DNA of 31,367 nt. Source: a virus. The notes below the pieces were generated by a model. That model made no database searches, had not been told where the DNA came from, and worked only from the letters and a program-made list of their open reading frames with translations. Both the position numbers and the translations under genes were made by a program. This document shows positions 1 to 31,367 of the stretch, in pieces; position 1 is the stretch's first letter, and the number at the start of each line of letters is the position of its first letter. Location of the stretch: IMG/VR virus record IMGVR_UViG_3300013104_000061, positions 1-31,367 of that record; one strand, written 5' to 3'.

Positions 1-30
1 ACTAAAAAATGCTCCGGGGGCACTTTTAGT
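1..30. repeat. Hairpin at the left end of the window
   Basis: ACTAAAA (1-7) pairs perfectly with TTTTAGT (24-30), and TGC (10-12) can pair with GCA (20-22) around a G-rich loop. It lies in the 154-nt non-coding leader before the terminase small subunit-like gene. Packaging (cos) sites often sit there in actinophages, so this could be part of cos or a leader structure. That role is inferred from position only. Confidence 0.4.
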
Positions 31-85
31 ACAACCTTTCCACTTTAAACCACGGTACAACTGCCCGAAAGCTTTGGTGAACTCG

Positions 86-100
86 TCAGGTCTGACCTGA
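86..100. promoter_or_regulatory. Perfect 15-nt palindrome upstream of the packaging genes
   Basis: TCAGGTC-T-GACCTGA is a perfect inverted repeat with 7-bp arms around one central base, 55 nt before the first gene. GAAAGCT occurs on both sides (67-73 and 99-105). Such a site could be a repressor operator or a terminase recognition site (cosB-like). I see no convincing -35/-10 promoter in 1-154, so the role is open. Confidence 0.45.
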
Positions 101-154
101 AAGCTGACTAAACTTTTCGTTCTCGGTACCCCAGACTTCGAAAGGAGTTGAAGC

Positions 155-511
155 ATGGCAGCGCGGCACTTCAAAGAGCCCGCAGAGCCTGAGCCCAAGA
201 AGCCTAGGCCTCGAAAGGCGACAACTCCCGAGGGTCGAGAGCAGCAACTGATCGCACTCGCCGTCGATGTCGCTGAACAGCAGATGTTGAACGGCACCGC
301 GTCGGCTCAGGTCATCACGCACTACCTCAAGATGGGTTCGACACGCGAACAGGTCGAGCTCGACCTCAAGCGCGAAGAGATCGAAGTCGCCAAGATGCGC
401 CGAGAGGCGATGGCGGCCCAGGGTCGAATCGAAGCTGTCTACGAAGAGGCTCTGTCGGCGATGCGTGGCTACCAGGCCGGCATGCCTAAGGAGGAGTACT
501 TTGAGGAATAG
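155..511 (+). CDS. Terminase small subunit-like protein
   Basis: 118 aa. Probably the DNA-recognition subunit of the packaging motor, which binds the packaging site and hands DNA to the large terminase encoded at 3451. The protein starts with a basic, proline-rich tail (residues 5-25, many Lys/Arg/Pro). A helical segment follows (about 30-70), then a highly charged helix likely to form a coiled coil (about 68-100, ELDLKREEIEVAKMRREA). This layout and the position as the first gene before lysis and head genes fit small terminase-like proteins of actinophages. The ATG at 155 follows AAAGGAG at 140-146. The end overlaps the HNH gene, whose ribosome binding site lies inside this gene. The call rests on size, charge pattern and position; I see no diagnostic motif. 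A general DNA-binding protein is the alternative. Confidence 0.55.
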   Translation: MAARHFKEPAEPEPKKPRPRKATTPEGREQQLIALAVDVAEQQMLNGTASAQVITHYLKMGSTREQVELDLKREEIEVAKMRREAMAAQGRIEAVYEEALSAMRGYQAGMPKEEYFEE

Positions 512-911
512 GTCTTACCAAGAGCTTCTCAGCCACGAGACCTTCGAGGAGCGTTTCCGTTACCTCTCTCTCGGCGCACAAGTCGGAGCAGACACCTTCG
601 GGTTCGACCGCTACCTCAACCAGTCGTTCTACGCGTCGCGTGAGTGGAAGCGTATTCGCCAGCAGGTGATCGCTCGAGACGAGGGCCGCGACTTGGCCCT
701 TCCCGGACACGAGATCTACGACAGGATCTACGTCCACCACATGAACCCGATGACGCCAGACGACATCAAGCACGGGAACGATGACATCCTCGATCCCGAC
801 TTCCTCATCTGCGTCACCCACCAGACCCACAACGCAATCCACTACGGCGACGAGCGAGCACTTCCCCGCCCTCTCGTCGAGCGTCAACCTGGAGACACAA
901 AGTTGTGGTAA
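501..911 (+). CDS. HNH endonuclease
   Basis: 136 aa from TTG 501. I chose this start because AAGGAGGAG (488-496) lies just before it; the in-frame ATG at 465 lies further inside the upstream gene and lacks such a site. The HNH fold is visible: REWKRIRQQVIARDEG begins the domain, IYVHHMNPM supplies the first His pair, a DDILDPDFLICV strand-turn follows, and THQTHNAIHYG supplies the closing Asn/His. The Cys pairs of the zinc-ribbon HNH type are missing, so this is the Cys-poor phage variant. HNH proteins beside terminase genes are known to help the terminase nick or cut at cos in several phages (for example HK97 gp74), so a packaging role is likely. A free-standing homing endonuclease is less likely because the gene is embedded in the operon with a strong ribosome binding site. 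Confidence 0.8.
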   Translation: MRNRSYQELLSHETFEERFRYLSLGAQVGADTFGFDRYLNQSFYASREWKRIRQQVIARDEGRDLALPGHEIYDRIYVHHMNPMTPDDIKHGNDDILDPDFLICVTHQTHNAIHYGDERALPRPLVERQPGDTKLW

Positions 912-927
912 CCCGAAAGGAGTACCA

Positions 928-1134
928 ATGGAGTTGATGGACAACGGACACCCCGTCCGCGACTATGACCCCAATGCTCGACCCGAGGGATTCGAGGACG
1001 CGGCCAACGTCGTTGCCGAGGACTCCGAGGAGGTCGACTTCGCCAAGGACCAGAGCCCCGAGCTCGACGAGAACGACCTCGAGGACGACGGCTCCGAGCC
1101 CGACCTCAGCGGTCCTGCCACGGAAGGAGCATGA
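928..1134 (+). CDS. Small acidic protein of unknown function
   Basis: 68 aa, starting at ATG 928 after GAAAGGAG (915-922). Roughly a third of the residues are Asp or Glu, in clusters such as EDSEEVDFAKD and DENDLEDDG. No fold or motif is recognisable and the protein is probably disordered. It lies between the HNH gene and the endolysin, and its stop codon overlaps the endolysin start (ATGA), so the two are translationally coupled. Very acidic small phage proteins can be DNA mimics, chaperones or scaffold-like helpers; nothing here separates these. That it is real is supported by the ribosome binding site, tight packing and C/G third-position bias. Confidence 0.6.
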   Translation: MELMDNGHPVRDYDPNARPEGFEDAANVVAEDSEEVDFAKDQSPELDENDLEDDGSEPDLSGPATEGA

Positions 1135-2066
1135 TGGGCGGCATTTCCCCCACCCCAACCAAGCTGCCCACGGCAAGCGACTTCCTCAAGATGGCTGCCA
1201 GCCAAATCGGCACCATGGAGGGTCGCGACCCCAGCGGCAACTGGAACAACCTCACCAAGTACGGAACCTGGTACGGGATGAACGGTGTCTCCTGGTGCGG
1301 CATTTTCGTCTCGTGGGTCGCCTTCATGGTCGGCGCTCTCGGCACCCTCGTGCCCAAGTACGCCTCGTGCTGGCACGGCCTCAAGTGGTTCCGTGACAAG
1401 GACCAGAGCGGCAACTGGCCTCCGCGCCCCGGCGACATCTTCATCATGCGGGAGTACCACCCCGGTGTCTGGAACGCAGACGCCGACGGCTGGGCGACCG
1501 TGCACACCGGCATCGTCGAGAAGTACCTCGGCGGCGGTCGCATCCAGACGATCGAGGGGAACACCAACAACGGTGGCTCCGCTCAGGGTAACGGCGTCTA
1601 TCGCCTTATCCGTCAGGACAGCGAGACGGGCAAGCGCTTCATCTACTGCCGACCGAACTGGGCTCCCGAGCCCGCGCCGGCTCCTGCGCCTGTCGTCAAG
1701 CCGCCGACCACCACGACCCGTCCTCCGGCACCTCCGGCTCCCAAGCCGATCCCCGGCGCCAACTACACGGGCTCGAGGAAGATCGACGTATCCATGGTTC
1801 GTCCCGGCTATCGGAACGAGTCCGTCCGTCGCTTCAACGCGCTCGTCTGGTCGTGGCTCTGCAAGAACTCGCCGACCTACGCGCGCAAGAACGCCGGCGC
1901 CTGGATGAAGGAGCCCTCGGCCCTCTACGGTCCGCAGGCTCAGCGTGCCACGCAGGAGATGTACCGCGTCCTCTCGGCCCGCAACCCGAAGATCTTCAAG
2001 CCCGTCACCCTGCCCACGTGGCCGGGAAAGGACGGCGTGAAGTTCATCGGCGGTCAGCCCTACTGA
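1131..2066 (+). CDS. CHAP-domain endolysin
   Basis: 311 aa. Predicted peptidoglycan hydrolase (amidase or endopeptidase) that lyses the host at the end of infection. Residues about 15-175 form a CHAP/papain-like domain: catalytic Cys56 in VSWCGIFVSW, His125 in ATVHTGIVEKY, and Glu142/Asn144 in TIEGNTN. A proline-threonine linker follows (about 180-215). The C-terminal part (about 220-311, with NALVWSWL, EPSALYGPQAQRATQEMY and TLPTWPGKDGVKFIGG) resembles wall-binding domains of actinophage lysins. No signal peptide is visible, so export should depend on the holins. GGAAGGAG (1122-1129) fits ATG 1134 slightly better than ATG 1131; both give essentially the same protein. It sits in the packaging block, 25 kb from the holin-like genes. 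Confidence 0.88.
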   Translation: MMGGISPTPTKLPTASDFLKMAASQIGTMEGRDPSGNWNNLTKYGTWYGMNGVSWCGIFVSWVAFMVGALGTLVPKYASCWHGLKWFRDKDQSGNWPPRPGDIFIMREYHPGVWNADADGWATVHTGIVEKYLGGGRIQTIEGNTNNGGSAQGNGVYRLIRQDSETGKRFIYCRPNWAPEPAPAPAPVVKPPTTTTRPPAPPAPKPIPGANYTGSRKIDVSMVRPGYRNESVRRFNALVWSWLCKNSPTYARKNAGAWMKEPSALYGPQAQRATQEMYRVLSARNPKIFKPVTLPTWPGKDGVKFIGGQPY

Positions 2067-2104
2067 TCGCCACCACCACTAGTAACAGAAGGAGGTAACC
2101 CATA

Positions 2105-2479
2105 TTGGCTGACGTTGAAGGAAGCATCCTGCAGGACGTCAAGAAGATGCTCGGTCTCGCCGCGGACTACTCCCCGTTCGATGCTGAGATCGTCCTGCAC
2201 ACCAACTCGGCCCTGTCCAAGCTCGACCAGCTTGGTGTAGGACCCGCAGGAGGGATGAGCATTTCTGACGAGCAGGCCACGTGGGCTGACCTCATCGGAG
2301 ATGACCACCGCCTCAACATGGTCAAGACGTTCCTTGGCCTCACGGTCAAGCTCGCCTTCGACCCTCCGCAGATCGGCCACGTGCTGACTGCCATGAAGGA
2401 GCAGATCGCAGAGCAGGAGTGGCGTCTCAGCTGCACGATCGAGAACGATCGCTGGGAGGCTGCACGAGCTGGGAGGTGA
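2105..2479 (+). CDS. gp6-like head-tail connector protein
   Basis: 124 aa, TTG start at 2105 placed 9 nt after GGAGG (2091-2095). Family features can be read directly: ILQDVKKMLGL at the N terminus, FDAEIVLHTNSALSKLDQLGVGP, an aromatic stretch ATWADLI, FLGLTVKLAFDPPQIGHVL, and a terminal EQEWRLS. This is the pattern of the HK97 gp6-like connector family, which forms a ring below the portal and joins the head to neck proteins. It lies upstream of the large terminase and portal rather than after the capsid gene, which is less usual. The match is from memory of family sequences, so a neighbouring small head protein family remains possible. Confidence 0.68.
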   Translation: MADVEGSILQDVKKMLGLAADYSPFDAEIVLHTNSALSKLDQLGVGPAGGMSISDEQATWADLIGDDHRLNMVKTFLGLTVKLAFDPPQIGHVLTAMKEQIAEQEWRLSCTIENDRWEAARAGR

Positions 2480-2488
2480 TCCTAGAGC

Positions 2489-2593
2489 GTGGCGTGGTTA
2501 TTCAACTGGGGCTCACCTGCCGAGTCCTGGGACCACGAGCTGTATCTCGGCCAGTTTACAGGTCCTCTAATTCTTTGTTACAGGAGTGACTGA
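2489..2593 (+). CDS. Possible 34-aa protein, Trp-rich
   Basis: A GTG at 2489 follows a strong GGGAGGTGAT (2471-2480) with 8 nt spacing and opens a 34-codon frame ending in TGA 2591-2593. The peptide begins MAWLFNWGSPAESWDHELYL and has three Trp residues. It fills the gap between the connector and the first GMKWGV protein. The ribosome binding site is the main support. The 3' part runs into the 9-nt repeats at 2577-2621, which lowers confidence. Function unknown; it could be a leader peptide coupling translation to the next gene. Confidence 0.4.
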   Translation: MAWLFNWGSPAESWDHELYLGQFTGPLILCYRSD

Positions 2594-2621
2594 TGTTACT
2601 GGTGTTACTAGTGTGACAGAA
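2577..2621. repeat. Five tandem 9-nt repeats, GT(T/G)AC plus 4 nt
   Basis: Five consecutive 9-nt units: GTTACAGGA, GTGACTGAT, GTTACTGGT, GTTACTAGT, GTGACAGAA. The GTNAC core recurs at exact 9-nt steps while the other four bases vary. Read in the frame of the downstream gene they would encode Val-Thr-X five times, but that gene has its own strong ribosome binding site at 2646-2657, so the array is probably untranslated or only marginally translated. A multi-site protein-binding region or slippage-generated microsatellite would both fit. Confidence 0.7.
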
Positions 2622-2657
2622 GTCCGTTTTGTTCCCCACCTTTTGAAAGGAGGTGAG

Positions 2658-3182
2658 ATGGAAGCTAAGCAGGTCGCAGTCCCTCGTATCTCGGACGAAG
2701 CGATCATAAAGCACTACGGTGTCCGAGGCATGAAGTGGGGCGTTCACAGGGATCGAACGCCTCAGCCGGTGGTGACCATCACCCAGCCCGGCAAGAGGGT
2801 CAAGTCCAAGGGAGGCAAGAACCAGCCGCCTTCCGAGGATGCGATCGCCGTCTCGAACTTCCACCGTCAGGCTCTCAAGAGCACGACGGACTCGCTCTCC
2901 ACCAAGGAGCTCCAGGCGCTTGTCAACCGCATGAACCTGGAGAAGCAGTTCGCCGAGCTCGAGAAGTCGGGCATCCGTGACAGCCAGGGCAAGAAGTTCG
3001 TCAAGGAGTTCCTGAACACCGCCGACAACAAGAACTTCACCATGGACATGATCGACAAGGGGACGGATCTCATCCCCGGCAACAAGCTCGTCAAGACCGG
3101 CGTCAAGATCAGCGCCGTCATCGCCAAGGCCTACGTCAACAAGCTGGGCCCCAAGGACAACGGCGGCAAGAAGAAGAAGTAA
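2658..3182 (+). CDS. GMKWGV-motif protein 1, probable virion-associated
   Basis: 174 aa. Start ATG 2658 is set by a near-perfect AAAGGAGGTGAG (2646-2657); an in-frame GTG at 2586 would add 24 residues encoded by the 9-nt repeats but has a poor ribosome binding site. Residues 18-30 carry KHYGVRGMKWGVH, a short motif found at the N or C terminus of many Gram-positive phage proteins encoded near portal genes. The rest is charged and mostly helical, with SLSTKELQALVNRMN at about 80-95, a hydrophobic helix near 155-165, and a Lys-rich end (GGKKKK). Two more proteins with the same motif are encoded at 5217 and 5632. Function is not established; a packaged or head-internal protein is my inference from the motif and location. 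Confidence 0.6.
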   Translation: MEAKQVAVPRISDEAIIKHYGVRGMKWGVHRDRTPQPVVTITQPGKRVKSKGGKNQPPSEDAIAVSNFHRQALKSTTDSLSTKELQALVNRMNLEKQFAELEKSGIRDSQGKKFVKEFLNTADNKNFTMDMIDKGTDLIPGNKLVKTGVKISAVIAKAYVNKLGPKDNGGKKKK

Positions 3183-3193
3183 GGAGATCCATA

Positions 3194-3436
3194 ATGATGC
3201 TTGGACCTGAAGAGATCGAGAACCGTTTCGGTTTCCACAAGGGCACCGTCGAGGGCCCCGACGCCACCGCTCCGAAGCACGCCGGCCTTCGCAAGAAGTT
3301 CGTCGAGCTGGCCCAGGAGCTGGACGAGGTCGTCCCCGACAGTCGCGCCAAGAGCGTGATGTTCACCGAGCTCGAGACCGCAGCGATGTGGGCTCACAAG
3401 GCGATCGCCGAGAGGGCGCCGCTGATCCGCGAGTAA
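3194..3436 (+). CDS. acb2: Acb2/Tad1-like cyclic-nucleotide sponge, predicted anti-CBASS
   Basis: 80 aa. The sequence reads as a small Acb2-family helical protein: IENRFGFH near the N terminus (residues 8-15), then helices with LRKKFVELAQELDEVVPDSR, SVMFTELETAAMWAHKAIAER. The pattern NRF..H, a helix ending in P-x-S/G-R-x-K-S, then T-x-LE-x-A-x-x-WA-x-x-x-IA is how I recognise the family. Acb2 proteins bind cyclic di- and trinucleotide signals made by CBASS defence and so prevent effector activation. AAGGAGAT (3181-3188) precedes ATG 3194 and a second ATG at 3197. The gene lies between the first GMKWGV protein and the large terminase, in the middle of the head operon rather than an early region. 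The call is by eye and needs a profile search. Confidence 0.72.
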   Translation: MMLGPEEIENRFGFHKGTVEGPDATAPKHAGLRKKFVELAQELDEVVPDSRAKSVMFTELETAAMWAHKAIAERAPLIRE

Positions 3437-3450
3437 CGAAAGGAGGAGCG

Positions 3451-5196
3451 ATGGCTCTGTCGAATACCGCGGTGCCGTACTACTACGGCATCTTCCGGGA
3501 GAAGGTCAAGCGCGGAGAGATCCCCGTTAACCGAGAGATTTCCCTCGAGATGAACCGCATTGACGCGCTCATCGCAAATCCCAACGTCTACTACGATCCT
3601 GAGCCCGTGGAAGGCTTCATCGCCTACTGCGAGAACGAGCTCACCCTGACGGATGGGTCGGATCTGGTTCTGCTCGACACCTTCAAGGTTTGGGCGGAGC
3701 AGATCTTCTGCTGGTACTACTTCAAGTCGAAGACCGTCTACGTGCCTTCCGCCGACAACCGTGGCGGCAAGCACGTTCGTAGGCAGGTCAAGAAGCGGTT
3801 GATCCGCAAGCAGTACCTCATCGTCGCGCGAGGCGCAGCCAAGTCCATGTACGCCGCCTGCATCCAGGCGTTCTTCCTCAACGTGGATCCTCAGACGACA
3901 ACGCAGATCACAACGGCTCCCACAATGAAGCAGGCTGAAGAGGTGATGTCGCCCATCCGGACGGCCATCACCCGAGCCCGGGGTCCAGTGTTCAAGTTCC
4001 TCACGGAAGGTTCGCTGAACAACACAACTGGATCCCGGGCTCTTCGGGCCAAGCTCGCGTCCACGAAGAAGGGCATCGAGAACTTCCTCACGAACTCGAT
4101 CCTCGAGATTCGTCCCATGTCCATCAACAAGCTGCAGGGCGCCCGCCCTAAGATCTCGACAGTCGATGAATGGCTGTCTGGTGACCTCCGCGAGGATGTC
4201 ATCGGAGCTCTCGAACAGGGCGCGTCCAAGCTTCCCGACTACTTGATCGTCGCCATCTCTTCGGAGGGCACGGTCCGTAACGGCTCCGGCGACACCATCA
4301 AAATGGAACTCAGCAACATCCTCAACGGCGAGTACTCGGCGCCGCATGTCTCCATCTGGCACTACAAGCTGGACGACATCGAGGAAGTGGGCATGCCGGA
4401 GATGTGGCCGAAGGCCCAGCCCAACATCGACCTGACTGTCAGCTACGACGTCTATCACGAAGAGGTGGAGCGAGCCGAGAAGGCTCCTGCTACTCGGAAT
4501 GACATTCTCGCCAAGCGATTCGGGATCCCGATGGAAGGTCACACGTTCTTCTTCCACTACGACGAGACGCTTCCGCACACGCCACAAGAGTTCTGGAACA
4601 TGCCATGTGCTCTGGGCGCGGACCTCTCGCAGGGTGACGACTTCTGTGCGTTCACCTTCCTCTTCCCGCTGCGACGTGGGAAGTTCGGCGTCAAGACTCG
4701 GAGCTACATCACCGAGCTAACCCTCAAGAAGCTTCCGGGCGCAAGCCGTGTGAAGTACCAGGAGTTCCTCGACGAGGGAAGCCTGCACGTTCTCGAGGGA
4801 ACGATCTTGGACATGAACGAGGTCTACGACGATCTCGACACATACATTCAGTCCGAGGGCTATGACGTCCGAGCTTTCGGCTTCGACCCCTACAACGCTC
4901 GCGAGTTCGTGGAGCGCTGGACCACCGACAACGGCCCTCACGCCGTCGAGAAGGTCATCCAGGGTGCGAAGACTGAATCCGTTCCTCTCGGTGAGCTGAA
5001 GGATCTCGCGGCGGAGCGCATGCTCCTCTTCGACGAGCGCCTGATGCAGTACGCCATGGGTAACTGCATGGTTCTCGAAGACACCAACGGGAACCGCAAG
5101 CTGTACAAGCAGCGCCGAGACGAGAAGATCGACAACGTCGCAGCCATGATGGATGCGTTCATCGCTTGGAAGCTGCACAAAGAAGAGTTCGAGTGA
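3451..5196 (+). CDS. terL: Terminase large subunit
   Basis: 581 aa. ATP-driven DNA-packaging motor with a nuclease that cuts concatemers. ATPase domain: a Walker A-like ARGAAKS at about 126-132 (a degenerate P-loop typical of phage terminases), hydrophobic strand plus acid ISTVDE at 235-240 (Walker B), and a coupling-motif region ending near AISSEGT (268-274). Nuclease domain: Asp391 in GADLSQGDD, Asp479 in GFDPYN, and Asp561/Asp568 in IDNVAAMMDA are likely metal ligands of the RNase H-like fold. Length is normal for a Terminase_1-type protein. ATG 3451 follows GAAAGGAGGAG (3438-3448), which decides the start over an upstream in-frame codon. The stop is followed at once by a second GMKWGV gene. 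Confidence 0.92.
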   Translation: MALSNTAVPYYYGIFREKVKRGEIPVNREISLEMNRIDALIANPNVYYDPEPVEGFIAYCENELTLTDGSDLVLLDTFKVWAEQIFCWYYFKSKTVYVPSADNRGGKHVRRQVKKRLIRKQYLIVARGAAKSMYAACIQAFFLNVDPQTTTQITTAPTMKQAEEVMSPIRTAITRARGPVFKFLTEGSLNNTTGSRALRAKLASTKKGIENFLTNSILEIRPMSINKLQGARPKISTVDEWLSGDLREDVIGALEQGASKLPDYLIVAISSEGTVRNGSGDTIKMELSNILNGEYSAPHVSIWHYKLDDIEEVGMPEMWPKAQPNIDLTVSYDVYHEEVERAEKAPATRNDILAKRFGIPMEGHTFFFHYDETLPHTPQEFWNMPCALGADLSQGDDFCAFTFLFPLRRGKFGVKTRSYITELTLKKLPGASRVKYQEFLDEGSLHVLEGTILDMNEVYDDLDTYIQSEGYDVRAFGFDPYNAREFVERWTTDNGPHAVEKVIQGAKTESVPLGELKDLAAERMLLFDERLMQYAMGNCMVLEDTNGNRKLYKQRRDEKIDNVAAMMDAFIAWKLHKEEFE

Positions 5197-5216
5197 CCGA
5201 CAAGAAAGGACGCTCT

Positions 5217-5591
5217 ATGAGCGACACAGATCTGACACCGGAGGAGTGGCTCGCTCACTTCGGCGTCAAGGGCATGAAGTGGGGTGTCCGCAAGAAGTAC
5301 AACGAGCGACAGACCAAGAAGATCGACAGCCTCAAGCGGGTTGCCGACGGCAAGGGCACGGCAAGGGACAAGCTCAAGGCCCTCAGTGGGTCCAGCGCGG
5401 CCGAGCTCGTCGCCAACAAGGGCCTCAAGAACACGGCCAAGAAGCACGCCGAGGTTCGACAGGCACACCTCGACCGCATCAACAAGGGCGAGGCCAAGAC
5501 GAGCGACCTGGTCCGGATGTACGGCAGCATGTCCACCGTCGATCTCATCAACGCCGGCCGCAACAAGAACCGCAGCTTCCGGCCCGCCTGA
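5217..5591 (+). CDS. GMKWGV-motif protein 2
   Basis: 124 aa, ATG 5217 after AGAAAGGA (5203-5210). Residues 1-27 are nearly identical to those of the next protein: MSDTDLTPEEWLAH, then FGVKGMKWGVRKK; only Phe/Tyr differs. The rest is unrelated: a basic helical body with AELVANKG, KKHAEVRQAHLDRIN and TVDLINAGRNKN. At DNA level the shared part differs at many third positions, so this is an old duplication or recombination, not a recent copy. The shared N terminus probably directs both proteins to the same place, most likely the capsid. The C-terminal region may be an effector or a packaged structural part; no catalytic motif is visible. Confidence 0.6.
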   Translation: MSDTDLTPEEWLAHFGVKGMKWGVRKKYNERQTKKIDSLKRVADGKGTARDKLKALSGSSAAELVANKGLKNTAKKHAEVRQAHLDRINKGEAKTSDLVRMYGSMSTVDLINAGRNKNRSFRPA

Positions 5592-5631
5592 TCCAGCGTC
5601 AAAATGAGACCACTAACAAGAAAGGGCGTCC

Positions 5632-6456
5632 ATGAGTGACACCGACCTGACGCCCGAGGAGTGGCTTGCTCACTACGGCGTCAAGGGAATGAAGTGGGGC
5701 GTCCGTAAGAAGGACGAGAAGTCGAACGATGCCAAGGCTGGCGTCGATCCGGCAACGGCGATGCTTGCCATCTACGGCGGTGTCGTTCTCTCGGCCTTCA
5801 TCGGCGCGAAGATCGCCCAGTACCACGACAGCGGCATCAAGAACGCCAAGAAGACCGACGTCGCGGACTGGAAGAAGGATCCCAACCTCACCAAGAAGAT
5901 GAACGTGACCCAGCTCCATGCCAAGGTCGTCAAGCCGATCAACCCCGGCTTCGGCGAGAAGGGCACGATGATGAACTGTCGTCGGTGCACCTTCGCTTAC
6001 GAGCTTCGTCGTCGTGGTTACGACGTCAAGGCCACGAAGAGCAAGTACGCCACGGGTCAGGACACCGACGGTCTCCGTAAGGCGACCAACAAGAAGCACG
6101 ACACGTTCGAGTCGATGTGGGGAGAGAAGGCAGTCAAGACGCCAATCCACCTCGATGCCGGACCGCACAAGACGGCGAAGTCCATCTTCGACCACATCAA
6201 CAAGGAACCCGACGGTTCTCGTGGCGAGCTGGCCGTTTCCTGGCTGTTCGGCGGCGGCCACAGTGTCGCCTACGAGAAGGTCAACGGAAAGGCCGTCGTC
6301 ATCGACGCTCAGTCCGGCAAGACCTTCAAGTCCGTCGACGAGTTCGTCAAGAACTCTGGGTTCGCCGATGCGATCACCAGTGCATCGACAACGCGTCTGG
6401 ACAACGTCGAGCTCAACAACGACTTCCTGAAGAGGTGGGTGGGACCCAATGCTTAG
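5632..6456 (+). CDS. Papain-fold toxin-like protein with GMKWGV N terminus
   Basis: 274 aa in three parts. Residues 1-27 are the shared targeting-like segment with YGVKGMKWGV. Residues about 41-64 form one hydrophobic helix (AMLAIYGGVVLSAFIGAKIA). Residues about 108-274 look like a papain-fold toxin domain (Tox-PL/papain fold toxin 1): NCRRCTFAYELRRRGYDV at 115-132 supplies the Cys nucleophile (Cys116 or Cys119), GGGHSVAYE gives His210, and VVIDAQSGKTF gives Asp225. In polymorphic toxin systems this domain is a C-terminal effector predicted to act as a peptidase or deamidase. Here it is on a phage protein just upstream of the portal, suggesting packaging and injection. All triad residues appear intact. 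ATG 5632 follows AAGAAAGG. The next gene overlaps its stop and may encode immunity. Activity and target are unknown. Confidence 0.68.
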   Translation: MSDTDLTPEEWLAHYGVKGMKWGVRKKDEKSNDAKAGVDPATAMLAIYGGVVLSAFIGAKIAQYHDSGIKNAKKTDVADWKKDPNLTKKMNVTQLHAKVVKPINPGFGEKGTMMNCRRCTFAYELRRRGYDVKATKSKYATGQDTDGLRKATNKKHDTFESMWGEKAVKTPIHLDAGPHKTAKSIFDHINKEPDGSRGELAVSWLFGGGHSVAYEKVNGKAVVIDAQSGKTFKSVDEFVKNSGFADAITSASTTRLDNVELNNDFLKRWVGPNA

Positions 6457-6694
6457 CCCAACAGAAGCGAAGGACCTGCTCGAGAAGTCGATTCCCGAGG
6501 TCACCGTCAAGGTGATGGTTCCGTTCCGTGGATCATTTCTGGTTCGCGGAGAGCTCGAGGACCCGAACGAGGCGGAGTTCACTCCGTTCTTCATCGTCAA
6601 CCCGAACACCAGCCAGATCGACGAGTTCTCGCCTGCCTACGACGGGGACATGCCGACGATCATCAAGGCATTTTCCCAGCCCAGTCTGGTCTAG
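6449..6694 (+). CDS. Small acidic protein, candidate immunity partner
   Basis: 81 aa. It starts at ATG 6449, 8 nt inside the end of the toxin-like gene, with AGAGGTGGGTGG upstream, so the two are translationally coupled. The sequence is compact and acidic with alternating strand-like segments: EVTVKVMVPF, GSFLVRGELEDP, FTPFFIVNPNTSQIDEF, and a final helix TIIKAF. It resembles small phage proteins (pattern DPFF-x-V-N-x-x-T-G) found next to head genes elsewhere. Immediate downstream position, small size and acidity are the usual signs of an immunity protein for a polymorphic toxin; that is inference. An alternative is a structural or chaperone protein unrelated to the toxin. Confidence 0.6.
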   Translation: MLSPTEAKDLLEKSIPEVTVKVMVPFRGSFLVRGELEDPNEAEFTPFFIVNPNTSQIDEFSPAYDGDMPTIIKAFSQPSLV

Positions 6695-6732
6695 GCCAGA
6701 GTCCACCACTATCTAAAGGAAGGAGGTGACTT

Positions 6733-8094
6733 GTGGGATTTGGTGAAAAACTGAAGCATGCATGGAATGCATTTTCGGTCACGGAGCCGGACCGTTACGC
6801 GACGGCATTCCCTGGCGGAGGCGACTTCGTCATCGGGAACAGTCGTCCGGATCGTTTTCGGATCACGACGACGAATGACCGCTCAATGGTCGGAGCGATC
6901 TACACCCGTTTGGCGACCGATTTCGCAGCCATCAGCATCAGACACGTTCGGCTCGACGAAAACGACCGTTTCACGGAAGAGATCTCGTCGGGACTGAACA
7001 ACTGCCTCAAGCTCGAAGCCAACCTCGATCAGGGTGCGCGAGCATTCAAGCAGGACATCGCGCTCTCGCTGTTCGAGCACGGTTATCTCGCCTTGGTTCC
7101 GGTGGACACCTCCGTGGACCCCGGCATCACCGCTGGATTCGATGTCCTCACGATGCGAGTCGGCCATATCGTCAAGTGGTACCCCCAGTACGTCCGGGTG
7201 AGTGTCTACAACGAGAAGACCGGCAAGCGTCAAGAGGTCACGGTGCACAAGACCAAGTGCGCTGTCATCGAGAACCCGTTCTACAACGTGATGAACGAGA
7301 CGAACTCAACGCTCCAGCGACTTATTCGGAAGCTCTCGCTTCTGGACTCGGTCGAAGAGGCTGCGGGTTCGGGCAAGCTCGACCTCATCATCCAGTTGCC
7401 GTACGTCGTCAAGTCCGAAGCACGCAAGGCTCAGGCTGAGCAGCGACGAACCGACATCGAAGTGCAGCTCAAGGGAAGCAAGTACGGTATCGCCTACACG
7501 GACGGTACCGAGAAGGTCACGCAGCTCAACCGCCCGGCCGAGAACAACCTGTTGGGGACGATCGAGTACCTCACCAAGGAGCTCTACGGCCAGCTGGGTC
7601 TCACCCCAGAGATCATGAACGGCACGGCGGACGAGAAGACGATGCTCAACTACTACACGCGGACGATCGAGCCTCTGCTCGAAGCCGTTGTGGAGGGAAT
7701 GAAGCGCGTATTTCTCACGAAGACGGCCCGCTCCCAGGGGCAGTCGATCGAGTACTTCCGCGACCCGTTCAAGCTGCTTCCCATCTCTTCGATCGCCGAC
7801 ATCGGCGACAAGCTGACTCGCAACGAGGTTCTCACCTCCAACGAGCTCCGTCAGGTCCTCGGCTTCAAGCCGAGCAAGGACCCGAAGGCAGACCAGCTGA
7901 TCAACAGCAACATGCCCCAAGCCGACACGGGTCTACCCCCCGCCAATGATGGCGTGGACCCGAACGCGGATCCAGCGGCACCGACAGACCCTGCGGTCCC
8001 AGGTAACGACGCCGAATCGATCATGAACTCGGCTCTGGATGAAGTGAACTCCTCGCTTGACGGGATCTTCCAGACTCTCGGGATCGAGGGTTAA
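6733..8094 (+). CDS. Portal protein (HK97-type)
   Basis: 453 aa. Forms the dodecameric ring at one capsid vertex through which DNA is packaged and ejected. Portal features include the N-terminal AIYTRLATDFAAISIRHVRL, the stem and wing region with HIVKWYPQYVRV, IAYTDGTEKVTQLNRP, EYLTKELYGQLGLTPEIMNG, and TIEPLLEAVVEGMKRVFL. The last 60 residues are Pro/Asp-rich and probably disordered. The start is GTG 6733 after AAAGGAAGGAGGTGAC (ending 6730). The stop overlaps the next ATG (TTAATG at 8091-8096), indicating coupling to the Lys-rich protein. Confidence is high on sequence pattern and position between terminase and capsid genes. Confidence 0.9.
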   Translation: MGFGEKLKHAWNAFSVTEPDRYATAFPGGGDFVIGNSRPDRFRITTTNDRSMVGAIYTRLATDFAAISIRHVRLDENDRFTEEISSGLNNCLKLEANLDQGARAFKQDIALSLFEHGYLALVPVDTSVDPGITAGFDVLTMRVGHIVKWYPQYVRVSVYNEKTGKRQEVTVHKTKCAVIENPFYNVMNETNSTLQRLIRKLSLLDSVEEAAGSGKLDLIIQLPYVVKSEARKAQAEQRRTDIEVQLKGSKYGIAYTDGTEKVTQLNRPAENNLLGTIEYLTKELYGQLGLTPEIMNGTADEKTMLNYYTRTIEPLLEAVVEGMKRVFLTKTARSQGQSIEYFRDPFKLLPISSIADIGDKLTRNEVLTSNELRQVLGFKPSKDPKADQLINSNMPQADTGLPPANDGVDPNADPAAPTDPAVPGNDAESIMNSALDEVNSSLDGIFQTLGIEG

Positions 8095-8663
8095 TGGCGC
8101 AGGCTTACGACGCGTACGACCGGGCCAAGGCCCACGAGTACTACCTCCGAACCCGGAAGCTCAAGGGTCGCCAGAAGGGGACGGCCAAGCCGGCTCTCTC
8201 TTCGATCCGACCGGGGAGTCATGCGCCACGTGGACTCGGCAAGAAGGCGTCAAAGGCGACCAAGTCGCCCGAACAACTTCGAAGCGAAGCTCAGGTCAAG
8301 GTGGCAGCCATCAAGGCTCGCATCACCAAGCTTGAGTCGGCCTTGAAGGCGTTACTCAAGGAGTCCGAAGCCGGAAAGCACAAGGCCAAGACCCCGGAGA
8401 AGACTGGCACACAGAGCAAGTCGAGCGCGAAGCCACTGACTGCTGCCCAGAAGGCAGACAAGAAGAAGGCCAACGCAGAGTATTACGACAAGAACAAGAA
8501 GCCAGCCGAGAAGAAGTCGACCGGAACGCACGAGATGACGAACGAGCAGAAGATCGAAGAGGTCCGAAAGCAGATCAAAGCGGCCAGAGCCCAGCTCAAA
8601 GCCGCACTCGCTCGTGCTCACCGTTCGACACCCCAACCCGCAAACGGCATGAAAGGCCGTTGA
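8094..8663 (+). CDS. Lys/Ala-rich coiled-coil protein, scaffold-like
   Basis: 189 aa, coupled to the portal stop. Strongly basic and helical. The N terminus has AYDRAKAHEYYLRTRKLKGR, and a related AEYYDKNKKPAEKK recurs near residue 125. Two helices with heptad-like spacing (VAAIKARITKLESALKALL and IEEVRKQIKAARAQLKAAL) could form coiled coils. Its place between portal and capsid is where a scaffold, MuF-type or internal virion protein normally sits, and no other scaffold is evident apart from the acidic linker in the capsid fusion. The high positive charge could also mean DNA binding inside the head. I cannot tell these apart. Confidence 0.6.
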   Translation: MAQAYDAYDRAKAHEYYLRTRKLKGRQKGTAKPALSSIRPGSHAPRGLGKKASKATKSPEQLRSEAQVKVAAIKARITKLESALKALLKESEAGKHKAKTPEKTGTQSKSSAKPLTAAQKADKKKANAEYYDKNKKPAEKKSTGTHEMTNEQKIEEVRKQIKAARAQLKAALARAHRSTPQPANGMKGR

Positions 8664-8691
8664 ACCCACTTAGGAAGGAGATAGCCTCAAA

Positions 8692-10737
8692 ATGGAAGGT
8701 AACGCTGACTTCAGCGGATACGCCACAAAGGCAAATCTCGAGTGCTCCGACGGGCGGACCATCATGCCGGAGGCTTTCCAGCACATGGATGGCCGGCAGG
8801 TCCCGCTCGTCTGGCAGCATGACCACTCCAGCCCGACCAACGTCCTGGGCCACGCGATCCTCGAGGCGAGGGAAGACGGCGTTTACGCGTACGGCTTCTT
8901 CAACGACTCGAAGGAGGGCCAGAAGGCCCGGCAGCTCGTCCAGCACAAGGACGTCAACTCGCTGTCGATCTACGCGAACAACCTCGTGGAGCGCAGCAAG
9001 CAGGTCTTCCACGGTGTCATCCGCGAGCTGTCGCTGGTTCTCGCCGGCGCCAACCCGGGCGCACTGATCGACAACATCGCCATCGCCCACGGTGACGGCG
9101 GCATCACGACGCTCGACGACGAGGCCATCATCTTCACCGGCCTCACCCTCAGCCACACCTCGCTCGACGACGCGCCCGAGGGCGTCGAGGTCGAAGAGGA
9201 GGACGAGGTCGAAGAGGAGGACCAGGAGCTGGAGCACGCCGCCGGCGACACCAAGACCCTGGCCGACGTCTGGAACTCCATGAACGAGGAGCAGCAGGCT
9301 CTCGTCAACTACATGGTTGGCGCTGCCATGGAGGACAACAGCTCTGTGCAGCACTCCGCGGACTCCGACGAGTCCGACAACCCCGACTCCGAGAGCGACT
9401 CGGACGACGACAACGAGTCCGAGGACAACCCGTCCGACGACGCTCTCACTCACGCCGACAAGGAAGGCACCAACGAGATGACCCACAACCTGTTCGAGGG
9501 CGCCGGCGACCGCAAGGCCGCTGCCCCCACCCTCTCCCACGACGCTCTCGGCGTCATCGTCTCCGACGCCCAGCGCCTCGGCTCGCTCAAGGAGTCCTTC
9601 CTCGCGCACGCCGGCACGTACGGCATCGACGACATCGACATGCTGTTCCCGGACGCCCAGGCGGCTTCCGCGACGCCGGAGCTCATCGCTCGCCGCACCG
9701 AGTGGGTCGCCCCCGTCCTCGACGGCGCGAAGCACTCCCCCTTCTCGCGCATCAAGTCGCTCGCGGCGGACGTGACGGCGGACGAGGCCCGAGCCAAGGG
9801 TTACGTCAAGGGCAACCTCAAGAAGGACGAGGTCGTCAAGCTCCTCAAGCGCGTCACGACCCCGACCACGGTCTGCAAGAAGCAGAAGCTGGACCGCGAC
9901 GACATCGTCGACATCACCGGCCTCGACGTCATCGCCTGGCTCAAGTGGGAGATGCGCTTCATGCTCGAGGAGGAGCTCGCGCGTGCGATCCTCATCGGTG
10001 ACGGCCGCGAGCCCGACGACGACGACAAGATCAACGAGGAGAACATCCGTCCGATCGCGTGGGACGACGACATGTACTCCCACAAGGTCACGGTCCCGTC
10101 GAACACGGACCCCGAGGGCATCGTCGAGACGATCCTGCGCTCGCGCAAGCACTACAAGGGTTCGGGCTCGCCGACGCTCTTCACCACGGACGACATCCTC
10201 ACGGACATGCTCCTGATCAAGGACTCGCTCCGTCGTCGCGTGTACAACTCGATGGACGACCTGTGCCAGGCGATGCGCGTCAAGAACATCGTCGTGGTCG
10301 AGGTCATGGAGAACGAGGCCGACCTCCTGGCCGTCATCGTCAACATGTCCGACTACACCATCGGTGCCGACAAGGGCGGCCAGCTGGCGATGTTCGACGA
10401 CTTCGACATCGACTACAACCAGCAGAAGTACCTGATCGAGACCCGCATCTCGGGCTGCCTGACGAAGCCGAAGTCGGCCCTCGTCATCCAGCGCGTCTCG
10501 GGCACCACGGTCACGCCCGACGTGCCGGCTTTCAACCAGGCCACCAACACGATCACGGTCCCCAACGTGACGGGTGTCGAGTACTACGACGTCACCGACC
10601 CGACGGGCACGGGCGTCAAGCTCACCGCCGGCGCCAAGGTCATCACCAAGACGACCGACGTCGAGGCCCGTCCGGTCGACGGGTACAACTTCCCGCACAA
10701 CACCGACGCCGACTGGACCTTCGCCTTCAAGGCCTGA
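8692..10737 (+). CDS. Prohead protease-major capsid protein fusion
   Basis: 681 aa. Residues 1-130 resemble an HK97-family prohead protease: WQHDHSSPTNVLGHA gives catalytic His candidates (43/45), VNSLSIYA gives Ser candidates (90/92), and ELSLVLAGANPGA is typical. Residues about 150-260 form a very acidic linker (EEEDEVEEED; DSESDSDDDNESED), like a delta/scaffold domain. From about Met263 (MTHNLFEG) an HK97-fold capsid protein follows, with SLKESFLAHAGTYGIDDID, FPDAQ, KKQKLDRDDIVDI and EEELARAILIGDGR. Residues about 614-681 form an added beta domain shared with the tail protein at 11390. One chain would supply scaffold, protease and shell, the protease probably cutting near 258-265. ATG 8692 follows GGAAGGAG. 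An AAGGAAGG (9460-9467) before ATG 9478 might allow separate capsid translation. Confidence 0.88.
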   Translation: MEGNADFSGYATKANLECSDGRTIMPEAFQHMDGRQVPLVWQHDHSSPTNVLGHAILEAREDGVYAYGFFNDSKEGQKARQLVQHKDVNSLSIYANNLVERSKQVFHGVIRELSLVLAGANPGALIDNIAIAHGDGGITTLDDEAIIFTGLTLSHTSLDDAPEGVEVEEEDEVEEEDQELEHAAGDTKTLADVWNSMNEEQQALVNYMVGAAMEDNSSVQHSADSDESDNPDSESDSDDDNESEDNPSDDALTHADKEGTNEMTHNLFEGAGDRKAAAPTLSHDALGVIVSDAQRLGSLKESFLAHAGTYGIDDIDMLFPDAQAASATPELIARRTEWVAPVLDGAKHSPFSRIKSLAADVTADEARAKGYVKGNLKKDEVVKLLKRVTTPTTVCKKQKLDRDDIVDITGLDVIAWLKWEMRFMLEEELARAILIGDGREPDDDDKINEENIRPIAWDDDMYSHKVTVPSNTDPEGIVETILRSRKHYKGSGSPTLFTTDDILTDMLLIKDSLRRRVYNSMDDLCQAMRVKNIVVVEVMENEADLLAVIVNMSDYTIGADKGGQLAMFDDFDIDYNQQKYLIETRISGCLTKPKSALVIQRVSGTTVTPDVPAFNQATNTITVPNVTGVEYYDVTDPTGTGVKLTAGAKVITKTTDVEARPVDGYNFPHNTDADWTFAFKA

Positions 10738-10758
10738 GTCCGGTAGCAAGCCAAGGCT

Positions 10759-11088
10759 ATGCGGTTCTACGGGAACATCGGCTACGGCTTGCAGACGGAA
10801 ACCGCGCCCGGCGTGTGGGACGACATCATCACCGAGAGACCATATTTCGGAGAAGTTGTTCGTTCCGCACGCCGGCTGTCGGACGGCACACAAGTCCTCC
10901 CGGACATATCTGTGTCGAATTCCATCAGCATCGTTGCGGACGCGTTCGCACTCGACAACTTCATGTACATGAAGTACGCCGAATGGAACGGGGTGCGCTG
11001 GGTTGTCAATCTAGCGACGATTCAGCGCCCCCGGCTCGTTCTGGAATTGGGAGGTGTGTACAACGGACCGACGCCTGGAACTTCATGA
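10759..11088 (+). CDS. Head closure / head-tail stopper protein
   Basis: 109 aa, starting MRFYGNIGYGLQTETAPGVW, then DIITERPYFGEVVR, SNSISIVADAFA, YMKYAEWNGVRWVVNLATIQ and a closing RPRLVLELGGVYNG. This all-beta pattern is common in small neck proteins encoded just after the capsid gene in Gram-positive siphophages and fits the head-closure ring that seals the DNA-filled head. Its end overlaps the next gene by 35 nt. No good ribosome binding site lies directly before ATG 10759 (the context is GCCAAGGCT), so translation may be coupled to the capsid gene. The exact neck role is inferred from position. Confidence 0.65.
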   Translation: MRFYGNIGYGLQTETAPGVWDDIITERPYFGEVVRSARRLSDGTQVLPDISVSNSISIVADAFALDNFMYMKYAEWNGVRWVVNLATIQRPRLVLELGGVYNGPTPGTS

Positions 11089-11371
11089 GACTCTCAAGTC
11101 TCTAGTTCCTGACGACACCCAAGTATATTTCCAACCCAAGCCCGGAATCACGATGACCTACCCGGCCGTCGTGTACAAACGAGCACCTGCGAACACCAAG
11201 CACGCGGGAAACCAGCCGTACAACGTCACTGACCAGTACGAGATCACGGTTATCGACCGGAATCCTGATTCTCAGATCCATCGATCGATCGCGACTCTAC
11301 CGTCGGCTCGACACAATCAGTTCTTCATCTTCGAAGGCCTGAACCATGACGTCTACACCATTTTCTTCTAA
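11054..11371 (+). CDS. Tail terminator / tail completion protein
   Basis: 105 aa. Sequence features include LELHETLKSLVPDDTQVYFQPKP, MTYPAVVYKRAPANT, YEITVIDRNPDSQIHRSI and a final FFIFEGLNHDVYTIFF. This is the layout of the small tail-terminator family (lambda gpU/HK97 gp10 neighbourhood), which caps the tail tube and fixes its length. The only usable in-frame start is GTG 11054, right after TTGGGAGG and inside the upstream gene, so initiation is probably by coupling. It directly precedes the major tail protein, as expected for a terminator. Confidence 0.65.
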   Translation: MCTTDRRLELHETLKSLVPDDTQVYFQPKPGITMTYPAVVYKRAPANTKHAGNQPYNVTDQYEITVIDRNPDSQIHRSIATLPSARHNQFFIFEGLNHDVYTIFF

Positions 11372-11389
11372 GAAGGGAAGAAACCAAGC

Positions 11390-12292
11390 ATGACTCGAGT
11401 TCTTTGGGACCAGGTCGGTGAGCGCCGGATCGAGACCGGTGTCGACCGCGGTGTCCTCTACATCCCCAACAACGTCGGTGTCTACGACAACGGCTACCCC
11501 TGGAACGGTCTCACGGCCGTCACGGAGAAGCCGTCGGGCGCCGAGAGCAACAAGCAGTACGCCGACAACCAGGTGTACATCAACCTCATGTCGGCCGAGG
11601 ACTTCAGCGGCACCATCGAGGCCTTCACCTACCCCAACCAGTTCGCTGCGTGCGACGGCTCGGCCGTCTCGGCGGCGGGTGTCTACATCGGCCAGCAGGA
11701 CCGTCAGTCCTTCGGCCTCTCGTACCGCACCCTCGTCAAGACCGACACGAACGCGAACGCCGGCTACAAGGTCCACCTCGTGTACGGCGCCATGGCGTCG
11801 CCGTCCGAGAAGGGCTACAGCACGGTCAACGACAGCCCCGAGGGCGTCGGCCTGAGCTGGGACTTCTCGACCACCCCGGTCGCGATCAGCACCCAGGTCG
11901 GCGGCAAGACGCTCAAGCCGTCCGCCATCATCACGGTCGACTCGACCCAGGTCCCTGCGTCCAACCTGCAGGCCCTCGAGGACGCCCTGTACGGCACGGC
12001 CGGCACCCAGCCGCGTCTCCCCACCCCGGACGAGGTCATCGCGATGTTCGCCGGCGCCCTGACGGTGGTCACCCCGACCGTCCCGACGGCCACCACGGCG
12101 GGTCTCATCACGATCCCGACCGTCACGGGTGTCGAGTACCGTCGCGGCGACACCAACGTCAAGGTCACCGGCACGGTGCAGGTCCCGGGTGCCATCGGGC
12201 AGTCGCTGATCATCAAGGCGGTGCCGGCTTCCGGCGCCTACGTCTTCACCGCCGGCGTCGACGACGACTGGCTGTTCACCAAGACGACCTGA
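11390..12292 (+). CDS. Major tail tube protein, with C-terminal beta domain
   Basis: 300 aa. It probably polymerises to form the tail tube. The core (about 1-215) has ETGVDRGVLYIP, YPWNGLTAVTEKPSG, FSGTIEAFTYPNQF, FGLSYRTL, GYKVHLVYGA, SWDFSTTPV and LEDALYG. A separate beta domain follows (about 235-300: LITIPTVTGVEYRRG ... VDDDWLF), similar to the C terminus of the capsid protein at 8692. Two paralogues of the core lie at 12888 and 15272. Codon use is heavily C/G-ending, as in the capsid gene, which fits the most abundant tail protein being this copy. The ribosome binding site AAGAAGGGAAG lies before ATG 11390. Confidence 0.85.
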   Translation: MTRVLWDQVGERRIETGVDRGVLYIPNNVGVYDNGYPWNGLTAVTEKPSGAESNKQYADNQVYINLMSAEDFSGTIEAFTYPNQFAACDGSAVSAAGVYIGQQDRQSFGLSYRTLVKTDTNANAGYKVHLVYGAMASPSEKGYSTVNDSPEGVGLSWDFSTTPVAISTQVGGKTLKPSAIITVDSTQVPASNLQALEDALYGTAGTQPRLPTPDEVIAMFAGALTVVTPTVPTATTAGLITIPTVTGVEYRRGDTNVKVTGTVQVPGAIGQSLIIKAVPASGAYVFTAGVDDDWLFTKTT

Positions 12293-12334
12293 TCTTCCTG
12301 ATCAGCGTCTAGCACAACGAAAGGAGGCCAGAGA

Positions 12335-12874
12335 GTGCTCTCTCTACCCATCTATGGACCGGAGTCGTATGACAGTGTCAACGACCGGTTTACGCACGCG
12401 GAGCTATTCCGTTTGGAGCTCGAGCACTCTCTGGTCTCCCTTTCAAAATGGGAGTCAAAGTTCGAAAAGCCCTTCCTTGGGGAGGGTGAGAAGACCGAAG
12501 CCGAGCTGCTCTGGTACATCAACGCGATGCATCAGGGCGACGAACTTCCCGAAGATCTTCACCTGTACCTTACGGACGACCATGTTCGGCAGGTCAACGA
12601 CTACATCAACGCCAAGATGACGGCGACCTGGTTCTCCGAAGTCGACGACAAGAAGAACAAAGAAGTCATCACTGCGGAGGTCATCTACTACTGGATGGTC
12701 TCCCTCCAAATCCCATTCGAGTGCCAGGACTGGCATCTCAACCGTCTCATGACGCTGGTTCGAGTCATCAACGAAAAGAACGCCCCGCCCAAGCAGCTCT
12801 CACGCGAGCAGATCATGGAACGGAACCGTCGTCTCAACGAAGAGCGCCAGCGCAAGTACGGTACATCCGGCTGA
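12335..12874 (+). CDS. Tail assembly chaperone
   Basis: 179 aa, GTG start after AAAGGAGG (12320-12327). Family features are clear: LELEHSLVSLSKWESKFEKPF, EKTEAELLWYINAM, MTATWFSE, IYYWMVSLQIPFECQDWHLN and a charged tail. Such chaperones coat the tape-measure protein during tail assembly and are usually encoded between the major tail and tape-measure genes. Here five extra genes separate it from the tape measure. Many phages make a second, longer form by -1 frameshift; I see no long overlapping frame after the stop, so one product is more likely. Confidence 0.82.
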   Translation: MLSLPIYGPESYDSVNDRFTHAELFRLELEHSLVSLSKWESKFEKPFLGEGEKTEAELLWYINAMHQGDELPEDLHLYLTDDHVRQVNDYINAKMTATWFSEVDDKKNKEVITAEVIYYWMVSLQIPFECQDWHLNRLMTLVRVINEKNAPPKQLSREQIMERNRRLNEERQRKYGTSG

Positions 12875-12887
12875 AAGGAGGTAACTA

Positions 12888-15251
12888 ATGTCAAGAGTGA
12901 CCTGGGCCGATCCCGGTTCCCGTTTCTACGAGACCGGTGTGGATCGCACCGTCCTCTACGTCAACAACGTCGGCATTGCTTGGAGCGGCGTCCAGTCCAT
13001 TTCCGAGAGTCCGACCGGTGGGGAAGCCAGGCCGTTCTACATGGACGGCATCAAGTACCTGAACATCGCCGGCAAGGAGGAGTTCGAGGCCACGATCGAG
13101 GCGCTTGGATCTCCCGCGGAGTTTGGCCCCTGCGACGGCCGACAGGCCATCAACAACGGCCTCTTTGCGCACCAGCAGCCTCGCAAGGCCTTCAGCCTCT
13201 CCTACCGCACGCTCATCGGCAACGACACGGTCGGTCAGAACCTCGGCTACAAGATCCACCTCGTCTACAACGCGCTGGCGGCTCCGTCCGATCGCTCATA
13301 TTCGTCGACCGGAGACTCCTCCGATCCGACGACCAAGAGCTGGGCTCTCACCACGCTGCCTCCATCCCTGACGGGCATGAAGCCGACGGCCCACTTCGTG
13401 ATCGACTCTCGGTCGACGCCGAAGATGTTGCTCGCGGCCATCGAGGATATTCTGTATGGCAGCGATGCCGCAGATCCTCGTATGCCACTGGTCTCCGAGC
13501 TGATCGCGATGTTCAAGAGCGAAGGTCCGCTCACGAGGACGAACCTCATGACCAACCCGTCATTCCGTTCGACAACGACGCCGACTGAGGTTCTGCGGAA
13601 CTTCATCAAGAACCCGTCGTATCGTGCTACGTCGAACTATGTCGAGCGTCTTCGCAACAAGTGCGTGAATCCAAATCCGGCGACAACGAGCGGATACAGC
13701 ACGGGTACGCCAACGGCCGTTCCCGCGCCATGGGATGCAAGTCGAGGCGCCATTCGAGGGACGGGCACCGGATCTTCGACGTTCTACCTCTTCAGTGCGA
13801 CGGCTGACGCACTCATCCCTTCGGGAACTCCCGTTACGGTCAGTGGGACGATCCAAGTTCCTGCGGGAAAGTACTACCGGGTCTACGTGCACGTTCGAAC
13901 CGGAAACTACTACTACTCCAGCGCCACGGCGCCGTATGTTCTCTCGGACGGAAACCCGATTCGAGTCTCCAAGACTGAGACCCTTACGAGCGACGCAGCT
14001 GATGTCGATCTCGCAATTCTGGTTTACGACACCAACACGGGCGGTGTTCTTTCCGCTGGCGTCAACTGCTACATGGGCGATGTCATGATTCAGAGATCGA
14101 GCATCTTGAACTCATATTTCGATGGCGACACACCGGCTTCCGGCGACTTCACGTACGCTTGGACCGGAACTGCCAAGGCATCGTCTTCGTATCAGCGAGG
14201 AGCTTACGTCCCAAACGTGCTTTCTTCTGGAAACGTCGCCATCATGCAGTCAACAGCGTGGGTGCGACCGGGACGTTCATATTCGGCACGCCTCGCAAGT
14301 CTTTACGATTCAACGGGTTCGGGTTATGGCGATCTTGGAACACTCATAAGCGGGGTGCAAATCCTCGAACGGGGCAAGACCTACACCGTTAGTGCTTGGT
14401 TTTATTCGCCACCGTCCAATCCGAACACGACGGCAGGTTTTCAGTTCACCGTCACCGGCGTCACAGGTCTCAACAAGAACGCCATCGTGGCACCGGGGGG
14501 AGGCGAACAGTTCCTTTCACTGACCGTCACGGTACCGACGGATGTCAATGTCACTGGTGCGTATCTTCGCATCCAGAACAACGACAAGCGCGGTTTGGCC
14601 GACATCTGGATCAGTGACTTGATGTTCGTTGAGGGTGAGACCGTCGTTCCATTCTTCGATGGAACTACGCCGGCGGCAGATGGATTGACATACTCCTGGT
14701 CGGGAACCGCGGATGCTTCGGCGCCAATTGCAACTGGACTCCAGATCAGCACATGGAGCGGCAGCAACGGCGTTCGAACTCAAGGCCCGGCCATCGGTTT
14801 GGGTTACTCCATGGACATTCGTAAGTCATATACCTCGTATGGTCCGATCGTTCCATATTCTGCGGTTGGAGACTACTACTCAGCACAGGTGACGCTTCGA
14901 GCTATTCCGGGAGAATCTCTTTCGGATGCCTCGGTCAAGGTTCAGTTGCACGATGGCACACAGTACGTGTCTACGGCGGCGTACGTACTTCTTCCGGCAG
15001 ATGGTTCGCCGGTTGTGGTCCAAACCAATGCGTCACTCCCGATCGCTAACACTGGAGTTCGTCTCTACGTCTATCCAACCAAGGGGAATCCAGTTCGAGT
15101 GACTGAGTCCATCATCGAGAAAGTTACGGGACCGGATCTCCCGGTTTCTGGTCCATTCTTCGATGGCTCGTCGGCAGACGTCGACAAGTACTTCTACTAC
15201 TGGGACGGGACGCCCGATGCTTCAACGTCCCACATCAACACCTGGAACTAA
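12888..15251 (+). CDS. Tail-tube paralogue with carbohydrate-binding-like array
   Basis: 787 aa. Residues 1-215 are homologous to the major tail protein at 11390: ETGVDRTVLYVNNVGIAW, EEFEATIEALGSPAEF, FSLSYRTL, GYKIHLVYN, IEDILYGSD. After a triple lead-in (NLMTNPSF, NFIKNPSY, NKCVNPNP at about 218-256), about 530 residues of beta-rich sequence follow. A repeat FFDGxxP...TYxWxGTxxAS ends each unit at about 409-433, 587-612 and 755-780, spacing domains of about 165-180 residues. Such units are seen in actinophage minor tail proteins and probably bind cell-wall sugars. The protein could place receptor-binding domains along or at the end of the tube. The array uses more A/T-ending codons than the N-terminal part, suggesting separate acquisition. 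ATG 12888 follows AAAGGAGGT (12875-12883). Confidence 0.78.
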   Translation: MSRVTWADPGSRFYETGVDRTVLYVNNVGIAWSGVQSISESPTGGEARPFYMDGIKYLNIAGKEEFEATIEALGSPAEFGPCDGRQAINNGLFAHQQPRKAFSLSYRTLIGNDTVGQNLGYKIHLVYNALAAPSDRSYSSTGDSSDPTTKSWALTTLPPSLTGMKPTAHFVIDSRSTPKMLLAAIEDILYGSDAADPRMPLVSELIAMFKSEGPLTRTNLMTNPSFRSTTTPTEVLRNFIKNPSYRATSNYVERLRNKCVNPNPATTSGYSTGTPTAVPAPWDASRGAIRGTGTGSSTFYLFSATADALIPSGTPVTVSGTIQVPAGKYYRVYVHVRTGNYYYSSATAPYVLSDGNPIRVSKTETLTSDAADVDLAILVYDTNTGGVLSAGVNCYMGDVMIQRSSILNSYFDGDTPASGDFTYAWTGTAKASSSYQRGAYVPNVLSSGNVAIMQSTAWVRPGRSYSARLASLYDSTGSGYGDLGTLISGVQILERGKTYTVSAWFYSPPSNPNTTAGFQFTVTGVTGLNKNAIVAPGGGEQFLSLTVTVPTDVNVTGAYLRIQNNDKRGLADIWISDLMFVEGETVVPFFDGTTPAADGLTYSWSGTADASAPIATGLQISTWSGSNGVRTQGPAIGLGYSMDIRKSYTSYGPIVPYSAVGDYYSAQVTLRAIPGESLSDASVKVQLHDGTQYVSTAAYVLLPADGSPVVVQTNASLPIANTGVRLYVYPTKGNPVRVTESIIEKVTGPDLPVSGPFFDGSSADVDKYFYYWDGTPDASTSHINTWN

Positions 15252-15271
15252 CCAAGGAAGGAGACTCATTC

Positions 15272-15997
15272 ATGACCAGACTTATTTGGGCCGACAGGTC
15301 CTACGAGGCTGGAGTCGATCGGGGCGTTTACTACACCCCCGGGGGCACCGGCGTGGCCTGGAACGGCTTGACGGACGTGAATGAGTCTCCTTCTGAGGTA
15401 GACCAGCTCTCAAGCCATATCGATGGTGTCCGCGTCTACCGACGCCCTCGCGGCGAAGCATTCGGCGGATCCATCGAAGCCTTCACGGCTCCCGACGAGC
15501 TGTTCGAGGACATATTCTCGCAGCGTCGTCGCAGAAACTTCGGTATGAGCTACCGTGTAATGACGGACGACTCATACCAGATCCATCTCGTCTACAACAT
15601 TCTTCTGTCCGTCCCGAACGTGACCTACACCCAAGAGAAGGAAGAGGCCGATCCATTTTCATGGGACTTCACGACAAGGCCTCTTCCCATTCCTGGGATG
15701 AAGAACTCGGCGCATCTGGTGATCGATGCCCAGACGGCGTGGCCTGGTGCTCTATCGGCCATCGAAGCTGTCATCTATGGGGACGATTCTATGGATGCAT
15801 CGCTCCCGAGCCCCATGCAGGTTGCCGACATTTTCGAGATCAACTCGATCTTGCGAATCACCGATAACGGCGACGGGACGTGGACTGCGACTGGTCCGGA
15901 CGAGGCCATCCAGATGCTCGACTCGACGACCTTCCAGATCAACTGGCCCTCAGCCGAGTACATCGACACCGACACATACACGATTCGTTCTTGGTAA
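15272..15997 (+). CDS. Third tail-tube-like paralogue
   Basis: 241 aa. The core matches the proteins at 11390 and 12888: LIWADRSYEAGVDRGVYYTP, GVAWNGLTDVNESPS, FGGSIEAFTAPDELF, FGMSYRVM, YQIHLVYNILLSVP, FSWDFTTRPLPIPGMK, and IEAVIYGDD. The C-terminal 45 residues (LRITDNGDGTWTATGPDEAI) form a short beta segment different from the other two. Three tube-like proteins in one phage suggest that one forms the shaft and others form a special ring or tip. It starts at ATG 15272 after AAGGAAGGAG (15254-15263). Alternatively it is a minor tail protein that replaced the tube function in part. Confidence 0.75.
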   Translation: MTRLIWADRSYEAGVDRGVYYTPGGTGVAWNGLTDVNESPSEVDQLSSHIDGVRVYRRPRGEAFGGSIEAFTAPDELFEDIFSQRRRRNFGMSYRVMTDDSYQIHLVYNILLSVPNVTYTQEKEEADPFSWDFTTRPLPIPGMKNSAHLVIDAQTAWPGALSAIEAVIYGDDSMDASLPSPMQVADIFEINSILRITDNGDGTWTATGPDEAIQMLDSTTFQINWPSAEYIDTDTYTIRSW

Positions 15998-16006
15998 GGA
16001 GGACAC

Positions 16007-16966
16007 ATGGCAGTCGTCACCGGCTTCACTGCCGATCGAATGCTCGAGATGGAGAACGCGACCGTCATATCCGGAACAGTGAACGCCTCCGGGCAGCTGA
16101 TCCTCATGACCAAGGGCGGAACCGTCATCAACGCCGGCATCGTCAAGGGAACCGATGCAACCGCACTCCTGGGGATCATCGACAGCTCGACCGTCGACCT
16201 CACTCTGAGTGGCGCCGGCACTCCCGCATCGCCTTGGCAGCTCTCAGCCACGGTCGCCATATCTTCGACGTCCACGCAAGGACTCGTCGAGCTGGCTACG
16301 ACTGCCGAAACGGTCGCTGGGACGGACACCGCTCGTGCGGTAACACCTGCCGGCCTCCAAGCAGCCTTCGATGCCGGGCTCGCATCCCCGACGCTTCGAC
16401 TCAGTTCGACCGCAGACGTCTCGCCAACGACTGATGGCGCTCTTGTCATCGGCCCGACATCGGCAGTGAACATGACGATCGACAACAACGAGATCATGGC
16501 ACGAACCAATGGCGCCGCATCGACCCTCAATGTCAACATCGAGGGCGGCGACGTCTATATCGGCAGTGCGGCCTCGAAGGTTGTTGTTCCCGGACATCTC
16601 GTCATGTCGGGAAGCAACCGTCAGCTTTGGACGGGCGCCTACTTCATGCACGAGACGCAGACCATCACACTGTCCGAGAAGGTGACCGACCAAGCCAACG
16701 GCATCGTCCTTTGTTGGTCATATTACTCGGGCGGCGCAGCACAGAACCACACGTGGACCTACGACTACATCCCCAAGTGGCATGTCATCAACAGACCGGG
16801 CGAGGGCGTCGTATGCATGGCCCCTCAGTTCACCGGAAACCCCGCAACTCCTGGCGGTGTAATCACCAAGTACATCTACATCGGAGACACCTCTATCACA
16901 GGACAAACCGCTAACGACGATAATCTCGGAAACACCCGCGTTCTCCGAGCCGTCATTGGCGTCTGA
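16007..16966 (+). CDS. Tail fibre / receptor-binding protein
   Basis: 319 aa. The N-terminal beta-rich part (TVISGTVNASGQLILMTKG) is followed by a fibre repeat TQGLVELATTAETVAGTDT and ARAVTPAGLQAAFDAG (about 90-125), the pattern of the Phage_fiber_2 type repeat. A compact C-terminal domain (about 210-319) contains FMHETQTITLSEKVTDQANG, IVLCWSYYSGG, TWTYDYIPKWHV and a final RVLRAVIGV, typical of tips in Gram-positive siphophage fibres. It should act at the tail tip or side in host recognition. It lies upstream of the tape measure rather than at the end of the tail genes. The ribosome binding site AAGGAGG precedes ATG 16007. Confidence 0.7.
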   Translation: MAVVTGFTADRMLEMENATVISGTVNASGQLILMTKGGTVINAGIVKGTDATALLGIIDSSTVDLTLSGAGTPASPWQLSATVAISSTSTQGLVELATTAETVAGTDTARAVTPAGLQAAFDAGLASPTLRLSSTADVSPTTDGALVIGPTSAVNMTIDNNEIMARTNGAASTLNVNIEGGDVYIGSAASKVVVPGHLVMSGSNRQLWTGAYFMHETQTITLSEKVTDQANGIVLCWSYYSGGAAQNHTWTYDYIPKWHVINRPGEGVVCMAPQFTGNPATPGGVITKYIYIGDTSITGQTANDDNLGNTRVLRAVIGV

Positions 16967-16975
16967 AAGGAAGCT

Positions 16976-17236
16976 ATGCCCGACCTACCTCCCTTGACTC
17001 TGAACCAAGAGCAGTTTGACCGAGTGGTCGCTGCTTTCCCGGGGGCAGACCTCACCGCGAAGGCGAACAACTACAAGGCGTGGTTGACGGGTCAGCTCAT
17101 CGACTACGTCTTCACGATCGAGATGACCGCGATGCGTCGATCGCTCGACATTCAGGCTCAGGCGAAAGCTGCTGAGATCCAGGCTTCGCTCCCACCGAGG
17201 CCGGCTTTCACCCCGCTCGGATCCCCCGCCGTCTAA
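16976..17236 (+). CDS. Small tail-region protein, hypothetical
   Basis: 86 aa, ATG 16976 after GAAAGGAAG. It has an N-terminal LPPLTLNQEQFDRVVAAFPG, a helix NYKAWLTGQLIDYVFTIEM, an amphipathic Arg/Ala-rich helix (RRSLDIQAQAKAAEIQASL) and a proline-rich end. Similar short helical proteins are often encoded directly after tail-fibre genes in actinophages, where they may be fibre chaperones or attachment parts. No motif fixes the role. Confidence 0.6.
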   Translation: MPDLPPLTLNQEQFDRVVAAFPGADLTAKANNYKAWLTGQLIDYVFTIEMTAMRRSLDIQAQAKAAEIQASLPPRPAFTPLGSPAV

Positions 17237-17251
17237 CCCAGAAGGAGTCCC

Positions 17252-17632
17252 GTGTCCATTTCCTTTGAGTCGAAGGGCTCCTTCAAAAACCTCGAAAAGT
17301 TCCTGTCGCGAATGAACAACCTGCAGATCGAGTCGATTCTTTCGAAGTTCGGCGCACAGGGAGTGCAGGCACTTCAGGCAGCAACCCCTGTTTCCACCGG
17401 TCTCGCCGCCTCTTCTTGGTCCTACGAGGTCATCAGGACGGGGCGGCGATGGACCGTCGCTTGGAACAACACCGACATCGAGAACGGCTACCCGGTTGCC
17501 GTCATGATCCAGTACGGACATGGAACGGGTACGGGCGGTTACGTCCAAGGCATCGACTACATCAATCCCGCACTCAAGCCCTTGTTTCAGCAACTCGCTG
17601 ACGAAGTATGGAAGGTGGTTAAAACAGCATGA
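17252..17632 (+). CDS. HK97 gp10-like neck/tail completion protein
   Basis: 126 aa, GTG 17252 after AGAAGGAG (17240-17247). It contains FKNLEKFLSRM, LSKFGAQGVQALQAATPVSTG, LAASSWSYEVI, WTVAWNNTDIENGYPVAVMI, QYGHGTGTGGYVQGIDYINP and a last helix LFQQLADEVWKVV. The combination of TPVxTGLAxxSW and QYGHGTxxGGYV is characteristic of the gp10-like family that completes the head-tail joint. In most phages it is encoded between head closure and tail terminator; here it lies just before the tape measure, whose ATG overlaps its stop by four bases. Confidence 0.75.
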   Translation: MSISFESKGSFKNLEKFLSRMNNLQIESILSKFGAQGVQALQAATPVSTGLAASSWSYEVIRTGRRWTVAWNNTDIENGYPVAVMIQYGHGTGTGGYVQGIDYINPALKPLFQQLADEVWKVVKTA

Positions 17633-20600
17633 GCAGCATCGACGAGCGCGTTGTCGAAATGAAGTTCGACACTTCCGCCTTCCAGCGAGGCGTTCAGGTG
17701 ACCCTCGACGGTCTCGCCAAGCTCAAGGACAAGCTCGACTTCAAGGGCGGCGGCAAGGGTCTGGAAGAGGTCGAGGCGAAGGCCAACAAGATCTCCTTCA
17801 AGGGCGTCGAGTCGGGTCTTCAGTCCCTCACGGACAAGTTCAAGACGATGTCCGTTGTCGGCATCACGGCGATCTCCAACCTCACCAACAAGGTGATGGA
17901 TGCTGGGCTCAACATGGCGAAGTCGCTGTCGATCTCTCCGATCATGGACGGCTTCCAGGAGTACGAGCTCAAGATGGGATCGATCCAGACCATTCTGGCG
18001 AACACCCAGAAGGACGGCACGAATCTCAAGCAGGTTTCGGGCGCCCTCAGCGAGCTGAACAAGTACGCCGACCAGACGATCTACAACTTCGGCGACATGA
18101 CCAAGAACATCGGTCTGTTCACCAACGCCGGCATCAAGCTCCAGCCGGCCGTCGACATGATCAAGGGTTTCTCCAACGAGGCTGCGGCCTCTGGAACCAA
18201 GGCTGAAGACGCCGCTCGTGCGGCCCAGCAGCTCTCCCAGGGTCTCGTCAAGGGCAAGATCACGCTCGAGGACTGGCGCTCACTCACCAACGCCGGCATG
18301 GGTAACAAGAACATGCAGAACGACCTCGTCGCCCTCGCGGACGGCATGGGTGCGTTCAAGGGCAAGGGGACCGACGCCTCCAAGGCGCAGAAGGGGTTCA
18401 ACGACTCCCTCCAGAAGGGCTGGCTCACGACCAAGGTCATGAGTGAGTACCTGACGATCATGTCCAAGGACTTCAGCAAGATGACCGCCAAGCAGAAGGC
18501 TGCTGAGGTCACCCGCATGAAGGGCCTGGGTCTGGACCAGAAGGAGATCGACGGCCTCATCGCCAAGCAGAAGACGGCGCAGGAGGCTGCTCAGAAGGTT
18601 CGTACGGCGACCCAGCTGTTCGGCACCCTCAAGGAGTCGATCGGTTCCGGCTGGTCGGACACCTTCGAGCTGGTCCTCGGTAACTTCGACGAGGCAACCA
18701 ACTCCTTCACCAAGCTGTCCAAGCTTTTCGGTGGGGTAGCTAGTGCCTCGGCAAACTCCCGCAACAACATGCTGAAGGACTGGAAGAAGAACGGAGGCAT
18801 GACCGCGCTGGCCGACAGCATGGTTGCCGCCTTCGAAGCACTCATGGCGGCCGTCAAGCCGATCAAGGATGCCTTCCACGAAATCTTCCCGCCCATGACG
18901 GGCAAGCAGCTGGCGAACATGACGATCGCTCTCAAGGAGTTCCTCCAGGGGCTCAAAATGGGACCCGAAACGGCAGCAAAGGTGAAGGCCGCTTTCAAGG
19001 GCCTCTTCGCGATCACCAGTATCGGATGGACCATCACCAAAAAGATCCTGCAAGTTTTCGTGGACCTTTGGCGGACGCTCACCGAGGGCTCGGGTCCGTT
19101 CCAGGATCTGATCCTCAAGGTCAGCGCTTGGCTCGTCGGCGTCGACAAGGCGCTCAAGTCAGGCAAGGGTCTCAACGATTTCTTCCGAGGTCTGACCACC
19201 GTCCTGACGGCGCCGATCAAGTTCTTCCAGGCCTTCGGCCGGGTCATCATGGACATATTCTCGGGCAAGGGCATGAGCTCCAAGCCGATCACGGACGCGC
19301 TCGATGCGATCAAGAACCGCATCAACCCGCTGAAGGGCTCGAGCGAGAAGCTCAAGCAGGCCTGGGACGGCGTCAAGCAGATGTTCTCGGGCATCGCGAC
19401 GTTCTTCGCTCCAATCGGGCTGGCGTTCAAGGACGCGTTCAGCAAGCTGTTCCAGTCCATCAAGGACGGGGTCGCAACGCAGGACTACAGCCAGATCCTG
19501 GACACGATCAGCACCGGAATGCTCGGAGGCCTGTTGGTCATGTTCAGGAAGTTCTTCAAGAACTTCGACGGCAGCATCGGTGTCGATCTGGGTGGCGGCA
19601 TGCTCCAGAAGATCGGGGACTCTTTCGAGGGTCTCACGGGAACGCTCGAGTCCATGCAGACGAAGTTGAAGGCGGACGCTCTGTTCAAGATCGCGGCTGC
19701 GGTTGCGGTCCTGGCTGGGTCGATCGTCATCATGTCGCTTATTCCCTCGGACAAGCTGGCTCAGGCCACGGGCGCCGTGGTGGGTCTGTTCGCCGGCCTC
19801 ATGGTCGCCATGAAGTACATGGACCAGATGAGCTCGATGAAGGGTGCCATCAAGTTGCCTCTTCTGGCCGTTGGTATCGCCGCGATGGCGGTCGGCATCC
19901 TTATTCTCTCTGCGGCTGCGAAGAACCTCGCGGACCTCAGCTGGGAAGAGCTCGCCAAGGGTCTGACTGGCGTGGTCGGTCTTCTGCTCGCTGTCGGTGG
20001 AGCTGTCAAGCTCATGTCCGGCAACACCAAGGGGATGATCACCGCCGGCATCGGCATCACGGCAATGGCGATCGGAATCAAGATCCTCGTCAGCGCCGTG
20101 AAGGATTTCGCCTCGATGGACTGGGGCGCCATGGCGAAGGGTTTGACCGGCGTAGCCAGTCTGCTCGTCGCGCTCGGCATATTCACCAAGCTGGCCGATG
20201 CAAACAAGATGGGCATCTCACAAGGTGTCGGTCTTATTCTTCTGGCGGCGTCTCTCAAGATCCTCTACACGGTCGTCAAGGACTTCGCGGGGATGAGCTG
20301 GGAGGCCATGGGCAAGGGGATGGCCGGAATGGCAGTGGCACTCGGCCTCGTCGCCGGGGCCATGAACCTCATGCCGAAGGACATGCTCGTGTCGGCTACT
20401 GCGCTCGTCGTTGTGGCTGCATCGCTCGTTATTCTCTCGGGCGCACTCAAGACCATGGGCGGAATGTCGTGGGAGGCGATCGCTAAGGGTCTGGTCACAC
20501 TGGCCGGCTCGCTTGCGATCATTGCCGGTGCCATGTACCTCATGAGTGGTGCGCTTCCGGGCGCTGCTGCTCTTCTCGTGGTGTGTGGTGCTCTCGCGAT

Positions 20601-22863
20601 TCTCACGCCGATCCTGCAGGTCCTCGGTGGGATGGATATTCCGACGATCGCTACGGCTCTTGGAGTCCTGGCGGGAGTCTTCGCGCTCCTGGGCGTCGCA
20701 GGTCTGCTTCTGGCTCCGGTGGTTCTGCCACTCATGGGTCTGGGAGCGGCCATCATGCTGCTCGGTGCGGGCACGGCTCTGGCCGGTCTCGGTCTTCTGG
20801 CATTTTCTGCAGGACTCACGGCGCTCAGCGTCGCGGGAACGGCGGGTGCTGCGGCCCTGACAGCCATCGCGGCTGCGATCATCGGTCTTATTCCCATGGC
20901 TCTACAGGCTGTGGGCGAGGGCCTGGTCCTTCTCGCAGGGGTCATCGCCAATGCGGCTCCGCAGTTCGTCGTCGCCATGGTTGCTCTGATGCTCGGTCTC
21001 CTGCAAGCGATCAACACGGTCGCGCCACGGGTCATCGACACCATCCTCAACCTGGTCCTGCGACTGGCGAACTCGATCGCGAACGCGACACCCAAGTTCG
21101 TGGACGCTGGCATGCGAATCATCATCGGTCTCATCAACGGCATATCCAACAGGATCGGCCAAGTGGTGGACGCGGCGGTGCGACTGATGACCAACTTCAT
21201 CGACGGCCTCACGCGTAACATCCCGAAGGTGGCTCGTTCGGCCAGCAACATGATCATCGCGCTCATCGAGGCGATCGGTAAAGAGGGGCTTCGCATCACC
21301 AATGCGGCTGCCGAGACGATCCTCAAGTTCGTCAATGGTCTGGCCGACTCCATCCGCCGCTACGGTCCGCAGTTCGGGGCCGCCGGCGCGAATATTCTCA
21401 CGGCCATCGTTCAGGGTCTTGCCGGTGGTGTCGGTTCGTTCGCCGGAATTCTGTGGGACGCTGCTCAGCGAATTGGTTCTCAGTTCATGGACAGCATCAA
21501 GAGCTTCTTCGGTATTCACTCGCCTTCGCGAGAGATGTACAAGATCGGTACCTTCGTCATGCAGGGTTTCCGACTGGGTCTTGACGGCAACAAGGACTCT
21601 GTCCAGAAGTCGTTCGAGTCCTTGAAGACCATGCTCACGGACATGCGCAAGCACTCCGCCGAGGAGGTCAAGAAGCAGAAGGCAATCCTGGCGAATCTCT
21701 ACAAGAAGCCGCGGACCAAGGCGAACAAGAAGGCCATCGTCGACACCAAGGCCAAGATCGCTCAGGCGCAGAAGGAATCCACTCAGTCGACGAACGCGTA
21801 CAACAACCTGACCAAGAACTGGACCGACGACAAGAACAAGTTGGGCCAGCTGGCAACTCAGTACGACGTCTACACCGAGAAGATCAAGAACGCCAAGAAG
21901 GCGCTCGAGGATGCCAAGAAGGTCCGTGCTGATTACAACAACAGCGTCAAGGACCAGTACAACAACCTCCCGACGATCTCGGGCGAGACGAAGCTTCAAG
22001 ACTTCGCCAACGATATTCGTAAGAAGATCGAGGACAACAAGGCTGTTCTCAACAAGCTCAACGCTCTTCGGAAGCTCGGGCTGAACGACACTATGTACAA
22101 GGAGCTGGTTGCCAAGGGCGCGGACGCGATCCCGTTCATGGACGAGCTTCTCGGTACGGGTAAGTCGGGCGTCGACCAGATCAACAAGCTCTCGGGCGAT
22201 CTGGACAAGACGGCGGGAGCTCTCGGTACGGCCACCTCGACGGCGCTCTACAAGGCCGGTGAGGATGCTGCGGCAGGACTCGTCAAGGGTCTGGAGAAGT
22301 CGCAGGCGGCCATCGAGAAGCAGATGGACAAGATCGCCGACGCCATGGTGAAGTCGATCAAGAAGTCCCTCGGTATCAAGTCTCCTTCACGGGAGATGAT
22401 GGTGGTCGGTAAGTACTCCGCTCAGGGCGTCGCCAAGGGTCTGGAGAACTTCGGTCACCTCGCCGAGGAAGCTTCGAAGCAGGTCGGTGCCGACACCATC
22501 AACGCCATGCGCAAGTCCATCGTCGGTCTCGACGATATTGTCAATGGCGGGAAGATGGACATGAACCCGACCGTGCGTCCGGTCCTCGATCTGACCGATA
22601 TCAAGAGCAAGGCTGCTGCCATGCACGGCATGATGGCTGGGGCAAAGGTGTCCGCAACCGCTACCTACGGCCAGGCCAAGGGTGCGTCCGTCGGATATTC
22701 CGAGAACCAGCAGCGGTCCTACGCAATTCCGGTGGCTTCTGTCGCCGGTAAGCAGGTCAGCTTTGTTCAGAACAACTACTCTCCGAAGGCTCTCGGCGCT
22801 GCCGAGGTCTACCGCAACACCAACAACCAGCTTTCGAAACTGAAGGGAGCGCTGGGTAAGTAA
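17629..22863 (+). CDS. Tape measure protein
   Basis: 1744 aa, the longest gene, as expected for the protein that sets tail length and sits inside the tube. Residues 1-680: helical, with the conserved early part SISPIMDGFQEYELKMGSIQ, TIYNFGDMTKNIGLFTNAGI and LEDWRSLTNAGMGN. Residues about 683-1110: hydrophobic, Gly/Ala-rich and probably membrane-active during DNA entry. This part holds about five repeats of 56-60 aa starting with (M/L)(S/D)W(E/G)xxAKGL (near 768, 828, 887, 944 and a degenerate one at 1000). About 1180-1290: amphipathic repeats. SPSREM motifs lie near 1294 and 1580. A Lys-rich coiled coil fills about 1330-1480. ATGA overlap with the upstream gene couples translation, and the stop overlaps the next start (TAATG). 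No lysozyme or peptidase motif was noticed. Confidence 0.93.
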   Translation: MSSIDERVVEMKFDTSAFQRGVQVTLDGLAKLKDKLDFKGGGKGLEEVEAKANKISFKGVESGLQSLTDKFKTMSVVGITAISNLTNKVMDAGLNMAKSLSISPIMDGFQEYELKMGSIQTILANTQKDGTNLKQVSGALSELNKYADQTIYNFGDMTKNIGLFTNAGIKLQPAVDMIKGFSNEAAASGTKAEDAARAAQQLSQGLVKGKITLEDWRSLTNAGMGNKNMQNDLVALADGMGAFKGKGTDASKAQKGFNDSLQKGWLTTKVMSEYLTIMSKDFSKMTAKQKAAEVTRMKGLGLDQKEIDGLIAKQKTAQEAAQKVRTATQLFGTLKESIGSGWSDTFELVLGNFDEATNSFTKLSKLFGGVASASANSRNNMLKDWKKNGGMTALADSMVAAFEALMAAVKPIKDAFHEIFPPMTGKQLANMTIALKEFLQGLKMGPETAAKVKAAFKGLFAITSIGWTITKKILQVFVDLWRTLTEGSGPFQDLILKVSAWLVGVDKALKSGKGLNDFFRGLTTVLTAPIKFFQAFGRVIMDIFSGKGMSSKPITDALDAIKNRINPLKGSSEKLKQAWDGVKQMFSGIATFFAPIGLAFKDAFSKLFQSIKDGVATQDYSQILDTISTGMLGGLLVMFRKFFKNFDGSIGVDLGGGMLQKIGDSFEGLTGTLESMQTKLKADALFKIAAAVAVLAGSIVIMSLIPSDKLAQATGAVVGLFAGLMVAMKYMDQMSSMKGAIKLPLLAVGIAAMAVGILILSAAAKNLADLSWEELAKGLTGVVGLLLAVGGAVKLMSGNTKGMITAGIGITAMAIGIKILVSAVKDFASMDWGAMAKGLTGVASLLVALGIFTKLADANKMGISQGVGLILLAASLKILYTVVKDFAGMSWEAMGKGMAGMAVALGLVAGAMNLMPKDMLVSATALVVVAASLVILSGALKTMGGMSWEAIAKGLVTLAGSLAIIAGAMYLMSGALPGAAALLVVCGALAILTPILQVLGGMDIPTIATALGVLAGVFALLGVAGLLLAPVVLPLMGLGAAIMLLGAGTALAGLGLLAFSAGLTALSVAGTAGAAALTAIAAAIIGLIPMALQAVGEGLVLLAGVIANAAPQFVVAMVALMLGLLQAINTVAPRVIDTILNLVLRLANSIANATPKFVDAGMRIIIGLINGISNRIGQVVDAAVRLMTNFIDGLTRNIPKVARSASNMIIALIEAIGKEGLRITNAAAETILKFVNGLADSIRRYGPQFGAAGANILTAIVQGLAGGVGSFAGILWDAAQRIGSQFMDSIKSFFGIHSPSREMYKIGTFVMQGFRLGLDGNKDSVQKSFESLKTMLTDMRKHSAEEVKKQKAILANLYKKPRTKANKKAIVDTKAKIAQAQKESTQSTNAYNNLTKNWTDDKNKLGQLATQYDVYTEKIKNAKKALEDAKKVRADYNNSVKDQYNNLPTISGETKLQDFANDIRKKIEDNKAVLNKLNALRKLGLNDTMYKELVAKGADAIPFMDELLGTGKSGVDQINKLSGDLDKTAGALGTATSTALYKAGEDAAAGLVKGLEKSQAAIEKQMDKIADAMVKSIKKSLGIKSPSREMMVVGKYSAQGVAKGLENFGHLAEEASKQVGADTINAMRKSIVGLDDIVNGGKMDMNPTVRPVLDLTDIKSKAAAMHGMMAGAKVSATATYGQAKGASVGYSENQQRSYAIPVASVAGKQVSFVQNNYSPKALGAAEVYRNTNNQLSKLKGALGK

Positions 22864-23711
22864 TGCTGACACTTGTCGAAGCACGGAGCCCGCTGGGCTC
22901 ACTACTCTCGATGCCGATGGGCGACGTCTCCTCTGGCATCTATATCGAAGACATCGAGGGTCTGGGTCCGGTCAAGGCAACGCTCGTTTCGTCGAGTTTC
23001 GCTGGTGAAGACGGAGAGCAGTACCACTCGATGCGCCGGGAGGCCCGGGACGTGAAGCTGAAGTTGGGTCTAGAGCCTGACTACGTGAGCTCCACGGTCC
23101 GGGCCCTCCGGGCTCGTCTGTACAACTACTTCATGACCGGCATGCCCGTCAACCTCCGTCTGTACGATGTGGACGGAGCAACCAACCTCACGGTTGGCAT
23201 CGACGGGCGTGTCGAGACGTGTGAACCTGCGATCTTCGATGAGATCCCGGGCGTGGAGGTCGGCATCCGATGCTTCAAGCCCGACTTCCTCGAGCTGACT
23301 CCCGCGTCAGCCACGGGTGCGACCGTCTCCACGGCCACCGACACCATCATCAACTACACGGGCACGGTCGAGACCGGCGTCCTATTCTCCATGACCGCCA
23401 ACAAGGCGATCAGCGACTTCACGATCTACCACACGCCGCCGGACGGTCTGGTTCGAACTCTCTACTACGCCAACGGTTCTCCGCTCGGCGTCAACGACAA
23501 GATCGAGATCAGCACCGTTCCCGGATCCAAGTACGTCCGACGTACTCTCTCCGGCGGTGGCGCCTACACGTCCATGCTTAGCGGCATGTCGCCGCAGTCC
23601 AACTGGATCGAGCTTCAGCCCGGTCCCAACAAGGTTCGAGTCCAGACGGCCGCCGCTTCAACCGGCATCACCTGGCGCATGGACTTCACGAATCGACACG
23701 GAGGTCTGTAA
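22863..23711 (+). CDS. Distal tail protein (Dit)
   Basis: 282 aa, coupled to the tape-measure stop. It would form the hexameric hub at the end of the tail tube. The N-terminal belt domain has GDVSSGIYIEDIEGLGPVKA, FAGEDGEQYHSMRREARDVK and LRARLYNYFMTGMPVNLRLY, then VGIDGRVETCEPAIFDEIPG and IRCFKPDFLELTP, a layout usual for Dit proteins of Gram-positive phages. The C-terminal half (about 145-282) is a beta-sandwich-like region ending WIELQPGPNKVRV. Position directly after the tape measure supports the call. Confidence 0.82.
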   Translation: MLTLVEARSPLGSLLSMPMGDVSSGIYIEDIEGLGPVKATLVSSSFAGEDGEQYHSMRREARDVKLKLGLEPDYVSSTVRALRARLYNYFMTGMPVNLRLYDVDGATNLTVGIDGRVETCEPAIFDEIPGVEVGIRCFKPDFLELTPASATGATVSTATDTIINYTGTVETGVLFSMTANKAISDFTIYHTPPDGLVRTLYYANGSPLGVNDKIEISTVPGSKYVRRTLSGGGAYTSMLSGMSPQSNWIELQPGPNKVRVQTAAASTGITWRMDFTNRHGGL

Positions 23712-24889
23712 TGGAGGTGTACACGCTCGACGCTCTTCTGAAGCGCACCGAGGTTGTCGACGTGTTCGACTCCCTCATCTGGACCGAGCGTTGGCAGAAG
23801 GAGGGCGACTTCGAACTGAACGTCAGCTCAACCCCCGCCAACAAGAAGCTCTTCACCTCAGGCACCATGCTTGCTCTGAACGAGTCCAGTCGAATCATGG
23901 TTGCCGAAACCTATGAGGACACCGTTTCCTCTGAAGGCGAGAAGGCCCTGAAGGTCACCGGTCGATCCGTCGAGAAGTGTCTTTACGACAGGACCGCTCG
24001 GGCCTCTATGGGCAGCCTCACGGCAGAGTCAAAATGGAGCCTTTCGGGAACGCCTGGAGCCATCATGCGAAAGGTCTTCCACGATATTTGCGTGACCGGC
24101 GTTCTCGATGCCTCGGACAAGATCCCCTACATCTACGAAGGGACGATCCTGCCGGCCTCCACCATTTCCGAGACGACCACCGTTGTCAACATCGATCTCG
24201 AGCCGATGAACGTGGCGGACGCCCTCAACCAGATCGGCGTCCAGTACGACCTCGGATACCGCATGGTTCGCAATGGCGACTTGTCGCAGATCTACTTCGA
24301 CGTCTACGCGGGAAGCGATCGCACGACGGGCCAGACCGGCCTGCCAGCGGTCATATTCTCGCCAGACCTCGGGAACCTTCAGGACACGAAGGCCTTGGTC
24401 AGCGACGCCGTTTACAAGAACTGCGCCTACGTTTTCGCACCCAACGGCTCCAAGGTCGTGTGGCTGGATGGAATCGACCCTGCGACGGCCGGTTTCGACA
24501 AGCGAGTTCTCCTCGTGAAAGCCGACGACATTACCCTTGCCGCCGGCGCGGCTCTCGATGCTGCGCTCACCCAGCGTGGTAAGGAAGAGCTTTCGAAGAA
24601 CCGACAGATCTCGGCATTCGACGGGGAGATCACGCAGTACTCCGACTACAAGTATGGCGTCGACTACCAGCTGGGCGACCTCATCGAGCTTCGCAACACG
24701 GACGGCTCGACGAACAAGATGCGTGTCACGGAGCAGATATTCGTGTCCGACAAGGAGGGCGACCGGAACTACCCGACGCTCTCGGTCAACCAGTTCATCA
24801 CACCTGGCTCGTGGCTCTCTTGGGACTCGAACCAGAAGTGGGCTGACCTCGACCTCAACACGACCGCCGTGTGGGGAAACCAAGTCTAA
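23711..24889 (+). CDS. Gp37-like baseplate hub protein (ReqiPepy6 family)
   Basis: 392 aa, coupled by TAATG to the Dit gene. The start is MEVYTLDALLKRTEVVDVF, then DSLIWTERWQKEGDFELNV, IMVAETYEDTVSSEGEKALK, VTGRSVEKCLYDR, then a middle part with DALNQIGVQYDLGYRM and YGVDYQLGDLIELRN. This resembles the Siphovirus ReqiPepy6 Gp37-like family, the tail-tip protein at the Tal position of actinophages. It lacks any added peptidase domain, so wall opening would need another protein. Strong support from order (tape measure, Dit, Gp37-like). Confidence 0.8.
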   Translation: MEVYTLDALLKRTEVVDVFDSLIWTERWQKEGDFELNVSSTPANKKLFTSGTMLALNESSRIMVAETYEDTVSSEGEKALKVTGRSVEKCLYDRTARASMGSLTAESKWSLSGTPGAIMRKVFHDICVTGVLDASDKIPYIYEGTILPASTISETTTVVNIDLEPMNVADALNQIGVQYDLGYRMVRNGDLSQIYFDVYAGSDRTTGQTGLPAVIFSPDLGNLQDTKALVSDAVYKNCAYVFAPNGSKVVWLDGIDPATAGFDKRVLLVKADDITLAAGAALDAALTQRGKEELSKNRQISAFDGEITQYSDYKYGVDYQLGDLIELRNTDGSTNKMRVTEQIFVSDKEGDRNYPTLSVNQFITPGSWLSWDSNQKWADLDLNTTAVWGNQV

Positions 24890-24903
24890 AGGAGGTGTAA
24901 CAC

Positions 24904-25143
24904 ATGGCAGAAGGCGATGCAGCACAGGCTGCTGGATACGCGGTCGTTCCCGACACGGGAGAGGCCGGTCGCGTCCGATGGGGTGGTCGAGAGATCAACC
25001 GAACACGCGACTATATCGCGCAGGTCCTCGGACTCATTCCCACGAATCCGCAGGGCTACCGTGACAAGGCCGGTATCACTTCCGGTACGAACACGCCCAC
25101 CGGTGGCGCCAACGGCGACATCTACTTCCAGATCCTCCTGTAG
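24904..25143 (+). CDS. Small minor tail protein
   Basis: 79 aa, ATG 24904 after AAAGGAGGTG (24889-24898). It reads GYAVVPDTGEAGRVRWGGRE, INRTRDYIAQ, then SGTNTPTGGANGDIYFQIL, a pattern of short tail-tip proteins encoded after Gp37-like genes in actinophages. The last segment (NTPTGGxxGDIYFQ) is the same kind of ending that closes many long tail fibres, so it may be a reduced fibre or an attachment part for the next protein. Function unproven. Confidence 0.6.
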   Translation: MAEGDAAQAAGYAVVPDTGEAGRVRWGGREINRTRDYIAQVLGLIPTNPQGYRDKAGITSGTNTPTGGANGDIYFQILL

Positions 25144-25151
25144 GAGGTGAC

Positions 25152-26147
25152 ATGGTCGATTACGATTACTCGTCCGGCGAAGGCACCCTAAGAATTCGGG
25201 ATCTCGGTTCCACGATCGAGTTTTGGGTCAAGGCGGGTTACACCAACTTCTGGTGGGATGGCCTTGACTTCAATGTCACCGCCAACGGAAGTACGACTCC
25301 ATATTCGATCAACTACCCCTCGGGCGCTGACTGGTACAAGGTCACCTCTCGAACGGTCACGGATACGCAGACGGTCGTCTTCCGCCTGCTACAGGCGACC
25401 AACACCAGCAGCCTCGCTGGCCCCACCACGGCCAGCAGGCTCATCGACCGTGGTTCTGTTCCCGATCCTCCGGGAGCGGTAACTTTCACGAGCCTCACGT
25501 CGACGAGCCTCACGGCGTCCTTCACGGACCCAGCGGACAACGGCGGTTTGTCGATCACGACTCGGCAGATCGCATACAGCAAGGTCAACAGCACGGCCTC
25601 TGGTTTGACGCTGGTCACCTCGGATCGCTCAACCGCCATCACGGGGTTGAGTCCGAAGACGACCTACTATTTCTGGGCCCGAGTGTTCAACTCAAAGGGC
25701 TGGAGTGGTTGGTCGTCCGTACGTTCGGTCAAGACCTACGCCGTTCCGGATGCGCCTGCGTCCGTAACCTTCACCAACGTCAAGCAGATCTCGGTCGACG
25801 CCGCATTCAAGGACAACGCGAATAACGGCGTCAGCATCACCACTCGGCAAATCGCATACAACACCGCGAATACCCTGACTGGAGCAACGAGCATCACTTC
25901 GGACGGATCTACGTCCATCACGGGGTTGAAGCCCGGGCTCAAGTACTACTTCTGGGCTCGCACCTACAACTCCATTGGTTGGAGCGCATATTCCCCCGTC
26001 ACTAGCGTGCAGCTCCGGGCCGGCGCCTTCGTGATCGTGAACGGAGTCCCAAAACCCGCAGTCCCCTACGTCAACGTGAATGGTGTCTGGAAGGTTGCGA
26101 AGCCTTGGCAACGCAACGGAGACATCTGGAAGGAAAGTGCAACATGA
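25152..26147 (+). CDS. Minor tail protein with two fibronectin type III domains
   Basis: 331 aa, ATG 25152 after AGGAGGTGA. Residues 1-105 form a beta domain (GTLRIRDLGSTIEFWVKAGY). FN3 domain 1 spans about 108-195 (PDPPGAVTFTSLTSTSLTAS ... TTYYFWARVFNSKGWSGWS) and FN3 domain 2 about 198-285 (PDAPASVTFTNVKQISVDAA ... LKYYFWARTYNSIGWSAYS). The C-terminal 45 residues hold a VNGVPKPAVPYVNVNGVWK strand repeat seen at the ends of actinophage tail proteins. FN3 domains on tail proteins are thought to give weak binding to cell-surface sugars. The stop overlaps the next gene (ATGA). Confidence 0.82.
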   Translation: MVDYDYSSGEGTLRIRDLGSTIEFWVKAGYTNFWWDGLDFNVTANGSTTPYSINYPSGADWYKVTSRTVTDTQTVVFRLLQATNTSSLAGPTTASRLIDRGSVPDPPGAVTFTSLTSTSLTASFTDPADNGGLSITTRQIAYSKVNSTASGLTLVTSDRSTAITGLSPKTTYYFWARVFNSKGWSGWSSVRSVKTYAVPDAPASVTFTNVKQISVDAAFKDNANNGVSITTRQIAYNTANTLTGATSITSDGSTSITGLKPGLKYYFWARTYNSIGWSAYSPVTSVQLRAGAFVIVNGVPKPAVPYVNVNGVWKVAKPWQRNGDIWKESAT

Positions 26148-26581
26148 CCAAATGGCTACGCCTAGGCTACGCCTGGGTCCACCCGATGGTCGAACCCTGG
26201 TACATGAAGATCGCCGAGCCCCGCATCATACGCTTGATGCAGTTCGGAATCTACCTCTGCATGTTCTTCGCGGGTTCGAAGCTGATGATCCAACCCCCGA
26301 GTCAGTTCCAGAGCGTACTGGGACTGGTTCTTTCATATATGTTCGCGTCCTTCATTTTCCTGGGAGCACTGTTCGGCGCCATCGCCGTTCTCCCGGGGAT
26401 CTGGTGGCTCGAACGCGTGGGCCTGATCGCCCTCACTACCGGCATGGGGATCTACGTGATCGTCGTCGTTTCCTTGGGCTCTTCGGCCCTCGGGATCGTC
26501 ACGGCGCTCGCGTTCGGACTCACCTTCCTGCAGCGGTACATGGAGATCAAGGGCCCCGATCTGGCACCTCGAGAGGAGTAA
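26144..26581 (+). CDS. Multi-spanning membrane protein, lysis cassette
   Basis: 145 aa from ATG 26144, which overlaps the previous stop and follows GGAAAG; an earlier in-frame ATG at 26105 would bury the start in the upstream gene. Three to four hydrophobic helices: about 28-48 (IIRLMQFGIYLCMFFAGSKL), 57-85 (SVLGLVLSYMFASFIFLGAL), 88-108 and 110-130. It is the first of three consecutive membrane-protein genes between the tail and accessory regions and is probably part of the lysis cassette. It may be a holin or an antiholin; length is above that of simple holins. Confidence 0.6.
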   Translation: MTKWLRLGYAWVHPMVEPWYMKIAEPRIIRLMQFGIYLCMFFAGSKLMIQPPSQFQSVLGLVLSYMFASFIFLGALFGAIAVLPGIWWLERVGLIALTTGMGIYVIVVVSLGSSALGIVTALAFGLTFLQRYMEIKGPDLAPREE

Positions 26582-26584
26582 CCC

Positions 26585-26881
26585 GTGGACAAAGCGCAAC
26601 TGCTAGCAACCGTGTTGGGGGCAGGCGGCGGCGGTGCAGCGTTGTTGGCTTTGGTCAACGGAATGGTCAAGTGGCTCTCCGGGGCCTCTGCAAGGGAGCG
26701 TGCGAAGAACACGGACTTGATATCGCAGCGCACCAAAGCAATCGAAGAGCGTGACAAAGCTGAAGCAGAGCTCGACGTGGAGACACGTAAGCGTCGCGAG
26801 GCCGAAGAGCACGTAGCCATACTGAAGCGCCAGCTGATCCTAGCTGGGCACGAGCCGATCGAACGGAAGATGATCACATGA
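26585..26881 (+). CDS. Single-pass membrane protein with coiled coil
   Basis: 98 aa, GTG 26585 after GAGAGGAG. An N-terminal Gly/Ala-rich membrane helix (about 6-32: LLATVLGAGGGGAALLALVN) is followed by a long charged helix (about 36-90) with heptad-like Lys/Glu/Arg runs (RTKAIEERDKAEAELDVETR). This layout is common for small proteins encoded beside holins in actinophages. It may be a holin partner or a spanin-like bridge, though a monoderm host would not need a classical spanin. The stop overlaps the holin start. Confidence 0.6.
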   Translation: MDKAQLLATVLGAGGGGAALLALVNGMVKWLSGASARERAKNTDLISQRTKAIEERDKAEAELDVETRKRREAEEHVAILKRQLILAGHEPIERKMIT

Positions 26882-27246
26882 GTGACTACCAGCCCAAGCA
26901 CACCGAAGAGGTCAAGCCGCTCCTGAGCGATGGCCTGTACAACCGCATCAAGGACCTCAACACCAAGGTCATCCCCGCCGTCGGCGCCCTCTACTTCGCG
27001 CTCGCGCAGATCTGGGGCTTCCCGAAGGGCGAGGAGGTCGTCGGCACGCTCGCGATCGTCGCCACCTTCCTCGCGGTGCTCCTGTCGTGGGCGAACAGCC
27101 GCTACGAGAAGAGCGGGGCCGGCATCGACGGCACGGTGGAGGTCCAGCACGTGGAGGGTCAGAAGACGGTCGTCCTCGACATCACGACCCTGCCCGAGGA
27201 CATGATCAACCAGAAGCAGGTCAACCTCAAGGTCAACGCCAGCTGA
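26878..27246 (+). CDS. Holin, phage Dp-1 type
   Basis: 122 aa, coupled to the upstream gene by ATGA. SDGLYNRIKDLNTKVIPAVG, then ALYFALAQIWGFP (helix 1), EEVVGTLAIVATFLAVLLSW (helix 2), then ANSRYEKSGAGIDGTVEV. This matches the pattern of Dp-1-type holins: two membrane helices, a GFP/GLP turn between them, and a DGxxxV end after helix 2. It would open the membrane so that the endolysin encoded at 1131 reaches the wall. The hydrophilic tail of about 45 residues (VLDITTLPEDMINQKQVNLK) is longer than usual. It is the last gene before the first repeated promoter. Confidence 0.78.
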   Translation: MSDYQPKHTEEVKPLLSDGLYNRIKDLNTKVIPAVGALYFALAQIWGFPKGEEVVGTLAIVATFLAVLLSWANSRYEKSGAGIDGTVEVQHVEGQKTVVLDITTLPEDMINQKQVNLKVNAS

Positions 27247-27252
27247 GGTCCG

Positions 27253-27287
27253 CTTCGCAGGAAAAACTTGGCCTATAGTGAGACCCC
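27253..27287 (+). promoter_or_regulatory. Repeated promoter element, copy 1
   Basis: CTTCGCA begins at 27253 and TATAGT lies at 27274-27279, followed by GAGACCCC. It lies 7 nt after the holin stop and upstream of the 95-aa gene at 27304. Seven copies share this layout with exactly 21 nt from the first base of the C(C/T)TCGCA block to the first T of TATA(A/G)T. No TTGACA-like -35 is present. Confidence 0.65.
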
Positions 27288-27303
27288 CCTGAAAGGAAAC
27301 ACT

Positions 27304-27591
27304 ATGTTCAACAAGAAGCCCGACACCAACCGTCAAGGCCTTGAGGCGACCATCGATGACCTGATGGCTCAGATGTCCGATCACAAGCCCGACTCCCCCG
27401 AGTACAAGGCGATGACCGAGAACCTCACCAAGCTGTATGCCCTCCGCGACGAAAAGTCCGCGAAGGGTGTCAGCCCGGATGCAGTTCTCGCCGTCGCTGG
27501 AAACCTCATGGGAATCGCAATGATCGTCGGACACGAGCGCATCGGCGTCGTGACGTCCAAGGCCCTTCAGTTCGTGATGAAGGCCAAGTGA
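27304..27591 (+). CDS. Small protein with C-terminal membrane helix
   Basis: 95 aa, ATG 27304 after GAAAGGAAA and promoter copy 1; an upstream in-frame start at 27268 would overlap the promoter. The N-terminal half is hydrophilic and helical (LEATIDDLMAQMSDHKPDSP, YKAMTENLTKLYALRDEKS). The C-terminal part is hydrophobic (VLAVAGNLMGIAMIVGHERI, then VVTSKALQFVMK). Similar proteins with an N-L-x-G-I-x-x-I-x-x-E-R-x-x-V-V-T-S-K-A pattern occur in many actinophages just after lysis genes. Function unknown. Confidence 0.7.
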   Translation: MFNKKPDTNRQGLEATIDDLMAQMSDHKPDSPEYKAMTENLTKLYALRDEKSAKGVSPDAVLAVAGNLMGIAMIVGHERIGVVTSKALQFVMKAK

Positions 27592-27618
27592 CCATCCTGT
27601 ACCCCATCTTCGGTTGAT

Positions 27619-27665
27619 GAGCTAGAGGCTTTGTGAGATTAAAACCCTTACAAGGCCTCTAGCTC
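27619..27665. terminator. 16-bp stem-loop after the 95-aa gene
   Basis: The arm at 27619-27634 (starting GAGCTAGAGGC) pairs with 27650-27665 (ending GCCTCTAGCTC) over 16 bp with one G-U wobble; the loop is 15 nt. It lies 28 nt after the stop codon. A six-T run occurs about 20 nt downstream (near 27687), not directly after the stem, so a textbook Rho-independent terminator is uncertain. A transcription barrier or RNA-processing site between the late operon and the accessory cassettes is likely. Confidence 0.6.
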
Positions 27666-27737
27666 TGACCCGATCATGGGCTATATTTTTTGGCCTTTTG
27701 GATCTCAAAATTTCCGCGGGGGGACTTTTCGGTACAA

Positions 27738-27773
27738 GCTCGCAGGAATTACAGGGCCTATAATAGAGACCCC
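27738..27773 (+). promoter_or_regulatory. Repeated promoter element, copy 2
   Basis: GCTCGCA begins at 27738, TATAAT lies at 27759-27764, and the element ends AGAGACCCC with one extra base compared with other copies. It is 18 nt before the ATG of the 68-aa gene. Just upstream (27714-27737) is a stretch resembling the window's left end (GGGGGGACTTTT then GGTACAA). Confidence 0.68.
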
Positions 27774-27791
27774 ACAACTTAGGAGATAACC

Positions 27792-27998
27792 ATGTTCCGC
27801 TCCGTCCTTATCAAGGCGAAGAACGTGCGCGTCGGCGACATCATCAAGATCGCTGGAACGAAGTACGAGATCGAGGCCATCACTACCTACCACGGTACTG
27901 ACGACATCGAGCTTGCATTCAAGTCCAGCTCCACGATGATTCGCTACAGCACCTTCCTCGTCAACAAGAACGAGCTCATCAAGATCCACTCGAAGTGA
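27792..27998 (+). CDS. Small basic protein, hypothetical
   Basis: 68 aa, ATG 27792 after TTAGGAGAT. The sequence looks like a small beta barrel: KNVRVGDIIKIAGTKYEIEA, ITTYHGTDDIELAFKSSSTM, then a helix FLVNKNELIKI. The VGDIIKIxGxxYxI pattern recalls SH3-like folds and may bind nucleic acid or protein, but I do not recognise a family. It is a single-gene cassette between promoter copies 2 and 3. Confidence 0.65.
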   Translation: MFRSVLIKAKNVRVGDIIKIAGTKYEIEAITTYHGTDDIELAFKSSSTMIRYSTFLVNKNELIKIHSK

Positions 27999-28013
27999 CC
28001 TCACCGCCTACTG

Positions 28014-28037
28014 GCCCGTTTACACAAGGGCTTTTAG
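28014..28037 (+). terminator. Weak hairpin with T-rich 3' side
   Basis: GCCC (28014-28017) pairs with GGGC (28028-28031), followed by TTTTAGG. The stem is only 4-5 bp. It lies between the 68-aa gene and promoter copy 3. The same GGGCTTTAGG-like text recurs at 28383 and 28698, each just before a promoter copy, which makes it part of a repeated terminator-promoter spacer. Confidence 0.4.
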
Positions 28038-28043
28038 GTTTCG

Positions 28044-28078
28044 CCTCGTAACTTTTACATGGCCTATAATGAGACCCC
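28044..28078 (+). promoter_or_regulatory. Repeated promoter element, copy 3
   Basis: CCTCGTA begins at 28044, TATAAT at 28065-28070, then GAGACCCC. It is 20 nt before the ATG of the 84-aa gene, with TTAGGAGAA in between. This is one of the copies closest to consensus. Confidence 0.7.
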
Positions 28079-28098
28079 ACTCTAATTAGGAGAACCCC

Positions 28099-28353
28099 AT
28101 GAACAAGAAGACCATCGCAATCGCCCTGGCCGCCGTCATCACCGCATTCGGTGCTGTGCAGTACTTCACCATGCTGAGTTCCGAAGTTGCTCTGTTCGAG
28201 CGCTTTCCCGACATCGACCCCAAGATCGTCGTGAAGGCACACCGAACGATCATCCGAGGAATTTGGACCGGAAAGTACAACAGCACCGACATGAGCGATG
28301 ACGCCGCCTGCGACCGCCTGTTCCTCGAAGTCGTCGAGACCCTGACCAAGTAG
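28099..28353 (+). CDS. Small protein with N-terminal membrane anchor or signal
   Basis: 84 aa, ATG 28099 after TTAGGAGAA. The start MNKKTIAIALAAVITAFGAV is a basic end plus a hydrophobic helix, either a signal peptide without a clear cleavage site or a single anchor. The remaining 60 residues are soluble and helical (IVVKAHRTIIRGIWTGKYN, DRLFLEVVETLTK) and would lie outside the membrane. No family recognised. It could act at the cell surface, for example against superinfection, but that is speculation from topology. Confidence 0.65.
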   Translation: MNKKTIAIALAAVITAFGAVQYFTMLSSEVALFERFPDIDPKIVVKAHRTIIRGIWTGKYNSTDMSDDAACDRLFLEVVETLTK

Positions 28354-28366
28354 TCCCCAAAGCCTC

Positions 28367-28388
28367 AAGCCCCCATATTCACGGGCTT
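28367..28388 (+). terminator. Hairpin before promoter copy 4
   Basis: AAGCCC (28367-28372) pairs with GGGCTT (28383-28388) with a 10-nt loop, followed by TAGGTTTTCG. It lies 14 nt after the stop of the 84-aa gene and just before the next promoter, so it probably limits read-through between cassettes. Confidence 0.5.
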
Positions 28389-28398
28389 TAGGTTTTCG

Positions 28399-28433
28399 CC
28401 TCGCAGCCAGAACATGGCCTATAATGAGAACCC
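28399..28433 (+). promoter_or_regulatory. Repeated promoter element, copy 4
   Basis: CCTCGCA begins at 28399, TATAAT at 28420-28425, then GAGAACCC. It is 17 nt before the ATG of the 74-aa gene, with CTAGGAGAAACC in between, nearly the same leader as in copy 3. Confidence 0.7.
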
Positions 28434-28450
28434 TACCACTAGGAGAAACC

Positions 28451-28675
28451 ATGTTTGGAATGAAGAACCACTCGTTCCAGGTCAAGCTCGTCAAGGACAC
28501 CAACGCCCCTGCTGAGACCGACACGCCCGCTACGCCCCATATCCCGAAGGAAGAGATCCTTGATCTCTACGACGAGGTACTGAAGCGTACGGCCGTTGCC
28601 GTCATCGCAGTCGTCGGAGCCATTGCCGTTGCTCGAACTGGATCAGACATCATCGTCCACCACGCAACCAAGTGA
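28451..28675 (+). CDS. Small tail-anchored-like membrane protein
   Basis: 74 aa, ATG 28451 after TAGGAGAAA; an in-frame ATG at 28424 lies inside the promoter and is rejected. It begins MFGMKNHSFQVKLVKDTNAP, then an acidic, proline-containing middle, and a C-terminal hydrophobic helix (about 46-66: TAVAVIAVVGAIAVARTG) ending IIVHHATK. Short proteins with HSFQVKxVKD and one C-terminal helix are frequent in actinophage accessory regions. Function unknown. Confidence 0.68.
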   Translation: MFGMKNHSFQVKLVKDTNAPAETDTPATPHIPKEEILDLYDEVLKRTAVAVIAVVGAIAVARTGSDIIVHHATK

Positions 28676-28681
28676 AGTTCC

Positions 28682-28707
28682 CCTAAGGCCCCCACAAGGG
28701 CTTTAGG
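28682..28707 (+). terminator. 10-bp hairpin before promoter copy 5
   Basis: CCTAAGGCCC (28682-28691) pairs with GGGCTTTAGG (28698-28707) with one G-U wobble and a 6-nt loop. It lies 6 nt after the stop of the 74-aa gene. There is no T-run directly after the stem, so termination efficiency is uncertain, but the placement fits a cassette terminator. Confidence 0.58.
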
Positions 28708-28712
28708 TTCGG

Positions 28713-28747
28713 CCTCGCAATAAAAACACGCCCTATAATGAGACCCC
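28713..28747 (+). promoter_or_regulatory. Repeated promoter element, copy 5 (no protein gene downstream)
   Basis: CCTCGCA begins at 28713, TATAAT at 28734-28739, then GAGACCCC. It is as well conserved as copies 3 and 4, yet no protein gene follows before copy 6 at 28893, so it should drive a short RNA. Confidence 0.68.
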
Positions 28748-28880
28748 ACCGTCTCACCCTACATTAGAAGGAGTTCGCAAGAACTGACTAGACACGAATG
28801 TGGCCGGTTCGATTCCGGCAGTCGCTGATCCACTCTGGTGAAAGGATTGTATAGAGTTCGTAAGCTCCTACAGCCCTTCT
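28748..28880 (+). ncRNA. Candidate structured RNA with a tRNA-type T-arm
   Basis: Downstream of promoter copy 5. Visible parts: hairpin AGTTC-GCAA-GAACT (about 28772-28785); GACT (28785-28788) can pair with AGTC (28820-28823) and encloses CAC-GAAT-GTG (28793-28802) plus a perfect T-arm, GCCGG (28803-28807), TTCGATT loop, CCGGC (28815-28819); then GAGTT-CGTA-AGCTC (28853-28866), which repeats the GAGTTCG(C/T)AAG text of the first hairpin. A full tRNA cloverleaf cannot be drawn: there is no 7-bp acceptor, no D-arm and no anticodon arm. It may be a tRNA-like regulatory RNA, a decayed tRNA or a captured tRNA 3' end. Ends are approximate. Confidence 0.35.
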
Positions 28881-28892
28881 AATTTTCGCCAG

Positions 28893-28927
28893 CCTCGCAG
28901 AAAAAACATGCCCTATAGTGAAGAGAT
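28893..28927 (+). promoter_or_regulatory. Repeated promoter element, copy 6
   Basis: CCTCGCA begins at 28893 and TATAGT lies at 28914-28919, followed by GAAGAG instead of GAGACC. The spacer GAAAAAACATG is shared with copy 7. It precedes the lipoprotein gene with a leader of about 115 nt, much longer than in other cassettes. Confidence 0.62.
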
Positions 28928-29039
28928 AGACGCTAAGTCTGAACCGATCGTGACCCTCCGTCGCGAGAAGGAACTCTTCATCTATTTTTTGCTCAACCCC
29001 ACACAACCCACGCATAATCGTCAAACAAGGAGACCCATC

Positions 29040-29450
29040 ATGAACAAGCTCATCCTCAAGCTCGCCGCCGTCATCGTCGCCATCTTCGCCACGATCGGGC
29101 TCACCGCCTGCACCGACGACACCACCCCGCGCGACCTCAACGGGACCTACGTCTACACCGGCGACGGTTCCGCCATGGTCGGGGAGGTCAAGGACGGCAC
29201 CATCCTGATCAACCTGCAGAGCCGGGACGACTCCAGCCTCTACTGGTCCGGCGACTTCGCAAAGACGGCCATGACCGGCGACAAGGTCGTCTCGAACGCC
29301 AACAAGGAGCAGCTCTCGCGCTCGATGACCGGCTCGGTCGACCCCACCAAGGAGTTCACGATCGACGGCGACACGATCACCTTCCAGATGTCCGCCATGG
29401 GCATGACGAAGACCGTCGAGCTCAAGAAGAACAGCTCCTCCACCAACTGA
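29040..29450 (+). CDS. Phage-encoded lipoprotein, candidate superinfection exclusion
   Basis: 136 aa, ATG 29040 after CAAGGAGA. MNKLILKLAAVIVAIFATIG then LTAC is a lipoprotein signal peptide; the lipobox Cys is residue 24. A longer in-frame start at 28908 is rejected because it overlaps promoter copy 6 and would bury the signal peptide. The mature part is beta-rich: LNGTYVYTGDGSAMVGEV, GTILINLQSRDDSSLYWSGD, FTIDGDTITFQMSAMGMTKT. It should be anchored on the outer face of the membrane. Surface lipoproteins of other Gram-positive phages (for example Ltp of Streptococcus phage TP-J34) block DNA entry of related phages; a similar role here is inference from topology only. Codons are strongly C/G-ending, hinting at good expression. 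Confidence 0.75.
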   Translation: MNKLILKLAAVIVAIFATIGLTACTDDTTPRDLNGTYVYTGDGSAMVGEVKDGTILINLQSRDDSSLYWSGDFAKTAMTGDKVVSNANKEQLSRSMTGSVDPTKEFTIDGDTITFQMSAMGMTKTVELKKNSSSTN

Positions 29451-29482
29451 TCCACCGACAACCGCATATTCAAGGAGTTCTG

Positions 29483-30262
29483 TTGAACCTGCATCGCGTA
29501 ATCAAGCAGGCGGGAAAGTTCGCTCAGGACAACTCGCCAGTCATCCTCACCGTCGCCGGTGCCATGGGTGTCGTCGCCACGGCATATCTCTCGGGTCAGG
29601 CAGGCTTCAAGGCGGCCCTCGTCCTCATCGAGGAGGACCACAAGGCCACCCAGGAGAACCCGGACGCTCCGCCGTTCACCACCAAGCAGGTCTTCAACGT
29701 GACGTGGAAGTGCTATATCCCGCCGGCCATCGCTGCTGTCGGGACCGTGGCGGCCATCGTCGGTGCGAACAAGATCGGCATGCGACGTGCGGCGGCCATG
29801 ACGACAGCTCTCGCCCTCAGCGAGAAGGCCTTCGACGAGTACCGCACCAAGGTTCTCGAGAAGGTCGGTGAGAAGAAGGCCACGCAGATCCGCGACGAGT
29901 ACGTCCAGGACCAGATGGACCGCAACCCCATCGGCCGGAACGAGATCATCATCACCGGCAACGGCGACGTGAACGTCTACGAGACGTACACCGGGCGTTA
30001 TTTCAAGTCCAGCGTCGAAGCCATCAAGTCGGCCCAGAACAACATCAACTACCGCGTCAACAACGACGGGTACGCCTCGCTCAGCGACCTCTACGACGAG
30101 CTGGGCCTGGGCCACACGGATATCTCGGACGACATGGGCTGGAACAGCACCAAGCTTCTCGAGATCGAGATCATCGGCCACGTCGATGAGACGGGTCAGC
30201 CGTGCCTCGGCGTGATCTACCAGACGATCCCTGTGAGGGATTACTGGAAATTTCGGGGTTAA
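29483..30262 (+). CDS. DUF6353-like membrane protein
   Basis: 259 aa, TTG 29483 after CAAGGAG (29471-29477). It starts MNLHRVIKQAGKFAQDNSPV and has two hydrophobic helices, about 20-40 (ILTVAGAMGVVATAYLSGQA) and 77-98 (YIPPAIAAVGTVAAIVGANK), then RRAAAMTTALALSEKAFDEY. A long soluble part follows with NVYETYTGRYFKSSVEAI, YASLSDLYDELGLGHTDISD, DMGWNSTKLLEIEI and VIYQTIPVRDYWKF. This matches my memory of the DUF6353 family, widespread in Gram-positive phages and of unknown function. It has no promoter copy of its own and is probably co-transcribed with the lipoprotein gene 33 nt upstream. Confidence 0.72.
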   Translation: MNLHRVIKQAGKFAQDNSPVILTVAGAMGVVATAYLSGQAGFKAALVLIEEDHKATQENPDAPPFTTKQVFNVTWKCYIPPAIAAVGTVAAIVGANKIGMRRAAAMTTALALSEKAFDEYRTKVLEKVGEKKATQIRDEYVQDQMDRNPIGRNEIIITGNGDVNVYETYTGRYFKSSVEAIKSAQNNINYRVNNDGYASLSDLYDELGLGHTDISDDMGWNSTKLLEIEIIGHVDETGQPCLGVIYQTIPVRDYWKFRG

Positions 30263-30282
30263 GGGCTTCCCCGACGCCTGTA

Positions 30283-30303
30283 AATGGTGCTACATGGACC
30301 ATT
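30283..30303 (+). terminator. Inverted repeat after the DUF6353-like gene
   Basis: AATGGT (30283-30288) pairs with ACCATT (30298-30303) around a 9-nt loop, 20 nt after the stop codon and 12 nt before promoter copy 7. The stem is short and has no T-run; it is kept as a probable cassette boundary. Confidence 0.35.
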
Positions 30304-30314
30304 GCTAGCGCACA

Positions 30315-30349
30315 CCTCGCAGAAAAAACAAGCCCTATAGTGAGAACCT
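30315..30349 (+). promoter_or_regulatory. Repeated promoter element, copy 7
   Basis: CCTCGCA begins at 30315, TATAGT lies at 30336-30341, then GAGAACC. It is 25 nt before the ATG of the 78-aa gene. The same 21-nt spacing and A-rich spacer are kept although it is 1.4 kb from copy 6. Confidence 0.68.
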
Positions 30350-30374
30350 ACAACCCTCAGAAAGAGAGATAATC

Positions 30375-30611
30375 ATGTCGAACCCCACCCAGACCCCCGA
30401 GACCCCCGTCGTCGAGGGCGTCGTCATCGACTCCTCCCCGAAGAAGTTCTGCTTCACCCGCAAGCAGATCATCACCGCGAGCATCGCAGCCACCACCGTG
30501 GCCGCCAGTGCCGCCGTGGTGGTCTACCTGCGCGCGAAGGGAACCGACCCGAAGGAGATCGTTGACGTCGCCGTCGAGGCCGTCAAGGACACCGTGGAGA
30601 ACGCCAACTGA
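30375..30611 (+). CDS. Small single-pass membrane protein
   Basis: 78 aa, ATG 30375 after AAAGAGAGATAA. The acidic, proline-rich N terminus (TQTPETPVVEGVVIDSSPKK) is followed by a basic RKQ and one membrane helix (about 34-52: ITASIAATTVAASAAVVVYL), then RAKGTDPKEIVDVAVEAVKD as an amphipathic helix. No family recognised. It is one of several small one-helix proteins behind the repeated promoters. Confidence 0.66.
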   Translation: MSNPTQTPETPVVEGVVIDSSPKKFCFTRKQIITASIAATTVAASAAVVVYLRAKGTDPKEIVDVAVEAVKDTVENAN

Positions 30612-30639
30612 TCCTCGCTGATCAACAGGTTTAAAGGCC

Positions 30640-30665
30640 GAGGCCCTATGGAAACATAGGGTCTT
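30640..30665 (+). terminator. 11-bp hairpin with GAAA tetraloop
   Basis: GAGGCCCTATG (30640-30650) pairs with CATAGGGTCTT (30655-30665) with two G-U wobbles and a stable GAAA (GNRA-type) loop, 28 nt after the stop of the 78-aa gene. It is followed by AGTCTTTGCC. Of the hairpins in this region it is the most terminator-like by stem quality, though the T-run is short. Confidence 0.6.
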
Positions 30666-30716
30666 AGTCTTTGCCTACATGTTTTGCTCATGCAAGATCG
30701 ATATTCGGAGGTAATC

Positions 30717-31139
30717 ATGAAGAAGATCAACAAGATCGCCATGCAGGACGCCACTCGCTACATCGAGGCGAACAAGTTCCTGTCTGACATCGGCGACCGG
30801 TTCTACACGGACCCGGCCTACGCCAAGGCGTTCGACGCCGCCTACACCAAGATCCAGCAGAACCAGACCGCCGTCCTCGTCGCCGAGAAGCTGGGTACGC
30901 CGCTCGCCGTCAAGGTCCGTCGCGGAGCGATCCTCGTCGCCGCCGTCGTCATCCTCCACGAGACCGGCTACGACACGATCATCTGGAACAAGCTCAAGGC
31001 CTACGGCCGCAAGGCTCGCGCCAAGGCCCAGGAGGTCAAGGACGAGAACCCGGACGTCGTCATCAAGGCCGCCACCGAGACCGTCTACGAGGGCCACGTC
31101 GGCGAGACCTACAAGGACAACATCCGTGCAGAGGGCTGA
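30717..31139 (+). CDS. Helical protein with one membrane segment, hypothetical
   Basis: 140 aa from ATG 30717, chosen because CGGAGGTAA (30706-30714) directly precedes it; an in-frame ATG at 30684 lacks this. It reads ATRYIEANKFLSDIGDRFYT, KAFDAAYTKIQQNQTAVLVA, then a hydrophobic stretch AILVAAVVILHETGYDTIIW (about 77-96), and a basic helix LKAYGRKARAKAQEVKD. The last part (VVIKAATETVYEGHVGETYK) resembles the end of the upstream 78-aa protein (IVDVAVEAVKDTVENA) in style, not clearly in homology. Function unknown. Confidence 0.65.
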   Translation: MKKINKIAMQDATRYIEANKFLSDIGDRFYTDPAYAKAFDAAYTKIQQNQTAVLVAEKLGTPLAVKVRRGAILVAAVVILHETGYDTIIWNKLKAYGRKARAKAQEVKDENPDVVIKAATETVYEGHVGETYKDNIRAEG

Positions 31140-31263
31140 GTTCGAGGAGGTCCTCGAGAACCAACTCGAGCTGCGCTACACGACCACCTGCGACCCCCGC
31201 CTCAACGGGAGCCAGTCGCTGGACCTGGCCTTCCGGGTCGCCGAGCTCCTTCGGGCGGAATAG
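31126..31263 (+). CDS. Possible 45-aa protein
   Basis: A GTG at 31126 opens a 45-codon frame ending TAG 31261-31263, overlapping the previous stop by 14 nt. The product is MQRAEFEEVLENQLELRYTT then a part with SQSLDLAFRVAELLRAE; it is acidic and probably helical. A weak AAGGAC lies 8 nt upstream. C/G-ending codons and the overlap suggest it is real, but the start is not certain. Confidence 0.45.
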   Translation: MQRAEFEEVLENQLELRYTTTCDPRLNGSQSLDLAFRVAELLRAE

Positions 31264-31344
31264 CACCGGAATAGGTCGAACGCCTCATCCCCGGGGTACG
31301 GCTGTCGAACAAGAGATGAGACAACGCAGCACCGGGAGGCTCTC

Positions 31345-31367
31345 ATGGGTGTCGACGTCGCAGCTGA
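31345..31367 (+). CDS. Start of a gene cut by the window end
   Basis: ATG 31345 follows CGGGAGG (31333-31339) and opens MGVDVAA before the window ends. The preceding 80 nt (31264-31344) contain CCCCGGGG and a loose inverted repeat CTCATC/GATGAG, nothing clearer. Too short to identify. Confidence 0.4.

What the first reader, a model, noticed from the sequence alone, without database searches (positions are those of the whole stretch)
5632..6694. Papain-fold toxin domain on a probable virion protein, with a coupled candidate immunity gene
The 274-aa protein joins a phage-type N-terminal motif, one membrane helix and a domain with all parts of a papain-like triad (Cys116/119, His210, Asp225), arranged as in bacterial polymorphic toxins. 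The next gene overlaps its stop by 8 nt, is small and acidic, and sits where immunity genes sit. It is unlike MuF toxins because the MuF domain is missing and a short GMKWGV segment is in its place. This suggests an effector packaged in the head and injected with DNA, or used against rival phages or cells.
Basis: partly seen in the sequence, partly recalled or inferred. Interest (0 to 1): 0.88.

Follow-up and report, generated by a model that had tools for sequence, protein, structure and literature searches.

The report
Phage head-gene toxin with immunity partner
A bacterial virus carries, among its head-building genes, a papain-like toxin enzyme with a short recurring 'HYGVKGMKWGV' tag, next to a small gene that almost always accompanies that enzyme and probably keeps it silent until the virus delivers it; the tag occurs on many other unrelated virus proteins and may mark cargo for packaging.

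Summary
The 274-aa protein (5632-6456) has a DUF7211 tag (PF23847, 6.6e-13), a hydrophobic helix and a C-terminal Tox-PL1/Gln_amidase domain (PF15644, 2.7e-12). In 101 non-redundant relatives Asn115, Cys116, His210 and Gln227 never vary; Asp225 is D/E in 99. Cys119 varies and is not catalytic. AlphaFold gives a confident papain-like fold; the nearest solved structures are AvrPphB, YopQ and the glutamine deamidase OspI.

The 81-aa gene (6449-6694) is a genuine partner. A small ORF directly follows 93/101 Tox-PL1 genes. Around 283 tag-bearing genes without the toxin domain its family never appears. Starting from the small gene, 26 of 27 testable loci have the toxin upstream. It is PepSY/Imm35-like.

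The tag occurs on 329 ORFs in 120 viral contigs found by the tag's DNA alone, median 24 nt from TerL/portal/capsid genes, fused to GNAT, RNA-ligase, Tox-PL1 and unknown domains. A doubly tagged protein of Lactococcus phage 1706 is deposited as a structural protein. Relatives have no integrase; one is recorded as lytic.

Tox-PL1 on phage MuF proteins with immunity genes is known; DUF7211 as the carrier is not in the library searched. Head packaging and injection are inferred. New variant of a known kind.

The parts
5632..6456 (+). DUF7211 - hydrophobic helix - Tox-PL1 (Gln_amidase) protein, 274 aa
   Evidence: Pfam PF23847 6.6e-13 and PF15644 2.7e-12; AlphaFold pLDDT mostly above 80, up to 98, from residue 81 to the end
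5653..5718 (+). DUF7211 tag (AHYGVKGMKWGVRKK region, residues 8-29)
   Evidence: PF23847; the 27-residue N-terminus is 26/27 identical to that of the preceding gene with 9 synonymous and 1 non-synonymous differences
5752..5808 (+). hydrophobic, possibly membrane-spanning helix (residues 41-59)
   Evidence: Kyte-Doolittle 19-mean 1.83; 55 of 67 tagged toxins have a segment of at least 1.2 between tag and toxin domain; AlphaFold helix 40-73, low confidence
5974..6321 (+). Tox-PL1 / Gln_amidase domain; C116 codon 5977-5979, H210 codon 6259-6261, D225 codon 6304-6306
   Evidence: PF15644 over cut-off; NC-H-DxQ signature invariant or nearly so in 101 homologues; Foldseek AvrPphB and YopQ probability 1.0, OspI 0.90-0.92
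6449..6694 (+). candidate immunity (inhibitor) gene, 81 aa, acidic, PepSY/Imm35-like alpha-beta fold
   Evidence: family directly follows Tox-PL1 genes and is absent next to tagged non-toxin genes; AlphaFold pLDDT 87.9; 14/74 family members hit PepSY, 2/74 Imm35
5217..5591 (+). neighbouring DUF7211 protein of unknown function with nearly the same N-terminal tag
   Evidence: PF23847 1.1e-11, phrog_17496 2.5e-24
2658..3182 (+). third DUF7211 protein; shows weak similarity to the family of phage 1706 gp07
   Evidence: PF23847 1.4e-9; phrog_7021 1.1e-19; phrog_14126 1.2e-8, the PHROG that the 1706 gp07 protein itself matches
3451..5196 (+). terminase large subunit (context)
   Evidence: phrog_9 2.4e-110, PF20441 7.5e-30
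6733..8094 (+). portal protein (context)
   Evidence: phrog_12 5.6e-43, PF04860 3.8e-16

Best explanation
The gene pair is a toxin-immunity cassette of a probably virulent siphophage of actinobacteria. The toxin is a Tox-PL1 papain-fold enzyme, a protein-glutamine deamidase or protease, carried on a DUF7211 tag. Proposed working: late in infection the tagged toxin is made with the other head proteins; the co-translated 81-aa protein binds and blocks its active site so the producing cell survives to assemble virions; the DUF7211 tag places the toxin, with several other tagged proteins, in the head; on the next infection it leaves the head with the DNA, without its inhibitor, and the enzyme modifies host proteins or host defences early. 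Shown: domain identity, intact active site, fold, head-module location, specific pairing with the small gene, modular re-use of the tag. Inferred: incorporation in the head, ejection, inhibition by the 81-aa protein, target and chemistry.
For: Domain and fold: PF15644, active-site residues in 101 homologues, AlphaFold, Foldseek to papain-like AvrPphB and OspI and to viral proteins named 'papain fold toxin 1'. Pairing: small ORF directly downstream of 93/101 Tox-PL1 ORFs; 12/12 toxin-bearing against 42/283 toxin-less tagged ORFs have a small ORF next, and the immunity family is next to 8/12 against 0/283; starting from the small gene, 26/28 loci have the toxin upstream, one exception being a truncated contig; toxin and partner distances correlate, Mantel r=0.84, 0/2000 permutations. 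Tag: 120 loci found by tag DNA alone hold 329 tagged ORFs, 111/120 loci contain a TerL, portal or capsid homologue, 315/315 testable ORFs lie on the same strand, median distance 24 nt; cargo includes GNAT, 2'-5' RNA ligase/LigT, Tox-PL1, a portal fusion and many unknowns; the tag is conserved between adjacent unrelated proteins (dS 1.04, dN 0.016). Virion: Lactococcus phage 1706 gp07, deposited as 'structural protein', carries two DUF7211 copies; a ReqiPepy6 DUF7211 protein is deposited as 'structural protein' by similarity to it. Lifestyle: no tyrosine integrase in ten relatives and no serine recombinase in the nine of them searched for it, with positive controls; Secretariat is listed as lytic in PMC9671378.
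Against: No DUF7211-Tox-PL1 protein is known to have been seen in a virion. The 1706 label comes from the record; the experiment behind it could not be read here. DUF7211 is only about 25 residues and modelled with low confidence, so no docking mechanism is visible. Most tagged proteins have no recognised enzymatic domain and may simply be structural. The hydrophobic helix could instead mean membrane insertion. The 81-aa protein itself matches no Pfam family.
Confidence: 0.6

Rival explanations
1. The papain-fold domain is a head-assembly or processing peptidase that cuts tagged head proteins (for example near DUF7211), and the PepSY-like small protein is its timing inhibitor. Zhang et al. 2012 suggested a processing role for Tox-PL1 in MuF proteins.
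For: Tox-PL1 releasing-peptidase role proposed in PMC3482391; PepSY similarity of the partner family, PepSY being a peptidase propeptide domain; proteins with several DUF7211 copies and a C-terminal Tox-PL1 domain exist.
Against: These phages already encode an S78 protease fused to the capsid protein. Tox-PL1 is an accessory: only 12 of 329 tagged ORFs, in 11 of 120 loci. Its partner is diverse and co-varies with it like immunity proteins.
Confidence: 0.15
2. The pair acts only inside the infected cell as a toxin-antitoxin or superinfection-exclusion module against other phages; it is not packaged.
For: Toxin-partner pairing and co-evolution; a membrane-helix-like segment would suit an envelope-located exclusion factor.
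Against: Location inside the head module and sharing of the tag with a protein deposited as structural in phage 1706; a late gene of a lytic phage has little time to exclude superinfection.
Confidence: 0.15
3. The protein is a structural head protein and the Tox-PL1 fold is a catalytically inactive remnant.
For: DUF7211 proteins are mostly of unknown, possibly structural function.
Against: Active-site N, C, H and Q residues invariant in 101 sequences, purifying selection, and a dedicated partner gene.
Confidence: 0.05

Closest known systems
MuF polymorphic toxins, including MuF-Tox-PL1 (Zhang et al. 2012, PMC3482391; Jamet et al. 2017, PMC5576092)
   Same: Variable C-terminal toxin on a phage head-associated N-terminal segment, in the terminase-portal-capsid module, followed by a small immunity ORF (89.4% of muf toxin genes; 93/101 here).
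   Different: No MuF domain; the carrier is a ~25-residue DUF7211 tag, used by several different proteins per phage. Relatives are predicted lytic, whereas Jamet et al. describe MuF toxins as exclusive to temperate phages (MuF-VIP2 fusions in lytic Microbacterium phages are reported in PMC7302621).
Gln_amidase / Tox-PL1 (PF15644), including the deamidase OspI
   Same: NC-H-DxQ signature, papain-like fold, C-terminal position.
   Different: Phage clade with additional invariant RxD at 255-257; substrate unknown; low identity to OspI (16% in Foldseek alignments).
Imm35 / YrhB and PepSY
   Same: Small alpha+beta protein next to Tox-PL1; Imm35 is the published partner of Tox-PL1; co-linear weak alignment with YrhB.
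   Different: The 81-aa protein matches neither profile; only 2/74 relatives match Imm35 (best 0.0066) and 14/74 PepSY (best 1.5e-7).
Phage T4 internal head proteins and Alt with N-terminal capsid-targeting sequence (general knowledge; T4 ejected head proteins in PMC9503650)
   Same: Idea of several unrelated effectors sharing a short N-terminal sorting segment for head packaging and ejection.
   Different: Unrelated sequence; processing of DUF7211 by the prohead protease untested.

Membership tests
Tox-PL1 / Gln_amidase (PF15644) | Profile match above curated cut-off | tested here: met
   48.2 bits against 24.1
Tox-PL1 / Gln_amidase (PF15644) | NC-H-DxQ catalytic signature | tested here: met
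   N115 C116 H210 D225 Q227; N, C, H and Q invariant in 101 homologues; signature defined in PMC3482391
Tox-PL1 / Gln_amidase (PF15644) | Papain-like fold | tested here: met
   AlphaFold model; Foldseek AvrPphB and YopQ probability 1.0, OspI 0.90-0.92, although E-values are 3e-3 to 2e-2
Tox-PL1 / Gln_amidase (PF15644) | Deamidase or protease activity and toxicity | not testable with these tools
   needs experiment
MuF polymorphic toxin | MuF domain N-terminal to the toxin | tested here: not met
   Pfam finds only DUF7211 and Gln_amidase, and the toxin domain begins near residue 95; a genome-wide PF04233 search was uninformative because annotated MuF-like controls were also missed
MuF polymorphic toxin | Carried by temperate phages | tested here: not met
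   no integrase or serine recombinase in relatives; Secretariat listed as lytic; the window itself is a fragment
Polymorphic toxin system (general) | Small immunity gene directly downstream that tracks the toxin domain | tested here: met
Polymorphic toxin system (general) | One trafficking segment shared by different C-terminal domains | tested here: met
   DUF7211 with Tox-PL1, GNAT, RNA ligase/LigT and many unknown C-termini; trafficking itself not shown
DUF7211 (PF23847) | Profile match above curated cut-off | tested here: met
   6.6e-13, 48.2 bits against 27
Imm35 (PF15567) | Profile match | tested here: inconclusive
   the 81-aa protein has no match and eight related phage genomes have none at E<=10; 2/74 family members at E<=0.0066
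PepSY (PF03413) | Profile match or fold | tested here: inconclusive
   14/74 relatives match, best 1.5e-7, not the window protein; weak Foldseek hits to PepSY-like proteins, FoxB and a DUF2874 protein
Virion structural or ejected protein | Present in purified virions | not testable with these tools
   only indirect: phage 1706 gp07 deposited as structural protein, with two DUF7211 copies

The most novel reading that the evidence does not exclude
DUF7211 (HYGxKGMKWGVR) is a short head-packaging tag, a phage analogue of a secretion signal, by which many, largely virulent, phages load several unrelated effectors into the capsid and deliver them at infection. The Tox-PL1/immunity pair is one class of a large undescribed arsenal of such cargo, outside the MuF system.
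Probability: 0.45. Interest if true: 0.82.

Novelty: new variant of a known kind. Interest (0 to 1): 0.62.

Why it matters
If the tag is a packaging signal, a 25-residue motif lets one find in any phage genome the proteins it delivers at infection, most of which have no known function, and gives a handle for loading chosen reporter proteins into capsids. A toxin with a dedicated inhibitor in lytic phages also challenges the view that such cassettes serve lysogeny, and points to 'safe until delivered' as the purpose of the immunity gene.

Tried and rejected
Cys119 as catalytic residue: rejected, variable in 101 homologues. Imm35 membership of the 81-aa protein: not established. ADP-ribosyltransferase as the cargo of the phrog_7502 tagged proteins (Secretariat gp17, Mossy gp16): suspected by eye; no Pfam match, no solved-structure match, no ART-PolyVal match, so not claimed. 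MuF absence genome-wide by PF04233: uninformative, positive controls failed. Sequence search of solved structures with the toxin or immunity profile gave nothing significant. Literature: no relevant paper in the held library contains GMKWGV or DUF7211; subscription papers and preprints were not searchable. The 2008 paper on phage 1706 could not be read.

Full report
What is there. The window is a 31,367-base virus record, probably a fragment, with a siphophage gene order: HNH nuclease, CHAP lysin, connector-like protein, DUF7211 protein, Acb2/Tad1 hairpin protein, terminase large subunit, DUF7211 protein, the 274-aa protein, the 81-aa protein, portal, protease-capsid fusion, tail genes. The nearest annotated relatives are phages of Gordonia, Arthrobacter, Streptomyces, Rhodococcus and similar hosts. 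A close relative in IMG/VR (58,478 bases) carries the same pair at 88% and 79% amino-acid identity with dN/dS of about 0.3.

The toxin domain. Pfam assigns residues 115-230 to Gln_amidase, 'Papain fold toxin 1'. This corresponds to the Tox-PL1 family, whose published signature is NC-H-DxQ (PMC3482391). Here it reads N115-C116, H210, D225-A-Q227. The relatives were gathered by similarity to the query, so degenerate copies are under-represented; one incomplete copy with N-I instead of N-C was seen. AlphaFold with 26 homologues gives mean pLDDT 77.7, with most of the domain above 80 and much of it above 90. Foldseek finds AvrPphB and YopQ at probability 1.0 and the deamidase OspI at 0.90-0.92 among solved structures, with modest E-values (3e-3 to 2e-2), and viral proteins named papain fold toxin, MuF-like fusion or VIP2-like toxin at E down to 1e-18. 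Whether the chemistry is deamidation or proteolysis cannot be told from sequence.

The partner gene. Among 101 non-redundant Tox-PL1 ORFs with at least 400 nt downstream, 93 have a 55-140 aa ORF starting between -40 and +60. An iterated profile from twelve such ORFs, including the window's, recognises the downstream ORF in 78 of 101 by strict position; several others overlap the toxin further upstream and were missed only by the position filter. The control comes from 120 loci fetched by the tag's DNA alone: of 283 tagged ORFs without the toxin domain, 42 have a small ORF next and none has an immunity-family ORF next; of 12 tagged toxins, 12 have a small ORF and 8 an immunity-family ORF; all 9 immunity-family hits lie in loci with a toxin. 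Conversely, 28 loci fetched with the small family alone have the toxin directly upstream in 26; one exception starts at a contig end and the other is an ORF in which the small domain is fused in front of a tagged, truncated toxin. Toxin and partner distance matrices correlate at r=0.84, not reached in 2000 permutations. The partner is predicted with pLDDT 87.9 as helix, strands, helix. It resembles PepSY weakly in fold; 14 of 74 family members match PepSY and 2 of 74 match Imm35, the published partner of Tox-PL1. It is therefore best called a PepSY/Imm35-like candidate immunity protein. Inhibition has not been shown.

The tag. DUF7211 is found on three window proteins. The toxin and the gene before it share 26 of 27 N-terminal residues with nine synonymous and one non-synonymous difference and are unrelated after it, which is what selection on a modular segment looks like. 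The exact-DNA scan gave 120 viral contigs with 329 tagged ORFs, typically starting within the first 20 residues; 111 of 120 loci include a terminase, portal or capsid homologue, all 315 testable ORFs are on the same strand, and the median distance to those genes is 24 nt. Recognisable C-terminal or fused domains are Tox-PL1, GNAT acetyltransferase, 2'-5' RNA ligase/LigT and a portal; most have none. Gordonia phages Secretariat and Mossy encode DUF7211-GNAT-DUF7211-Tox-PL1 in one protein, deposited as 'acetyltransferase'. Eleven DUF7211-bearing phage records related to the window carry three to nine copies each, phage ReqiPepy6 eight and phage 1706 two; 14 bacterial and archaeal control genomes carry none. 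Lactococcus phage 1706 gp07, deposited as structural protein, has two copies, and a tagged ReqiPepy6 protein is deposited as structural by similarity to it. This is the only virion evidence available, and its experimental basis could not be read.

Lifestyle. Ten related genomes have no tyrosine integrase, and the nine of them that were searched have no serine recombinase; a MuF-type phage (Nergal) does have a tyrosine integrase, as a positive control. Secretariat is listed as lytic (PMC9671378). In bacterial genome contigs only 1 of 40 Tox-PL1 loci is of the tagged type, and that contig also carries portal and capsid genes. This differs from MuF toxins, described as exclusive to temperate phages (PMC5576092), although MuF-VIP2 fusions in lytic Microbacterium phages are known (PMC7302621).

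Most likely working. A late-made, tagged enzyme is restrained by its small partner in the producing cell, placed in the head through DUF7211, and released with the DNA at the next infection, where it acts without inhibitor. A phage precedent for a small inhibitor occluding the active site of a virion-linked toxin exists in the MuF Apk2-IapK pair (PMC12226406). The packaging and delivery steps are inferred. An assembly-protease role and an intracellular exclusion role remain possible but fit less well.

Novelty. Tox-PL1 toxins, their fusion to phage head proteins and their pairing with a small immunity gene are known. The carrier tag, its use on many different proteins of the same phage, and its occurrence in probably lytic phages were not found described in the library available. 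It is therefore a new variant of a known kind, with a more novel reading, a general capsid-cargo tag, that is not excluded.

Noticed in passing
window 3194-3436 (+): An 80-aa protein matching the Acb2/Tad1 hairpin domain (anti-CBASS family; PF24729 1.7e-13, phrog_1454 5.6e-24) sits inside the head module between a DUF7211 protein and TerL.
   Followed up: no
L002:3748-5301 and L003:3763-5307 (Gordonia phages Secretariat gp15, Mossy gp17): Deposited as 'acetyltransferase', but each is DUF7211-GNAT-DUF7211-Tox-PL1; Sporto gp8 ('amidase') and Schwartz33 gp18 (hypothetical) are tagged Tox-PL1 proteins.
   Followed up: partly
L004:1000-2700 and L292:2682-4277: A 2'-5' RNA ligase/LigT domain is fused in front of a DUF7211 protein in Gordonia phage Schwartz33 gp16 and Rhodococcus phage ReqiPepy6 gp013; possible tRNA-repair cargo.
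   Followed up: no
L120:1890-3185 and L314:2311-3168: The immunity-like domain is fused in front of a second DUF7211-Tox-PL1 unit, as if tandem toxin-immunity cassettes had fused.
   Followed up: partly
L036:1416-3878, L037:634-3903, L131:1478-4492, L140:479-4510: Long proteins with one to four DUF7211 motifs and a C-terminal Tox-PL1 domain, suggesting polyproteins of tagged modules.
   Followed up: no
L009:3301-5637, L007:1545-2674: Arthrobacter phage Chubster MuF-like protein and mycobacteriophage Fameo 'VIP2-like toxin' carry Tox-PL1 domains (PF15644) each followed by a small gene; the VIP2 label looks wrong for Fameo gp3.
   Followed up: partly
window 11390-12292, 12888-15251, 15272-15997 (+): Three neighbouring tail-region genes share a similar N-terminus (about 'MTRVLWDQVGERRIETGVDRGVLYIP'), apparently tail-protein paralogues, one with a large insertion.
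   Followed up: no
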